Assembly: GCF_025943985.1 (NCBI RefSeq) | Contig: NZ_JAPCWE010000013.1 | Location: 1 to 64,000, forward strand | DNA length: 64,000 bases | Origin: Anaerorudis cellulosivorans | GTDB lineage: Bacteria; Bacteroidota; Bacteroidia; Bacteroidales; Dysgonomonadaceae | Reading direction: 5' to 3' | Translations under genes and position numbers: made by a program | In this document: positions 1 through 64,000 of the stretch, piece after piece | How positions within the stretch are numbered: position 1 is the stretch's first letter | How the letters are laid out: each line of letters opens with the position of its first letter | Notes under the pieces: generated by a model | The model's database searches: none | Seen by the model: the letters and a program-made list of their open reading frames with translations, nothing else | Told to the model about the DNA's origin: nothing

Positions 1-162
1 ATTTTTACAATATATAAGCTGTTTTCTTGGATATATGACAAAATGGTTGATTTTCGAAGAATTTGCTATCTTCTTAAATCACCGGATTTTGACCGGAAAG
101 TGGGTGGACATGCTCCGGATTATCCATTTGTGATAAAATTATTCATAATTACAAACTCTTAA
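1..162 (+). CDS. possible 3' end of a gene cut by the window edge
   Basis: Reading frame 1 is open from the first base to a TAA at 160-162, 53 codons in AT-rich DNA, which is longer than expected by chance. The peptide has no motif that I recognise. It ends 12 bases before the ATG of the BACON lipoprotein, so it could be the tail of an upstream gene in the same operon. It may also be chance, because no start codon or homology can be judged from here. Confidence 0.25.
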   Translation: MFTIYKLFSWIYDKMVDFRRICYLLKSPDFDRKVGGHAPDYPFVIKLFIITNS

Positions 163-174
163 ATAATTTGGATC

Positions 175-876
175 ATGAAAAAAATTAGAATTTCACTTTT
201 TACTATTTTGTTTCTCGCCATTATGATGGCGTGCAGTGAAGATGAAAAAGCATCACCCGAACTGGATGTTTCGACCCGTCAGATCGAAATGACCGCCGAA
301 GGAGGAAACGCAGATGTGAATGTAACATCCAATATCGGTTGGACTGTGAGCTCAAGTTCTGCCGATTGGTGTAAAGTATTTCCAACATCAGGTAATGGAA
401 ACGGAACATTCAAGGTGACAGTAGATCCTAACATGCTTTTAGAGAACCGTGAAGCTACAATTTCCGTAAAAGGAGAAGCAATCGAAAAAACAATCAATGT
501 TGTTCAAGATGCAGCATCATTGGAAGATATTTTGGTCGGAAGATGGGAAATGACTGCTCAAAACTCCGGCGATTCAAACTATGACGACCTTATTGGTATG
601 ATTGTTGAGATTAACGAGAACAAGAGTGCAAAGGTGATTCTGAACATCGAAATTCCGGGTGTTGGGATGGTGGATGAAATAACAGGTACATGGAAATTGG
701 AAAATGATCGGTTGGATATTTCAGGCGATATCATGGATATCCCTGCCGTTCTTTTCCTCAAAATCGACCAGGCAACAGAAAAACTGATCAATTGTCATAT
801 GGGTATTAATTTACCGGGCCTTTTCCCGCCCGAGGGCATCCCTGTAATCTTTGCCAAAAAACAAGTGCAGAATTAA
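175..876 (+). CDS. BACON-domain lipoprotein
   Basis: The 233-residue protein begins with a lipoprotein signal peptide: lysines at 2-3, a hydrophobic stretch, and a lipobox ending in Cys20 (IMMAC). The acidic residues right after Cys20 (SEDE) resemble the export signal that sends Bacteroidota lipoproteins to the cell surface. Residues about 28-113 form a BACON domain (the SxxADWCKVFP region and a terminal VNVVQD-like strand). Such domains are common on surface glycan-binding or adhesive lipoproteins of this phylum. Residues about 117-230 look like a lipocalin-type beta barrel (GRWEMT start, TGTWKLENDRL strand). No catalytic residues are visible, so a binding or structural role is inferred. The neighbouring genes give no clue to a substrate. 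Confidence 0.75.
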   Translation: MKKIRISLFTILFLAIMMACSEDEKASPELDVSTRQIEMTAEGGNADVNVTSNIGWTVSSSSADWCKVFPTSGNGNGTFKVTVDPNMLLENREATISVKGEAIEKTINVVQDAASLEDILVGRWEMTAQNSGDSNYDDLIGMIVEINENKSAKVILNIEIPGVGMVDEITGTWKLENDRLDISGDIMDIPAVLFLKIDQATEKLINCHMGINLPGLFPPEGIPVIFAKKQVQN

Positions 877-911
877 TCTGTACTTGTTTCGAAAGTGCTG
901 CAAGCACGAAA

Positions 912-1541
912 CTAATCGGATTTTATTTTCTCTAATTTTTCTTTGGTGATAATTTGATTACTTTCTATTACTTTCACGGTAGGCGGATCTGAAAATTCAT
1001 ATCCTTTCAGCTCTCCGATAAGTCCGTCAAACTCATCAGATGTTGCAACAATTACCTTGTCAAGGCCGATTATATCACCTCTCTTGATTTTTTCTTTGGT
1101 ACCCTTTGCCTCATTTTCATCAAGTGTTATAAGATAACATAATGCTTTTCTATGCACATATTTTAGAGCGATCGCTTCCAAGTCTGCCTGCTTATATCTT
1201 TCTCTCAAACTTGTTTTTGCGCTAAAGCATATCGGGCCTCTTTCGTTTGCATAAAACATGAGATCGTACACTACATTTGGTACAAAGGCTACTTTTGCAC
1301 TTAAAAAAATAGGTAAAATTCCTTCTCTGACGCATAATGTAGCAAGAATATATTCGAATATTTTCCCGTTTAAATTATTGTTTCTTTCCGGATTTAAAGA
1401 ATATGCATCCCAATATTTTCGGACATATTGAGAAGGCATTTCGTATTCAATCTTCATGAAATCGGGAAATAAGCTATCGAAGATTGTTTCTGCTCTGTTG
1501 TTAACTCCAACGGTGATTCCGAGATCATTTAATTTTCCCAT
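912..1541 (-). CDS. probable type II restriction endonuclease
   Basis: This 209-residue protein is the likely cutting partner of the methyltransferase just upstream: its ATG shares one base with the methyltransferase stop (TAATG at 1543-1539), so the two are translationally coupled. A PD-(D/E)xK-like core can be proposed from Glu63 in a helix, Asp93 (VYDLMF) and Ser-Ala-Lys109, followed by a basic LRERYKQAD segment. The spacing Asp-15-SxK fits that fold, but the catalytic assignment is my inference. The size is close to that of known GGWCC-type and similar enzymes, yet specificity cannot be read from the sequence. The gene is visibly more AT-rich than the neighbouring housekeeping genes, as is common for transferred restriction systems. 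Confidence 0.65.
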   Translation of the reverse strand: MGKLNDLGITVGVNNRAETIFDSLFPDFMKIEYEMPSQYVRKYWDAYSLNPERNNNLNGKIFEYILATLCVREGILPIFLSAKVAFVPNVVYDLMFYANERGPICFSAKTSLRERYKQADLEAIALKYVHRKALCYLITLDENEAKGTKEKIKRGDIIGLDKVIVATSDEFDGLIGELKGYEFSDPPTVKVIESNQIITKEKLEKIKSD

Positions 1542-3217
1542 TATTTCGATATCAATTTTATAATTTCATTTGCAGTAGCTTGAATTGCAGGTACTGCAAC
1601 AGAATTTCCGAATTGTTTATATGCATAAACATCTGCAACAGGAATAACAAAATTATCAGGAAACCCTTGCAATCTCGCCCATTCTCTTGGTGTCATTCTC
1701 CTTATCCCTTGCCGATTTACTTCACCTTTAATTTTGGTTGTAGGAGTAAAATCGGTTATCCTGTCATCGTAGACCAAATTTCTTTCCCTGCCCATTCCGC
1801 CACATACCACAGCATTAGCAATTTGATCGTCAGAAATAATTTCGTAGCCGAAACCGTTGCCTTTATTTTTATGCCTCTCTTTGTGGAGTCTCAAGGTATG
1901 CAGATATTGTGTCGACAAATAATATTTCGTAGGAACAACGTTTTCTTCTTTTACATCGGCAAAAGTTACATTTCGATTTACAGATTCGGGATATTTGAAC
2001 TCGCTGACGCCTGTTTTTGGATGAAAACCCACAATAAAAATGCGTTCCCTGTTCTGTGGTACACCAAAATCTTTTGCATTGATGATTTTCGGCTCCGGAA
2101 CGAAATATCCCAAATCATTTCTCAAAACATTCAAAATAGTTTCTAATGTTCTTCCTTTATCATGATTTTTTAGCCCTTTTACATTCTCGAGAAAAATAGC
2201 TTTAGGCTGTTTTCTCCTGATGATTTCGGCAACATCAAAAAACAATGTACCCCTTGTATCCTCAAATCCTCCACGTTTACCTGCTATCGAAAAAGCTTGA
2301 CAGGGGAAACCTGCACACAAGATATCGAAATCGTCGGGGATATAACTTTTTGTTGATTCTTTTGTGATGTCTCCAAATGGAATTTCTCCGAAATTGGCTT
2401 TATAGGTACGCTTTGCTTCTTTATCCCATTCGCTGCTATATACACATTTTCCACCTAAATTTTGTAAAGCAATCCGAAAGCCTCCTATACCTGCAAACAA
2501 ATCTATAAACTTGAATTTAGGATTTTCAGGAGGAGGAAAAGGGACATCAAAAATCTCGAAAATACCATATTGCAAAGCTTCTTCAGCAACACCTGTCGAT
2601 ATTTCTTCTTCAGGATATTTATAACTCAATATTTCTTTTGTATATTCTATTGCCTCTTTTTTGTAAAATCGGGAAATTCCATTTTTTCGATTATGCAAAT
2701 AATGGGTAAAGGCTGCTTCCTTATCTCCCTCATCCTCGATCAATTTTATTTTTAATTTTATATCTCCGACTTCTTTTATGGATATTTTTTCTTTTAAATT
2801 CATTTTTAAAGCATTTATTTCGTTTTCAATTTGCAAAACACACTCCAACAAATTTTTTTCGATCTCTTTACTCCAAAAACGTAAAACCCGCCACCCTTCT
2901 TTGGTTAATTTTTCGTTTACCTCTTCGTCCCTTTGAATATTTCGTTCAATTTTTTGATACCAGAACTCTTTATTGGTTTTATGATCGTATTTCCTTTTTT
3001 CCCAATCTTTTCCATGCCAAAATTCACCATCGACAAAAATTGCCAGTTTAATTTTTTTAAAGGTTAAATCGGGCTTTCCAAAAACACTTTTGTCATTTTT
3101 TCGATAGCGATATCCGCGTACATGAAGCGCCTTTGCCAACATGATTTCGGGTTTTGTTCCTGTTGCTTTGTTGGCCTGCATGTTCTTTCTTCTTTGTTCT
3201 TTGGTAAGCTTGTCCAC
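1541..3217 (-). CDS. Vsr endonuclease fused to cytosine-C5 DNA methyltransferase
   Basis: This 558-residue protein joins two enzymes normally encoded apart. Residues 1-138 are a Vsr (very-short-patch repair) endonuclease: a TKPE helix, Asp50 in GKPDLTF, and the FWH triplet at 66-68. Vsr nicks beside T:G mismatches left when 5-methylcytosine deaminates. Residues about 236-558 are a C5 methyltransferase with motif I FAGIGG (241-246), motif IV PCQ (Cys306 is the attacking thiol), motif VI ENV (344-346), a QNRERIF motif VIII and a target-recognition region with a GNGFGY motif like that of Dcm-type enzymes. The linker of about 95 residues opens with Met139, where a separate methyltransferase could start. 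The restriction enzyme follows with a one-base overlap. Vsr zinc-ligand cysteines known from the E. coli enzyme are not conserved here. Confidence 0.93.
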   Translation of the reverse strand: MDKLTKEQRRKNMQANKATGTKPEIMLAKALHVRGYRYRKNDKSVFGKPDLTFKKIKLAIFVDGEFWHGKDWEKRKYDHKTNKEFWYQKIERNIQRDEEVNEKLTKEGWRVLRFWSKEIEKNLLECVLQIENEINALKMNLKEKISIKEVGDIKLKIKLIEDEGDKEAAFTHYLHNRKNGISRFYKKEAIEYTKEILSYKYPEEEISTGVAEEALQYGIFEIFDVPFPPPENPKFKFIDLFAGIGGFRIALQNLGGKCVYSSEWDKEAKRTYKANFGEIPFGDITKESTKSYIPDDFDILCAGFPCQAFSIAGKRGGFEDTRGTLFFDVAEIIRRKQPKAIFLENVKGLKNHDKGRTLETILNVLRNDLGYFVPEPKIINAKDFGVPQNRERIFIVGFHPKTGVSEFKYPESVNRNVTFADVKEENVVPTKYYLSTQYLHTLRLHKERHKNKGNGFGYEIISDDQIANAVVCGGMGRERNLVYDDRITDFTPTTKIKGEVNRQGIRRMTPREWARLQGFPDNFVIPVADVYAYKQFGNSVAVPAIQATANEIIKLISK

Positions 3218-3282
3218 GTTGCACCGGAAAACGGATTTATATTATGATTTCCAATATTTATTATTCGGTTTTTATTGCAGCA

Positions 3283-3314
3283 CAAATATAATCATTCCTT
3301 TAGGATCGGACAAA
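3283..3314 (-). promoter_or_regulatory. promoter of the Vsr-methyltransferase/restriction operon
   Basis: Read on the minus strand, a -33 TTTG (3314-3311) is followed after 20 bases by a -7 TATATTTG (3290-3283), a full match to the Bacteroidota vegetative consensus. It lies 66 bases upstream of the fusion ATG. A single promoter before both genes means that methyltransferase is made before, and coupled to, the nuclease. Confidence 0.6.
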
Positions 3315-3427
3315 ATCACCTGGTTAGAATTTGATATAAAACGAAAATATCATTTATAAATTTAGCATTACAAAAAACATCAGGATCAAATTCGAATTGA
3401 AAATATTTTCCTTAAATTCTGTTCGCA

Positions 3428-3667
3428 TCAAGCTTCTTTTATAGTACAATTTATATTGTCTGTCTCAAAATTCAACTTCAATCTATCATCTATTGATGAA
3501 ATATTCTGAACATCACCTACTATCATTTGATTTATAACAGGTAATATCTCCGATCCCATTAATAAACCCTGCAAATCGTTATCGACACAATGACCGCCAT
3601 CCCAAAACAAGAAAGTATTGACATTTTTATTCCGATTTTCGAGCTTGGTAACCAAATTGATCATCAC
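3428..3667 (-). pseudogene. possible C-terminal remnant of an alpha/beta hydrolase
   Basis: A 79-codon frame (GTG at 3667 or ATG at 3664) follows the ZIP gene by 17 bases. The frame stays open upstream into the 3' end of the ZIP gene in another reading phase, as if it were the tail of a longer protein joined here by a deletion. The FLFWDGGHC segment resembles the region around the catalytic histidine of alpha/beta-hydrolase esterases, but no nucleophile or acid is present. It could instead be a small unrecognised gene or chance. Bases 3218-3427 upstream of the restriction operon hold only its promoter. Confidence 0.3.
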
Positions 3668-3684
3668 GGTTTGAGACGTGTTTT

Positions 3685-4494
3685 TTATCCGAAAGCAACA
3701 TCCAGCACCATCATCACGGCAAATCCCAAAAGAACGCCGATAGTAGAGAAATCCGTTTCACCTCCTGTTTGGGACTCGGGGATTAATTCCTCCACAACCA
3801 CAAAAATCATGGCTCCTGCCGCAAAAGAAAGGGCATAGGGCAGCAATGGAGTAATTGCGGTAACCAAAAAGGCTCCGATAACGGCACTGATAGGCTCAAC
3901 CACGCCGGAAAGTTGTCCGTATGTAAAGGCCTTGAACCGTGAAAATCCTTCACGGCGAAGCGGTATCGATACAGCGGCTCCTTCGGGAAAATTTTGCAAC
4001 CCTATTCCCAGGGCAAGTGTGATGGCTCCGGCGAGGGTTCCCAAATCGGGATTGTTGCCCAATGCTCCGAATGCCACACCTACGGCCAACCCTTCGGGTA
4101 TGTTGTGAAGCGTAATGGCAAGGACAAGCAAAATACTTCGCTGCCACGAAGTTTTCACACCTTCGGCTTTATCGATCGATAGTCCCATGTGCAAGTGAGG
4201 CAAAATGCGGTCGATCAAAAACAGGAAAGTTCCTCCTGCCAAAAAGCCGATAAGGGCCGGCATCCAGGGATGCGACAGCGTTGTTTCGCTCATTTCTATG
4301 GCGGGGTTCAACAACGACCAAAAGGAGGCGGCAATCATCACTCCGGCAGCAAAGCCCAGCATCGAGTTTAGAATTTTCTTGTTTATCGATTTAAAAAAGA
4401 ATACCATTGAAGCACCCAAGGCGGTGACAAACCAAGTGAAAAGCGTAGCAACAAATGCCAACAATACAGGATTATAAGTTAAAAGTCCTTTCAT
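3685..4494 (-). CDS. ZIP family divalent metal transporter
   Basis: This is a 269-residue inner-membrane protein with about eight hydrophobic helices. The two hallmark metal-site motifs of the ZIP family are intact: HNIPEG at 130-135 in helix 4 and NFPEG at 168-172 in helix 5. The family moves zinc and related divalent ions into the cytoplasm, and this one is of the bacterial ZupT/GufA type. Its ATG overlaps the stop of the upstream TPR gene by four bases, which indicates translational coupling. The exact metal cannot be told from the sequence. Confidence 0.9.
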
Positions 4495-6743
4495 TGCCGA
4501 ATATTTTTTGCGTTGTTCTTTTCTTCGAAGTCGTATTTGATTTTATCCAGCAAAAGAGGAAGAATATCCGTATTCACACCCGCTTCTTGCAATTCGCCTT
4601 CATCCTCGTTGAGCATGGTTTTGAAAGTAGAAAAATTTCCCGTCATTTTCAACGATTCTTCGTAAAGCTCCACCGCCTTCACCATGTTTCCGAGGCAAAG
4701 TTCCACATGCCCGGCATTGAGATAATCGTGTGCATAGCACTTTTCGTCCAATATCCGCCTGTAATACTTTTGGGCAATATCGAATTTTCCCGACAAAAAA
4801 GCACACCACGCAATAGACCGCAGGGCACGGGTATTGCTGCTGTCCAACAATTCTACCTTGAAATAATAATTGAGGGCAGTATCGTAATCCTTCAATTCCA
4901 GATAACAATGACCGATGTTGAGCTGAATATTCAGGTCATCGGGTTTCAGCTGTTCCAGTCGTCGGTAATAGTGCAGCGCATCGGTCGGTTTTTTGAGCAA
5001 CCGGTAACACTGGGCTATGCGGCGCAACACCCAGGTATTGTTTTCTTCGATGAGTTCGGCGTGTAAATAAGCATCCAGTGCTTCACGAATGTTGCCGAGC
5101 ATTTGATGGCAATAGCCCATCTTTTGCCAAACTTCACCATTCGGCTTACTTATTTTCGAAAGTGTGGTGTACGAATCCAATGCTTCTTCGAAGTGGTTTT
5201 TTTCGAAATAATACAAAGCGATGCGTTGCAGGTTTTCGGGTATCATCGTGATGGGATGAAAAGGCTTGATGCGGTGATAATTGAGCGGTAACGCAAAAAT
5301 ATCGATAAAATCGCTTCGTCGGGGAAAAACTTTGAAAAAACGATACAGATCCTGAATATACTGCCGACAAATGGTTTCTTCCTTCTGATACGGTTTCAAT
5401 AAAAATTCTTCTTCCTGCATATTTTTAACTCCCTCACCTTCGGCTGAAAGCTGCGAAATCATCATTTTGCGGTATTGCTCGGGCATAATCATGATGCTGA
5501 AACAGAAGGAATATTTGTCGGAATTGCAAATATGAGGCGATTCGGCGATGGATTCGATCAACGATTTCCCTTCTTCCTTGTTGCTGAAAAGCTGTTGCAA
5601 TTGCGAATGTCGTGAGTCGAACGGCAAGAACCAGTTGCTCATTTCATAGAAAAAGGGATAGGATTTCAAGGATGAAAAGGTGAAATGAAACACATCGGCT
5701 CCCTCCAGCTGCATATTCGAAAATTCCTGCAATTTGTCGGTCAATCCCGTTTCGTCCAAAATCTTCTGCCACTCGGGATTCTTTTCTTCCATTCCGCCCT
5801 CGCCCATCCACTCGTCGAGATTAATTTTTTTGCCGATGATCGGCGTCAACTTCATCATCTGAGGTAAAATTTCTTCGGTCAGCTTCTTGGTTATTTTTTC
5901 GGTATCCTGTGCTTGAATAAATCGAAGAATGGCATAGATCAACCTGCGGGTAAAAACGGGATCATCCGACAAAAGCTTCAGTCGGTCGGTACATTCGGGA
6001 TAAAGTTCCCATCGCGATTCGTAAGTTTGAAAAATGGGAATTATGCCCACCACAGCGCGGATAGCTATTTCGGGATGCTCGCTCTTACAAGTATCCAGCA
6101 GAAATTCGATCTTCTTCCCGTCGAAGCGCTGCAATATATTGAGTGTAAGTGCAGAAACAACCATACATTTATCGTTCACGGGAATAATTTCGTCTTCCAT
6201 GAAACGACGGTATGAAGCGATCATATCGTCATTGGCACGAGGAGAAACAAAAACGGAATAGAACAAATCTTCCACCGTTTGTTCGTGATCCTGCATATTC
6301 GATTTGAGGCGTAACTCTTTTTCGTTGCCGTCTTCCAGCAAATCGATAAACGAAAAAGTATCCATCTGTTTACCGATGATTTCACGATACTGATCCATCG
6401 AAACAGCTCCCCGCAACAGGGTGAGTCGCGCTTTCTCGAAAAACAAGGTGGCACTGCTTTGCAAACAAAGGTTTTCGGCAGCATCATGTGCCAAGGTGTA
6501 GGCGCGCCGCAACAATTGATTGTAAATGTTGCGCTGTTGAGGGTCTTTGTTACCTTTGATAAAATAATGAATCATATACCGATAGTTATTCTCCAACTCG
6601 GTCAGATCTTCCGAAAGCGTCCAGTTTTTCTGATCTTTCAAAAATAACCGAATGTGGTCAAAAGCATCTTTCAACTCTCGTTGTTCGATATACGAATAGA
6701 TTGTCTTTAATGTGTCTTGTATTTCTTTATGTGTCATACTCAT
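4491..6743 (-). CDS. large tetratricopeptide-repeat protein
   Basis: This 750-residue protein has no signal peptide and is probably cytoplasmic. The C-terminal third (about 500-710) carries tandem TPR units, each with the W/Y-x2-L/I-G/A-Y pattern and a closing P (for example [49 protein letters not shown]). The N-terminal part is mostly helical and unfamiliar. TPRs bind partner proteins, and no catalytic motif is visible. The gene sits between the stress-protein-like gene and the ZIP gene with four-base overlaps on both sides, so the three products are probably made in fixed proportion and may act together. That joint role is inference. Confidence 0.8.
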
Positions 6744-7558
6744 TCATATGTTGCGGGTTTCACAATAAGCGTAGAGGGAAGCGAATGTGCCCAAGAAACA
6801 GCCGATGATGTCAGTTTTTTCCATCCTTCAGCTCCTATCAAAACAAGATCGTGCTCTGCGATGTAATCGTTGCCGATTTTTTTGTCGTTGTTCCACAATG
6901 CTAATCTCCCTTCGCTTTTTTTGTAAAGATACTGATAAAGCTTCTTCATTTCAGGCTCCGATTCAATAATGCCGATGGCGTCCCAAATCATTATAAAAAT
7001 CTTTTCATGAACAATCAGCCTATTAATAAACAAAAAAACATACACATCGGTTTTGTCCACAATAGGAACAAAAACACGGTTGAGCTGTTGAAAACCATGA
7101 TTATCAAAAATTGCCATCGTGATGGAGTCGGCTACCGAATTTTTCAATCTGAAATAATCTTCTTCCCAAAAAGATGAAAAGACCTCATGTTCAACGCCAA
7201 TAAGCAACAAATTGCAGGTATATTTTTCTTTCATCTCGACAATGTCTGCAACATAATCGGTCGAGACCTGTATAAAAATGCGAATCAACAGTTGTTCTTT
7301 TTCATATAATTCGACAATGTCGCTGTAAAAGTCGTTTTTGTAATATTCAATATCGCCAATTTCAACAGCTTTGTCTTCATCGATAAAATGGAGTACGGTT
7401 AAAGTTGACCGCGAGGTTTGCGATTTAATGAAGTCTGCAGCCAATTTGCACAAAAATTTTCCGGTATCGGGGTCAATAAAGCTAATCAACGCATTGACCG
7501 GAATTTTATAATCGAGATCTTCATTTATCTTTTTTAAAAAGGTATCTATCGGCTCCAT
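6740..7558 (-). CDS. universal-stress-protein-like protein
   Basis: This is a 272-residue soluble protein. It looks like two Rossmann-like halves of the kind seen in universal stress proteins: the first has the ALISFIDPDTG start, a TVLHFIDED strand and a CNLLLIGVEH strand; the second has RVFVPIVDK, HDLVLIGAEGWKK and a terminal SLPSTLIVKP. Similar paired domains occur at the cytoplasmic end of some Na+/H+ antiporters, but no membrane part is present here. The glycine-rich ATP loop of nucleotide-binding family members is not clear. It is the first gene of the coupled trio with the TPR and ZIP genes. Confidence 0.55.
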   Translation of the reverse strand: MEPIDTFLKKINEDLDYKIPVNALISFIDPDTGKFLCKLAADFIKSQTSRSTLTVLHFIDEDKAVEIGDIEYYKNDFYSDIVELYEKEQLLIRIFIQVSTDYVADIVEMKEKYTCNLLLIGVEHEVFSSFWEEDYFRLKNSVADSITMAIFDNHGFQQLNRVFVPIVDKTDVYVFLFINRLIVHEKIFIMIWDAIGIIESEPEMKKLYQYLYKKSEGRLALWNNDKKIGNDYIAEHDLVLIGAEGWKKLTSSAVSWAHSLPSTLIVKPATYE

Positions 7559-7614
7559 ATCGAGTTCGTTTTTTAGCCGTTAATATAAAAATTTTAAAGT
7601 TAAAGATAACCAAA

Positions 7615-8457
7615 CTATGTCACAGGCATCGAAACCTGAGCATAGATATCCTCAATGTCTTCTTTTGTGATTTTCTCGAAATCTTCTTCCCTCACTGTGA
7701 TAATGAGCCCTGCCATATCGAGTGCACCCGGACTGATCAGCAATTGTTCTTTACCTTCCAAATAATATTGACGGGGACGATGCGCTTTACGTGGGAAAAC
7801 ATGCAAAACATACGTGTCGCCCTCCATATAAGCAATCACATTCATCATAGGTTCATCTTCCTGTGGTTGGCAACGATGGAGATACCGATAGACATCTTCA
7901 AAGCGGTCTTCCGCTTCATTGCGTGTTTTACTTTTGATAATGAGGCACGACCGAAGTTCATTATCTCCCGATTGCAATATAGGCATTTTCAATCCTGCCT
8001 GTAAATGAAAATGATCCGGTGCAGAAGCCCCACATTTGGGTCCGTTGTAAAAGACAACGTAATCGGGGAGCGACTCGGCCAGGACGAGCATATCTCCGAT
8101 TTTTTTTCGGATGCGCTGCGCAACATGCGAATGAAACGAAATGGTAAGATGATTGCGAAGTATGGGATAGGGATTGGCGAGAATCAGGTATTTATTGAGG
8201 AAAGGAATCCCTTTTTGTTCTTTCGGACGATTTTTGGGACACAAAAAACAAGGTCGCTTCTCGATGGCTTCCTTATCGATTTTTGCCGATGTGGACACCA
8301 TGCGTGCCGGATTAAATTGAACTTTTACGGAAATATCTCCACCCCACACAATATCTTTAACTTTTACGTTATCCAATTGTTTTATGGCTGTATCCAACAG
8401 TTTCCACTCTTTGCATTGCGATAAAAACAGGTCATCTATTGTCTGTTGAAGATTCAT
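7615..8457 (-). CDS. DUF4922 HIT-like nucleotide-sugar phosphorylase family protein
   Basis: I place the start at the ATG at 8457 (MNLQQTIDDL), giving 280 residues, because the 17 codons upstream look like leader sequence. The core shows RPCFLCPKNRP (Cys70 and Cys73, a likely zinc pair) and the HIT-type HFHLQ at 149-153, where the middle histidine would carry the nucleotidyl intermediate. The whole resembles the GDP-hexose (GDP-L-galactose type) phosphorylases and ATP adenylyltransferases of the HIT superfamily. The substrate is unknown. It is divergent from the AlaX-mtgA pair. Confidence 0.7.
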   Translation of the reverse strand: MNLQQTIDDLFLSQCKEWKLLDTAIKQLDNVKVKDIVWGGDISVKVQFNPARMVSTSAKIDKEAIEKRPCFLCPKNRPKEQKGIPFLNKYLILANPYPILRNHLTISFHSHVAQRIRKKIGDMLVLAESLPDYVVFYNGPKCGASAPDHFHLQAGLKMPILQSGDNELRSCLIIKSKTRNEAEDRFEDVYRYLHRCQPQEDEPMMNVIAYMEGDTYVLHVFPRKAHRPRQYYLEGKEQLLISPGALDMAGLIITVREEDFEKITKEDIEDIYAQVSMPVT

Positions 8458-8619
8458 TGCATTGCGTTTATTGTTTAAACAAAGATAAGGATAATTTTTA
8501 AATAACATGATTTAACTACCTTCTTAAAATTGACGCTAAGAATAGCGTAAAGAATGGGGTCAACACCATAATCAACTTCAGAAACAGGACAAAAACTTTG
8601 TATCACATCCAAATTGGGA

Positions 8620-8650
8620 TTGCCCGTTTTTTCTCTTTTTATTACCTTTG
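8620..8650 (+). promoter_or_regulatory. promoter of the AlaX-mtgA pair
   Basis: A -33 TTG (8620-8622) and a -7 TACCTTTG (8643-8650) are separated by 20 bases, a full consensus match. The ATG follows 19 bases after the -7 box, so the leader is very short. Confidence 0.65.
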
Positions 8651-8669
8651 AAACTTCAAATTCGATACA

Positions 8670-9131
8670 ATGGAATTGCAATTGAACGATCATAACAAAA
8701 AAGAATATCCGCCCATGCATACGGCCGAGCATATATTGAATCAAACCATGATCCGGATGTTTGGCTGCGCACGATCGAAAAATACCCATATCGAGCGCAA
8801 GAAAAGCAAATGCGATTATTTTCTTTCCCGGCAACCTGACAACGAAACGGTACAAGCCATTGAAGAGGCAGTGAATGCGGTGATCATGCGCGATCTTGCG
8901 GTTACGGAAGAGTTTATGCCTATGGATGAAGCGGCAAAAATTGTAGATTTATCCAAATTGCCCGATGATGTGTCCGAAACCCTGCGAATTGTCCGCATCG
9001 GCGATTATGACGTGTGTGCCTGTATCGGGGAACATGTAAAACATACTTCGGAAATAGGACGTTTTGAAATAATCAGTCACGATTATGAAAACGGTCGCTG
9101 GCGGGTACGATTCAAATTAAAAGAAAGGTGA
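8670..9131 (+). CDS. AlaX-like tRNA-editing domain protein
   Basis: This 153-residue stand-alone protein matches the second additional (editing) domain of threonyl- and alanyl-tRNA synthetases. The metal site is complete: HTAEH at 17-21 and CIGEH at 118-122. The GRFEII strand near the end is also typical. Family members deacylate mischarged tRNA in trans, usually Ser-tRNA(Ala). It is shorter than most AlaX proteins, so the exact substrate is open. Its stop overlaps the mtgA start by one base (TGATG), so the two genes share a promoter and are coupled. Confidence 0.8.
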
Positions 9132-9811
9132 TGAAAAAAATCGTCAGGGTGCTCAAAAAAGTCGTCCTGTGGTTTTTTATTCTGTCCATAGGAGCAGTGA
9201 TTGTGTACCGGTTTGTTCCCGTTTTTTTTACCCCGTTGATGGGTATTCGCATGGTTGAACAGATTGCGGCAGGAGAATCGGTGAAATGTTATCACAAATG
9301 GGTGCCGTACAATGAAATATCGGATCACCTGAAACGGGCAGTAATTGCCTCTGAGGATCAGCGTTTTTTTCAGCATAACGGTTTCGACCGTGTAGAAATA
9401 GAGAAGGCCATGAAAGAAAACAAAAAGCGCCGGCGTCCGCGAGGAGCCAGCACCATCAGTCAGCAAACGGCGAAAAACGTTTTTCTTTGGCCGCAATCTT
9501 CCTGGGTTCGCAAAGGGCTTGAAGCCTATTTCACCGTACTTATCGAATTCTTTTGGCCGAAGGAACGCATTTTGGAAGTGTATCTCAACTGCATGGAAAC
9601 AGGCAACGGCATCTATGGCGCTGAAGCCGTTGCCAATCGCCATTTTAATACTACCGCTTCAAAACTCACTGCAGCTCAATCGGCTCTCATTGCTGCCACA
9701 CTGCCCAACCCGCGTCGATTCAGCTCAAAAAACCCATCGCCTTACATGCTAAAGCGCCAACAACAAATTTTACGGCAAATGCAAAACATCCAACTGCCAA
9801 AGAAAAAGTAA
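9131..9811 (+). CDS. mtgA: monofunctional peptidoglycan glycosyltransferase
   Basis: The 226-residue enzyme polymerises lipid II into glycan strands on the periplasmic face of the inner membrane. It has one N-terminal membrane anchor (about 12-33), then the GT51 motifs: the catalytic EDQRFFxHxG region with Glu75, [13 protein letters not shown] (104-116), and the EVYLN and GxYGAEAxAxxHF motifs. No transpeptidase domain follows, so it is the monofunctional form. I chose the ATG at 9131 over a GTG one codon earlier because it gives the usual one-base TGATG overlap with the editing gene. Confidence 0.95.
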
Positions 9812-9812
9812 A

Positions 9813-10217
9813 TCATTCACCGTCGAGCACTTCCCAAAAGCCGGCAGGGAGATACACGTTTTCCATTTTTGCAGCTTCGGCAAACAAGGGGGCAATTTCT
9901 TTATCTTTAAAACCGGCTATGCCGCAACCTATACGGGTTACCAAAAATTTCAGTTCGGGATGTGCCTTTGCAAAGGCAATAAATTCATCGACGTAAGGCT
10001 TTATATCTTTTACGCCTCCCTGCATGGTGGGGATACCGTAGGATTGTCCTTGTAAACCAACCCCCTGCCCCATAATGGCTCCGAAATTTTTTAAAGCGTC
10101 AAGGGCTGCCCCTCCGCCGTGATGTCCTTGAATGTTACTGCCAAAAACAAATATCTCGTTGTCATTGAGATGTGTAACGTAGCTGGGCGTAACACGATGT
10201 TTGTGTTCCGGTTTCAT
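9813..10217 (-). CDS. macro-like fold protein of the A1S_2505 type
   Basis: This is a 134-residue cytoplasmic protein. The pattern EIFVFGSNIQGHHGGGAAL, then SYGIPT, then LVTRIGCGIAGF and a terminal NVYLP is that of a small family related to macro (ADP-ribose-binding) domains and sometimes annotated as phage protein A1S_2505. The glycine-rich loop after FGSN would bind the ligand. No enzymatic role is established for this subgroup. It converges on mtgA with one base between the two stops. Confidence 0.65.
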   Translation of the reverse strand: MKPEHKHRVTPSYVTHLNDNEIFVFGSNIQGHHGGGAALDALKNFGAIMGQGVGLQGQSYGIPTMQGGVKDIKPYVDEFIAFAKAHPELKFLVTRIGCGIAGFKDKEIAPLFAEAAKMENVYLPAGFWEVLDGE

Positions 10218-10281
10218 AACTATAGGTATTTTTAGTATTGAACAGTTCCTCTATCCTTTGATATGGGGTTTGAACATATCT

Positions 10282-10491
10282 TCAGCAGTTATACCGCATT
10301 CTTTCATCATCCGGATGCAATATTCCAACTTGCCGAGTAACAATTCCATTTTCCACTTTCACGTTGCCTTGGGTATTCCACAAATCAAGGTCTTCACCGT
10401 TAAATAACGAACGTCCGGTTTTATTTTCCGTACATGCACTCATAACAATGAGGCAGAAGAAAAACATAGGGGAAAAATATTTTTTACGCAT
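10282..10491 (-). pseudogene. truncated DUF1080 (3-keto-disaccharide hydrolase family) lipoprotein
   Basis: The 69-codon frame opens with a good lipoprotein signal (MRKKYFSPMFFF, lipobox ending MSAC) followed by SLFNGEDLDLWNTQGNV, the characteristic first strand of DUF1080 proteins, which are normally over 200 residues. It then stops after an unrelated-looking tail (RMRYNC), with only 64 bases left before the next gene. The body of the gene has therefore been deleted. The promoter and export signal could still make a small surface peptide, but loss of function is far more likely. Confidence 0.65.
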
Positions 10492-10591
10492 AGAAAATCA
10501 GAATTAACGGATTAAACCGGAACTCAAAAATAAAAAAATTGCCTTTACAAAGCAAGCAAAAGAAAATTTTTGAAACGAAATTACGAAAATA

Positions 10592-11608
10592 TCAGAAAAC
10601 ATACACCAGTTCCACAGTAAGTTTATCCGCATCCATTTCTTCGGATTGGTGCATAAAATCGAGCTGATTTTTTACAAAATACCATTCGTAATTGATGCGC
10701 AACAACGAGCCGTTTGCGTTGGAAGTGAGTCCGAAACCAAGTCCCAGTGTCAAGCGGTTGACGTCGAAAGCAGAATCGTCTTTGTTTTGGTCGATCGCAT
10801 CCCAACGGGCTGCGGGAATAATATTTTTAAACAAGCCTCCTTTGATGGGCGTCCAATAAGCCCCTTGAATATAAGCAGAAAACAAATCCTTGTTGGTTAC
10901 CTTGTCATCTCTTTTCATGGCTTCGGTCTCAACCTTCCAATTGCATCCCTCATAACGAAAATCGGCACCGTAAAGAAAATAATGAATTTCCTCGCCGTTG
11001 GGATAATCATACAATTTAAAAGTCGTACGAAATCCTTTCATGCTGCCAAAACTCAAGCGGGCGGCATAGGAAAATCTATCGGTCCAAACCGGATTATTGA
11101 TGGTGCTTCCGTTATAGACACCCACTTCTATTCCGGTTGGAATTGCTGCAAGACGAAAATTATATTTAGCAAGCAATCCGATATCGCGGGTGCCTGCATA
11201 ATATTTTCCCAGAAAGCTGCGATTGGCAAACATCATTGTTCCCGGATTGATGATATAGGAATTGAAAAGCGGAATGCTTGTTTGCCCGAGTGTAAAGGAA
11301 AGTCCTTTATAAGGCGTGAGAGTACCGAAAAGATCGAGTACCTCGAATTTTCCCTCTTTACTCAATTCCACTTGTGCCCGATAATCGGCTTTTGGAACAA
11401 TTCTTCCCGACAGACCCAGTCGGGAGTTTCGCACCGAAAATCGTGAAGTTCCCTCCTCGGGCGCATATTCGAATTTGGTTTTCAAATTCCCGTCGAACTT
11501 AAAAGTCGGATAACTATCCGAATCGCCTTGCTGAGAAAAGAGCGAAGATGCCGAAACAATGATTAAAACACATACGATGAACAACCGGCTAAAAAAAGGA
11601 TATTTCAT
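10592..11608 (-). CDS. phosphate-selective porin OprO/OprP family protein
   Basis: Starting at the ATG at 11608 the protein has 338 residues with a clean Sec signal peptide (MKYPFFSRLF, cleavage near SSLFSQ). The rest alternates polar and aromatic residues as in outer-membrane beta barrels: GNLKTKFEY, RNSRLGLSGRI, ALVGQT-like and FANRSFLGKYYAGTRDIG segments typical of OprP-like porins, and it ends with VELVYVF, a C-terminal aromatic residue used for barrel insertion. The longer frame to 11764 runs into the preceding gene and is rejected. The passed solute is not predictable; many Bacteroidota members are general anion or polyphosphate porins. Confidence 0.8.
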   Translation of the reverse strand: MKYPFFSRLFIVCVLIIVSASSLFSQQGDSDSYPTFKFDGNLKTKFEYAPEEGTSRFSVRNSRLGLSGRIVPKADYRAQVELSKEGKFEVLDLFGTLTPYKGLSFTLGQTSIPLFNSYIINPGTMMFANRSFLGKYYAGTRDIGLLAKYNFRLAAIPTGIEVGVYNGSTINNPVWTDRFSYAARLSFGSMKGFRTTFKLYDYPNGEEIHYFLYGADFRYEGCNWKVETEAMKRDDKVTNKDLFSAYIQGAYWTPIKGGLFKNIIPAARWDAIDQNKDDSAFDVNRLTLGLGFGLTSNANGSLLRINYEWYFVKNQLDFMHQSEEMDADKLTVELVYVF

Positions 11609-11760
11609 TAGCTGTATATATTTACGTGAATAGTTGATAATAAGAAAAGCCCGCATTGTTGGCTTATACCCCACCTCTCCGACTCGAAACCGGTAAACAA
11701 GTGCCTGTAATATTAAATCGTAAAATGCCGGCAACCTGTCCCTTCGGCTCAGAACTTTTC
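11609..11760. repeat. possible intergenic repeat joined to the end of ogt
   Basis: This stretch lies between the conserved end of the alkyltransferase and the porin start. It is open in two frames, and neither product looks like conserved protein. Its base composition is richer in G and C than the flanking AT-rich spacer. It contains an ACCGGTAAAC-type core and several short GCCGG and CCGG words. I suspect an intergenic repeat, but no second copy was found in the window. Confidence 0.25.
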
Positions 11761-12308
11761 CCATAATCGGGGGAACATTTTCTCCTCAATTCTTCCTGCT
11801 CAAGCATTTTCTGTTTGAAACCAATTCCCCAGCGATAACCACCGATCCGGCCGTCAGAACGAATCACCCGATGGCAGGGAATAAGGTATGCCACAGGATT
11901 CTTGCCAATGGCGGAAGCAACAGCCCTCCAGGCTTTTGGCTTACCGATGGTGACTGCAATTTGACGGTATGTGCAAAATTCTCCAAAAGGTATGTCTAGC
12001 AACGATTCCCAAACAGCCATTTGAAACGCGCTTCCCCCGATATGCAAAGGCAAGGCATCATCCGAAGAGGCTTCCCCGTTTATCCATGTTTGTGCCAACA
12101 TTTGAAATGCATCGGATTGATTTTTGACAATAGCTGCTGGATATTGCTTTTTCAACGCAGGCAAGGTCTTTTCCTCTTCCCCGAAAGCCAAAAAACAAAT
12201 TCCTTTTGAGGTAGAAGCAATGAGGGCCGGACCGAAAAGTGTTTGATAAAACGCATATCTTATCTTCTCATTTTCTCCTTTTCGACAGAATATCCTTATT
12301 ATCTCCAT
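11664..12308 (-). CDS. ogt: methylated-DNA--protein-cysteine S-methyltransferase
   Basis: The protein removes alkyl groups from O6-alkylguanine by transferring them irreversibly to its own cysteine. The active site PCHRVI is at 144-149 (Cys145), followed by the GGYRWG loop (156-161). The FQMAVWESLLDIPFGEFCTYRQIA helix-turn-helix is at 95-118. Family members normally end near the LxxE helix at about 170. Here about 40 residues continue with no helical or conserved pattern (KGQVAGILRFN and on), probably read-through into an intergenic element. It may be an Ogt or Ada C-terminal-type protein; both do the same reaction. Confidence 0.93.
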   Translation of the reverse strand: MEIIRIFCRKGENEKIRYAFYQTLFGPALIASTSKGICFLAFGEEEKTLPALKKQYPAAIVKNQSDAFQMLAQTWINGEASSDDALPLHIGGSAFQMAVWESLLDIPFGEFCTYRQIAVTIGKPKAWRAVASAIGKNPVAYLIPCHRVIRSDGRIGGYRWGIGFKQKMLEQEELRRKCSPDYGKSSEPKGQVAGILRFNITGTCLPVSSRRGGV

Positions 12309-12344
12309 TCGCTTTCGTTCTTTCCCCCTTACCTCACTATCGTA

Positions 12345-13409
12345 TTACAGTTCCTCTGCTTTTTCTTCGGCAAAAAATTGTTCGAAACCGGTAGAGTATG
12401 TCGCTGCCATTGTACCGTCGGGTCGGGCATAAATAAAGTAGTAAAACAATCCCGGAACTTTTTTGGCAATTTCGTTGGATTTTTCCATTCCGGATGCCAT
12501 AAAAGCCGTGGCGTAGGCATCGGCAGTCATGCAATCGTCGGCGATGACGGTCGCACTAAGGATGTCTTGTTCGGAAGGATAACCGGTCTGAGGATCAATG
12601 GTATGTGCATATTTTTTGCCGTCTTTAATGTAATAGTTACGGTAATTGCCCGAAGTAGCCACACATTTGTCGCAAATGGAGAGAATAGTTTGCAATTCGT
12701 GACGCAGACCGGTACTGTCATCCATCGGCTTGTCAATCCCAATGCGCCAGCATACTCCTTTATCGTTTTTGCCCCGCATGGCAATCTCACCTCCAATCTC
12801 AATCATGTAATCTTCCACACCGTAACTCCTAAGCAAATTGGCCACCATATCACAGGCATAGCCTTTGGCAATTGCCGAAGCATCGAGCTGAATACGCGGA
12901 TCGGCTTTTACGATCTTTCCGTTTTCTAACCTTACTTTTTCATAGCCGACGAACTGCTTCAAACTATCGATAAGTTTCGGGGTTATGTTATCGCTGTTTT
13001 TGAACCCGAATCCCCAAGCATTTACGAAGGGCGCAATGGTGATGTCGAATTTACCATCGGTGATACGCGATACTTCCATTGCCTTATTGAACACGGCAAT
13101 GAAAAACGAATCGGGTTGTACCGGCTCATTCCGGTTGATCTTCGAAATAATAGAATTCTCATTGAAAGGATTCAACGAATTGTCGAATTTGTGCAATTCG
13201 GTCATAATTTCGTCGTATAACGAGCGATCATAAGCATACTTGATATGGAAACTCGTATGGAAAATTTCGCCATACTCCTGAAGATAGGTATAATGGGCTT
13301 TATTCCGATTTTTCTTTCCCGCCTGATTGCACCCCGAAAGCACAAGAATCAGGCAGCATAAAATCGGTATCGTTATCTTGTTTTTTGCATTCATATTATT
13401 TTTCGACAT
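12345..13409 (-). CDS. apbE: FAD:protein FMN transferase lipoprotein
   Basis: The enzyme attaches FMN to threonine residues of flavoproteins, classically the RnfG and NqrB/C subunits of sodium pumps. The 354-residue protein begins with a lipoprotein signal (lipobox LVLSGC). ApbE motifs are present in order: the SxxNPFNENSIISKINR start, ITDGKFDITIAPFVNAWGF, DASAIAKGYACD, IEIGGE, the KKYAHTIDPQTGYP loop and the metal-binding MTADAYATA helix. ATG alternatives at 13409 and 13394 both keep the signal. No Rnf/Nqr genes are in the window, so the target lies elsewhere. Confidence 0.95.
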   Translation of the reverse strand: MSKNNMNAKNKITIPILCCLILVLSGCNQAGKKNRNKAHYTYLQEYGEIFHTSFHIKYAYDRSLYDEIMTELHKFDNSLNPFNENSIISKINRNEPVQPDSFFIAVFNKAMEVSRITDGKFDITIAPFVNAWGFGFKNSDNITPKLIDSLKQFVGYEKVRLENGKIVKADPRIQLDASAIAKGYACDMVANLLRSYGVEDYMIEIGGEIAMRGKNDKGVCWRIGIDKPMDDSTGLRHELQTILSICDKCVATSGNYRNYYIKDGKKYAHTIDPQTGYPSEQDILSATVIADDCMTADAYATAFMASGMEKSNEIAKKVPGLFYYFIYARPDGTMAATYSTGFEQFFAEEKAEEL

Positions 13410-13517
13410 AGGCTTTCATATGTTACTCTTCGCCGTTTCCGCCATTAAATTTCATTTATCATTCATCCTACCACCAATCTCTCTTCTTTACCATTTTTTA
13501 TTCGCCAACAAGCCGAC

Positions 13518-14036
13518 TCACACCCATTCCATAATTTCTTCAAGCGATTTACGCTTGCCGGTACGCGGATCGGCTTCATAATTATCAGCAGGATAACCCA
13601 ATGGCAGAAGAACAACGGGTTCGAATTCCTCGCTCAAATGCAACGCTTCTTTCACTTTTAACGGATCGAAGTTGCACACCCAACACGTGCCCAATCCTAG
13701 GTCGGTGGCTTTCAGTACCATATGTTCCACGGCAATTGCAATATCGATATCGCAATGATCCTTACCGTCGGACGGGCGCTTCCATGAACGACTGTGATCG
13801 CCACACGCCACTATGTATGCCTGAGCACCGGCAAACCATTCACGGGGATAGCTTTCCCGAATTGCCTTTTTAGCCTCTTCCGAAGTACATACATAAAATT
13901 TCCATGGCTGAAAATTTACGGCCGATGGAGCCAACCGTGCACTTTCGAGCAATTGCAAAATCGCTTCTTTACCGACAGGCTTTTCACTAAATTTCCTGAT
14001 CGATTTTCGTTTACGTATTACTTCATCAAAATTCAT
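13518..14036 (-). CDS. nitroreductase family flavoprotein
   Basis: This 172-residue FMN-dependent oxidoreductase has the N-terminal RKSIRKFSEKPV motif that contacts the FMN phosphate, the SARLAPSAVNFQPWKF segment, the CGD loop and the DLGLGTCWVCNFDP strand near the C-terminus. It is at the short end of the family. Such enzymes reduce nitro groups, quinones or other electron acceptors with NAD(P)H; the natural substrate is unknown. It lies after the membrane glycosyltransferase gene on the same strand. Confidence 0.88.
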   Translation of the reverse strand: MNFDEVIRKRKSIRKFSEKPVGKEAILQLLESARLAPSAVNFQPWKFYVCTSEEAKKAIRESYPREWFAGAQAYIVACGDHSRSWKRPSDGKDHCDIDIAIAVEHMVLKATDLGLGTCWVCNFDPLKVKEALHLSEEFEPVVLLPLGYPADNYEADPRTGKRKSLEEIMEWV

Positions 14037-14078
14037 TATTCTCTTGTTAATTAAATGGTTAAAAAAAATGATCGTATC

Positions 14079-15029
14079 CTAGAATTCTTCTTCTATCCGG
14101 TAATAATTTCTTTCGGGAGAATTTCGCGAAATAAGTTCGCCCAAAAATCCTCCCAGAAAAAGCATCGTTCCAAGAATCATCATAGTTAGGGAAATATAGA
14201 AATAGGGCGACTCGGTTACCAACCGGTACGGATTGCCGTGATGCATGTCATATAGTTTTGTGGCACCAACAACGATCACGGCTACAAAACCGATGAAAAA
14301 CATTAAGGTGCCCAATATGCCGAAAAAATGCATGGGTTTTTTTCCGAAACGGTTCAGGAACCACAAGGTCATCAAATCGAGATAGCCGTTAAAAAAACGA
14401 CTGGCCCCGAACTTGCTTTTCCCGTATTTTCGGGGTTGATGATGCACCGGCTTTTCGGCAATTTTGGTAAAACCGGCACTTTTAGCCAAAATGGGAATAT
14501 AGCGGTGCATTTCGTTATACAGTTCGATATTTTTTACGACGTCCTTTCGATACGCTTTGAGTCCGCAGTTGAAATCATGCAATTTAATACCCGATACACA
14601 CCTCGCCGTTGCATTGAAAAGTTTGGATGGCAAGTTTTTGGTCAATAGGGCATCGTACCTTTTTTTCTTCCATCCCGACACCAAATCGTACCCTTCTTCC
14701 TTAATCATCCGATACAATTCGGGAATCTCTTCCGGAGAATCTTGCAAATCGGCATCCATCGTAATCACCACATCTCCTTCGGCTTTTTGAAATGCGCAAT
14801 GCAATGCCGGAGATTTTCCGTAATTGCGACGAAACTTTATCGCATGTACCTGTTCCGCTGTGGCTTTTAATTCGGTAACGATATTCCATGAACCGTCGGT
14901 ACTGCCGTCGTCCACAAAAATAATTTCATACGAATAACCGTTTTCGTCCATCACGCGTTTAATCCATTGGTATAACTCGCCCAACGATTCTTCCTCGTTG
15001 TAAAAAGGTATAATAACCGAAATATCCAT
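14079..15029 (-). CDS. membrane-anchored family 2 glycosyltransferase
   Basis: The 316-residue protein resembles DPM1/GtrB polyprenyl-phosphate sugar transferases. Its GT-A domain shows FVDDGSTDGS (39-47), the metal-binding DADLQD (92-97) and FRRNYGKSPAL. After about residue 230 come two long hydrophobic segments, which hold it to the cytoplasmic face of the inner membrane. It probably moves a sugar from a nucleotide donor to a lipid carrier for envelope glycan decoration. DUF4199 lies two bases upstream and is co-transcribed; that pairing is common in Bacteroidota. Confidence 0.88.
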   Translation of the reverse strand: MDISVIIPFYNEEESLGELYQWIKRVMDENGYSYEIIFVDDGSTDGSWNIVTELKATAEQVHAIKFRRNYGKSPALHCAFQKAEGDVVITMDADLQDSPEEIPELYRMIKEEGYDLVSGWKKKRYDALLTKNLPSKLFNATARCVSGIKLHDFNCGLKAYRKDVVKNIELYNEMHRYIPILAKSAGFTKIAEKPVHHQPRKYGKSKFGASRFFNGYLDLMTLWFLNRFGKKPMHFFGILGTLMFFIGFVAVIVVGATKLYDMHHGNPYRLVTESPYFYISLTMMILGTMLFLGGFLGELISRNSPERNYYRIEEEF

Positions 15030-15031
15030 AA

Positions 15032-15571
15032 TTACTCTCCTGACTGACGATTGTCGTTTTTAAACGTAAAACGGTTGGCAAGGGGAACAAGAAACAACGA
15101 AAGGAAAAAACCGATCAGCAAATTCCCCATAATCATTCCGAAAGTGTAGGAAAAAGGCGTAGGAACAGGTTGTTGTTTCAACTTGCTGATCATATTTTGA
15201 TCGACAGACATACTTTCTACCAATGCAAGGGTTTGTTCAAAAGTTCTCGAAAGATATACCGGATCGAGCCATATAATATGCACAATCACAACGATTGCTT
15301 CCAAAAGCGAAGCAAAGAAAAAAAGCATCACCGAAAACTGTATCCCGTGCCAAAAACCAATTTTCTCTTCGCCTACTACAAAATTTTTGTATCGAACCAA
15401 AAAAAAGAACAATAACAAGGGGGTCCCGATACTCAACAACGTATTAATGTATCCCAAAAAAGGATAACCGGTTGCTGCTATCACAAAAAAATATTTGATT
15501 ACCCAGAATACACCGACTATCAGCCCACTATTCATCGCGTAATTCACCAACTGACTTTTATTTTCAGGCAT
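15032..15571 (-). CDS. DUF4199 membrane protein
   Basis: This 179-residue protein has four predicted membrane helices (about 12-31, 38-58, 77-100 and 146-168) and a short basic C-terminal tail (FTFKNDNRQSGE). It matches the DUF4199 family of Bacteroidota by length, helix layout and the early GxxxGVFWVIKYF segment. No function is known. It immediately precedes the glycosyltransferase gene with a two-base gap, so the two are translated from one message. Confidence 0.75.
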   Translation of the reverse strand: MPENKSQLVNYAMNSGLIVGVFWVIKYFFVIAATGYPFLGYINTLLSIGTPLLLFFFLVRYKNFVVGEEKIGFWHGIQFSVMLFFFASLLEAIVVIVHIIWLDPVYLSRTFEQTLALVESMSVDQNMISKLKQQPVPTPFSYTFGMIMGNLLIGFFLSLFLVPLANRFTFKNDNRQSGE

Positions 15572-15619
15572 ATGTTTGTATTTTTAAAACACAAAAGTAA
15601 TCAAAATATCTTTTTACAG

Positions 15620-16231
15620 CTATTTTACGGCAGACGGTGTAATCGATTGGGCTTTTTCCTTCACTTTATCCATGTTGAACAACAAAACGATAAGTCCTCC
15701 TATCCATACAAAAATCTTTATTTCTGTCGGATGGGGAAAAAACAGGCATAAGACAAAACACAGGGCAATAATCCCGGTGGGACCCCATACTCCATATTCC
15801 TTTCTGATAAAGCCCAACACAACAATTGCGGTAACAGCAAGAGCAACAAAAAATTCATAGGGAATAAAGAAAATATACATTCCCATGAGCACTGATGCTG
15901 CCCGCCCTCCCTTGAAATGATAATAGACCGGGAGTCCATGTCCCAAAATGGCACCCATTGCCAAACATCCCAAAGCAATATCGGAAAGATGAAAAAAATG
16001 CGAGGCAATGAGCATAGGGCCCAATGCTTTCATCGCATCTAACAGTCCGGCCACCACTCCCCAAAATTTGCTTACGTTTCTGAACACATTGTAAGCACCG
16101 GGATTACCGTTTCCCAACTCACGGATATTGACGTTTTTTACTAATCGGGTAATCAAATGGGCAAACAAAATCGACCCGATCAGATAGCCGGCAACAAAAC
16201 AAATTCCATATAAAAGAATCGGATTCTCCAT
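15620..16231 (-). CDS. plsY: acyl-phosphate:glycerol-3-phosphate acyltransferase
   Basis: PlsY is an integral membrane enzyme that moves a fatty acid from acyl-phosphate to glycerol-3-phosphate, the first step of phospholipid synthesis. The three conserved cytoplasmic loops can be read: GYLIGSILFA near 15-24, the glycine-rich GNGNPGAYNVFR near 40-51, and HGLPVYYHFKGGRAASVLMG near 99-118. Length (203) is usual. The gene follows fakA and fakB on the same strand with a nine-base gap to fakB. As FakA and FakB make acyl-phosphate, its substrate is supplied by its own operon partners. Confidence 0.95.
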   Translation of the reverse strand: MENPILLYGICFVAGYLIGSILFAHLITRLVKNVNIRELGNGNPGAYNVFRNVSKFWGVVAGLLDAMKALGPMLIASHFFHLSDIALGCLAMGAILGHGLPVYYHFKGGRAASVLMGMYIFFIPYEFFVALAVTAIVVLGFIRKEYGVWGPTGIIALCFVLCLFFPHPTEIKIFVWIGGLIVLLFNMDKVKEKAQSITPSAVK

Positions 16232-16240
16232 AAGCTGCTT

Positions 16241-17125
16241 TTATAAAAGAATTGAAACTCCGTATGCACCCGGACCGCAATACACTGCATCCACAAGTCC
16301 GGGTTTCCCAATGACAAGATCGTCACAGGGAAGTGCTTTAATTTTTTCTATCAACTCATTAGCAACATCTTTGTTTTTTTCGCCATATCCGCTCACGGGA
16401 ATAGCTCGCCGGATTTTCGATGCCGATTTTTCTTGCATCTTTGCTTTTATCAACTCTACAACCTGATTATTTACCTGTTTAAAGGTTCTTCCCTTACCTA
16501 AAGAAGAAACAATGCCTTCCGGGTCGTCTCCCATTATGCCGATTATCGGAATTATATGCAGTAAACTGCCCATCAGCGACTGAGCTCTTCCGATTCTGCC
16601 GCCTTTGTACAGGTAGTTTAAATCGGGAAAAATGTAATAACTGTAGGTATTTTCAACTACTTGTTGACATAATTTTTCGATTTCTTCTATACTCAAATCA
16701 TCGCTCTTTTTAATGAAATCGATGATGCCCAAAAGAACATTACCCACTCCAATTAAAGCTTGCCTGCTATCCACATTGATAATGGGAATTACATTTTCAT
16801 ATTGCTTTCGAACGTTTTCGGCTACTTTCCATGAAGCACTCGACAAGCCGCTGCTCATTACCACATGAATGATGAGGTCGTAATTTCGATAATTCCTTTC
16901 AACCGCTTCAACAACATCATTTTGTGGCAACGTGGATGATTTTGCCACAATATTTTCTTTTTCGAATTTGGATACCAGCCAATTCGCACTGTATTCGTCA
17001 CTCTCGCGATATTCTTTTCCATCTACCAGCACGGGAAATTTGATAATCTCAAGATCTTCGTAATCGATCTGATCCCTCGAGAGACCTAAATTATCGCCCA
17101 CAATGATAAAAATTTTCTTTTTCAT
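16241..17125 (-). CDS. DegV family fatty-acid-binding protein (FakB)
   Basis: This 294-residue DegV protein presents a bound fatty acid to the kinase FakA. The family signature residues that cradle the carboxylate are visible: a KSSTLP loop (usually TSQPS) and SSGLSSAS. The C-terminal lipid pocket region includes DLNYLYKGGRIGRAQSLMGSLLHIIPI. The first strand reads FIIVGDNLGL, where most members have a TDSS motif, so the entrance of the pocket differs. It lies 12 bases after fakA and nine before plsY. The acyl-chain preference cannot be judged. Confidence 0.88.
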   Translation of the reverse strand: MKKKIFIIVGDNLGLSRDQIDYEDLEIIKFPVLVDGKEYRESDEYSANWLVSKFEKENIVAKSSTLPQNDVVEAVERNYRNYDLIIHVVMSSGLSSASWKVAENVRKQYENVIPIINVDSRQALIGVGNVLLGIIDFIKKSDDLSIEEIEKLCQQVVENTYSYYIFPDLNYLYKGGRIGRAQSLMGSLLHIIPIIGIMGDDPEGIVSSLGKGRTFKQVNNQVVELIKAKMQEKSASKIRRAIPVSGYGEKNKDVANELIEKIKALPCDDLVIGKPGLVDAVYCGPGAYGVSILL

Positions 17126-17137
17126 ATGCTTTCGTTT

Positions 17138-18955
17138 TTATTCAAAGGTTATATAATAGTTGTAATTGTACTGGCCACCATAATATTCTTCAAAATCAGT
17201 ATCGGGGAACTGCTCTTTAAGGCGATCGACCAAGCCGTTCTCCTTACGTGAAGGCAGTCCTTTGTATAACGTAACAAGACCGCAACCGTTTGCCAATTGA
17301 CGAATCGCCTCAACGGCAAGCTCTTCCATGTTGGGATTCGAAAGAACGATTTTCTTTTTGTACACTGCAAAATAATCGTTTTTCCTCACCGTCATTTCGT
17401 TATCGGCAAGTACTTCGCGGTTGGCACGTGCAATGCCGCAGAAAGGGATGGTATTGATGTTCTTCATTGCTTCTTCAAACATGGTCATGATGTCATAATC
17501 TTTCGAAATACCCATCATCATGCCGATAAGGGCAATGGGATTATCCGATTCGACAATATAAACATTCGATTTGCAAAGCGAAACGGCATATTTCAATGCC
17601 ATAAGAATATCGCCATCGTCGGCAGCCGCAATGATGTTTTTGGCCTGCAAATTGTCGAGCCCCTTTGCCAATTGATCGACCGAAGGCTTATTTTTTCCGT
17701 AACACAATATATCGTCGGCCCCTAATTTTTGAAGTATTTCCGCAAAACCTTTTCCCGATACAATGCAAAATATACTTTTATCACGCCGGTAATCAATAAC
17801 ATCGTCGCTGATAAAGTTCCGATGTTGCTTTTTCATATCGTCAACCTTTGTGAAAACCAATTCGCCATAGGGTTGGACCCTATCAAAAATATCATCGGGT
17901 TTGTTGGTATGAATATGCACTTTAAATTTATTGCCTGCCTGAATAATAATGAGGCTGTCACCAAAAGCGGAGATCATTTCTCGCAGTTGTTCTTTGGAAG
18001 CAATTTTGTCGGATTCCAAAACAAATTCCGTACAGTATTTTTGCTTGATGTCCGGATTCCAAAGATTGTTTATTTCTTCGAGTTCATTGATAATTCTCTT
18101 CTGAAGCGTTTTTTTGCTGTTAACGTGATTGTTGACAGATAAATTGGTGGTTATTTTTCTTACATTCTGCAAAATTTCCTGCAGCCGACTGTTCTGTATT
18201 CTCGAAAAATCGATGTTGGAGATAAGATGAGCAAAAGGGGTATTTTTGAATTTGGATAATCTCATCTTGATATGTTTTCGGGTTGCTTTACCGATTTTCA
18301 GTAAAGTAGGAACCGATAAACCGTTTGTGCCGAAACCGTTATGCTGCAATTCTCTGTTTATTCCCTGAATAAAAACGACAAATCCGGCGCCGCCGGAATC
18401 GATAACACCGGCTTGTTTCAACACGGGAAGCATTTCGGGCGTTTGGTTTAGCACCTCTTTCAGGTAAGGAATGGTCTTGCTGATAATAACAATAGGATCT
18501 TCTTCCTCTTTCATCAACTCGGCATATTTTTCTTTTAAAGCCCGCATCAAGGTAAGCATGGTGCCTTCACGTGGATTTTCCGTGCCTTCATATGCATTTC
18601 GATAACCATTTTCGATGGCTCTATATACGTTTTGCTTCGAAAAATCGCTGTTTTTGACCACTTCGGCAAAACCTTGCATAAACAAAGACAAAATGACACC
18701 TGAACACCCTCTGCTGTTCAAAAGCATTTGTTCGGCAAAATTTTTCAAATACTCACCGGGCAACATGGATTGGTTTTCAAAATTCTTCATGTTAGCCATT
18801 GCTCCTTGAAGGGTCAGTACCATGTTTAAACCGGTATCTCCGTCGGGAACAGGAAAAACATTCAAGCTGTTTAAATATTCCTTGTGCTTGTTCAAATATC
18901 TGTGGATATTTTCTATCCGTTCATTAATCTCGTTAACGTCTATTTCGGTAGCCAT
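17138..18955 (-). CDS. fakA: fatty acid kinase catalytic subunit (DAK2 domain)
   Basis: The 605-residue protein phosphorylates a fatty acid held by FakB, using ATP, to give acyl-phosphate. Its N-terminal DAK2/DhaL domain has NVFPVPDGDTGLNM near 33-46, whose aspartates hold the two magnesium ions, NSRGCSGVILSLFMQGF, and the DSGGAGF loop near 196. A middle domain and a C-terminal DegV-related domain follow, as in Gram-positive YloV/FakA. It is somewhat longer than the usual 550 residues because of an insert around 230-300. First gene of the fakA-fakB-plsY unit. Confidence 0.9.
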   Translation of the reverse strand: MATEIDVNEINERIENIHRYLNKHKEYLNSLNVFPVPDGDTGLNMVLTLQGAMANMKNFENQSMLPGEYLKNFAEQMLLNSRGCSGVILSLFMQGFAEVVKNSDFSKQNVYRAIENGYRNAYEGTENPREGTMLTLMRALKEKYAELMKEEEDPIVIISKTIPYLKEVLNQTPEMLPVLKQAGVIDSGGAGFVVFIQGINRELQHNGFGTNGLSVPTLLKIGKATRKHIKMRLSKFKNTPFAHLISNIDFSRIQNSRLQEILQNVRKITTNLSVNNHVNSKKTLQKRIINELEEINNLWNPDIKQKYCTEFVLESDKIASKEQLREMISAFGDSLIIIQAGNKFKVHIHTNKPDDIFDRVQPYGELVFTKVDDMKKQHRNFISDDVIDYRRDKSIFCIVSGKGFAEILQKLGADDILCYGKNKPSVDQLAKGLDNLQAKNIIAAADDGDILMALKYAVSLCKSNVYIVESDNPIALIGMMMGISKDYDIMTMFEEAMKNINTIPFCGIARANREVLADNEMTVRKNDYFAVYKKKIVLSNPNMEELAVEAIRQLANGCGLVTLYKGLPSRKENGLVDRLKEQFPDTDFEEYYGGQYNYNYYITFE

Positions 18956-19029
18956 GATTAGGATAAATGAATTAAATGTCGTTTAATGTGTTCTCAAAAA
19001 CGATGCCAAGCATTTCTCTTCAGATAATT

Positions 19030-19530
19030 TCAACGAATCGAATCGACGAAATCCTCGATATTTTTCTTTACAAAACGGGCAATGCAAGCCGTTTCCTCTT
19101 CTTCGATCAAAAAATAGGCTTCTTCCAACTCATCAAACTCCTCGAAATCGGCATACATGGCCATAAATTCGTCATCCGTAGTTTCACGTTCGAGTTCCTC
19201 TCGATGAGCACGATAAATCTCTGCTGCTTTATAAATGATTTTTGCGGTTTCTAAGGCTCCGAACAGCTTTAAAGCTTTTGCCGTCGGATTATCGAAAACA
19301 TACCCTCCGTAACCGTTCTGGATCAATTGGACAAAACCTCCGTGGTTAACCTCCTCTTGCAGAAAACGATAGGCTAATAAAGCATGCTGATAACCATTGA
19401 GTTTATCCATGTTTTCTGCACTAAGGTCATTGTTGACACAATCGAGATACGTGTCTGTAAGTAACTTCAGAAATTCGTCCATCCCCCGAGTATAAGCCGC
19501 AAGCAATTTATCTTCATCAATTTGTATCAT
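19030..19530 (-). CDS. DUF4375 (DMP19-like) protein
   Basis: This 166-residue acidic cytoplasmic protein matches the DUF4375/DMP19-like family: NGYQHALLAYRFLQEEVNHGGFVQLIQNGYGGYVF is the family core, here seen at about 46-79. The bacteriophage/shrimp virus relative DMP19 mimics DNA, and the many Glu/Asp residues in the C-terminal half agree with a charge mimic, but no function is known for bacterial members. It is divergent from the DUF1015 gene and probably transcribed from the promoter at 19558-19585. Confidence 0.75.
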   Translation of the reverse strand: MIQIDEDKLLAAYTRGMDEFLKLLTDTYLDCVNNDLSAENMDKLNGYQHALLAYRFLQEEVNHGGFVQLIQNGYGGYVFDNPTAKALKLFGALETAKIIYKAAEIYRAHREELERETTDDEFMAMYADFEEFDELEEAYFLIEEEETACIARFVKKNIEDFVDSIR

Positions 19531-19557
19531 TGTGGAATAGATTTCGTTATTGTTTTA

Positions 19558-19585
19558 CAAATGTAGTAACTTTTTTTAAAACAAA
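19558..19585 (-). promoter_or_regulatory. promoter of the DUF4375 gene
   Basis: On the minus strand a -7 TACATTTG (19565-19558) lies 16 bases after a -33 TTTG (19585-19582). The box match is complete but the spacing is shorter than the usual 19-21. Confidence 0.4.
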
Positions 19586-19616
19586 CCGACATCATCTTTT
19601 TATGAAACAAAAATAG

Positions 19617-19624
19617 TAACTTTG
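19617..19624 (+). promoter_or_regulatory. -7 box of the DUF1015-lrp operon
   Basis: TAACTTTG matches the -7 consensus and lies 32 bases before the DUF1015 ATG. No clear -33 box is present at the right distance. It is back to back with the promoter of the DUF4375 gene. Confidence 0.45.
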
Positions 19625-19656
19625 CGCCGAAATAATCGTGAAACAAGCATACTAAA

Positions 19657-20898
19657 ATGAAAGTAAAACCTTTTAAAGGAATCCGTCCGCCAAAATCGAT
19701 GGTAATGGAAGTGGCATCACGCCCCTACGATGTACTCAATTCTGAAGAAGCCCGCAAAGAAGCGGAAGGAAACGAAAAATCGCTTTATCACATCATTAAA
19801 CCCGAAATCGACTTTCCCGAAGGAACGGACGAGCATGATCCGCGGGTATATGAAAAAGCTGCCGAAAATTTTCGTAAATTCATGAAAAATGGGTGGTTGG
19901 TGCAAGATCCGGACGAAATGTATTATGTGTACGCTCAAACGATGAATGGGAAGACTCAATACGGAATCGTAGTGGGAGCTTCAGTGGAAGATTATCTGAC
20001 GGGGAAAATAAAAAAACACGAACTGACACGTCGTGATAAGGAAGAAGATCGCATGAAACACGTGCGAATAACCAATGCCAACATGGAGCCGGTATTTTTT
20101 GCTTATCCCGACAATCCGGAATTGGAAACCATCGTGAAACGTGTTTCCGCTGAAGAACCGGAATACGATTTCGTTTCGGGAGACGGGATCGGACATCATT
20201 TTTGGTTGATTCGCGACAAGAAAGATATCGAAAACATCACCCGCATTTTTGCTTTCATACCCTCCATGTACATTGCCGACGGTCATCATCGTTCTGCTGC
20301 AGCAGCTTTGGTAGGTGCCGAAAAAGCGAAAAACAACCCGTACCATAGAGGAGATGAAGAGTATAATTATTTCATGGCTGTTTGTTTTCCGGCAGGACAA
20401 CTCAACATTATCGATTATAATCGCCTCGTAAAAGACCTGAACGGTTTAACGCCCGAAGAATTCCTAAAAAAGCTGGAAGAAAATTTCGTTATTGAACCTA
20501 CCGGTTCGGAAATTGAAAAGCCAAAACATTTGCACAATTTTTCGATCTATTTAGACGGAAAATCCTATAGCCTGACAGCCAAACCTCATATTTTGCATGA
20601 TGAAGATCCGGTGGATCAATTGGATGTGTCGATTACATCGAAGTATATACTCGACGATATCATGGGGATTAAAGACTTGCGCTCAGATAAACGCATCGAA
20701 TTTGTCGGCGGTATTCGCGGTCTGAACGAACTAAAAAAACGCGTAGATAGTGGTGAAATGGCATTGGCGATCGCGCTGTACCCGGTTTCCATGAAACAAT
20801 TGATGGAAATTGCCGATAGCGGAAAAATTATGCCTCCAAAAACCACATGGTTTGAACCCAAACTGCGTTCGGGGCTGATAATTCATAAATTAGATTAA
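19657..20898 (+). CDS. DUF1015 family protein
   Basis: This 413-residue cytoplasmic protein begins with the family signature KPFKGIRPPK and SRPYDVLNSEEAR, and carries the central YIADGHHRSAAA histidine-rich motif (about 207-218) and a C-terminal FEPKLRSGLIIHKLD. DUF1015 members are widespread in anaerobes. A link to serine or ATP-related kinase activity has been suggested for relatives, but none is demonstrated here. It lies 11 bases upstream of an Lrp-type regulator and both probably share a promoter. Confidence 0.85.
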   Translation: MKVKPFKGIRPPKSMVMEVASRPYDVLNSEEARKEAEGNEKSLYHIIKPEIDFPEGTDEHDPRVYEKAAENFRKFMKNGWLVQDPDEMYYVYAQTMNGKTQYGIVVGASVEDYLTGKIKKHELTRRDKEEDRMKHVRITNANMEPVFFAYPDNPELETIVKRVSAEEPEYDFVSGDGIGHHFWLIRDKKDIENITRIFAFIPSMYIADGHHRSAAAALVGAEKAKNNPYHRGDEEYNYFMAVCFPAGQLNIIDYNRLVKDLNGLTPEEFLKKLEENFVIEPTGSEIEKPKHLHNFSIYLDGKSYSLTAKPHILHDEDPVDQLDVSITSKYILDDIMGIKDLRSDKRIEFVGGIRGLNELKKRVDSGEMALAIALYPVSMKQLMEIADSGKIMPPKTTWFEPKLRSGLIIHKLD

Positions 20899-20909
20899 AA
20901 AAAAATCCT

Positions 20910-21416
20910 ATGACGTATCACGAATTAGACGAAATGGACCAAAAAATCCTTAATCTCATTGCCGACAATGCACGGATACCCTTTCTTGAAGTAGCTCGCG
21001 AATGTGGGGTATCGGGTGCTGCCATCCATCAGCGCGTACAAAAACTCATCAATCTCGGCATCATTAAAGGTTCGGAATTTATTATCGATCCCGAAAAAAT
21101 CGGCTATGAAACCTGTGCTTATATCGGAATTTATTTGAATTCGCCAAGCAATCATCAAGCGGTTGTGGAAGAGCTTCAGAAAATACCTGAAGTTGTTGAA
21201 TGTTATTACACCACAGGGGAATACGATTTATTTATAAAAGTATATGCCCGAAACAATCATGATTTACTGAATCTCATTCACGAAAAACTGCAACCGTTGG
21301 GATTAGCCCGATCCGAAACACTGGTTAGTTTCAAACAAGCTTTCAGAAAAAGACTACCTGTTCCTATTACCAAAAAAGAAGAAAAAGAAGAAAAAGGAGA
21401 AGAAAAGGAAAATTGA
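20910..21416 (+). CDS. Lrp/AsnC family transcriptional regulator
   Basis: The 168-residue regulator has an N-terminal winged helix (LDEMDQKILNLIADNAR, then ARECGVSGAAIHQRVQKL as the recognition helix) and a C-terminal RAM domain that binds amino-acid effectors and assembles octamers (AYIGIYL, VVECYYTTGEYDLFIKVYA, SETLVSFKQAF). The last 15 residues are a Lys/Glu-rich tail not usual in the family. Its position after DUF1015 suggests autoregulation or control of that gene. Confidence 0.92.
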   Translation: MTYHELDEMDQKILNLIADNARIPFLEVARECGVSGAAIHQRVQKLINLGIIKGSEFIIDPEKIGYETCAYIGIYLNSPSNHQAVVEELQKIPEVVECYYTTGEYDLFIKVYARNNHDLLNLIHEKLQPLGLARSETLVSFKQAFRKRLPVPITKKEEKEEKGEEKEN

Positions 21417-21561
21417 AGACTCGTTGCCGGTAAAAGACCAAAAAACATACCCAAATAGGAGGATTTAATCGCAATAATTACCGTTAAATAATCAAAATCG
21501 TTTTCTTTACTTCAGGGCTTATTGTATCTTTACATAGTAAAAATCATATTCGAAGCAAAAA

Positions 21562-21801
21562 ATGGGTATTATTCTGAGATTTTTTCTCTCTCTTCTTGCC
21601 TTTTATTTTCTGATTAGATTTGTCTTCAATCTTGTGATGGGCAAAAGATGGGCATCAGAAAATAAAACATATCGGCAAAAACAATCACAAAATCAACCTA
21701 AGATTCCATCCCAAGAAGATAGAATCATTTCGTACCAGAAAAAAAAGTTTGAATCGACCACTATCGAAGACGTTGAATTCGAGGAAATTAAAGAAAAATA
21801 A
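21562..21801 (+). CDS. DUF4834 small membrane protein
   Basis: The 79-residue protein has one N-terminal membrane helix (about 3-25), then a polar tail rich in Gln and Lys with a conserved-looking FESTTIEDVEFEE end. Bacteroidota genomes carry such a DUF4834 protein in a similar size range. Function unknown. A near-match -7 box (TATCTTTA, 21525-21532) lies upstream. Confidence 0.6.
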   Translation: MGIILRFFLSLLAFYFLIRFVFNLVMGKRWASENKTYRQKQSQNQPKIPSQEDRIISYQKKKFESTTIEDVEFEEIKEK

Positions 21802-21850
21802 AAACCTCACCGCAACGATAAGTTCAACACTATATTGCAGCGAGGTTTTT
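21801..21850. terminator. bidirectional terminator
   Basis: AAAACCTC (21801-21808) pairs with GAGGTTTT (21842-21849), with partial extra pairing in the 33-base loop. A T run follows on the plus strand and A run precedes it, so it can end both the DUF4834 gene and the convergent fucosidase gene. Confidence 0.7.
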
Positions 21851-21855
21851 TTATT

Positions 21856-23163
21856 CTATTTGAGCTCTACTTCTACTACAAAATCCACATCATCAGGTAC
21901 TTTATCGAAAGACAATATAACGCCATCGGAAACAGCGGTATATTTTACCGGCTTTTTATCGATGAATACTTTTGCCGATTTTACCTTTCTGCCGTTTAAC
22001 GGCAAATATAAAGCCCGATCTTCAAGATTTAATATATGCACAAACAATGTGTTGCCTTTTTGTGTGGTAACACCCCAGTGACGAGGAGTCACCATTCCGC
22101 CGCGCGTACCGTAAATGGTTTCGCCATATTGTTTCAGCCAATTCCCCATGGCTTTGTAACGTTCAACGGCAATGTCGGGAAATTCACCGTTTGGTCGCGG
22201 ACCGACATTCAGCAGTAAATTGGCATTGTATCCGGCTGTTTTTACCAGATAATGAATCAGTTCTTTCTCCGATTTGTAATTTAAGTCGGTAATGTTATAT
22301 CCCCACGAATTGTTCATGGTTTCACAGGTTTCGAGCGGAAGAGCCCCCACCGTCTGCTCCTCGGCAAAACCGGTTGTATTGTGACCGGGCAAGTCTTTTT
22401 CGAAAGTTTGCGCATCCTCACCTTCAATGGGCGTCAAATGGTGATTGTTGATGATAAGGCAACCGGGCTGCAGTTTATGAATATGAGCATAAATCTCGGG
22501 CAACCGCCAGTCGAAACCGGGATTCTGATCTTGATCCCATTGGCCGTCAAACCAAATTGCCCCTATCTCACCATAATTCGTGAGCAATTCGGTCAACTGG
22601 TTCAACATGAATTGGTGGTAGGTATCCCAACGTCCGTGTTCGGTACGCCCTACTCCGCGACCGGTTCTGCCCAACGGACAATAATCGGTGCGCGACCAAT
22701 CGAGTAACGAATAATAAAAGTGCAGTTTGATGCCTTGTTTATGGCATTCATCGGCAAGCTCCTTAAGAACATCCCGTTTAAAAGGTGTGGCATCCACAAT
22801 ATTAAACGGCGACTGTTTGGTTGCAAACATCGAAAAACCATCGTGATGACGAGAAGTGATGCAAATATACTTGGCTCCCGCTGCTTTAACATCCGACACC
22901 CATTTGCCGGCATCAAATTTTGAAGGATAAAAACCTTCGGCAAGTTTGGCATATTCTTTATAGTGAATATTTCTGTTGTTCATAATCCACTCGCCGTTGG
23001 CCATCATGCTGTAAATGCCCCAGTGAATGAATACCCCGAATTTCATGTTCTGAAATTCTTCCCGATTTTGCAAATTTTCTTTCGCAGGCACATACCCCGG
23101 CTGTGCCTTCACGCCCGTCGCGATTAACAATAACACAAAAATAAAACGAATAATGTGTTTCAT
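21856..23163 (-). CDS. alpha-L-fucosidase, GH29
   Basis: The 435-residue enzyme has a Sec signal peptide (cleavage near GVKA-Q) and is probably periplasmic. GH29 features are clear: FGVFIHWGIYSMMANGEW near 42, the HHDGFSMFATK motif near 106, and the IWFDGQWDQD segment near 207-216, whose aspartate is the nucleophile. It removes alpha-linked L-fucose from glycans, such as those of mucin or plant polymers. No SusC/SusD pair is next to it, so it is not part of a visible polysaccharide-utilisation locus. Glucosamine-6-phosphate deaminase two genes on hints at use of amino sugars. Confidence 0.92.
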   Translation of the reverse strand: MKHIIRFIFVLLLIATGVKAQPGYVPAKENLQNREEFQNMKFGVFIHWGIYSMMANGEWIMNNRNIHYKEYAKLAEGFYPSKFDAGKWVSDVKAAGAKYICITSRHHDGFSMFATKQSPFNIVDATPFKRDVLKELADECHKQGIKLHFYYSLLDWSRTDYCPLGRTGRGVGRTEHGRWDTYHQFMLNQLTELLTNYGEIGAIWFDGQWDQDQNPGFDWRLPEIYAHIHKLQPGCLIINNHHLTPIEGEDAQTFEKDLPGHNTTGFAEEQTVGALPLETCETMNNSWGYNITDLNYKSEKELIHYLVKTAGYNANLLLNVGPRPNGEFPDIAVERYKAMGNWLKQYGETIYGTRGGMVTPRHWGVTTQKGNTLFVHILNLEDRALYLPLNGRKVKSAKVFIDKKPVKYTAVSDGVILSFDKVPDDVDFVVEVELK

Positions 23164-23224
23164 TATACTATTATTTAAAAAATGAGTTGGTTTAGCAGCA
23201 TACTTTCATTCGTACAAAATGCCT

Positions 23225-23881
23225 CTATCCATGTGTTTCCATAAAATTTATCAGATCGGCAACGCTTTTCTGATCTTCAAAATTAACTTTATGGGTTTTT
23301 GTATATTCCTCGTACAGTTTTTTCTTTTGCTTGTAAAATGCTTTGATTTGCCCAAGGGTACGAAAACTTTTTAATTTTCCCTCCTTTTCGATCCAATAAA
23401 CCGTATAAGGCTTTACCTTGAAATCGTCGGGCAACTTAAGATCATAAATTCTTCCATCTGAAATGAGCGAAGAATAACTGTCGGTAGCCGATGTTTCGGA
23501 GGTCCCGCCATAAGCTGCCGGTTTCCCCGGAGGGATAACCCGGCATTTATGCTGAGCAAAAAATTTGTAGGAGGAATCATGAAGCAGTTCTAAAAAATTA
23601 CCATCGGTATAGATAAACTTTCTATCTCCAATGAAAACGGTATCTATTTGAGGAATAACGGTTTTCCCGATAGCTAAAACGTTGCCGTTGTCATCAAAAA
23701 CCATTTCTTCCGTAAGCGAATTATAATTCAATCGCGTTTTCAATTCAGTGCCGTTTTTCATCAATACCCTGCCCTCTTGAAATTCAGGGAGCAGATAATG
23801 AGACAACGTAACGGTGTTGGTTTGGGCAAACAATGAAAAGGATGCCGCAAACAGAAAAAAAGGAATAACCCTGTGTTTCAT
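23225..23881 (-). CDS. secreted protein of unknown function
   Basis: I choose the ATG at 23881, which opens a clean signal peptide (MKHRVIPFFLFAASFSLFAQ). The 218-residue product has no domain I recognise. It contains alternating strands (GRVLMKNGTELKTRLNYNSLTEEMVFDDNG) and a basic C-terminal helical tail. The pattern of a repeated KNGTELKxxLNY beta-hairpin is seen in many uncharacterised Bacteroidota periplasmic proteins. It lies just downstream of nagB on the same strand. Confidence 0.6.
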   Translation of the reverse strand: MKHRVIPFFLFAASFSLFAQTNTVTLSHYLLPEFQEGRVLMKNGTELKTRLNYNSLTEEMVFDDNGNVLAIGKTVIPQIDTVFIGDRKFIYTDGNFLELLHDSSYKFFAQHKCRVIPPGKPAAYGGTSETSATDSYSSLISDGRIYDLKLPDDFKVKPYTVYWIEKEGKLKSFRTLGQIKAFYKQKKKLYEEYTKTHKVNFEDQKSVADLINFMETHG

Positions 23882-23968
23882 AGGAAAAAATAGTAAAGTT
23901 ATATCCGAACAACGAAGGTAAATCAACACACACTTCAAAAATACCTTCACGCTGCGAAATAGCGACGC

Positions 23969-24781
23969 CTATGGCAACAACGATTCGGGATTGAGATTAC
24001 CTTGCTCGATGTCGAGAAAATAGTTATACGTCCCCACTTTCAATTCCACACATGCAGCTTCATCGCAAACGATAATACCCTTAGGATGAAGTTGTATGGC
24101 GCTTATTGTCCACATCTGCGTTATGGAACCTTCTACGGCATGACGCAAAGCACGCGCTTTGTGATGCCCATTAACAAGAATCAAGACCTCTTTTGCGTCC
24201 ATAACGGTTCCTACTCCCACGGTCAGTGCGGATTTAGGAACTTTATTCACATCGTTATCAAAAAAACGCGAGTTGGCAATGATGGTATCGGTTGTCAACC
24301 GTTTTACTCGCGTACGCGAACTCAGCGAAGACCCCGGTTCATTGAAAGCAATATGACCGTCAGGGCCTATTCCGCCCAAAAACAAGTCGATTCCTCCGGC
24401 ATCCCTAATCGCATCCTCATACGCTTGACATTCGGCTTCCAGATTTTCGGCATTACCATTGAGAATATGCACATTTTCCGGGCGGATATCGATATGATTA
24501 AAAAAATTATTCCACATGAAAGAATGATAACTTTCGGGATGATCCTTTGGTAACCCCACATATTCATCCATATTGAAGGTAATGACGTTTTTAAACGAAA
24601 TCGTCCCTTTTTGGCATAACTTAATCAGTGCACTGTACGTTCCCAGTGGCGATGATCCGGTAGGCAAACCCAATTTGAAGGGTTTTTCCGGTGTCGGATT
24701 TGCTTTGATGATTTTGGAAGCAATGTAATTGGCTGCCCATTGAGCTAATCGCTCGGAATCGGGTTGAATAATCAGTCTCAT
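23969..24781 (-). CDS. nagB: glucosamine-6-phosphate deaminase
   Basis: NagB converts glucosamine-6-phosphate to fructose-6-phosphate and ammonia, the last step of amino-sugar catabolism. The 270-residue protein is the usual size and has the phosphate loop [13 protein letters not shown] near 37, the catalytic NMDEYVGL (Asp in the deamination) near 70, [17 protein letters not shown] near 136 with the catalytic histidine, and [11 protein letters not shown]. The C-terminal part lacks the longer extension seen in some Bacteroidota NagB/NagA fusions. Confidence 0.95.
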
Positions 24782-24836
24782 GATTTTATTTTTTTATATG
24801 AATTAAAAAATTACTACTCTTTTGCAGGATAACGAT

Positions 24837-26042
24837 TCAATCTTGTCGCTGTAATTTTTCGGCCATAATTTGCCCCAGATTCCATGCACTCTCGACTACA
24901 TCGGCATGTAAGGAATGTTTCATGGAAACAGGATCGCAAACTATATCAAAACGCATCTCCTCTGCAAATTCCTTAAGATGCCTCAACGAAGCATCGGCCC
25001 AACTGAATCCGCCAAAATAGCCGAACAACCGGTCTTTGATGTTTCGATTGCGCAATGCAGAAATCAAACTTTCTATGCCGGGATAAAGTTGATTATTGTA
25101 CGTTGGCGATCCGATAATCAACCCCCTATATTTAAATATATCGCGAAGTATATCCGATTGGTGACTTTTAGAAACATGGTGCATGACCACGTTTTTTATA
25201 CCGTTTTCGGCTGCCGAAGCAGCAATAATTTCGGCAAGCTGTTCCGTATTTCCATACATGCTTCCGTAAGCAATTACCAGCCCTTTATCGGCTTCATATT
25301 TACTCAGTTTATCATACAATGCGATCACTTTTTCGATATTCCCTTTTTCCGTCCATACAGGGCCGTGTGTAGAACAAACAACCTCGATATCGATTCCCGA
25401 TAGTTTTCCTAATGCTGCCTGTACCGGTGAACCATATTTGCCCACAATATTGGAATAGTAACGAATCATTTCGTCGAAATACCCATCCGAATTGAGTTGC
25501 GAATCCACAACGCCACCGTCGAGTGAACCGTATGTTCCGAAAGCATCACCCGAAAAAAGTATTTTTAACTCCGGCACATAGGTCATCATCGTTTCAGGCC
25601 AATGAATCATGGGTGTAAGATAAAACCTCAGGGTATTTTTCCCGAGTTTAACCTCATCCGCATCCTTTATCGAAAGAATATTTTCCGTGATGCCGTAAAA
25701 TCCTTTCAACATGTCCATTGTGCGGCTGTTGCCGATAATGGTAATATGGGGATATTGGTTCACCAGCCACTCAATGGATCCGGAGTGATCGGGTTCCATA
25801 TGGTTTACCACCAGATAATCGATGGGCTTATCTCCCAACGCCGATCTGATTTTACGAAAATATACTTCCGAATAACAAACATCTACTGTGTCGATAAGAG
25901 CTACTTTATCGTCATCGATAAGATACGAATTATAGGAAATTCCTTTGGGAAGAGGCCATAAATTTTCGAAAAGATGTTTGGTGCGATCATTCACGCCCAC
26001 ATAATATATTCCTTCTTTGATTTGACTGGTTTTATACATCAT
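24837..26042 (-). CDS. flavodiiron protein (oxygen/nitric oxide reductase)
   Basis: This 401-residue enzyme reduces O2 to water, or NO to N2O, to protect anaerobes. The N-terminal metallo-beta-lactamase-like domain has the di-iron ligands NHMEPDHSG near 80-88, HWPETM, the GDAFG aspartate and CSTHGPVW. From about residue 255 a flavodoxin domain begins (IAYGSMYGNTEQLAE as the FMN phosphate loop). There is no rubredoxin domain, so electrons must come from a separate protein. Oxygen is the likelier substrate in a gut or digester anaerobe, but this is inference. Confidence 0.95.
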   Translation of the reverse strand: MMYKTSQIKEGIYYVGVNDRTKHLFENLWPLPKGISYNSYLIDDDKVALIDTVDVCYSEVYFRKIRSALGDKPIDYLVVNHMEPDHSGSIEWLVNQYPHITIIGNSRTMDMLKGFYGITENILSIKDADEVKLGKNTLRFYLTPMIHWPETMMTYVPELKILFSGDAFGTYGSLDGGVVDSQLNSDGYFDEMIRYYSNIVGKYGSPVQAALGKLSGIDIEVVCSTHGPVWTEKGNIEKVIALYDKLSKYEADKGLVIAYGSMYGNTEQLAEIIAASAAENGIKNVVMHHVSKSHQSDILRDIFKYRGLIIGSPTYNNQLYPGIESLISALRNRNIKDRLFGYFGGFSWADASLRHLKEFAEEMRFDIVCDPVSMKHSLHADVVESAWNLGQIMAEKLQRQD

Positions 26043-26103
26043 ACATCACGCTTTTTTATCCCGACATTTGTTCGCAAAATGAGAAATTGAGGAGGTAAAA
26101 ATA

Positions 26104-27021
26104 CTATTTTTTCTTCTTTTGGTATTCTTTTTTACCTTTGTTTTTAGCTCTATTTATAGCCGATGCTTTGGGTGTATTTGCAGGTTCAGGTTTTTTCTTA
26201 AGAGCAGATACAATTAATGCTATTCCCCAAATGATAAAAGGAATACTAAGCCATTGGCCAAGAATCAAACCGGTATGATCGCGTAACATAATTTCAAAAT
26301 CGACCTGAACATTTTTTATGTATTCGATTAAAAAACGAGCCACAAAAATCAGCGTTAATCCAACACCGGTAATCAAACCTTTTCTGTCTTTGGCATCGGT
26401 TTTCCAATACATATACATACATACCCCAAAAACGAACAGGTAAATGAGTGCTTCGTAAATTTGAGTAGGATGCGAAGGTTCGGAATAAACCGGCTCTGCT
26501 CCATTCATCCAGGCATACGTATTGGTAATGAATCGAAAACCCCACGGAAGATCGGTAGGACCACCATAAATTTCGTGATTCATGAGATTGCCCAACCGAA
26601 TCATGGCTGCCGTGAAACCGGTGGGGACCATTAATCGATCAAATGTCCACAGCATGCTCAACTTGGTCACCCGTCTTGAGTATAGCAGGACAGCTATAAT
26701 AATCCCCAAAACGCCTCCGTGACTGGCTAGTCCGCCTTTCCAGATTTTCAAAATTTCCACAGGATGCGACAAATAATATTGCGGTTCGTAAAATAAACAA
26801 TGCCCCAACCTGGCTCCCACAATTATGCCTATAATTGTGTAAATGAACAATGAATCGAACCATTTTTCGGGAAGATTTTCGCGCTTGAAAATTTGTTGCA
26901 CAATATATACCGCCACAATCAGTCCGATGACCCATAACAAGCCATACCAACGAATCTCACGACCAAAAACAGTAAAAAGGGTGGGATCCACATTCCATGT
27001 TACATATAACAGTGTGTTCAT
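26104..27021 (-). CDS. lgt: prolipoprotein diacylglyceryl transferase
   Basis: Lgt transfers diacylglycerol from phosphatidylglycerol to the lipobox cysteine of prolipoproteins, the first step of lipoprotein maturation. The 305-residue membrane protein shows WYGLLWVIG, GARLGHCLFYEPQYY, SHGGVLGIIIAVL, RLGNLMNHEIYGGPTDLPWG (the signature loop near 141-160) and SHPTQIYEA. The C-terminal tail is very lysine-rich (KKEYQKKKK) and cytoplasmic. A -7 box (27039-27046) lies 18 bases upstream. Confidence 0.96.
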   Translation of the reverse strand: MNTLLYVTWNVDPTLFTVFGREIRWYGLLWVIGLIVAVYIVQQIFKRENLPEKWFDSLFIYTIIGIIVGARLGHCLFYEPQYYLSHPVEILKIWKGGLASHGGVLGIIIAVLLYSRRVTKLSMLWTFDRLMVPTGFTAAMIRLGNLMNHEIYGGPTDLPWGFRFITNTYAWMNGAEPVYSEPSHPTQIYEALIYLFVFGVCMYMYWKTDAKDRKGLITGVGLTLIFVARFLIEYIKNVQVDFEIMLRDHTGLILGQWLSIPFIIWGIALIVSALKKKPEPANTPKASAINRAKNKGKKEYQKKKK

Positions 27022-27038
27022 TGGTTTTTAATTTGTGG

Positions 27039-27046
27039 CAAAGATA
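27039..27046 (-). promoter_or_regulatory. -7 box of lgt
   Basis: The minus strand reads TATCTTTG, a consensus -7 box. The lgt ATG starts 18 bases downstream. No -33 box was found at the right distance. Confidence 0.35.
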
Positions 27047-27353
27047 GTCAATTTTATTAGATATATACTTTTCATGGGAGCAATTTCCGAAAACAGCGAA
27101 TTAAACCCGTATAAGCAGCTACCCGGGCGGCACCTTCTCCGTACCAAGGCTGCACCATCCTCGCTCCAACTCCGCTCTTCGATTTTGCATTTTTTGATGT
27201 TTATATTCAGGTCGGTTTTACACTGAACCGACATAATTCGGGGGTTTTGTCCCTGCTATAGAGCAAGCATGAAGCGAACGTTCTACATGTATGCTGCAAT
27301 TATCAGGTCATCTTTTAAGGGTTTCTCGTTCCGGAGAAAAAATGCATATAAAT

Positions 27354-27403
27354 AAAAAAACGGAAAATAACTTTCATCAATTGAAGTCATTCTCCGTTTT
27401 TTT
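27354..27403. terminator. bidirectional intrinsic terminator after the baeRF gene
   Basis: A 14-pair stem with two mismatches (from ACGGA at 27360-27364 to TCCGT at 27393-27397, inner arm AACTT/AAGT) has an A run on one side and a T run on the other. It is 17 bases beyond the baeRF stop on the minus strand. Confidence 0.75.
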
Positions 27404-27419
27404 CTTTCTTTTTTGTTAA

Positions 27420-28616
27420 TTACCAGCGCACTATACCGGCAATACCTTGTAATTCGTTATACAGTTTTTCTTTCATTGCTCCATCGACAAATTCTATTCG
27501 AGTAGCATATTGGGCAGCCAACAGAAACACTTCTTTTTTTAACTCGACTTCTTCATAGGATGGATCAAGCTCCTGCGCTTCTTCAGGATTGGCGAAAATC
27601 ATCTCGTCTTTACATTTATATACCTTAGCATGTAAATCCCAAGGCAAAATCAACACCTGAAGACGAGCCATCTGAATAGCTTCCAGCACATTTTGCAAAC
27701 CACAAACACCTTTTGGACTTTGTGCATCGGCGATTAATTGCATTTCTTCGCGTTCTTCGGCTTCCCTTAATACAGGCGCTATTCGTTCCAACACATCTTT
27801 CGAAGAAGGATTTTCGGTATCTAACGGATTGGATACATATCCGATTATTAACTCGCGAATATGACGATTCAAATGGTTTTCGAATAATTTCACTTCCCAA
27901 TCATTTCCCATCAATATCAGTCGGTCCAACCCTAAGTCGAGTACCGATTTTTCTACCATCTGAGCCAATCTTACATACAATTTGTGAGAAAAGGTTTGGA
28001 TCCTGGCTTTTTGTCTGTCTTTGAATTTCAATTTGTCGTTAAATGTTCTTTCTTCCAATACTCCCGACTCGATAATTTGTGCATATTCATTGAATTCTTT
28101 CCATTCATCCGGCGTTATTTCAGCAAAAGTCTCCGTAATTTCCTCGATTTCGTTTAAAAATGCTTCGTAAAATCTCCATTTGCTGCCATAAACATGTACT
28201 ACCCCCACTCTGTAAAATTCATCAAAAGCATAAAGAATTGGCAATACATACGGTTTTCCGAAATGCGTTTCAACTCTCCCTCTTACCAAATCTACAACGG
28301 GCAATTCTACCTGTAATTCAAAATGTTCGACTTCCAATTCATTTTTATCGTTAACCCATGCAAAAAGTGCCAACGTACGAGCCCCTACGATAAGCTGATC
28401 GATGAAAACGATCAATTCGTCATAAAATGTTTTGCCTTTTTTCAAGTTTACCTTAAGCTCGTCCATCGACTTTAACGTATTTTTCAGTCGTCCATGCCAT
28501 GCTCTTCCAAAATTATCCGGATCAGCAGGATTAACATTGCAGTATACAGACAATACCGGTTTATCTACACTGCTAATGATTTTTTTGAATCGTTGGATAT
28601 CCTTTTTGCTTATCAT
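27420..28616 (-). CDS. bacterial archaeo-eukaryotic release factor-like (baeRF) protein
   Basis: This 398-residue cytoplasmic protein resembles the eRF1/Vms1 superfamily in bacteria. The opening (VDKPVLSVYCNVNPAD) and the RVETHFGKPYVLPI strand match the first domain; YAFDEFYRVGVVHVYGSKWRFYEAF and DLGLDRLILMGNDWEVKLFENHL the middle one; and EAIQMARLQVLILPWDL with a closing ATRIEFVDGAMKEKL...GIAGIVRW the third, like eRF1 domain 3. No GGQ catalytic tripeptide is visible, so it is not a classical peptide-release factor. Relatives may act in ribosome rescue or tRNA cleavage. Assigned by recalled pattern only. Confidence 0.65.
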   Translation of the reverse strand: MISKKDIQRFKKIISSVDKPVLSVYCNVNPADPDNFGRAWHGRLKNTLKSMDELKVNLKKGKTFYDELIVFIDQLIVGARTLALFAWVNDKNELEVEHFELQVELPVVDLVRGRVETHFGKPYVLPILYAFDEFYRVGVVHVYGSKWRFYEAFLNEIEEITETFAEITPDEWKEFNEYAQIIESGVLEERTFNDKLKFKDRQKARIQTFSHKLYVRLAQMVEKSVLDLGLDRLILMGNDWEVKLFENHLNRHIRELIIGYVSNPLDTENPSSKDVLERIAPVLREAEEREEMQLIADAQSPKGVCGLQNVLEAIQMARLQVLILPWDLHAKVYKCKDEMIFANPEEAQELDPSYEEVELKKEVFLLAAQYATRIEFVDGAMKEKLYNELQGIAGIVRW

Positions 28617-28792
28617 AACATTAAATTTTTATAATTAATACGCCTTCATTAGGAATTGGTACAAAAACTATGCAATTGTAATTAAGTAAAAATAATCGGC
28701 GGGGCCAACCATCGATCTTTGATTCCTGTTATTCTTTTTGTTTTTAAGCTTTTATACTACTTAGGAGCGTAAATTTATTTATACAACTTTTG

Positions 28793-29506
28793 TTATGGTT
28801 TTATGAAATGATTGCCGTTAAATGACAATATGGCATAATCATAATCATAATCATCGCCGCCACTTTCTTCCTCCTCTTCCTCGTCTTCCTCACGGACCAT
28901 CAAGGGTTTTTGCGGGCCTTGTTTTCTTAAAACAACAGCCATCATTAAACCGCTAATGGCTCCTGAAAGATGCGATTCCCACGAAATTTGCGTATCTATC
29001 TTTTCCGAAAAAGGGAAAATGCTCCATATCATGCTCCCGTATATAAATATAACGACCAACGATAAGGCGATCAACGGAACATGTTTTCTGAAAATACCGC
29101 TGAAAAACAAGAAAAAAATCAGGGCAAAAATCAAACCGCTGGATCCGATATGATACGATTCGCGCCCGATAATCCATGTGAATACACCGCTAAGAAGCCA
29201 CAAATAAACAAACGACTTAAAAGCAATCTGACTGTAGAAATAAAATAAACACCACATTAAAATCAACATCGGAATCGTATTGGAAAATAAATGAGAAACC
29301 GATTCATGAATCAACGGTGCAAAGACGATTCCCGCCAAGCCTTGGGTATGACGAGGAAGGATTCCCAGTCTGAAAAGATCGAATCCGAAAATATTCGAAA
29401 CATATAAACCAAAAATCAACCAGAGAAAGACAATATATACAATCGGCGGAATCAGCGCTAAACGCATCCGCTTTTTTTCTCGGGCTATTTCACTATTCTC
29501 GCTCAT
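28793..29506 (-). CDS. rhomboid family intramembrane serine protease
   Basis: I place the start at 29506 (MSENSEIARE) rather than 29530, because the preceding eight codons look like upstream sequence. The 237-residue protein has six or seven membrane helices, the HESVSHLFSN motif (HxxxxHxxxN) in the second core helix, GSSG with the nucleophilic serine, and SHLSGAISG carrying the catalytic histidine. It ends with an acidic cytoplasmic tail of consecutive glutamates. It cleaves membrane proteins within the bilayer; the substrate is unknown. Confidence 0.9.
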   Translation of the reverse strand: MSENSEIAREKKRMRLALIPPIVYIVFLWLIFGLYVSNIFGFDLFRLGILPRHTQGLAGIVFAPLIHESVSHLFSNTIPMLILMWCLFYFYSQIAFKSFVYLWLLSGVFTWIIGRESYHIGSSGLIFALIFFLFFSGIFRKHVPLIALSLVVIFIYGSMIWSIFPFSEKIDTQISWESHLSGAISGLMMAVVLRKQGPQKPLMVREEDEEEEEESGGDDYDYDYAILSFNGNHFIKP

Positions 29507-29622
29507 CGATTTACTAAAAAAATAGAACAAAATATGAAAATTCAGTTCTTGTCAAAAACAATAATATTCCGTATCCTCAAAGATATTTACAAATTATCGA
29601 AATAAAAAAACAATTGAATTTT

Positions 29623-29653
29623 TTTGTAAATAATATTAAATTATCTATCTTTC
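29623..29653 (+). promoter_or_regulatory. promoter of the glycogen operon
   Basis: A -33 TTTG (29623-29626) and a -7 TATCTTTC (29646-29653, one mismatch) are 19 bases apart. The debranching-enzyme ATG is 43 bases downstream. Confidence 0.5.
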
Positions 29654-29696
29654 GAAAAGAATTAAACACACATTTATTATTTTAAATTTACTAGCA

Positions 29697-31664
29697 ATGA
29701 GTTATCTTAAATTCGATAGACGTTTAATGATAAATCTGGAATATTCGTTATATCGAAGTGTTCTGAGGACAAACAGAAAAGGTGCTTATCAAAACACATC
29801 TATTTCGGGGTGTAATACCAGTAAATATCAAGGATTGCTGGTAATGCCCGTCCCTTATCTCGACGATGAAAATCATGTGATTCTATCTGCTGTCGATGAA
29901 ACTATTATTCAACATGGAGCCGAATTTAACCTGGGAATTCACAAATATAGCGGAGATATTTATTATCCGAGAGGACATCAATACATTCATGAATTCAATT
30001 GTGACAGCGTTCCTCAAACCATTTACAGAGTGGGTGGCGTTCTTCTTTCCAAAGAAACTATGTTTTCATCGCGAGAAAACAGATTGATGATCCGATATAA
30101 ACTGATCGACGCACATTCTCCCACTATCATCCGATTTAAACCGTTTTTGGCCTTTCGAAAAGCTTCGCAATTAACGAGAGAGAACGATCAGGTCGATCGC
30201 TCGTACCGACAGGTTGAAAACGGTATCAGCACATGTATGTACTTTGGATACCCGGAACTTTTCCTTCAATTCAACAAAAAACCCGAATTTATATATCATT
30301 CCGATTGGTACCGCGGAATCGAATACATTCAAGACCAACAAAATGGGGATTCGTATCAAGAGGATCTTTACGTTCCCGGTTATTTCGAAATGTCTATCGA
30401 AAAAGATGAAGAAATTATTTTATCGGCAAGCGACATAGTGGTAGATACTTCTATCTTGTTTGATGAATTTGAGTATGAATTAAGGAAACGCACCCCTCGT
30501 TCCAATTTTTATAATTGCCTTAGAAATTCGAGTCACCAATTTTTTTATATCCCCAAAAACGAGGAAACGTATTTATTGGCCGGTTATCCCTGGTTTAAGG
30601 TACGTGCGCGGGATCTATTTATTTCACTGCCGGGTTCTACGCTTGCAGTAGATAGGGTCGATGATTTCGAAAAAATAATGGATTCGTCAATTCCTCATTT
30701 AATGGATTTTATGGAGGAAAAACCGTTGAAAAATATCATTAAACAAATCGAAGATCCTGATGTCCTTTTATGGGTAGTTTGGGCATTGCAACAATACCGG
30801 AAAGAAAATAACGAGACGTCCAATGAAAAGTATACTCCTTTTCTTTTTTTCATCATGAAATATATTTTAACGAACAAACATCCCAACTTAAAGGTTAATA
30901 ATGAAACCGGTTTGGTTTATACAGACGGACACGATGTTGCCGTGAGTTGGATGAATGCTACGCTGAACGGAAAACCTGTAGTTCCCAGATCGGGTTATTT
31001 GGTTGAATTTAATGCTCTTTGGTATAATGCTTTGTGTTTTGCCGAAGAAATAGCCGAAATTACAAAGGATAAAGAATTGACAACGTTGTTTCGTGAAAAA
31101 ATAGAAATTGTGAGGCGGACATTTGTAACTACATTTATGAACGAAGCCGGATATTTATACGATTATGTGGAAAACGATTATCGCGACGTAAACGTTCGCC
31201 CAAATATGATTTTTGCCGTTTCGCTCGACTATTCACCACTGGAACGCAGTCAACAAAAATCGGTAATCGATTATGTGACAAAAGAATTGCTGAGCAATTG
31301 TGGCATCCGGTCGCTAAGTCCTAAAAGCGGCAATTTTAAACCGCATTACGAAGGCAGCCCTGAAGAAAAAACTTTTGCTTACTTTAATGGCATGGCTTTT
31401 CCATGGCTTTTTGGCTCCTATATCGAGGCTTATCTTAGAGTTTTCCACAAAAGCGGTTTATCATTAGCCGACAGAATTATGGTGGCAATGGAAGATGAAA
31501 TGCAAAACAACTGCATCGGTACTATTTCAGAAATGTACGATTCTACGCCTCCATTTCTCGGACGAGGGGGATTCTCCTTTGCCATGAGCGTTTCGGAATT
31601 GCTTCGGGCACTAAAATTAATGAAGTCTTATGAAAGTGAACCTCAAAAAGGATCGACGATATAG
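29697..31664 (+). CDS. glycogen debranching enzyme, GH133
   Basis: The 655-residue protein is an amylo-alpha-1,6-glucosidase: it cleaves the single glucose left at branch points of glycogen. The N-terminal beta domain (YSLYRSVLRTNRKGAYQNTSISGCNTSKYQGLLV) is typical of prokaryotic GDE_N. The C-terminal (alpha/alpha)6 barrel starts near 290 with AGYPWFKVRARDLFISLPG and contains TDGHDVAVSWMNATLNGKPVVPRSGYLVEFNALWYNAL, a hallmark stretch near 408-450, and PWLFGSYIEAYLRVF. No signal peptide. First gene of a three-gene operon; the next ATG is two bases past the stop. Confidence 0.94.
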   Translation: MSYLKFDRRLMINLEYSLYRSVLRTNRKGAYQNTSISGCNTSKYQGLLVMPVPYLDDENHVILSAVDETIIQHGAEFNLGIHKYSGDIYYPRGHQYIHEFNCDSVPQTIYRVGGVLLSKETMFSSRENRLMIRYKLIDAHSPTIIRFKPFLAFRKASQLTRENDQVDRSYRQVENGISTCMYFGYPELFLQFNKKPEFIYHSDWYRGIEYIQDQQNGDSYQEDLYVPGYFEMSIEKDEEIILSASDIVVDTSILFDEFEYELRKRTPRSNFYNCLRNSSHQFFYIPKNEETYLLAGYPWFKVRARDLFISLPGSTLAVDRVDDFEKIMDSSIPHLMDFMEEKPLKNIIKQIEDPDVLLWVVWALQQYRKENNETSNEKYTPFLFFIMKYILTNKHPNLKVNNETGLVYTDGHDVAVSWMNATLNGKPVVPRSGYLVEFNALWYNALCFAEEIAEITKDKELTTLFREKIEIVRRTFVTTFMNEAGYLYDYVENDYRDVNVRPNMIFAVSLDYSPLERSQQKSVIDYVTKELLSNCGIRSLSPKSGNFKPHYEGSPEEKTFAYFNGMAFPWLFGSYIEAYLRVFHKSGLSLADRIMVAMEDEMQNNCIGTISEMYDSTPPFLGRGGFSFAMSVSELLRALKLMKSYESEPQKGSTI

Positions 31665-31666
31665 AA

Positions 31667-32929
31667 ATGAAAGTTTTGATGTTTGGGTGGGAATTTCCAC
31701 CTCATATTCTCGGCGGACTCGGAACTGCCTGTTATGGAATAACAAAGGGCCTTTCCATGCAACCGGACATGGAGATCACCTTTGTAATACCTAGAACTTG
31801 GGGTGACGAGGATCAGAGTTTTGTAAAAATATTGGGGGCAAACAGCACACCTATTGTATGGCGCGATGTGGCATGGGAAACAGTTAGGGATCGCCTGGGA
31901 AAATTTATGGCTCCTCAGGAATATTATCGCTTGCGTGATCATATTTACGCCGATTTCAGCTACATACACACGAATGATTTGGGTTGCATTGAATTTTCGG
32001 GACGTTACCCATCCAATATTTTGGAAGAAATCAACAATTATTCTATCGTAGCCGGCGTAATTGCCCGAACGTACGATTTTGACGTTATTCATGCGCACGA
32101 TTGGCTTACTTATCCTGCAGGCCTTCATGCCAAAAGTGTCACCGGGAAACCACTTGTTATCCATGTTCATGCAACCGAATTCGACCGCAGTCGCGGAAAA
32201 CCCAACCCTGTTGTCTATGGCATTGAAAAAGATGGGATGGACCACTGCGACAAAATTATTTGCGTAAGCAATTTGACGCGAAAAACCGTAATCAATAATT
32301 ATCATCAACCGGAGGATAAAGTAGTGACGGTTCATAATGCAGTAGACCCATTGAGTCCCGAAATCGAAGCGATCGAACGATTGGCCGGCGTTCCGGAAAA
32401 GATTGTCACTTTTCTCGGTCGTATTACCATGCAAAAAGGACCCGAATTTTTTGTTGAAGCAGCCACGCAGGTTCTCAAAAGAACAAATCATATCCGTTTT
32501 GTGATGGCCGGTAGTGGCGATATGCTAAATCAGATGATTCATATGGTGGCCGACAGAGGTATTGCCGACCGATTTCATTTTACCGGATTTCTTCGGGGGA
32601 AACAGGTGTATGAAATGTTCAAATCGAGTGATGTATATGTAATGCCTTCTGTTTCGGAGCCGTTTGGCATCTCCCCTCTCGAAGCCATGCAATGCGGCGT
32701 GCCTTGCATTATTTCGTATCAATCGGGTTGCTCCGAAATTCTGAATTATGTCATCAAAACCAATTATTGGGACGTGGATGCTATGGCTGATTCCATCTAT
32801 TCGCTTTGCACATATCCCGGCATATCCGAATTTCTTAAGGAAGAAGGGAAAAAAGAAGCGAACAACATAAAATGGGAATATGCTGCTCAAAAAGTATGCG
32901 ATATTTACAACCAACTCGTTTATAGATAA
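31667..32929 (+). CDS. GT4 glycosyltransferase, glycogen synthase-like
   Basis: The 420-residue GT-B fold protein has the N-terminal FGWEFPPHILGGLGTACYGITKGL loop of glycogen/starch-type synthases and the HAHDWLTYPAGL motif near 141. The C-terminal nucleotide-sugar site is YVMPSVSEPFGISPLEAMQCGVPCI, with the catalytic E-x7-E pair. It is similar to other Bacteroidota proteins that act as glycogen synthase in place of GlgA. It lies between a debranching enzyme and a GH57 amylase, which supports a role in alpha-glucan synthesis. Confidence 0.88.
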   Translation: MKVLMFGWEFPPHILGGLGTACYGITKGLSMQPDMEITFVIPRTWGDEDQSFVKILGANSTPIVWRDVAWETVRDRLGKFMAPQEYYRLRDHIYADFSYIHTNDLGCIEFSGRYPSNILEEINNYSIVAGVIARTYDFDVIHAHDWLTYPAGLHAKSVTGKPLVIHVHATEFDRSRGKPNPVVYGIEKDGMDHCDKIICVSNLTRKTVINNYHQPEDKVVTVHNAVDPLSPEIEAIERLAGVPEKIVTFLGRITMQKGPEFFVEAATQVLKRTNHIRFVMAGSGDMLNQMIHMVADRGIADRFHFTGFLRGKQVYEMFKSSDVYVMPSVSEPFGISPLEAMQCGVPCIISYQSGCSEILNYVIKTNYWDVDAMADSIYSLCTYPGISEFLKEEGKKEANNIKWEYAAQKVCDIYNQLVYR

Positions 32930-32954
32930 TTAATCAGAAAAGCATGATACTTGT

Positions 32955-34289
32955 ATGAAAAAAATTTGTTTTTATTTTCAAATTCATCAGCCCTTTCGTC
33001 TAAAAAGGTACCGCTTTTTCAATATCGGAAAAGATCATTACTATTACGACGATTATTCCAACGAAAGTATTCTTCAACAAATTGCGGATAAATCGTTTTT
33101 ACCTGCCAATCGCATGTTCTTGGATCTCGTCAATCTCTACAAAGGACGTTTTAAAATCGCGTTCTCCATTTCGGGTGTCGCATTGGATCAACTTGAAATC
33201 TATGCACCGGAGGTAATAGACGGACTTATGGAATTGAGCAAAACGGGAAATGTGGAATTCCTTGCCGAAACCTATGCCCATTCCCTTTCTTGCTTGGGTG
33301 ATCCCATCGAATTTCAAAGACAGGTGAAGCAACATGCCGAAAAAATAAAATTGCTGTTCGATCAGAAACCAACCGTATTCCGAAATACCGAACTTATTTA
33401 TTCCGACGAAATATCGGAATTGGTTTACAAGATGGGATATAAAAAAATGATTACTGAAGGTGCTAAACAGGTTTTAGGTTGGAAAAGCCCGAATTATGTT
33501 TATCACTCCGTAACCCAACCCAATATGAAGTTGCTGCTCAGAAACTCGGGGTTGACTGAAAATATTACGTTCCGTTTTTCCGATTACACTTGGCATGATT
33601 ATCCATTAACAGCAGAAAAATTCATCAGTTGGATAGCAGCAACTCCTCCGGAGGAAGAGATTATCAATCTTTTTATGAATTACGAAACATTTGGCAATTT
33701 GCAACCTTCCTATACCGGTATCTTCGAATTTATGAAAGCGTTGCCTCGTTTTGCTTTTGAAAATAATATCGAATTTGCTACGCCAAGTGAAATTCTCGAT
33801 GAGTATAAACCGGTTGGGCCAATATCGGTGCCCGATCCTATTTCATGGTCGGATGAGGAACGCGATCTAAGTGCATGGCTCGGAAACACATTGCAGCGCA
33901 GCGCCTTTAATACACTTTGCGGGATCAGCGAACGGGTTCGCTTGTGCGAAGACAGACGGTTAAAGCAGGATTGGCTTTACCTGCAAACCAGCGACCATTT
34001 TTATTATATGTCGACTAAGCATTTTTCGAAAGGAGAACCCTACACACGATTTAGCCCTTACCCCTCTCCCTATGATGCTTTTAACAACTACATGAATGTA
34101 TTAAGCGATTTTATTGCCCGCGTTAAAGCTCAATACCCCGATACGGTTCAAAATGAGGAGCTTGGCTCTCTTCTTACCATCATCCGCAATCAGGAAAAGA
34201 AAATCAAAAAATTAGAAGCCGAACTGAAAAGCATCAGGGAAGCCAATGTTGAGAAGTTTGTAAAGAAAGAAAAAGAAGAAGTAGAATAA
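32955..34289 (+). CDS. GH57 alpha-amylase or 4-alpha-glucanotransferase family protein
   Basis: The 444-residue cytoplasmic protein begins IHQPFRLKRYRFF, the family 57 opening. The motif ETYAHSLSCLGD near 107 and VFRNTELIYSDEISELVYKMGYKKM near 151-175 are characteristic, and NYETFG near 263 provides an acidic residue typical of the catalytic pair. It ends with a coiled coil (about 410-440), rich in Lys and Glu. GH57 enzymes cleave or transfer alpha-1,4-glucan. Last gene of the glycogen operon. Confidence 0.92.
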   Translation: MKKICFYFQIHQPFRLKRYRFFNIGKDHYYYDDYSNESILQQIADKSFLPANRMFLDLVNLYKGRFKIAFSISGVALDQLEIYAPEVIDGLMELSKTGNVEFLAETYAHSLSCLGDPIEFQRQVKQHAEKIKLLFDQKPTVFRNTELIYSDEISELVYKMGYKKMITEGAKQVLGWKSPNYVYHSVTQPNMKLLLRNSGLTENITFRFSDYTWHDYPLTAEKFISWIAATPPEEEIINLFMNYETFGNLQPSYTGIFEFMKALPRFAFENNIEFATPSEILDEYKPVGPISVPDPISWSDEERDLSAWLGNTLQRSAFNTLCGISERVRLCEDRRLKQDWLYLQTSDHFYYMSTKHFSKGEPYTRFSPYPSPYDAFNNYMNVLSDFIARVKAQYPDTVQNEELGSLLTIIRNQEKKIKKLEAELKSIREANVEKFVKKEKEEVE

Positions 34290-34314
34290 AAATTTCTATG
34301 TTTTAGAAATTTTT
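34288..34314. terminator. bidirectional terminator between GH57 and gldH
   Basis: AAAAATTTCTA (34288-34298) pairs perfectly with TAGAAATTTTT (34304-34314) around a five-base loop. The stem overlaps the stop codons of both convergent genes. Confidence 0.65.
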
Positions 34315-34769
34315 ACACCTATTCTTTCGATTCCCACCAACGGATCATCTTTCATAAAATGACGAATATAAAAACGATAATGAGTTACACTGTCCTTTGC
34401 CCTTATATTTTTTTTGCAGGGTACCGAAAGTTGATGCATGCCACCCCCACCCGAACTTAACCATTTTCCATATCGATCGCAAACCTTGCATTTTAACGTA
34501 TCGTATTGTAAAATGGTATCTTGCAAATTATTCCCTATCAGGAGCCACAAATCCTGATAGGGATAACTTTTGTTATGCATAATCACAATATCCGCTTGAT
34601 AGATATCGGATGGATTCAACCGAAGGGAGTCGAATTGGATACATATAACACTATCCCTCGGCCATTGTCCACTCGAAAGATGTTTAAAGGCATAATATTC
34701 GTTGTTCTCGTTGCACGACAAGAATATAACTGATAAACAGGTCAAGAAAAAATACGCCTTACTATTCAT
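34296..34769 (-). CDS. gldH: gliding motility lipoprotein GldH
   Basis: Starting at the ATG at 34769 the product has 157 residues, with a lipoprotein signal (LSVIFLSC). The body (FKHLSSGQWPRDSVICIQFD, YPYQDLWLLIGNN, GGGMHQLSV) matches GldH. In gliding Bacteroidota it belongs to the apparatus that also includes the type IX secretion system; in many non-gliding Bacteroidales gldH is retained without known motility. The longer frame to 34883 overlaps ricT and is rejected. Its ATG overlaps the 3' end of ricT by eight bases. Confidence 0.9.
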   Translation of the reverse strand: MNSKAYFFLTCLSVIFLSCNENNEYYAFKHLSSGQWPRDSVICIQFDSLRLNPSDIYQADIVIMHNKSYPYQDLWLLIGNNLQDTILQYDTLKCKVCDRYGKWLSSGGGGMHQLSVPCKKNIRAKDSVTHYRFYIRHFMKDDPLVGIERIGVKISKT

Positions 34770-35985
34770 TTTTATCGGGATTATCCGACGAATTTTCTGT
34801 ATTTGTCTTTGCTGACTTTTTATTTTGTTTACGTTTTTTCTTTTTCTTCTTCTTTTTAACTGAAGAAGAAGAAATTTTGTCATCGAAACGATCGATATTT
34901 TGATCGTTCAACAAGTCATTCATATAAAGAGCCTCATTTTGAACATTTTCTTCAATATCCGGTTCCAATTTTAAGGGTTTTTCTCCCTTCTTATTCATAT
35001 TGATAACTTCAAAAACCCGATCCTTGGAAATGGTAACCAAATGAACGGGATTATATTTATCGGTAGAATAAGTTAACAGGCCTTGAAAAATATCGGTTTT
35101 TACATGATAATAATCGGCATCTTTTGTTTGAAGAACAATTTCATAAGAAGGTAAGTTTTTTTGAGCCTCTACATAAGCATCGATTTCATAATTGAGACAA
35201 CACTTTAGTTTTCCACACTGACCCGCCAATTTTTGTGGATTGATGGAAAGATCCTGACAACGGGCACAAGATGTGGAAACCGATACAAAGTTTGTCATCC
35301 AACAACTGCAGCACAATTCGCGCCCACAAGGTCCGATTCCTCCGATTCGTCCGGCCTCCTGCCTTGCTCCAATTTGTTTCATTTCGATCTTCACCTTGAA
35401 TTCCGATGCCAAAACTTTAATTAACTGGCGAAAATCTACCCGTTCATCGGCAATATAATAAAAAATAGCCTTGCTCCCATCGCCTTGATACTCCACATCT
35501 CCTATTTTCATTTGCAAACCCAACTCTTCAGCTATTTGACGAGATCGGATCATTGTTGGGTATTCTCTTGCTTTCGCTTGATTGTATTTCTCCAAATCCG
35601 TAGGTCTTGCAATACGGTACACGCGTTTCAACCCGCCGTTATTCTCCTCTCGAAAGTTATTCTTTTTCATTTGCAGTTCCACCAACTTACCGGTAAGCGA
35701 AACTGTGCCGATATCGTGTCCGGGGGTCGCTTCCACAGCTACAATGTCACCAATTTTCAAATCGATATTGTTGCTATTGATATAATATCCTTTACGTGTA
35801 TTTTTAAATTGTACCTCTACCATTTTAGTGGCTGCTTGCATTTCGGGATAATCATGCAGCCAATCGTAAGTATGCAACTTGTTGATATGAGGGGAACAAC
35901 CGTAACAGCACGTTGTATTTTTTATTGTGGATGATTTTTCAGGTACAATATCCGAAAAATCTTCATATATATTTTCATTTTCCAT
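34762..35985 (-). CDS. ricT: PSP1-domain protein (RicT-like)
   Basis: The 407-residue protein has the PSP1 C-terminal domain found in RicT/YaaT of Bacillus and in many Bacteroidota. Cysteine clusters are striking: CCYGC at 26-30, GPCGRELCCSCWMTNF near 217-232, CARCQD, and CGKLKCCLNYE near 258-268, as in iron-sulfur-binding RicT. The first 60 residues and the last 60 are less conserved; the tail is a run of lysines (KKKKKKKKRK). Known relatives help in RNA processing and in regulation of biofilm and competence. holB is next upstream, as is common. Confidence 0.9.
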   Translation of the reverse strand: MENENIYEDFSDIVPEKSSTIKNTTCCYGCSPHINKLHTYDWLHDYPEMQAATKMVEVQFKNTRKGYYINSNNIDLKIGDIVAVEATPGHDIGTVSLTGKLVELQMKKNNFREENNGGLKRVYRIARPTDLEKYNQAKAREYPTMIRSRQIAEELGLQMKIGDVEYQGDGSKAIFYYIADERVDFRQLIKVLASEFKVKIEMKQIGARQEAGRIGGIGPCGRELCCSCWMTNFVSVSTSCARCQDLSINPQKLAGQCGKLKCCLNYEIDAYVEAQKNLPSYEIVLQTKDADYYHVKTDIFQGLLTYSTDKYNPVHLVTISKDRVFEVINMNKKGEKPLKLEPDIEENVQNEALYMNDLLNDQNIDRFDDKISSSSVKKKKKKKKRKQNKKSAKTNTENSSDNPDKNE

Positions 35986-36059
35986 AGAAAAAAAGAACTG
36001 ATTTACCGAATTTATATTGATTCAACTTCTTATATTGCAATCCAAAATGGATCACACGA

Positions 36060-37169
36060 TTAATTTAATAATAAAACGGTAATTTTCAAACAAAGATCGA
36101 GAAAAATAATCTTTGCATTGCCGTTCTGCTCAATTTGCCGATAGGCAAGAGAAAACTCATCGTTAAGTTTCTCTATATTCTGTTCATTGATAAAGGGAGA
36201 AAAACGAATGCCAAACTCGGCTTCCTCACTGTTCAAATATACCATTTGGGGTTCATGCAGGTTGTTTATGAAATATTCGCGAAACATTCGCAGACAATAC
36301 AACACATAACTCTTTTGCATTTCACGGCCTATACCGGCAATTTCATTTGCTATTGCTTTGATATTCTTTATGTTTCGTGAAACAGATGCACGCATCATCG
36401 TTTTAAATAGATCAAAAAAATATTTTGTCTCATCTGTCGATTCGATAATTTTCATCGCTTTGGTAAAGCTGCCATTAGCGATATGAACAACCGATAAGGC
36501 GTCTTTTTCTGCAAGACAATACTTCGATTCAATAGCGTCTACCATTTCATCATTCTCAATTGCATTTACATGAACAAGTTGACAACGAGATTGAATGGTT
36601 GGCAATACCCCATCAAGCTCTTCCGAAACCAAAAGAAACACCGTATTAACAGGTGGTTCTTCGATCATCTTCAAAAGCTTATTAGCACATACCTCATGCA
36701 TTTTTTCCGGAAGCCAGACAATCATGATACGATATTTTGCTTCATAAATTTTTAAACTGAGCTTTCGGATAATCTCTTCACTTTCTTTAGCATAAATAAT
36801 TCCTTGTGCATTTTGAGCATCAATGAAATTAAGCCAGTCATTGAGGTTGAAATAGGTATGTTGTGAAAGAAAACTACGCCATTGTGGCAAATATTCATCA
36901 GAAACTTTGGATTTAATAACAGGAAAAGCAAAATGCAAATCGGGATGAGCCAATTTATTGAATTTTAGGCATGAAGGACATTTTCCACACGCATCGCCGA
37001 CCTGAGGATGCAAACAATTGAGATACCTTGCATACGCAATGGCAAGAGGCAATTTACCCACTCCCTCAGGCCCATAAAACAAATAGGCATGAGAAACAAA
37101 CCCCTTTTGTTCAGATTCCAAAAGATGCTTTTTTATATCCCGTAATCCAATGATATCTTTAAAATACAT
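36060..37169 (-). CDS. holB: DNA polymerase III subunit delta'
   Basis: I use the ATG at 37169 (MYFKDIIGLR), 369 residues. The protein is the delta' clamp-loader subunit: an AAA+ fold with the Walker A GPEGVGK, a zinc-finger-like CGKCPSCLKF near 68-77 and a sensor/arginine region MIVWLPEKMHEVCANKLLKMIEEPPVNTVFLLVSE. The C-terminal domain is helical. It acts with delta, tau and others to load the beta clamp. The upstream gene is metF; ricT follows after 74 bases. Confidence 0.92.
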   Translation of the reverse strand: MYFKDIIGLRDIKKHLLESEQKGFVSHAYLFYGPEGVGKLPLAIAYARYLNCLHPQVGDACGKCPSCLKFNKLAHPDLHFAFPVIKSKVSDEYLPQWRSFLSQHTYFNLNDWLNFIDAQNAQGIIYAKESEEIIRKLSLKIYEAKYRIMIVWLPEKMHEVCANKLLKMIEEPPVNTVFLLVSEELDGVLPTIQSRCQLVHVNAIENDEMVDAIESKYCLAEKDALSVVHIANGSFTKAMKIIESTDETKYFFDLFKTMMRASVSRNIKNIKAIANEIAGIGREMQKSYVLYCLRMFREYFINNLHEPQMVYLNSEEAEFGIRFSPFINEQNIEKLNDEFSLAYRQIEQNGNAKIIFLDLCLKITVLLLN

Positions 37170-37227
37170 TTTCTCCTTCGATTGCCAAGAGGGATATCTC
37201 ACCCTTTGCTATAATTTCGAAAACCTT

Positions 37228-38178
37228 TTAATAAATTTCCTTCGCAACCCTGTAAACACTCTCTGTTGCCATCAGAGAATAAAAATGAATACTTGGCACG
37301 TTATGTCGAATAAGTTCCTTACACTGGGCCGTGCACCATTCTACTCCCACTTCCTTGGCATCTTCATCGTTTTTGCATTTTCGTAATTCCTTTGCCAAGT
37401 CTTCAGGAATATTTGTTCCGAAAATTTTAGGTAAAGCTGTCAATTGATTTTTCATGTGGATGGGTTTTATGCCGGGAATAATTGGCACTTGAATACCTTC
37501 GACACGACATCGATCAACAAATTCGAAATATTTCCGATTATCGAAAAACATTTGGGTTACCAAATATTCTGCTCCATTGTCAACCTTCATTTTTGTGTAA
37601 AAAATTTCAGATTCCATGTTAGGAGATTCGGCATGTTTCTCCGGATAGCAAGCCATTCCATAAGAAAAAGGTTCTTCGGGAGGAGTAAATCTACTTCCGT
37701 CAAGAGCAATACCCCGATTGAAATTGTTGACTTGTTCCTGCAAATCGGTTGCATGTTCGTGGCTATCCATTTTTTTCTGTTCTTCATTCAATTTATTGGT
37801 ATCCCCACGTAAAAGCAACAGATTAGTAATTCCGAGAAACATGAGATCTATTAAAGCATATTCTGTTTCTTGCTTCGAAAAACCCTTACAAATAATATGA
37901 GGAACTGCCGTGATGCCGTATTTGTTTTGAATAGCTGCGGCAAGGGCAACTGTTCCCGGCCGGCGACGGATATTTACTTTACGAATCACACCATCCTTAT
38001 CTTCTCTATAGACTGTTTCGCTATGATGAGTCGTGATATTGATATATTTTGGATCAAACTCTTTCAATCTATCTATCGTTTCAAAAACCTGATAAATTCC
38101 ATTCCCTTTGAGGGGTGGCAACAATTCGAAAGAAAAAGCGGTTTTTGTTGCTGTTCGTATTCGTTCTGAAACTTTCAT
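37228..38178 (-). CDS. metF: methylenetetrahydrofolate reductase
   Basis: The enzyme reduces 5,10-methylene-THF to 5-methyl-THF with NADH and FAD, to supply methionine synthase. The 316-residue protein shows SFELLPPLKGNGIYQVFETID, FDPKYINITTH, a GITAVPHIICKGFSKQETE motif, LLLRGDTNK and a C-terminal VPIIPGIKPIHMKNQL. It lies 11 bases after rseP and 58 bases before the holB start, in a nine-gene run. Confidence 0.95.
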   Translation of the reverse strand: MKVSERIRTATKTAFSFELLPPLKGNGIYQVFETIDRLKEFDPKYINITTHHSETVYREDKDGVIRKVNIRRRPGTVALAAAIQNKYGITAVPHIICKGFSKQETEYALIDLMFLGITNLLLLRGDTNKLNEEQKKMDSHEHATDLQEQVNNFNRGIALDGSRFTPPEEPFSYGMACYPEKHAESPNMESEIFYTKMKVDNGAEYLVTQMFFDNRKYFEFVDRCRVEGIQVPIIPGIKPIHMKNQLTALPKIFGTNIPEDLAKELRKCKNDEDAKEVGVEWCTAQCKELIRHNVPSIHFYSLMATESVYRVAKEIY

Positions 38179-38189
38179 ATTTCTCCAAC

Positions 38190-39512
38190 TTATTTAAATA
38201 TGGCTCGAATTATATCCATGCCGTTAGCATAGAGAACCAAAGCCAACAAAAAGATCATACCTGCAATTTGTGCATATTCCAAGAATTTTTCGCTTGGTTT
38301 TTTGCCCGAAATTACTTCGCATAACAAAAATAACACATGTCCACCATCCAATCCCGGTATTGGGAGTATATTCATAAATGCTAAAATTACAGAAAGAAAT
38401 GCAGTCATCAACCAAAATGCATGCCAATCCCATACAGGAGGAAACAAGCTGCCGATAGTCCCAAATCCGCCCAAAGAGGAAACACCCTCTTTGGTAAATA
38501 TATATTTAAATTGATTTACATAATCTTTGAGCGTTTGTACTCCCATTTTAATTCCGGCCGGGAAAGCTTCAAAAAAGTTATACCGGAGTGTAACTGTCGG
38601 ATATATTTGCATGGGCGATTTGGGATAAAAACCCAATAATCCCAGGGAGTCGACCGATGCAACCGCAGTATTTAACATACCGTTTCGATAAAAATCAAGA
38701 ACAATTTCCTGAATTTTATTTTTCTCGAGTTCACTTTTGAAATCGGTGAAAGTTGGAGTCGGAATGCCATTTATGGCTACAAGACTATCCTCCGGTAGTA
38801 ATCCGGCTTTAGCTGCCCCACTACCCTCCTGTACTTCGGCCACTACTGTTGGAAATCGATATGTAGCAAAACCCTCTTTTGCCGCCATCAATTCATTCAT
38901 GAAATTTTCGGGAATGGGTATAACCACCTCTTGCCCGTTTCGCAATACGGTTACCTCACGGGCATTGGCTATATCGAGAAGGGTACTTACACCAAAACGC
39001 TCCAATTCTTTATCATCAGCTTTCAGCAAAATATCCCCATCCTGAAATCCCACCTTATGAGCCACTTCACTGTATTCCATTCCCATATGCACATTTTTAA
39101 GCGGCAAATAGGTATCGTTCCAGGTAAAGAGCACCATTGCATAGATGATAAATGCCAAAATAATATTGAACAATACACCGGCAATCATTACCAACAAACG
39201 CTGCCATGCAGGTTTAGATCGAAATTCCCATGGTTGAGGAGGCTGTGCCATTTGTTCCTTATCCATGGATTCATCAATCATGCCGGCTATTTTCACATAA
39301 CCTCCCAATGGCAACCAACCAATGCCGTATTCCGTATCGCTGTTTTTGGGTTTATATCGGAATAGTGCAAAACCGGGATCGAAAAAAAGATAAAATTTCT
39401 CGACGCGTATTTTAAAGATACGTGCAAAAATGAAATGTCCAAACTCATGTACGATGACGAGTATCGATAAACTCATCACCAATTGTAAAGCCCTGATTAG
39501 AAATGTTTCCAT
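38190..39512 (-). CDS. rseP: RseP-type site-2 membrane metalloprotease
   Basis: The 440-residue membrane protease has the zinc site HEFGH at 23-27 in the first membrane helix, a second metal-binding loop NILPIPGLDGGH near 381-392, and two PDZ domains between (KVGFQDGDILLKADDKE; AAKAGLLPEDSLVAINGIP). In other bacteria RseP cuts anti-sigma factors and remnant signal peptides. Dxr is next upstream with a 36-base gap, the usual Bacteroidota and proteobacterial order. Confidence 0.95.
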   Translation of the reverse strand: METFLIRALQLVMSLSILVIVHEFGHFIFARIFKIRVEKFYLFFDPGFALFRYKPKNSDTEYGIGWLPLGGYVKIAGMIDESMDKEQMAQPPQPWEFRSKPAWQRLLVMIAGVLFNIILAFIIYAMVLFTWNDTYLPLKNVHMGMEYSEVAHKVGFQDGDILLKADDKELERFGVSTLLDIANAREVTVLRNGQEVVIPIPENFMNELMAAKEGFATYRFPTVVAEVQEGSGAAKAGLLPEDSLVAINGIPTPTFTDFKSELEKNKIQEIVLDFYRNGMLNTAVASVDSLGLLGFYPKSPMQIYPTVTLRYNFFEAFPAGIKMGVQTLKDYVNQFKYIFTKEGVSSLGGFGTIGSLFPPVWDWHAFWLMTAFLSVILAFMNILPIPGLDGGHVLFLLCEVISGKKPSEKFLEYAQIAGMIFLLALVLYANGMDIIRAIFK

Positions 39513-39548
39513 TAAATTCTACAAGTTTCTGTTGATCTGTTATTGCTT

Positions 39549-40706
39549 TTAAATAAATTCTGAAGCAATTGTTCTTGCTTCAAGATCGGTACGAAAATAA
39601 TCGTCCAGATCGGGTGTTTTCACAAACGTTGATTTTTGCATGGTTTTTTCGATGATCTCACTCATTTGAAGGAAACCGATAGACTCTTGTAAAAAAGATG
39701 CTACGGCAACTTCATTGGCAGCATTAAGTATGCAGGGCATATTGCCACCCATTTCGATTGCTTGATATGCAAATGTTAAATTCCTGAATTTGTCGTAATC
39801 GATTTTTTCAAACGTAAGACTCGATATTTCGGTAAAATCCAAGGGTTTTATATTTAACGTCAGCCGTTCCGGATATGACAATGCATATTGAATGGGTAAC
39901 CGCATATCGGGTTGACCCAGTTGAGCAATAATGGAGGTATCTTCAAACTGCACCATAGAGTGAATGATGGATTGCGGATGAATCACCACTTCGATATCCG
40001 AAGGTGCTACATCAAAAAGCCATTTGGCTTCAATCACTTCAAAACCTTTATTCATTAATGTGGATGAATCGATGGTTACTTTAGCTCCCATTTTCCAATT
40101 AGGGTGTTTCAACGCCTGTGTTGTGGTAACTTTTGCCAATTCTTCCGTTGAAAAGGAACGAAAAGGCCCTCCCGAAGCCGTAAGAATGATTTTATTGATC
40201 CTGTTGCAACCTTCCCCATTTAAACATTGAAAAATAGCCGAATGTTCCGAATCGACGGGTAAAATGGGAGCGCGATGTGCCAATGCCATCGATGTGATCA
40301 ATTCTCCGGCAACCACTAACGTTTCCTTGTTTGCCAAAGCAATGGTTTTACCTGCTTTTATGGCCGAAATTGTGGGTTTTAATCCCGAAAAACCGACCAT
40401 TGCAACCAAGACTATAGTAATGGCTTCGCTTTGTACCATCTGACAAATAGCATCACTTCCTGCCCACACTTTAATAGGCAGATCGGATAAGGCTTCTTTT
40501 ACCTCGGTATATTTTTTTTCGTTGGCAATCACTACTATTTCCGGAAGGAATTGACGGGCTTGCTCAACCAAAAGTTGTACATGATTATTCGCTGTAAGGG
40601 CAAATACCTCAAAACGATCAGGGTGTTGCTGAATCACATCCAGGGCCTGTGTTCCAATAGACCCTGTAGAACCTAAAATGGCTATTTTTCGTTTTTCTTC
40701 TCTCAT
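39549..40706 (-). CDS. dxr: 1-deoxy-D-xylulose-5-phosphate reductoisomerase
   Basis: Dxr makes 2-C-methyl-D-erythritol-4-phosphate, the first committed step of isoprenoid synthesis. The start at 40706 gives 385 residues, the usual size, beginning with the NADPH-binding loop GSTGSIGTQALDV. The signature LANKETLVVAGE and the metal-binding PVDSEHSAIFQCL and ASGGPFR motifs are all present. The longer frame to 40802 overlaps rimM and was rejected. Confidence 0.96.
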   Translation of the reverse strand: MREEKRKIAILGSTGSIGTQALDVIQQHPDRFEVFALTANNHVQLLVEQARQFLPEIVVIANEKKYTEVKEALSDLPIKVWAGSDAICQMVQSEAITIVLVAMVGFSGLKPTISAIKAGKTIALANKETLVVAGELITSMALAHRAPILPVDSEHSAIFQCLNGEGCNRINKIILTASGGPFRSFSTEELAKVTTTQALKHPNWKMGAKVTIDSSTLMNKGFEVIEAKWLFDVAPSDIEVVIHPQSIIHSMVQFEDTSIIAQLGQPDMRLPIQYALSYPERLTLNIKPLDFTEISSLTFEKIDYDKFRNLTFAYQAIEMGGNMPCILNAANEVAVASFLQESIGFLQMSEIIEKTMQKSTFVKTPDLDDYFRTDLEARTIASEFI

Positions 40707-40782
40707 TTTTGAGACACAACGTCTGTTACGTTCGCAAAGATAGTAAAATTCATTCCCGTTTACAAGCGTGTAAGGTGGAGTA

Positions 40783-41313
40783 CTATTCGGTTGATTCTTC
40801 AATCAACCCTTGAGGAAGATCGACGTGAAGAATTTTTTCCTGTTCATCAATTTCAAGAATAAAATCTTCCGTAGCAGGAATCAAATATTCCGAATTATTC
40901 CTTTTTACGGCGAAAAGCACATTCATTGTTGCGTTATCCACTGCCTCAACCACTCCTAAATTACCTAGCGTTTGATCGATTATGGTATAGCCAACAAAAA
41001 AATCCCATCCGGTTTCTGTCTCTTCATCTGCAACTGTCAGGCTTTCTTTTGGAAGATAAACACGAAGATCGGCATACCTGGTTGCCGTAGCTACATCATC
41101 CACTCCCTCAAATTTTACCCGTGCTGTCGTATCATTGGTGAAGCGGATTTCTTCCACAAAAAAAGGAACGAAAATGCCATCGATTTCCAGAAAATAATAC
41201 GACACATCAATATCGGAATACGATCGTCGATCAAAAAGAAGAGTCATTTCTCCTTTTATTCCATGAGGCTTTAACAATCGACCGATTGGGGTGACATTTT
41301 CTGCCAATATCAT
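40783..41313 (-). CDS. rimM: ribosome maturation factor RimM
   Basis: RimM binds 30S subunits and helps 16S rRNA processing and protein S19 assembly. The 176-residue protein has the N-terminal IGRLLKPHGIKGEM motif near 11-24 and the PRC-barrel-like second domain starting DFFVGYTIIDQTLGNLGVVEAV, ending with ILHVDLPQGLI. It lies between dxr and DUF4290, eight bases from the latter. Confidence 0.95.
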   Translation of the reverse strand: MILAENVTPIGRLLKPHGIKGEMTLLFDRRSYSDIDVSYYFLEIDGIFVPFFVEEIRFTNDTTARVKFEGVDDVATATRYADLRVYLPKESLTVADEETETGWDFFVGYTIIDQTLGNLGVVEAVDNATMNVLFAVKRNNSEYLIPATEDFILEIDEQEKILHVDLPQGLIEESTE

Positions 41314-41321
41314 GGTTGTTT

Positions 41322-41915
41322 TTAGTGCTTTCGTTGTACTTTGATGGTCTTCATTTTTTTACCAAAACCATTCGTTTTTATTTCCGGAATTGAATAATTC
41401 GATTTATCCAACTGTATTTTTCCGTTGGATAGTTCATACAAATCCTGAATAATTTTGGTATCATCTACCTCTTTATTCCACTGAATATAAGACCGTTTCA
41501 TTTGACTCGCCAATATATCGATAAGGTGATTCTTTGCTTCCCCATCTTCCATAGCGGCAGCAATGTCGATCATTTTTTCCAAAATTTTACCGTAATGACG
41601 ATACTTCATGTCGGAACGGCTATATTCAATACGACCGGGAGGTAGGTTTAATTCCTCTTTTTTAATTACTTCGTAAGGATAGTCAATATCAAGTTTAAAA
41701 TCCGACATGATAGCCAAATGATCCCATAGAATATGTTTGAAATCCTCTACATCACGTAAATGAGGGAACATATTTCCCATAATATTTATAACAGCTTGTG
41801 CACATTTTTTACGTTCATTTCTGTCGGGTAGAGAAACACAGTAATCCACCATATTCTGAATATTTCTGCCGTATTCAGGCATAATCAATCGTTTTTGTTG
41901 CGTGTTATACTTCAT
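41322..41915 (-). CDS. DUF4290 protein
   Basis: The 197-residue cytoplasmic protein begins with MKYNTQQKRLIMPEYGRN and contains LWDHLAIMSDFKLDIDYPY and SQMKRSYIQWNK, characteristic of DUF4290, a family confined to Bacteroidota and usually found next to rimM. No function is known. The C-terminus is basic (GFGKKMKTIKVQRKH). The close position to rimM hints at a role in ribosome or RNA biology, an inference only. Confidence 0.85.
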   Translation of the reverse strand: MKYNTQQKRLIMPEYGRNIQNMVDYCVSLPDRNERKKCAQAVINIMGNMFPHLRDVEDFKHILWDHLAIMSDFKLDIDYPYEVIKKEELNLPPGRIEYSRSDMKYRHYGKILEKMIDIAAAMEDGEAKNHLIDILASQMKRSYIQWNKEVDDTKIIQDLYELSNGKIQLDKSNYSIPEIKTNGFGKKMKTIKVQRKH

Positions 41916-41921
41916 ATATAC

Positions 41922-42854
41922 TTATCTTAATTTAAGCACATCCCCTTCTTCGGGAACGTAACTATAACTTTTTTTATTTAAGCGATACAAATTTCGAAGT
42001 CGAATGCCATATTTTTGGGAAATGCTGTGCATCGATTCGCCCACCTGCACCTCATGTTGAAAATAGGGTATGTCGGCGCGAGTTTTTTTCTTCTGAAAAT
42101 AAACAATATCGCCTTCATTCAATGGAAAATCTTTCGGAACTTCGTTATATTTCAAGAGATCTTTTTCTTTAAATCCGAATTCTTTCGCGATACTTGCGTA
42201 AGTATCCCCTTCCATCGCAATGATATATACCAAACCATGTGTTTTATAAGGCTGATGTTTCCAGCCTTCATTACCGGAAAGAGATTTATCTTCTCCCTTG
42301 TAGTTTTTATGATAATTTTTATCATCAAACCGGTATAGCTTGTAGTCTTCAATCAACTTAATAAGTTTATTCGCGTAAGCTTTATCTGTGGCATACCCTG
42401 TTGTTTGAAGTCCTCTTGCCCATCCTTTATAATCTCTGATCGAGAGATCAAACAATACTTTATAGCGACTTCCGTATGCCAGAAACTCGGCATGATCTTG
42501 ATAAGAATCTTCTACGGCTCGATATTTTCGGAAACAATCGTTCGGACCATCATCCGGGGCGTATACCGTTGGACCATCCCAATCGCGGTGACATTTTATT
42601 CCAAAATGATTATTTGAATAACGCGCCAAATCACTCATGCCTGCCCCCGATTCCAATAATCCCTGAGCTAAGGTGATAGACGCAGGAATACGATACTTCT
42701 GCATATGTTCCACAGCTATGTTGCTGTATCTTTCAATATAATTCTCATAAGCTTTTATTCTTGTCTGTCCGAATAGGGCTACAGAAAAAAATAAAGCCGA
42801 AAAAACAACAGAAGCGCGCGAAATATAGTTATATTTGTGTCTAAAGGATCCCAT
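41922..42854 (-). CDS. GH73 N-acetylglucosaminidase with two LysM domains
   Basis: The 310-residue protein has a hydrophobic signal segment (15-28) and a GH73 domain: AQGLLESGAGMSDLARYSNNHFGIKC near 63-88, with a catalytic glutamate in LLESG, and YGSRYKVLFDL. After about residue 200 come two LysM domains (YIIAMEGDTYASIAKEFGF... and HEVQVGESMHSISQKYGI...) that bind peptidoglycan. It cleaves glycan strands in the periplasm. First gene of the long minus-strand run to gldH. Confidence 0.93.
   Translation of the reverse strand: MGSFRHKYNYISRASVVFSALFFSVALFGQTRIKAYENYIERYSNIAVEHMQKYRIPASITLAQGLLESGAGMSDLARYSNNHFGIKCHRDWDGPTVYAPDDGPNDCFRKYRAVEDSYQDHAEFLAYGSRYKVLFDLSIRDYKGWARGLQTTGYATDKAYANKLIKLIEDYKLYRFDDKNYHKNYKGEDKSLSGNEGWKHQPYKTHGLVYIIAMEGDTYASIAKEFGFKEKDLLKYNEVPKDFPLNEGDIVYFQKKKTRADIPYFQHEVQVGESMHSISQKYGIRLRNLYRLNKKSYSYVPEEGDVLKLR
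42830..42837 (+). promoter_or_regulatory. -7 box of cdd inside the GH73 gene
   Basis: TATATTTG matches the -7 consensus and is 56 bases before the cdd ATG. It lies within the first codons of the divergent GH73 gene. Confidence 0.4.
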
Positions 42855-42893
42855 TATCTATAATTACATAAACCATTCAATCGATGGATTACA

Positions 42894-43370
42894 ATGATCG
42901 AAATTAATCTAATCACAAAGATAAGAGTTTATCGGATAGAGGAGTGCTCCGAAACCGAAAAAAAACTTATAGAAGAAGCAAAAAAAGTTTCCCGACATGC
43001 TTATGCACCTTATTCAACCTTCTGTGTAGGGGCTGCAGCTTTACTTGAAGATGGTACTATTCTACCGGCCAACAATCAGGAAAATGCAGCTTATCCTTTG
43101 GGATTATGTGCAGAACGCATCGCCGTTTTCTTTGCTAATGCCAATTTCCCGGAAAAGAAAATCACGGCCATTGCAATTGCTGCTTTTCATGAAGGAAAAT
43201 TTACAAAAAAAGCCGTTACTCCTTGCGGTGCTTGTCGACAAGTGCTTTGGGAAACAGAAAATCGATTCGAATCACCCATAAAAACAGTAATGTATGGAGA
43301 GGATGGCATTTATGTTGCGGATAGCATAAAAGAGCTGCTCCCACTAAACTTTGGAGAGGAAATATCGTGA
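42894..43370 (+). CDS. cdd: cytidine deaminase
   Basis: The 158-residue enzyme converts cytidine and deoxycytidine to uridine forms for salvage. The zinc site is complete: GLCAERIAVFFA (Cys-Ala-Glu) near 70-81 and PCGACRQV near 112-119. The YAPYSTFCVGAAALLEDG substrate loop is also present. The start at 42894 matches the conserved N-terminal strand of Bacteroidota homologues. Divergent from GH73. Confidence 0.95.
   Translation: MIEINLITKIRVYRIEECSETEKKLIEEAKKVSRHAYAPYSTFCVGAAALLEDGTILPANNQENAAYPLGLCAERIAVFFANANFPEKKITAIAIAAFHEGKFTKKAVTPCGACRQVLWETENRFESPIKTVMYGEDGIYVADSIKELLPLNFGEEIS
42916..42923 (-). promoter_or_regulatory. -7 box of the GH73 run inside cdd
   Basis: On the minus strand TATCTTTG, a consensus -7 box, lies 61 bases before the GH73 ATG and inside the first codons of cdd. 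Confidence 0.35.
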
Positions 43371-43399
43371 TAAATCGATTGCTGCAACTCAATGCCTGT

Positions 43400-43894
43400 C
43401 TAAAACGATGTTTCTTCGAGAGCAACCAAATACCATTGTCCCTCTTTTCGTTTAAAAAAATAATTGGCATAAATTCCGTTATCGATACCTCGAAGTTCAA
43501 CAATAGCCGAATCGAGTTTGAAAAGAACTTCTTGAGAATATTGATCGTAATCGCGCGTTTGATAAGTGCTGTCGTAGGTAAGATCAAGGTGTTCCCATTC
43601 TTGCTTTTGAATGGTTTCTTCCTTGAGAATCATTCCTTCATCAGCGACATCAGATACAACGGCTTTAACCGGGAATGCAATACGTTTTAACTGAAATATC
43701 CTGTCGGTGCTGAATTTCTCCAGAAAGTCATAAAAATTTTCATTGCCGGCCTGAGATAATTGATTGTTTTGGGTCAGTTGTGAGGCGGAGAATGTCGCTG
43801 AAACTGCACTTGGATCGTTGCTATTTGTTTTTCCCCTTGAACATGAATTAAGTGAAATGGCTAACTCAATTAAAATAAAACAGATAACCTTCAT
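43400..43894 (-). CDS. DUF4348 lipoprotein
   Basis: The 164-residue protein has a lipoprotein signal (AISLNSC) and a low-complexity Ser/Asn/Gln segment. The core FYDFLEKFSTDRIFQLKRIAFPVK is the signature of DUF4348 in Bacteroidota, followed by FFKRKEGQWYLVALEE. Such proteins form a NTF2/cystatin-like fold, function unknown. It ends 29 bases from the convergent cdd stop and has the rodA gene upstream on the same strand, about 70 bases away. Confidence 0.75.
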   Translation of the reverse strand: MKVICFILIELAISLNSCSRGKTNSNDPSAVSATFSASQLTQNNQLSQAGNENFYDFLEKFSTDRIFQLKRIAFPVKAVVSDVADEGMILKEETIQKQEWEHLDLTYDSTYQTRDYDQYSQEVLFKLDSAIVELRGIDNGIYANYFFKRKEGQWYLVALEETSF

Positions 43895-43963
43895 TATGTT
43901 TGATATAAAATACGTCGCAAAGGTATATAGAAAAGTTGATTATCAAAAATAAAAGCGATATTT

Positions 43964-45430
43964 TTATTCTTTTCGTCGAGATTTATCCAATCTCAAAAAA
44001 ATGAAGAGCAAAAGGGTAAATCCCCACAACGAAGATCCGCCATAACTAAAGAAGGGTAAAGGAATACCAATTACCGGCATCAACCCGATAACCATTCCAA
44101 TATTAATCATTAAATGAAAAAGAAAAACACTAACCACTCCATAGCCATAGACCCGTCCGAAAGTCGTGGTTTGTCGCTCAGCCAGATAAATAAGCCGAAG
44201 AATAAAGCATAAATATAAAATCAATACGATGCTTGATCCCACAAATCCCGCCTCTTCGCCAATCGTACAAAAAATAAAATCGGTATCTTGTTCAGGTACA
44301 TATTTTAATTTAGTCTGCGTTCCATTCAAAAATCCCTTACCCGAAAAACCGCCCGAACCAATAGCTATTTTCGATTGACCAACATGATAACCCGCTCCTT
44401 GCAAATCTTGCTTCATACCTAATGCCACTTCAATCCGAATTCGCTGATGGGGTTGTAAAACATCGTTAAACACATATTCTGTCGATTCCAAAAAAGCAAA
44501 AGATCCGATTACAAAAGCCACTATATAGATGTATATTCTTTTTCTGTATGAAAAAAAGAGTAATAACAAATACACGATTACAGATATCAATGCAACAAGC
44601 GCTATTAAACCCCAATTAATAGTTATGCCAAAAAGACTCACCAAAAAAGCGATTAAAAAGACAGATGCCGGCATTCCTAAAATCATAAAAACAACTTCTT
44701 TACGTTTTACATAATTTCTTACCAGCACAGCGGTAAATAAAATAATAAGAATAAGGGTAATAAATTCGCCTAATGAAAAGAGGCCGAGTTGCGTATCCGA
44801 GAACTTGAGCCCGAACACAAAATAGACAATTGCGGCTATGAATACAAACAAAATTCCTCCCGGCAATCCTTCTCTGTAAAGCACCAACAGAAAGCTTAAA
44901 TAAACCAAAGCCGTTCCGGTTTCACTTTGCAAAACAACCAAAAAAGCCGGAAACACTATAATGGATAACGTGAGTATCAAATTTTTCCACTGCATCAGGT
45001 GAAAATCATATAAACTGAATACTTTAGCTAAAGCCAAAGCAATAATAAACTTCATAAACTCTGCGGGTTGAAGTCGCACAGGTCCCACTACCAGCCACGA
45101 ACGTGATCCGTTAATTTCAGGTGCAACAAGACAGGTTACGATGAGCAGAAAAATGCCTGTCAAATAAAAAACAAAAGCGTATGTTTCATAAAATCCGGCA
45201 TCGATTTTCAGCAATGCAAAAGCCAACATAAGAGAAGTACCTATCCACACCAGTTGCATGGTTGCCCTGTCGGACAAATCAAACCAACTCACCGCATTTT
45301 CAATATCATAACTTGCAGCGTATACACTCAGCCAACCGAGAATGAGAAAAACCACGTACATCAGCACCGTTAGCCAATCTACCTGTCCCTTATCCGTTAT
45401 TTCTTTGCTGTTGAAATACATGACGATCAA
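43964..45430 (-). CDS. rodA: rod-shape peptidoglycan polymerase RodA
   Basis: This 488-residue SEDS glycosyltransferase polymerises lipid II during cell elongation, working with PBP2. It has about ten membrane helices, the conserved WLVVGPVRLQPAEFMKFIIALALA loop, QSETGTALVYL, YHVGQSKIAIGSGGFSGKGFLNGTQ with the EQDTDFIF motif, and the PVIGIPLPFFSYGGSS signature. A middle stretch near 225-320 is longer than in E. coli RodA and adds helices. Its start overlaps mrdA by four bases. Confidence 0.95.
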   Translation of the reverse strand: MIVMYFNSKEITDKGQVDWLTVLMYVVFLILGWLSVYAASYDIENAVSWFDLSDRATMQLVWIGTSLMLAFALLKIDAGFYETYAFVFYLTGIFLLIVTCLVAPEINGSRSWLVVGPVRLQPAEFMKFIIALALAKVFSLYDFHLMQWKNLILTLSIIVFPAFLVVLQSETGTALVYLSFLLVLYREGLPGGILFVFIAAIVYFVFGLKFSDTQLGLFSLGEFITLILIILFTAVLVRNYVKRKEVVFMILGMPASVFLIAFLVSLFGITINWGLIALVALISVIVYLLLLFFSYRKRIYIYIVAFVIGSFAFLESTEYVFNDVLQPHQRIRIEVALGMKQDLQGAGYHVGQSKIAIGSGGFSGKGFLNGTQTKLKYVPEQDTDFIFCTIGEEAGFVGSSIVLILYLCFILRLIYLAERQTTTFGRVYGYGVVSVFLFHLMINIGMVIGLMPVIGIPLPFFSYGGSSLWGFTLLLFIFLRLDKSRRKE

Positions 45431-47337
45431 TTGTTTTTATTTCGAAGCGAATCGGTTTTGGCACTCGAAAGTTCTCTGGTGTAAATATGCGGAAGAATAG
45501 TTGTATTCACAATTCGAGTTTCCAGCCATTTATCCGTTTCGGGTATGGAATCGTTAAAGAATTTCTGCAGCATAAGTCTCCCGATCGGAACGGCATTACT
45601 TGCTCCGAATCGTCCATTTTCCACAATCACGGCAATAGCTACACGCGGGTTATTTTTTGGTGCAAACCCCATAAATAGCGAGTGGTCATCGCCATGCGGA
45701 TTTTGCGCAGTGCCGGTTTTCCCGCATACCTCTATTTCGGGTAACAGGTTGGCCACACGACAAGTACCACCGGTTACCGCGTTCGCCATACCTTGTACTA
45801 TTATTTCAAAAACCGAGGGGGAGATTCCCGAATCGTGTTTTCGCGTATAAAGCGTATCTAAAGCAGTTCCTTTGCGTTCACGCACAACATGAGGCACATA
45901 ATAATAACCCCTATTTGCTGCAACAGCAGCAAAATTGGCTATTTGCAGGGGGGTTGCCAAAATTTCTCCTTGTCCTATGGCAATCGATATAATATTATGT
46001 GCATTCCAATTTTTCCTTTTCAATACCTTGGTGTAAAACTTGCTGTTCGGGATAAATCCTTTTTTTTCTGAAGGAAGATCAACGCCAAGCCTATCCCCAT
46101 ATCCCATCTTGCCGAGATAATTTCGCCACACATCAAAAGCCGCATTCACATCGGCATATTTTTCTCGGTTGCTCAACATCGCATTCAGACCGTAACAGAA
46201 AAACGAATTACACGAAGTGGCCAATGCCGGTACAACAGACAAGGGAGAGGCATGACTATGACAGGCCGGATGTCCCCCTAAAGGAGGATATCCGTGAAAA
46301 CAACTGTACCGGGTATCAGCCGTAATAATCCCTTCTTTCATGAAGACAGCACCTTGCGATGGTTTGAAGGTAGAACCCGGAGGATACATTCCGGCAACGG
46401 CTCGATTAATAAGGGGTTTGTAAGGATCGCGTTCCAGCGAAAGGTAATTACTGCCAAAATCTTTTCCTGTCAGTAGAGCCGGATCGTAACTCGGAGAAGA
46501 TACAATACATACTATTTCTCCGGTTTGGGGTTCAATCATCACAATCGACCCGATTTTGTTTTGCATGAGATATTCGCCATATGCCTGTAAATCGATATCG
46601 ATGCTGAGTGTAAGATCGCGCCCTGAAACGGGAGCTTTATCTTCTGCACCGTCTTTGTAACGACCCTGTAGCCGTCCTCTTGCATCGCGTAACCAAATTT
46701 CGACTCCTTTTTCTCCCCTGAGATCTGCCTCGTGCGACGATTCAATACCCGATTTCCCGATATAATCGCCTCTAACATAATAGGGATCAGCATCCAATAC
46801 GTTCTTATCGACTTCGGCAATATATCCCAGAATAACGCCCATGTTGGGATATTTATATTGCCGCCGTGTACGATTTTGAACATATATACCCGGAAATTTA
46901 TATAACTTTTCTTGCAGCAGTCCGTATTGCTCCACCGTAAGTTGTGACATAAAAAGTTGAGGCGTATAGGATGAATAACCGGGATTTTTTCGCCTGTCTT
47001 TCATGTCAGCTTCTAATTTCAGGTAAGTAGCTTTATCGATATTCAACGTGTTACAGAAATCAAGTGTGTCGAATTTGTTCATCTCACGAACAACCATCAT
47101 TACATCGTAAGTAGGCTGATTATAAACAAGCAAATTTCCGTTACGGTCGTAAATGCTACCCCGTGCCGGATACAGCGTTTTGCGCAAAAAAGCATTACTA
47201 TCGGCAAACTCCCGGTATTCCGGACTTAAAATTTGCAGATAAAATAATTGTAAAATATATACAACCACCACAGCCGCAGCAATAAAGGCAATGATGTATT
47301 TACGTTTGGCATATGTGGTTTTGCTATTATATTCCAC
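45427..47337 (-). CDS. mrdA: penicillin-binding protein 2
   Basis: PBP2 cross-links new peptidoglycan along the cell side wall. The 636-residue protein has a membrane anchor (12-33), the PASTA-free dimerisation domain, and the transpeptidase motifs S322-T-F-K325, S375-C-N377 and K540-T-G-T543. PARGSIYDRNG near 57-67 is the first conserved N-terminal box. The start overlaps mreD by 11 bases, and rodA overlaps its end. Confidence 0.96.
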   Translation of the reverse strand: MEYNSKTTYAKRKYIIAFIAAAVVVVYILQLFYLQILSPEYREFADSNAFLRKTLYPARGSIYDRNGNLLVYNQPTYDVMMVVREMNKFDTLDFCNTLNIDKATYLKLEADMKDRRKNPGYSSYTPQLFMSQLTVEQYGLLQEKLYKFPGIYVQNRTRRQYKYPNMGVILGYIAEVDKNVLDADPYYVRGDYIGKSGIESSHEADLRGEKGVEIWLRDARGRLQGRYKDGAEDKAPVSGRDLTLSIDIDLQAYGEYLMQNKIGSIVMIEPQTGEIVCIVSSPSYDPALLTGKDFGSNYLSLERDPYKPLINRAVAGMYPPGSTFKPSQGAVFMKEGIITADTRYSCFHGYPPLGGHPACHSHASPLSVVPALATSCNSFFCYGLNAMLSNREKYADVNAAFDVWRNYLGKMGYGDRLGVDLPSEKKGFIPNSKFYTKVLKRKNWNAHNIISIAIGQGEILATPLQIANFAAVAANRGYYYVPHVVRERKGTALDTLYTRKHDSGISPSVFEIIVQGMANAVTGGTCRVANLLPEIEVCGKTGTAQNPHGDDHSLFMGFAPKNNPRVAIAVIVENGRFGASNAVPIGRLMLQKFFNDSIPETDKWLETRIVNTTILPHIYTRELSSAKTDSLRNKNN

Positions 47338-47839
47338 TCGTTCGTCTATACATTAAACTATCTAAAGCAACGATCAATATCAATGTGAGCACCGATGAAG
47401 CTGCAATATGAATAAATGTACTTGTCAAATTAAAAAAAGTAAAAGATTCGATAAAGAATAACAGCGTTTGGTGCAACAACACCATTACGACAATATAACG
47501 CAAAAAAGCTCCGGTTCCGGTGTAAATGCTTGGTACAAAATCTTCATATTCGACCTTTGAAAAAAACACGTCAATTAACGGTTTGCGTAAAGTTGCAACA
47601 ATAGTGGTTGCAGCCGCATTCATACCGGGTGTATTAAGAAAAATATCGATGATCAACCCCATCAAAAATCCCGAAATAACCACGTAAAACAAATTGCTGT
47701 TCCTCGGTAATTTAATCAAAAAATAAATATAAAGAATAGGCACGGCAACTCCGAAAACACTGATTCGATTCAACACCAATGTTTGAAGCAAAATCAGTCC
47801 TACAAACCATATTATGTCATGCAAGAGGGATATTTTCAT
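47327..47839 (-). CDS. mreD: rod-shape-determining membrane protein MreD
   Basis: The 170-residue protein has five or six membrane helices and the early LILLQTLVLNRISVFGVAVPILYIYFLIKLPRN pattern of MreD. It links MreC with the membrane parts of the elongasome. The start overlaps mreC by four bases and its end overlaps mrdA by 11, so all are made together. Confidence 0.88.
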   Translation of the reverse strand: MKISLLHDIIWFVGLILLQTLVLNRISVFGVAVPILYIYFLIKLPRNSNLFYVVISGFLMGLIIDIFLNTPGMNAAATTIVATLRKPLIDVFFSKVEYEDFVPSIYTGTGAFLRYIVVMVLLHQTLLFFIESFTFFNLTSTFIHIAASSVLTLILIVALDSLMYRRTSGI

Positions 47840-48684
47840 GGCTGTTCCACCGATTTTTCAAGAGAATATTCTTCTTCGTAATACGTATCATCAATAATCA
47901 AGACATGCTGTAAAGTATAAAAATCGGTTGCCAAACGTATCTTGAATGCATTGAAATTATCATCATTTGTCTTTCCTTGTCCGACTACATAACCCACAAT
48001 CATATCTTTAGGAAAGATACGTGAAAAACTGGTTACCACCGTATCTCCTTCATGAAACACCTCGTGTTTGGGCAACTGTTCGAGTTGGGCATAATGCAAA
48101 TCTTTCCCATCCCATACAACGGACCCCGAATTTTCGGAGTGTTTTAGTTTAGCGCTCAATCTGAATTTAGGATTTACGATGGGAATTACAACCGAAAAAT
48201 GATCAGAAGCCGCAAGAATCACCCCTACGATACCGTTCTGCGAAACAACCCCCATATCGGCTTTCACGCCTTCTTGCAGTCCTTTATCCAGGGTAATGTA
48301 ATTATTACTCCCAAAAAAACTGACATTCACCACATTGGCGGGGATAAAACGGAATCGCATATCCGATACGGAATCACCGACAAAGGATTGTGTTTGAATC
48401 GAATCTAAAGCAAGGTCGTTCAAATAGCTTTTTAATGCCTGAAGTTCATTTTGCAATTTTGCATTTTGAGCGAGTAATTCCTCATTATTTTTCTGCATGT
48501 AAAAATAAGAGGTTAATTTTCCCGATATGCGGTACAATTCGGCCGAAACACGGTTTGCAGAGGAAAGATAAACGCTTCGTTGATACGAATTTTGTGTAAA
48601 AACCAGATAAAAGCTGAAGACTATTAATAAAACAGCCAACAACCACCAACTGTTGCGTATGATAAAATTAATAAGATTCCTCAT
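47836..48684 (-). CDS. mreC: rod-shape-determining protein MreC
   Basis: The 282-residue protein has one N-terminal membrane anchor (10-29), a coiled coil (about 55-95), and two beta domains in the periplasm starting ANVVNVSFFGSNNYITLDKGLQEGVKADMGVVSQNGIVGVI and including NPKFRLSAKLKHSENSGSVVWDG. It scaffolds PBP2 and MreB. mreB precedes it by 58 bases; mreD follows with a four-base overlap. Confidence 0.93.
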   Translation of the reverse strand: MRNLINFIIRNSWWLLAVLLIVFSFYLVFTQNSYQRSVYLSSANRVSAELYRISGKLTSYFYMQKNNEELLAQNAKLQNELQALKSYLNDLALDSIQTQSFVGDSVSDMRFRFIPANVVNVSFFGSNNYITLDKGLQEGVKADMGVVSQNGIVGVILAASDHFSVVIPIVNPKFRLSAKLKHSENSGSVVWDGKDLHYAQLEQLPKHEVFHEGDTVVTSFSRIFPKDMIVGYVVGQGKTNDDNFNAFKIRLATDFYTLQHVLIIDDTYYEEEYSLEKSVEQP

Positions 48685-48742
48685 ACTCCGTTGTCAGCCA
48701 TTCGGTTCAGCCATCAGCTTACTTGACGCTGCCAATAGCCGA

Positions 48743-49771
48743 CTATCGCATTAAAAAATTAAACTTATCGATGTTTCGCAATGCTATACCGGTTCCCTTA
48801 GCTACCACATGCAACGGATCATCGACCACCTTAAACGGTATCCCGATTTTATCGGTTAGCCGTTTATCAAGCCCGCGCAACAAAGCTCCTCCTCCGGTCA
48901 AATAAATGCCGTTGCGTACAATATCGGCATAAAGCTCAGGGGGAGTCTGTTCCAACGCACTTAATACTGCCGAATCGACCTTTGATATCGATTTTTCGAG
49001 ACAATGAGAAATTTCCTGATATGAAACCGGAACATCCATCGGCAACGAAGTCATTCGGTTTGGTCCGTGAACAACAAAATCTTCGGGTGGATTATCCAAT
49101 TCGGTTACTACAGCACCCACATTGATTTTAATTTGTTCGGCAGTGCGTTCGCCAACTTTCATGTTGTGCTGCCTTCCCATATAATCCATAATATCTTCGG
49201 TAAAATCGTCCCCTGCAATTTTTATGGATTTATTCGAAACAATTCCGCCCAACGAGATCACGGCAATTTCTGTTGTTCCCCCGCCTATATCCACAATCAT
49301 GTTGCCTTCAGGGGCTTCCACATCAATTCCTATACCCAGTGCAGCAGCCATTGGTTCGAAAATCATATATACATCGCGTCCTCCGGCATGTTCGGCCGAG
49401 TCGCGTACAGCACGTATTTCAACTTCGGTACTCCCGGAAGGAATACAAATTACTATACGTAAGGAAGGTGCAAACAATCCTCCTCGTTTATTTTTATTAG
49501 CCATGCGGATCATCCCGCGAATCATTTGCTCCGCCGCATTAAAATCGGCAATCACTCCATCACGAAGCGGTCTGACCGTACGTATATTTTCGTGGGTTTT
49601 ACCATGCATTTGTTGCGCTTTTTCACCTAATGCAATCATTTTGTCGGTTTTACGATCTAATGCAACAATCGATGGTTCATCCAGCAAAATTTTTCCTGTA
49701 TTGTTCACAATGATAGAATTGGCTGTCCCCAAATCCATTGCCAATTCTTGTGTAAATGAAAATAATCCCAT
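48743..49771 (-). CDS. mreB: actin-like cell-shape protein MreB
   Basis: With the start at 49771 the product is 342 residues (MGLFSFTQEL). The AMDLGTANSIIV phosphate-1 loop, VDIGGGTTEIAVISLGG phosphate-2 loop and LTGGGALLRGLDKRL adenosine loop of the actin family are clear. MreB forms membrane-bound filaments that guide side-wall synthesis. The longer frame to 49798 overlaps purH and lacks the normal N-terminus. purH stops 23 bases upstream. Confidence 0.97.
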   Translation of the reverse strand: MGLFSFTQELAMDLGTANSIIVNNTGKILLDEPSIVALDRKTDKMIALGEKAQQMHGKTHENIRTVRPLRDGVIADFNAAEQMIRGMIRMANKNKRGGLFAPSLRIVICIPSGSTEVEIRAVRDSAEHAGGRDVYMIFEPMAAALGIGIDVEAPEGNMIVDIGGGTTEIAVISLGGIVSNKSIKIAGDDFTEDIMDYMGRQHNMKVGERTAEQIKINVGAVVTELDNPPEDFVVHGPNRMTSLPMDVPVSYQEISHCLEKSISKVDSAVLSALEQTPPELYADIVRNGIYLTGGGALLRGLDKRLTDKIGIPFKVVDDPLHVVAKGTGIALRNIDKFNFLMR

Positions 49772-49794
49772 ATGAACTTTATTTACGAAATGTT

Positions 49795-51318
49795 TCAATG
49801 TTTAAAATGTCGGATACCGGTAAATACCATGGACATATCATGTTCGTCACAATAAGCAATGGATTCGTTATCCCTTATGGATCCGCCGGGTTGTATAACG
49901 GCGCTAATTCCTTCATTATGTGCAATTTCTACGCAATCGGGAAAAGGAAAAAATGCATCGGAAGCCATCACAGCTCCCTCCAAATCAAAATTGAACGACT
50001 TGGCTTTTTCTATGGCCTGTTTCAATGCATCTACTCTGGAAGTCTGTCCGGTTCCGCTTGCCAGCAATTGCTTATTTTTTGCCAATACAATGGCATTCGA
50101 TTTGGTATGTTTTACCAGTTTATTGGCAAAAATCAAATCTTCAATTTCTCCGGCAGTAGGAACTTTTTTCGTTACCACTTTCAGATCGTCAGCCAATTCC
50201 ACTTTAGTATCTTTATCCTGCATCAATAAGCCATTTAATGCTGAACGATATTGAAAGGAAGAAGCCGTTTTAGAGAGGGACTTTTGAACCAAAATGATGC
50301 GATTTTTTTTCTGACTCAATATTTCAAAAGCCTCTTTGTCGTATTCAGGTGCAATAATTACTTCAAAAAAGATGGAATTGATCAGCTCGGCTGCCTCTCT
50401 GTTAATGGTACGATTGGTTATTACGATTCCCCCATATGCCGACACCGGATCAGCCTGAAGAGCAGCTTCCCAAGCTTCACGAACGGTTGGACGGGAAGCC
50501 ATGCCACAGGCATTGTTATGTTTAAGAATAGCCACGGAGGTTTCATCGAAATCGGCAATCAGCGATACAGCAGCATCGATATCGAGCAAATTGTTGTACG
50601 ATATTTCTTTCCCATGCAGTTGTTCGAACATCTCGTCGAAATTGCCAAAGAAAACACCCCGCTGATGCGGATTTTCGCCGTAACGCAGTTTTTTGGATTC
50701 GTTTACAGCCAACCGTAATGCCGAAAAATTATCTTTATCGAAATAATTAAATATAGCTGCATCATATTGCGATGAAACGGCAAACGCCTCTTTGGCAAAC
50801 CATCGACGATCGTCAAGATCAGAATCGCCTTTTTTCTCATTCAACAATTGCAACAATGACCTATATTGTTGTTTGGAGGCTACGATAAGCACATCTTTGT
50901 AATTTTTAGCTGCAGCCCGAATCAATGAAATACCGCCAATATCTATCTTTTCGATAATTTCCTCTTCCGATCCTCCGCTTGCCACCGTTTCTTCAAAGGG
51001 ATACAAATCCACAATCACCAAATCGATTGAAGGAATGCCATATGCTTTCAATAATTTTCTATCTCCTTCATTATCCCTGCGATAAAGTATTCCTCCGAAT
51101 ATTTTCGGATGCAATGTTTTTACTCTTCCTCCCAAAATGGGTGGATATCCTGTAATATCTTCTACCGTTTCACATTCATATCCCAACGATTGGATAAATT
51201 CTTGTGTGCCGCCGGTTGACAACAGTTTAACATTTAATTCATTCAATACATGAAGAATTTCTTCCAACCCATCTTTATGGTAAACGGAAATCAGTGCTGA
51301 ATTTATTTTCTTCGACAT
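49795..51318 (-). CDS. purH: bifunctional AICAR transformylase/IMP cyclohydrolase
   Basis: PurH catalyses the last two steps of IMP synthesis. The 507-residue protein (ATG at 51318, chosen over a TTG two codons earlier) has the N-terminal cyclohydrolase domain ALISVYHKDGLEEI, LSTGGTQEFI and KTLHPKIFGGIL, and the C-terminal AICAR transformylase with RYGENPHQ and LKHNNACGMA (the catalytic Lys-His pair). It heads the purH-mreB-mreC-mreD-mrdA-rodA run, under one strong promoter. Confidence 0.97.
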   Translation of the reverse strand: MSKKINSALISVYHKDGLEEILHVLNELNVKLLSTGGTQEFIQSLGYECETVEDITGYPPILGGRVKTLHPKIFGGILYRRDNEGDRKLLKAYGIPSIDLVIVDLYPFEETVASGGSEEEIIEKIDIGGISLIRAAAKNYKDVLIVASKQQYRSLLQLLNEKKGDSDLDDRRWFAKEAFAVSSQYDAAIFNYFDKDNFSALRLAVNESKKLRYGENPHQRGVFFGNFDEMFEQLHGKEISYNNLLDIDAAVSLIADFDETSVAILKHNNACGMASRPTVREAWEAALQADPVSAYGGIVITNRTINREAAELINSIFFEVIIAPEYDKEAFEILSQKKNRIILVQKSLSKTASSFQYRSALNGLLMQDKDTKVELADDLKVVTKKVPTAGEIEDLIFANKLVKHTKSNAIVLAKNKQLLASGTGQTSRVDALKQAIEKAKSFNFDLEGAVMASDAFFPFPDCVEIAHNEGISAVIQPGGSIRDNESIAYCDEHDMSMVFTGIRHFKH

Positions 51319-51347
51319 AATCAATAATGCATTTTTATAAGAGAATA

Positions 51348-51379
51348 CAAAGGTATAAAATCTATCTCTAATTTTTCAA
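51348..51379 (-). promoter_or_regulatory. promoter of the purH-mre-rodA operon
   Basis: On the minus strand a -33 TTG (51379-51377) and a -7 TACCTTTG (51355-51348) are 21 bases apart. The purH ATG follows after 29 bases. It is the only consensus promoter upstream of the cell-shape genes. Confidence 0.65.
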
Positions 51380-51391
51380 CGTTGAAATAAC

Positions 51392-51424
51392 AAAACAGCC
51401 AACAAACAATGTCAGCTGTTTTTA
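51392..51424. terminator. terminator after the DUF349 gene
   Basis: AAAACAGC (51392-51399) pairs with GCTGTTTT (51415-51422) across a 15-base loop, 25 bases beyond the DUF349-gene stop on the minus strand. The outgoing side on that strand reads TGTTATTT, a weak T run. Confidence 0.5.
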
Positions 51425-51448
51425 AGAGATTAGCAACGTCATATCTTT

Positions 51449-53584
51449 TTACAATTGCTCGTCTATTGCCTCTATTTTTCTGGCAATAAAAGCAAGATCG
51501 TCTTTAATCTTTTCCACTTTCCGGTTCATATCCTCCAACAAACTGTTGCCACGTTTAGATGAAACGGAAAGAAAACCGATGTTGTTTTCATAAGTTTGCA
51601 GCTCATTTTTCATCCGCTCGTACTGACGCATAAGGCGTTCGCGTTCGCGATAATTTTGATTTCTTGGATTGCCCGATTTTGATGGATCGAAAGAATGCAT
51701 GCCGACACTTCCGAGTTTCCGCTCCGATTTATCGATATTCAACCGATCAAATTGCGCATTTACTGCCTCATGAAATTCTTCATACACCTTATCTTTCAAT
51801 TTATAGGGCACGTGACCGATTTCATACCATTCGTCTATCAATTGATGTAATCGGGCCAACGCCTCTTCGGAAGACAACATCGGATCCAACTTGTTTATTT
51901 TTTCGATAATTTCGTTCTTCTTCTCCAGATTCTTTGTTTCTGATTCATACTGAGATGAAGTATGTATTTTTTTCTGTTCGAAAAAATAATCGCAGGCCGT
52001 TATGAAACGTTTCCAAATGCTATCCACATATTTCCTGGGAACCAAACCGATTTCTTTCCATTCCTTTTGGATTTCTATCATTTCTTGTGTGGTATTCTTC
52101 CAGTCCTGACTGTCTTTCAGTGCTTCAGCTCGTTCACACAATGCGATTTTTTTCCGGAGGTTTTCCTCCATTTCCTGTCGCATCGATTTATAAAATGCAC
52201 TCTTATTCTTAAAAAAGGTATTGCAAGCTGCATGATAACGTTCATAAATTTTTGTACGCGATTTTCTGGGAACATGCCCAATCTGACGCCATTGTTCCTG
52301 AATATCCAGCACTTCATTCAGTTGCTTTTTCCAATCATTAATATTTATAAGTTTGGAATAATCGATTGATTCCAATTTTTCGCACAGTTCCGTTTTCTTT
52401 TTGAGGTTTTCGTTCTCTTCTTCTTTAATCTCCTCAAAATGTTGTTGGTATTTTTTATTGATTTTGGTCGATGCTTCTTTAAAACGCAACCAAATTATCT
52501 CCCGATCTTTTCGGGCAACCGGGCCTATTTCGCGCCATTGTTGATGCAAATTCTGCAATTGATGAAATGCGGATACGATATCGGGTTCATCATCCAATCG
52601 TTCGGCAGCTTCGCATAATTCGGTTTTTAACTCGTAATTCTTCTTAAAATCGTATTTTCGGAACTCGTTGTTTATGCGTACCAGATCATAAAATTTCTCT
52701 ACATACAGCTGATAGTTCTTCCACAGTTCATTCGCTTTTGATTGAGGAATCGATTGAATATCTTTCCATTGCTGCTGCAAGTCCTTAAATTCGCGATAAA
52801 TTATATTGAAATCTTCTTGCCCCTGATCTTCGATTAAAGTCTTAATTCGATCGATAATGGCCAGTTTTTTGGCCAGATTTTTTTCTTTCTCGGCTTCTTC
52901 TTGAGCCTTAATTTGCAATCGTTTTTCTTTTATTTTCTGAAGAAGATTTTTACCCTCGATATACGGTTCCGATTCCTGAGCAACAAAATCGATCTCATCG
53001 CCCCCTTCTTCGATGAATTTATTTTTTTGTTTTTCAACTTCGTTTCGAAGTAAACGATAAAACTGAGCTTTAGCCACATCCACTTCTTTGCGTTGCGGCT
53101 TGTCGGATGCAGCCAATTCACGAAGCTTCACAATAATCTCGTCGATAGAAAGCTGTGTGATAAATTCATCACCCAATTCTTCTATTTGTTCCTCTTCCCC
53201 ACCTTCGTCCTCTTCGTCCTCTTCTTCCTCTTCGATTATTTCAAGCCCATAGTCTATTTCGAAATCTGCCCCCTCAAGATCCTCGTTCCCGTCGCCGCCA
53301 TCATCCTTTTCTTCCTCCTTCTCAATTGGCTTCTTTTCATCCTTTCCGGCTGAGAGATCAACATGCTCAACAGATTCTTCTTCTTTTACAGGAATATCTT
53401 CCTGCTGCAAATCCGATTCGCGAAAAACAGATTCTTCTTTTTCCTGTTTTTCGTCAATTTCAGGCATTTCGGCTTTCTTATCTGAAATACCTGCCTCCGG
53501 ATTCGTGGGCAAAAGAGCTTTTAGAGTAACGTTTTCATCATTAACGGCTAGTTTGCCGTCATCGAGATTATTGTTCGTATTCAT
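51449..53584 (-). CDS. five-repeat DUF349 protein
   Basis: The 711-residue protein is cytoplasmic and highly charged. Residues 1-150 are low complexity and very rich in Glu and Asp (two runs such as EEEEEDEEDEGGEEE). From about 210, five DUF349 units follow, each about 75 residues with an EWxxIGxVPRK-like centre (QSIPQSK, GPVARKD, GHVPRKS, GLVPRKY, GHVPYKL). The last 80 residues form a coiled coil (RERLMRQYERMKNELQTYENN and on). DUF349 proteins of Bacteroidota have no settled function; a nucleic-acid or ribosome role is possible from the basic and acidic blocks but unproven. Confidence 0.85.
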   Translation of the reverse strand: MNTNNNLDDGKLAVNDENVTLKALLPTNPEAGISDKKAEMPEIDEKQEKEESVFRESDLQQEDIPVKEEESVEHVDLSAGKDEKKPIEKEEEKDDGGDGNEDLEGADFEIDYGLEIIEEEEEDEEDEGGEEEQIEELGDEFITQLSIDEIIVKLRELAASDKPQRKEVDVAKAQFYRLLRNEVEKQKNKFIEEGGDEIDFVAQESEPYIEGKNLLQKIKEKRLQIKAQEEAEKEKNLAKKLAIIDRIKTLIEDQGQEDFNIIYREFKDLQQQWKDIQSIPQSKANELWKNYQLYVEKFYDLVRINNEFRKYDFKKNYELKTELCEAAERLDDEPDIVSAFHQLQNLHQQWREIGPVARKDREIIWLRFKEASTKINKKYQQHFEEIKEEENENLKKKTELCEKLESIDYSKLININDWKKQLNEVLDIQEQWRQIGHVPRKSRTKIYERYHAACNTFFKNKSAFYKSMRQEMEENLRKKIALCERAEALKDSQDWKNTTQEMIEIQKEWKEIGLVPRKYVDSIWKRFITACDYFFEQKKIHTSSQYESETKNLEKKNEIIEKINKLDPMLSSEEALARLHQLIDEWYEIGHVPYKLKDKVYEEFHEAVNAQFDRLNIDKSERKLGSVGMHSFDPSKSGNPRNQNYRERERLMRQYERMKNELQTYENNIGFLSVSSKRGNSLLEDMNRKVEKIKDDLAFIARKIEAIDEQL

Positions 53585-53866
53585 CAGTTTTTAATCCTTC
53601 TTTTTTGTTTCAATTCAATGTATTGAAATCCAACTTTTCGAAAACTATCCGACATATCTGCGCCGGATTTACAATATTTTATACAAAATAACACATTATT
53701 TTTCGTATTTCATCGTTTTTGCAGAATTTTATTTCATCCAAAATTTCAAAAACAATAGGATTGATTATTTTCCCTCACCACAATTACTATCGACATGGAA
53801 ATCTGCAAAGTAAAAAATTATCCTCCTTATTCATCAAATTAGTATACAAATACATCCCTTTTTTTC

Positions 53867-55180
53867 TTATTTTTCTCTGAAAAACAAATGAATGGGAGTG
53901 CCTGTCAAGTTCCAGTTTTCACGCATTTGGTTCTCAAGAAATCGCTTATAAGGCTCTTTAACCCATTGTGGAAGGTTACAGAAAAACACAAACGACGGTA
54001 TTTGTGTATTGGGCAACTGGGTAATATATTTGATTTTGATGTATTTCCCCTTATTTGAGGGTGGTGGCGTTCTTTCAATGATCGGGAGTAACACTTCATT
54101 GAGTTTTGCCGTGGGTATTTTTTGTTTTCTGTTCCGATAAACCTCTTTTGAAGCCTCCATTACTTTGAGCAAACGCTGTTTGGAAAGCGCAGAACCAAAA
54201 ATAACGGGAAAATCGGTAAAGGGGGCTAACCGTTGCCTAATGGCATTTTCATATTCCTTATGAAGTTTACTGTCTTTCTCTTCAATCAAATCCCATTTAT
54301 TCACAAAGACCACCAGCCCTTTTTTGTTTTTTTGAATAAGCGAAAAAATACTCAAGTCTTGACTCTCGATTCCCCGCTCAGCATCGATCATCAGAATGCA
54401 GACATCGGCATTTTCGATGACCCGGATTGAGCGGATCACCGAAAAATATTCGGGCCCTTCGTTCACCTTTCCCTTTTTGCGAATACCTGCCGTATCGATG
54501 AGGTAAAAATCCATACCGAATTTATTGTAACGGGTATAAATGGAATCGCGTGTCGTACCTGCAATATGGGTAACAATGTTGCGTTCTTCGCCTATCAGTG
54601 CGTTCACGAACGAGGATTTTCCGACATTCGGCCGACCCACTACAGCAATTTTGGGTATGTCCGTCACATCTTCCTCTTCTCCCCCCTCTTCCAATAAAGT
54701 AAGAATATGATCCAGCAAGTCACCCGTTCCGGAACCGTTGATGGACGAAACACTAAACGGATCACCCAACCCGAGAGCATAAAATTCGGCCGATTGATAC
54801 CCAAACTCAAAATTGTCGGCTTTGTTGGAAACCACCACTACCGGTTTATTTGATCGCCTCAGCATATTGGCAATTTCTGTATCTAAATCGGTAATGCCAT
54901 TTCTCACATCCACCACAAAAAGAATGACATCGGCCTCTTCTACTGCAATGTTGACCTGCTTGTTGATCTCATCCTCCAATATATCGTCGGAATTCACAAT
55001 CCAACCACCGGTATCTACCAACGAAAATTCACGTCCGTTCCAAAAAACTTTCCCGTATTGGCGATCACGTGTAGTGCCGGCAATTTCTGTTACAATAGCC
55101 TGTCGACTCTGAGTCAATCGGTTGAATAACGTCGATTTTCCGACATTGGGGCGTCCTACAATAGCAACTAATTTTTTCAT
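53867..55180 (-). CDS. der: ribosome biogenesis GTPase Der
   Basis: Der (EngA) has two GTPase domains in tandem, needed for 50S assembly. In the 437-residue protein domain 1 has [12 protein letters not shown] (8-19), DTGG and SNKAD; domain 2 has [12 protein letters not shown] (near 182-193), DTAG and NKWD; a KH-like domain follows ([24 protein letters not shown]). It lies 42 bases after era, a typical Bacteroidota pair. Confidence 0.97.
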
Positions 55181-55222
55181 ACTTCTTTTCTCAAAAGGAG
55201 GTGTGTTATCTCCAAAAATCCA

Positions 55223-56116
55223 TCAATCCAATTTGTAACCTAATGACCGCAATATTCTTTCGTTGTTTCTCCAATCTTTTTCAACCTTTACAAAAAGCTG
55301 CAGGTAAACTCTCTTTTCAAAAAAGCGTTCGATATCTTTACGCGCCATCGTACCCAGCTTTTTCAAGGCTTCGCCCTTATGCCCGATTATGATTCCCTTC
55401 TGAGAATCGCGCTCCACCCATATCACGGCACGGATACGGATGATATCGTTTTCTTCCTTAAATTCTTCCACCAACACCTCCAACGAATAGGGCACTTCCT
55501 TCTGATACAGCATCAAGGCTTTCTCCCGAATAATTTCCGAAACAAAAAAGCGCGCGGGTCTGTCGGTCAAGGCGTCTTTTTCGAAATAGGGAGGCGATTC
55601 GGGCAAAAGTTCCACTATTCGTTTCTTGATTTCCTCTATCCCGAAATTGTTTAATGCCGAAACCGGATAAATTTCAGCTTTGGGCAACAATTCATGCCAT
55701 TGATCCACCAGCTTTTCCAGTTCTGTCTGATTCGTAAGATCGATCTTATTGATGAGCAACAGCACAGGAATATCCATTTGTCGTACACGTTGCAGAAAAT
55801 CATCGTTTTTATCGATCGTTTCCACCACATCGGTAACATATAGCAACACATCCGCATCATCCAAAGCCGAAAGCGAAAAAGACAGCATCTGCTCCTGCAG
55901 TTTATAATTGGGTCGAAGCACACCCGGCGTATCGGAATAAACCACCTGATATTCCGGTGTATTCACAATGCCGATGATGCGATGTCGCGTGGTTTGCGAT
56001 TTCGAAGTAATGATGGAAAGTTTTTCTCCTACCAATAAATTCATAAGTGTGGATTTACCCACATTAGGATTCCCGACAATATTGACGAAACCCGATCGAT
56101 GTTTATTTTCTGTCAT
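55223..56116 (-). CDS. era: GTPase Era
   Basis: Era binds the 3' end of 16S rRNA and links ribosome maturation to growth. The 297-residue protein has [12 protein letters not shown] (15-26), DTPGV, NKID near 125-128 and a KH domain near 205-285 with the GIIIGHKGEALKKLGTMARKDIE motif. der follows after 42 bases and the esterase gene precedes it by eight bases. Confidence 0.97.
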   Translation of the reverse strand: MTENKHRSGFVNIVGNPNVGKSTLMNLLVGEKLSIITSKSQTTRHRIIGIVNTPEYQVVYSDTPGVLRPNYKLQEQMLSFSLSALDDADVLLYVTDVVETIDKNDDFLQRVRQMDIPVLLLINKIDLTNQTELEKLVDQWHELLPKAEIYPVSALNNFGIEEIKKRIVELLPESPPYFEKDALTDRPARFFVSEIIREKALMLYQKEVPYSLEVLVEEFKEENDIIRIRAVIWVERDSQKGIIIGHKGEALKKLGTMARKDIERFFEKRVYLQLFVKVEKDWRNNERILRSLGYKLD

Positions 56117-56124
56117 TCAATATA

Positions 56125-57696
56125 TTAAAAATGCACATTCCTTAAATACAGATAGCGATCGCGATGTTGCTCTTTTTGTAACCGGGTGTTGCTGCCAATG
56201 ATCATCACATCGGCCGGTTGGTTTGGTCTGACAGGCAACCAAACAGGAACGCCGAAACCATTTGGATTGCCTTTTTTGATAAAATGGGCAAAAAACAATT
56301 GCGAGAGGGTCGAAACAAAATAATCTTCCGATTGCCAATCATAAACGTCGTTAACCGGCAAATTACCCAACACATATTCGATTTCGGCTGAATGAACCGC
56401 TCCTTTAATCAACGGGTCGTCGCCGGTTTTTGCATTTTTGTAACCCGGACGGGGATGAACAAAATAATAGCGATATACCTTTTTATCCCCGGTTTGTGCG
56501 TGGATGTCCGACCAATTCCATGTTCCGTAACCGATAAACATATCACCGGCCAAATCCGTGGCAACCTGAGCAACTTCCTCATCGGAATTGGCTTTATAAA
56601 CCTTCAATAACCCTTCTGCAATATCGGGATAACGTTGTCTTACAGCTTTTTCATAATTTTCTACCGTAACCTCTTCGTTTCCCAGTAGCGCTTTATAATG
56701 GCCCTCCATTGAATTCCAACCCACGAGCAGAGGGACATGAGCTTGTTTACCTTTCGAAAAAATGGTTTCCGGTTTTTCCGGGAAAAAATAACCGTCCACA
56801 ATAACCCCAAAGGAGGGAACATCCTTTCGTTGGGTCATTTTCAGCAACCGATCGGCAGGAAGAGTGCGCAGATCGTTCAGATTGCCGGCTCCCACTGCCT
56901 TCTGAAACAAAAGTCCCCGGTTTTCGGCTTCCGCCAAAGAAAGCATCTCCCTGAAGCCCAACAATGAACCGCTTTCTCCTATGGCACCGGCAATCAGATG
57001 GCGCGACAACGGCGAGGCCATCTGTGCACTTACCGAAAATGAGCCGGCCGATTCACCACCGATGGTGATTTTCCCGGGGTCGCCTCCAAAACGGGCTATA
57101 TTGCGTTTAACCCATTGCAAGGCTGCAGCCTGATCGAGCAACCCGTAATTCCCGGAAGCTCGGTGAGGCGATTCCCTTGTCAATTCGGGATGACTGAAAA
57201 ATCCGAATATACCCAGACGATAATTAATCGTTACCGCTATAATACCCTGTCTGGCCATACTTTCACCGTCATAGCGGTATTCCGAACCATCTCCGGCAAT
57301 AAAACCACCGCCGTAAAAATAAACCAGAACGGGAAGTTTTTCCCGGTAGTTTTTCGAAGGAGTCCATACATTCAGATACAAACAATCTTCACTCATCCCG
57401 TTGGATCGGAAACGCATGTCGCTAAAAACCGGCAATTGCATGGCACGCGGACCAAATTGAACCGTTTTTTTAACTCCCCCCCAATTTTTTACGGGTTGTG
57501 GTTCTCTCCAACGCAATTCTCCCACCGGAGGCTGAGCATAAGGAATACCCCTGAAAATCCTAACCCCGGCCTTTTCGAATCCTTCGATGATACCATTTTC
57601 GGTGCTTGCACGAACAAAAACGGTATCGCACTTCTCTTGTGCATAACCCTCAACAAGTATACTTAAAAGGGTTGCTATTAACATTATTTTCTTCAT
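56125..57696 (-). CDS. carboxylesterase type B
   Basis: The 523-residue secreted enzyme has a signal peptide (cleavage near VEGYAQ), the oxyanion loop VYFYGGGFIAGDG, the nucleophile motif GGESAGSFSVSAQ, and the YRYYFVHPRPGYKNAK and GAVHSAEIEYVLGNLP stretches that supply the catalytic acid and histidine environment. It cleaves ester bonds, probably of acylated sugars or lipids in the periplasm; its exact substrate is open. It is the first gene before era and der, an unusual leader for ribosome GTPase genes. Confidence 0.9.
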   Translation of the reverse strand: MKKIMLIATLLSILVEGYAQEKCDTVFVRASTENGIIEGFEKAGVRIFRGIPYAQPPVGELRWREPQPVKNWGGVKKTVQFGPRAMQLPVFSDMRFRSNGMSEDCLYLNVWTPSKNYREKLPVLVYFYGGGFIAGDGSEYRYDGESMARQGIIAVTINYRLGIFGFFSHPELTRESPHRASGNYGLLDQAAALQWVKRNIARFGGDPGKITIGGESAGSFSVSAQMASPLSRHLIAGAIGESGSLLGFREMLSLAEAENRGLLFQKAVGAGNLNDLRTLPADRLLKMTQRKDVPSFGVIVDGYFFPEKPETIFSKGKQAHVPLLVGWNSMEGHYKALLGNEEVTVENYEKAVRQRYPDIAEGLLKVYKANSDEEVAQVATDLAGDMFIGYGTWNWSDIHAQTGDKKVYRYYFVHPRPGYKNAKTGDDPLIKGAVHSAEIEYVLGNLPVNDVYDWQSEDYFVSTLSQLFFAHFIKKGNPNGFGVPVWLPVRPNQPADVMIIGSNTRLQKEQHRDRYLYLRNVHF

Positions 57697-57723
57697 CGAA
57701 AGGTATTAGTTTTTTCTCGTTTG

Positions 57724-57755
57724 CAAAAATAAAAAATATAAGCCGTTTTTCCAAA
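57724..57755 (-). promoter_or_regulatory. promoter of the esterase-era-der operon
   Basis: The minus strand has -33 TTTG (57755-57752), 20 bases, then -7 TATTTTTG (57731-57724). The esterase ATG is 27 bases downstream. No other consensus promoter was seen before era or der. Confidence 0.6.
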
Positions 57756-57888
57756 TTAATACTTCATTCACCCTGTTTGTACATAACAGGGTTATGTTGG
57801 AGGTAAACTGCCATCGTATAATGGCGGTTTACATTTTCGATTTAAGCATTATTTGCTTTATCTTTTTCGTCAGTTCATGAACATCTTG

Positions 57889-57896
57889 TAATTTTG
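57889..57896 (+). promoter_or_regulatory. -7 box of mdh
   Basis: TAATTTTG matches the -7 consensus; a -33 like TTCG (57866-57869) is 19 bases upstream. The ATG follows after 45 bases. Confidence 0.5.
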
Positions 57897-57941
57897 GTGT
57901 TTTGAAATTGGAAAAATTATTTTTTAATAAATTTTTAAATT

Positions 57942-58940
57942 ATGAACTTTTTAACAAACGAAAAATTAACGATTGTCGGAGCTGCCGGCATGATTGGTTC
58001 CAATATGGCACAAACAGCAGCCATTATGCGACTTTCCTCTAACATCTGCCTGTACGATGTTTATGAACCCGGAGTGGAAGGAGTGTACGAAGAAATGCGT
58101 CATTGTGGATTTGACGACATTGAATTTACCTTTACAACCGATGTAAAAGAAGCTTTTACCAATGCCGGATACATTGTTTCATCGGGAGGTGCTCCACGAA
58201 AAGGAGGAATGACTCGCGAAGATCTGTTGAAAGGAAATGCTCAAATTGCTGCGCAATTGGGTAAAGATATCAAAACCTACTGCAGCGATCTGAAACATCT
58301 CACCGTAATTTTTAATCCAACAGACATCACCGGACTTGTAGCACTTATCCATTCGGGATTAAAACCTACGCAGGTAACCACTCTTGCCGCTCTCGACAGC
58401 ATACGTTTGCAAAGCGAATTAGCCAAATATTTCAAAATAAAACAAAACCAAGTAACCAATGCCCGCACTTACGGCGGACACGGTGAACAAATGGCCGTTT
58501 TTGCATCGACTGCAAAAATTAACGGAACACCTCTTCTCGATCTCATCGGAACGCCTGCCTTGCCGCTCGAAGAATGGGAAGCCCTGAAGCAGCGTGTCAT
58601 CGACGGAGGTGCAAATATCATCCGATTACGCGGACGCTCCTCATTCCAAAGCCCTGCCTATGTATCCACCGAGATGATCCGTGCAGCTATGGGCGGTGAA
58701 GCATTCCGTTGGCCGGCAGGTTGCTATGTCAATAGTTACGGTTTCGAAAAGATTATGATGGCTATGGAAACTACCATTACTAAAGAAGGGGTTACTTATA
58801 GCGAAGTTAAGGGTACGGAAGAAGAAAAAGCCGAATTAATGAAAAGCTACGAACATTTAAAAAACTTGCGGAGCCAAGTTATCGAAATGGGAATTATCCC
58901 GCCACTCGATCAATGGAATACCCTCAATCCAAACTTATAA
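57942..58940 (+). CDS. mdh: malate dehydrogenase
   Basis: The 332-residue NAD-dependent enzyme interconverts malate and oxaloacetate, here probably toward malate on the way to fumarate and succinate in fermentation. It has the NAD loop [13 protein letters not shown] (13-25), [10 protein letters not shown] with the NAD-preferring aspartate, [17 protein letters not shown] and the catalytic [12 protein letters not shown]. The sequence is of the Bacteroidales type, which diverges from classical proteobacterial Mdh. A strong terminator follows. Confidence 0.95.
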
Positions 58941-58958
58941 AAAAATCGCTCGATACAG

Positions 58959-58993
58959 AAAAAGGAGGGTGCCGCATGTGTACCCTCCTTTTT
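58959..58993. terminator. bidirectional terminator between mdh and hppA
   Basis: AAAAAGGAGGGT (58959-58970) pairs perfectly with ACCCTCCTTTTT (58982-58993) around an 11-base loop. Tracts of A and T on both sides let it stop both convergent genes. Confidence 0.9.
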
Positions 58994-59052
58994 TATCTTG
59001 TAAAACAATATTCAGCATCCGATCGGACACCTCATATCCGGCAAACGTATTT

Positions 59053-61263
59053 TTATCCCAATAAACTCCAGGAAACGGTTAACCCCGCCATAACAATGGA
59101 AACCATGCTCATGAGTTTGATCAAGATATTCAACGACGGACCGGATGTATCCTTGAAAGGATCACCAACAGTATCGCCAACCACAGCAGCCTTGTGCGCA
59201 TCGCTTCCTTTCCCTCCGAGATTGCCCTCTTCGATATATTTCTTCGCATTGTCCCAGGCACCGCCCGAATTAGCCATAAACACCGCCAATACAAATCCCG
59301 AACCGAGTCCGCCTGCCAATAATCCCATCACGCCTGAAACCCCCATCGTAATCCCTACCAATATAGGAATAATAATGGCAAGCAACGAGGGCAACAGCAT
59401 TTCGTGTTGAGCACCTTTGGTAGAAATGGAAACGCACCGGGCATAATCGGGAACGGCTTCGCCGGTGAGAATGCCTTTTATCTCACGAAACTGACGACGC
59501 ACCTCTTCCACCATTTTTTGAGCAGCACGTCCGACAGCATTCATCGTAAGTCCGCAAAACAAAAACGCCATCATCGAACCAATGAAAATCCCCGCCAAAA
59601 CCTTGGGATTCATCAGGGTAACCTGAAAGTAATTCATGAAATCGATCAAACTCGCTTTTGCAACCTCTACCGTGTTGCCATCGGCAAATTCAAGCACTGT
59701 GTCGCCCAATCGCAACAACCCGATTCTGATCTCTTCCATATACGAAGCTAACAGGGCGAGCGCTGTCAATGCCGCAGAACCAATGGCAAACCCCTTACCG
59801 GTAGCCGCTGTGGTATTACCCAATGCATCAAGTGCATCGGTACGTTTACGCACCTCAGGCTCCAAACCGCACATTTCTGCATTTCCTCCGGCATTATCGG
59901 CAATGGGCCCATAAGCGTCGGTAGCAAGTGTAATTCCTAAAGTAGACAACATACCGACGGCGGCAATGGCTATACCGTATAACCCCATGCCAATATTTTC
60001 AGCCGAAAGCATATTTTTTATGTCAAATCCAAGAGGACTTAAATAAGAAATAAGAATCGCAAAAACTATGGAAACAACCGGAATAACAGTGGAAATCATT
60101 CCCGACCCCATTCCGGAAATGATGACAGTAGCAGGACCCGTTTGCGAACTTTCGGCAATACGCCGGGTGGGTTTATACGAATGAGAGGTAAAATATTCGG
60201 TTCCCTGACCAATTACAATACCTGCCAACAAACCGGCAATAACCGAAAACGATAAACCGATCCAATTCTCGAATCCGAGTAAAAACAAAATCACGAACGT
60301 AAAAATGGCAATAAAAAAGGCACTGGTGTTCACCCCTCTGTTCAAGGCTTTCATCAACATTTTCATGTCGGCATCTTCCTTGGTCCTCACCAAAAAAATG
60401 CCGAATATAGATAAAAAGACGCCAACCGCTGCAATAATCATGGGGGCAAATACGGCTTTTTGCTGCATAGCCGGATTCGATATAAAAGCCGAAGCGCCAA
60501 GAGCTGCCGTAGAGAGAATCGAACCGCAATACGATTCATAAAGATCGGCTCCCATTCCGGCTACATCACCCACATTATCACCCACATTATCGGCAATGGT
60601 TGCCGGATTTCGGGGATCGTCTTCCGGGATGCCCGCTTCAACCTTCCCAACCAAATCGGCACCAACATCGGCAGCCTTTGTATAAATGCCACCGCCTACA
60701 CGGGCAAACAAAGCCTGTGTAGAAGCACCCATCCCGAAGGTCAGCATGGTGGTGGTAATCATAATGAGTTTGTGGCCTGTATCGGCATTCTCTATAAAAT
60801 GGTCGAGAATCAGATACCACACCGAAATATCCAACAAAGCAAGACCCACTACCACAAGACCCATCACGGCTCCCGAACGAAAAGCAATCTGCAAACCTTT
60901 ATTCAACGATTTCCTTGCTGCATTTGTCGTGCGAGCCGAAGCATACGTAGCCGTTTTCATTCCGAAAAATCCGGCCAATCCCGAAAAAAAACCGCCGGTC
61001 AGAAAAGCAAACGGAACCCAATTGTTCTGTAACCCAAAATAGGCCATTACAGAAAAAATTAAAACCAATACCGCAAAAACAAGGGCTACCACCTTGTATT
61101 GCTGCTTAAGATACGACATTGCCCCTTCTCGAACATATTGGGCAATGGTTTTCATTTTTTCCGTTCCTTCGCTTTCGCGCATCATTCTTTTAAAAAAATA
61201 GAAAGCAAACCCCAACGCAAACAAAGAAGCCAATGGAACGACGTAGAAATAATTCATAGACAT
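59053..61263 (-). CDS. hppA: membrane-bound ion-translocating pyrophosphatase
   Basis: This 736-residue protein with about 16 membrane helices uses pyrophosphate hydrolysis to pump ions. The [13 protein letters not shown] substrate-binding motif near 199-211, [20 protein letters not shown] near 227-246, and [22 protein letters not shown] near 699-720 are fully conserved. In the [10 protein letters not shown] segment the position occupied by lysine in potassium-independent enzymes is alanine, marking it as potassium-dependent. That class includes sodium pumps as well as proton pumps. It probably builds a sodium or proton gradient from waste pyrophosphate. Confidence 0.95.
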
Positions 61264-61327
61264 TTAGTTTTTAAAATTCCGGCTTAACAATACATTTAAA
61301 TCGGCTACAAAGTTGCATAAAATATTC

Positions 61328-61335
61328 CAAAAATA
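61328..61335 (-). promoter_or_regulatory. -7 box of hppA
   Basis: The minus strand reads TATTTTTG, a -7 consensus match, 64 bases upstream of the hppA ATG. No -33 element at the right distance was seen. Confidence 0.3.
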
Positions 61336-61409
61336 TGCACAAAAATTAAAGAACAGCGACGAATAAAAAGTAAAAATCGATTTTTTTATTTTTTTGTCAG
61401 GATATTTAT

Positions 61410-61417
61410 TATTTTTG
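61410..61417 (+). promoter_or_regulatory. -7 box of the ROK regulator
   Basis: TATTTTTG lies 59 bases upstream of the ATG. No well-placed -33 element accompanies it. Confidence 0.3.
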
Positions 61418-61476
61418 TATGTTTTCGATAATCAATCCGTCATTTATAAAAAGGATTACAATTTAATCACAATAAT

Positions 61477-62682
61477 ATGGGAAAGAAATTTTTTATCAGC
61501 AACGACAAAAACCCGAAAAATGTGCAAATAAAAAAAGATATCATTAACCATTTCATTGCAAATGGCAACGATACGATTGCAGAACTCTCCAAAGAATTGG
61601 ATTTAAGCGTACCCACCGTTACCAAATTCATCGGAGAATTGATGGACCAGGGGTTAATTTGCGAGTACGGCAAGATGCAAACGACGGGCGGTCGTTATCC
61701 CAATGTTTACGGCTTAAACCCGACTTCCGTATATTTTGTGGGTGTCGATATGACGCGCCATCATCTGAATATTGCGCTCATGGATTTTAAAGGCGATATC
61801 GTGCAAAGTCAAATGGGCATTCCTTTTACCTATGAAAATACATCCGAAGCGTTTGATGCCCTGTGCAATCACATTCAAAACTTTATCGACCAAACGGGCG
61901 AACTTAAAGAAAAAATCTACAGCATCAACCTCAATATTTCGGGACGTGTAAATCCCGAATCGGGTTACAGCTACAGCAGTTTCTATTTCAGCGAACAACC
62001 TGTCACCGAAATCCTTTCAACGAAACTTAATTTTAAAGTAGGTATCGATAACGATACCCGGGCAATGGCCTATGGCGAATATATGAAAGGGGTTGTGGAA
62101 GGAGAAAAGCAGGTAATCTTCGTTAACATAAGTTGGGGATTGGGGATCGGCATCATTATCGACGGAAAATTGTACTACGGAAAATCGGGTTTTTCGGGAG
62201 AATTCGGACATTTTCCTGCATTCGACAATGAAATTCTTTGCCATTGCGGGAAAAAAGGCTGTCTGGAAACGGAAACGGCAGGAGTAGCCATCCACCGTAT
62301 GATTTTGGAACGAATCAACAACGGCGAATCCTCCATTCTTACCGAAAAAGTAAAAGATTTGAACCATCTCACGCTTACCGATATCATCAACGCCACCAAC
62401 ATGGAAGATCCGCTATGCATAGAAATTGTGGAGCAAGTGGGATATAAGCTCGGGAAATACATTGCAGGTCTTATCAATATCTTTAATCCCGAATTGGTTA
62501 TAATAGGCGGTCAGGTTTCCGAAACCGAAGGATTCATCATGTTACCTATCCGCAGTGCGGTACGCAAATATTCGCTAAGTCTGGTAAATAAAGATACGCG
62601 CATTGTAAGCTCCAAGCTGAAACAAAAAGCCGGAATTATTGGCGCCTGCATGATAGCACGAAGCCGATTATTCGAACAATAA
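61477..62682 (+). CDS. ROK family transcriptional regulator
   Basis: The 401-residue protein has an N-terminal winged helix (NDTIAELSKELDLSVPTVTKFIGELMDQGLI near 29-59) and a sugar-kinase-like ROK domain: GVDMTRHHLNIALMDFKG, IFVNISWGLGIGIIIDGKLYYG with the GFSGEFGHF site, and the zinc motif CHCGKKGCLETE near 256-267. NagC/Mlc-type regulators bind sugars or sugar phosphates. The kinase catalytic aspartate is replaced in many such regulators; here GIDNDTRAMAYGE retains a D. Target genes are not evident; metY follows on the same strand. Confidence 0.92.
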   Translation: MGKKFFISNDKNPKNVQIKKDIINHFIANGNDTIAELSKELDLSVPTVTKFIGELMDQGLICEYGKMQTTGGRYPNVYGLNPTSVYFVGVDMTRHHLNIALMDFKGDIVQSQMGIPFTYENTSEAFDALCNHIQNFIDQTGELKEKIYSINLNISGRVNPESGYSYSSFYFSEQPVTEILSTKLNFKVGIDNDTRAMAYGEYMKGVVEGEKQVIFVNISWGLGIGIIIDGKLYYGKSGFSGEFGHFPAFDNEILCHCGKKGCLETETAGVAIHRMILERINNGESSILTEKVKDLNHLTLTDIINATNMEDPLCIEIVEQVGYKLGKYIAGLINIFNPELVIIGGQVSETEGFIMLPIRSAVRKYSLSLVNKDTRIVSSKLKQKAGIIGACMIARSRLFEQ

Positions 62683-62699
62683 ACCCGCTTTTATTGTTC
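62674..62699. terminator. perfect hairpin on the ROK stop codon
   Basis: GAACAATAAA (62674-62683) pairs perfectly with TTTATTGTTC (62690-62699) around a six-base loop and includes the TAA stop. It may end the ROK transcript or act as an attenuator before metY, but no long T run follows. Confidence 0.4.
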
Positions 62700-62753
62700 A
62701 TATCCGAACGGTTTTTCTTTCGCAAATCAGCGTTTGAATTTAATTTTACGTAA

Positions 62754-64000
<1,247 letters not shown>

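Follow-up and report, generated by a model that had tools for sequence, protein, structure and literature searches.

A predicted fatty-acid kinase operon with a dedicated, remodelled PlsY relative in Anaerorudis cellulosivorans

The close association of a predicted fatty-acid kinase with a PlsY-family membrane protein in the Gram-negative Bacteroidales bacterium Anaerorudis cellulosivorans raises the question of whether this operon leads from free fatty acids to lysophosphatidate or delivers the acyl group to a different acceptor. The window (the whole stretch of DNA that was analysed, 64,000 nucleotides of contig NZ_JAPCWE010000013.1) carries fakA, fakB and a PF02660 gene, here called plsY', in that order on the minus strand:

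fakA, 17138..18955, minus strand: 605 aa, with the Pfam domains Dak2, FakA-like_M and FakA-like_C
fakA-fakB gap, 17126..17137, minus strand: 12 bases (7-23 bases in homologous loci)
fakB, 16241..17125, minus strand: 294 aa, Pfam DegV at 150 bits
fakB-plsY' gap, 16232..16240, minus strand: 9 bases (3-12 bases in homologous loci)
plsY' (the PF02660 gene), 15620..16231, minus strand: 203 aa, Pfam G3P_acyltransf at 110 bits

Open reading frames and Pfam matches agree with the coordinates, shared strand and gaps of 12 and 9 bases given in a preliminary description of this DNA. The Pfam matches of all three proteins are well above the gathering scores, and the NCBIfam equivalogs FakA_VfrB, FakB1 and PlsY are each reached only below cut-off. 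Sites resembling promoters or terminators occur around the operon at no higher frequency than in shuffled sequence. By profile search, the genome (an assembly of 2.8 Mb, 98.4% complete) encodes one DegV protein and one PF02660 protein. Elsewhere in the window, at 1541-3217, a single 558-aa ORF joins a Vsr mismatch endonuclease domain to a C5 cytosine DNA methylase.

The phylogenetic distribution of the three genes bears on whether they form a unit. The order fakA-fakB-plsY, with gaps of 3-23 bases, recurs in nine loci including the window; flanking genes are common only to the closest relatives, and farther out only the three genes are shared. The arrangement is therefore not due to chance, and the description of one operon joining FakA and FakB to a PlsY-family membrane protein in a Gram-negative Bacteroidales genome holds as that of a conserved unit. 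In a scan of named genomes, the triad was found in Paludibacteraceae, in other Bacteroidales and in two strains of Anaerophaga thermohalophila, as well as on one contig labelled Neomarinimicrobiota that is possibly mis-binned; on a Cloacimonadota contig, fakB-plsY' is present but fakA is not immediately upstream. Among named relatives, a Paludibacteraceae MAG is the closest, with a FakB that is 92% identical. Because the close form of FakB occurs in only 3 of 198 genomes sampled from the order (A. cellulosivorans, G112 and G050) and is absent from two genomes of A. cellulosivorans' own family, its distribution across the order is patchy. The distribution in Bacteroidota, which the preliminary description had proposed to check, thus extends to other Bacteroidales, but it is uneven, and a PlsY' above 110 bits was found only in A. 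cellulosivorans among 395 Bacteroidota sampled. The open-access literature searched yielded nothing on a fakAB-plsY operon in Bacteroidota, and the viral contigs searched contained no relative.

PlsY' was also found, at 149 bits or more, in 19 of 125 genomes of the phylum to which the Cloacimonadota record belongs. In nine of 19 loci from these genomes a fakB sequence adjoins plsY'; it looks full length in seven of them and is cut short in L131 and L132. In the other 10 no fakB adjoins plsY'. In L131, L132 and L142-L148, an intact plsY' stands beside an NtrC-type regulator and/or a Mut7-C gene while fakB is truncated or missing, which suggests that plsY' persists in those loci after fakB is lost.

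The kinase half of the operon is recognisable by homology. FakA matches Dak2 (108 bits), FakA-like_M (82.8 bits) and FakA-like_C (102 bits) in Pfam, which are laid out as a DhaL domain with the motif PDGDTG, a linker of about 100 residues, a FakA_M zinc domain and FakA_C, and its top PDB match is the FakA of S. suis (7w7h, 1.8e-66). Residues D38, D40, T41, G42 and N44 of the DhaL domain are invariant across 10 homologues, and C308, H347 and H349, a Cys plus His-x-His set in the middle domain, are invariant across 10 triad FakAs; from knowledge of the family, we take these last three to be zinc ligands. With kinase and zinc-site motifs both kept, FakA is predicted to be the catalytic subunit of a fatty-acid kinase. 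It resembles the FakA of Firmicutes (S. aureus, S. pneumoniae, S. suis, B. subtilis) in domain architecture and in catalytic and zinc residues, and differs from it in the long linker.

FakB1 structures head both the sequence and the fold matches of FakB (with 6nok and 7scl at the top of the fold search, E 2e-16), and the best matches of its AF2 model (pLDDT 71, low in the lid region) are FakB and DegV structures. When aligned to the known carboxylate network of Thr62, Ser95, Ser171 and His270, the latch Arg173 and the surface Arg205 (PMC8892158), FakB has an invariant S92, R177 and R213, and Ser or Thr at 63, across 12 homologues. The equivalent of Ser171 is Gly in A. cellulosivorans, and that of His270 is Tyr in the A. 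cellulosivorans group and His in L073, L077, L078 and L079. DegV proteins have an N-terminal motif of DST type; in FakB this motif is DNLGLS. Thus, FakB shares with the FakB of Firmicutes the DegV fold and most carboxylate-site residues, while its identity to FakB1 structures is about 20%, its N-terminal motif is altered and His270 has become Tyr; in further contrast to the Firmicutes systems, it is the single FakB of its genome and shares an operon with a PF02660 gene. Because the FakA motifs and most fatty-acid-binding residues of FakB are kept, the conversion of free fatty acid to acyl-phosphate by FakA and FakB, as originally described, is likely on grounds of homology and motif retention; among the binding residues, His270 is changed to Tyr and Ser171 to Gly. 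The accompanying statement that the system is best known from Gram-positive bacteria is in line with a review that presents FakAB as a Gram-positive strategy (PMC10146087).

A different form of the kinase is present elsewhere in the order. A DegV match lies inside a frame of about 460-650 aa in 26 of 198 Bacteroidales sampled, and in the two examined (L006:553-2352 and L007:331-2121) Dak2, FakA_M and a full DegV are fused into a one-protein FakA-FakB. These and other fused DhaL-FakA_M-DegV proteins have the fatty-acid kinase domains in the same order as the operon, but joined in a single polypeptide of about 600 aa, whose FakB motifs are canonical in L006; their FakB part is only 20-31% identical to the FakB of A. 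cellulosivorans, and they represent a different lineage of the system. In one genome (G062:C78, L006) about 1.6 kb separates the fused gene from the canonical plsY, possibly a separate fak-plsY association.

Gene neighbours in related loci are informative as to the source of the fatty acid. In L076 the order is patatin-fakA-fakB-plsY'-patatin, the first patatin gene overlapping the start of fakA (ATGA) and the second lying 26 bases after plsY', and in L137 a 4HBT thioesterase gene lies 71 bases after plsY'. Patatins and thioesterases release free fatty acids inside the cell. Since such neighbours could supply the kinase, recycling of fatty acids inside the cell and their import are equally plausible. 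The suggestion that the operon imports host lipids finds no support: the named relatives are mostly MAGs, with record titles that give no hint of a host, together with Anaerophaga, and the patatin and thioesterase neighbours of some loci fit internal recycling at least equally well.

The membrane protein departs from its namesake. PlsY' scores 110 bits against PF02660 (cut-off 24.1) but 89.3 bits against NCBIfam TIGR00023 (cut-off 137.2), for which three other members of its clade score 87-102 bits. Its AF2 model (pLDDT 72, no ligand) matches the A. aeolicus enzyme aaPlsY (5xj5) with a TM of 0.75 and Z of 17.1, and in comparison with 5xj5-5xj9 the seven-helix fold (Z 17), His92, Asn37 and the GG loop contributing to the acyl-phosphate hole are alike. 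Of the substrate-site residues defined for aaPlsY (PMC5700162), PlsY' keeps His92, Asn37 and Gly102-Gly103 (H98, G108 and G109 in its own numbering for the His and the glycines), whereas N41, Y47, R110, N186 and K189 stand in place of S35, T41, K104, H177 and N180. The acyl-phosphate hole is thus retained in its His and GG, with Thr41 changed to Tyr, while the glycerol 3-phosphate (G3P) clamp and 2-OH site (Ser35, Arg45, Lys104, Asn180, Ser142 and His177) reads N41, R51, R110, K189, Gly and N186. Only Arg45 (R51) of the phosphate clamp remains; the change of Lys104 to Arg is conservative, and Ser142, whose region is altered in PlsY', is weakly conserved even among PlsYs (53%). In the A. aeolicus enzyme, residual activity is 1.7% for H177N, 4.6% for N180A, and 4.8% for both T41A and S35A (PMC5700162).

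These replacements are shared within a distinct clade. The alignment of motif 3 is uncertain, most so for Cloacimonadota; as aligned, Asn occupies positions 35 and 177 in 11 of 11 Bacteroidota-type members, and position 180 is never Asn but Lys, Ala, Phe, Tyr or Leu across the clade. The Thr41 position is Tyr in PlsY' and Ala in some relatives, position 104 is Arg but Gln in L080, and at the Arg45 position some relatives have Lys, whereas fak-linked Cloacimonadota members and their sisters have Leu or Val. Canonical Bacteroidales PlsYs aligned alongside retain essentially all of these residues. In a maximum-likelihood tree, 49 canonical PlsYs form one group (support 98/97), and the Bacteroidota and Cloacimonadota members, with two highly divergent proteins, fall on one side of a 100/96 branch. 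Judged from these sequences, the consistency of the replacements at 35, 177 and 180 across the clade indicates functional change, not decay. Acceptor binding in PlsY' therefore quite probably differs from that in classical PlsY; that the acceptor is a molecule other than G3P is put at a little short of an even chance. A second Bacteroidota class of PF02660 paralogues (L101-L111, L113, L115, L122, L124-L126) forms a clade of its own, usually with Met or Arg at 41, mostly with Asp or Glu at 45 and with Leu at 106, and several of its genes adjoin DedA-like, purC and transketolase genes.

The distribution of other routes to lysophosphatidate is revealing in this context. PlsX (PF02504) has no match in the A. 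cellulosivorans genome. Across 198 genomes of the order, PF02660 was found in 120 and PlsX in 112, and profile search found neither in two relatives from the same family (G019, G133), so the A. cellulosivorans lineage must make lysophosphatidate through another enzyme. The A. cellulosivorans genome encodes PlsC, a GlsA-like protein and a 405-aa PF01553 protein with an NHRDxxxD-like motif, the last being a candidate glycerol-3-phosphate acyltransferase; this protein (G000:C2, locus L068:1021-2238) has no NCBIfam name, and sequence search found no solved structure for it. Four triad genomes (G112, G201, G202, G203) carry canonical PlsY and PlsX besides PlsY', as does G208, where fakA lies at a contig end; G206 has canonical PlsY in addition, and seven genomes have PlsY' alone. 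Because some genomes carry canonical PlsY too and the family relatives carry neither protein, PlsY' is probably not the essential G3P acyltransferase. The idea that PlsY' stands in for a missing PlsY was considered and is weakened by the same two groups of genomes.

Taken together, we lean slightly towards the reading that the operon is a FakAB acyl-phosphate unit with a dedicated PlsY' acyltransferase, whose acceptor site has been rebuilt and whose acceptor is possibly not G3P. FakB would bring a free fatty acid, taken up or freed by internal lipases or thioesterases, to FakA, which would phosphorylate it while FakB-borne. The membrane protein PlsY' would then bind the acyl-phosphate in its conserved phosphate hole and transfer the acyl group. 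Since the acceptor site is rebuilt, the acceptor is probably not G3P held in the usual way, and may be another lipid precursor. Counting against this reading, the pocket is still basic, with R45 kept, K104 changed to Arg and N180 to Lys, and could accommodate G3P, or a different phosphate ester, with a changed geometry. Of the full path to lysophosphatidate originally proposed for this operon, the kinase half thus stands by homology, while the last step is doubtful in a PlsY' without most of the G3P site, and the label self-contained is not supported as stated.

The alternative that PlsY', despite an atypical pocket, genuinely acylates G3P and the operon makes lysophosphatidate is unlikely but carries real weight. 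It draws on the PlsY fold, on Arg45 and the basic residue at 104, on the position of PlsY' as the sole PF02660 protein of a 98.4% complete genome without PlsX, and on the coupling of FakAB and PlsY in lysophosphatidate synthesis, which has been demonstrated in vitro with B. subtilis proteins (PMC13400652). However, several of the replaced key residues are crippling as single changes in aaPlsY, fak-linked Cloacimonadota members have Leu or Val in place of Arg45, four triad genomes also have canonical PlsY and PlsX, and the family relatives live without any PF02660 protein.

It is improbable that PlsY', instead of being an acyltransferase, regulates the pool of acyl-phosphate as an acyl-phosphate hydrolase, a sensor or a membrane partner of FakB. 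Such a role would suit the retained acyl-phosphate side, the variety of residues (K, A, F, Y or L) on the acceptor side at position 180 and the 12 of 19 Cloacimonadota loci in which plsY' has no adjacent fakB or lies by a truncated one, but the nearly invariant Asn 35, Asn 177 and Arg 104 of the Bacteroidota group suggest a specific second ligand. Still further removed is the chance that the DegV protein binds another carboxylic acid and the operon does not serve ordinary fatty acids: the DNLGLS in place of a DST-type motif and the Tyr at His270 point that way, against which FakB retains the carboxylate-binding Ser and Ser/Thr as well as the latch and surface arginines, His is present in some relatives, and a patatin lipase and a thioesterase adjoin some loci.

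For the favoured acyltransferase reading, gene neighbourhoods suggest one kind of acceptor. In Anaerophaga, genes for a GNAT-like protein, a 3-ketosphinganine-reductase-like SDR and a serine palmitoyltransferase (669.5 bits, cut-off 640) begin 1.2 kb beyond plsY' on the opposite strand. The same GNAT family, for whose member here sequence search found no solved structure, lies immediately upstream of plsY' in three Cloacimonadota genomes, adjoins another divergent PF02660 class in two genomes and neighbours serine palmitoyltransferase in G050 and G203. This further class (L152:1492-2088, L156:1501-2103; motif G[ST]GHPDTQN) is a third, highly divergent one, beside the GNAT-like protein of serine palmitoyltransferase clusters. 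A link to sphingolipids by phylogenetic profile was set aside: nearly all genomes tested have serine palmitoyltransferase, among them A. cellulosivorans, relatives that lack PlsY' and most Cloacimonadota whether or not they carry PlsY', and its co-occurrence does not discriminate. The adjacency is suggestive, a lead and not a finding. Tentatively, PlsY' may represent an unrecognised family of acyl-phosphate-dependent acyltransferases that use something other than glycerol phosphate as acceptor, perhaps a sphingoid base or a different amino or hydroxy lipid; the open-access literature searched contained nothing on PlsY paralogues with other acceptors.

To our knowledge, acyl-phosphate has essentially one known role, that of acyl donor to glycerol-3-phosphate in the PlsY reaction. 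FakAB and PlsY are themselves known; what is new is the pairing, in one operon, of FakAB with a remodelled PlsY relative dedicated to it. If the proposed role is correct, PF02660 genes would be over-annotated as PlsY, and Gram-negative anaerobes would activate free fatty acids by FakAB, beyond acyl-CoA and acyl-ACP synthetases. Acyl-phosphate chemistry would then serve lipids other than phosphatidate, and the fatty-acid kinase would be the activation step for a non-phosphatidate lipid in Bacteroidota and Cloacimonadota.
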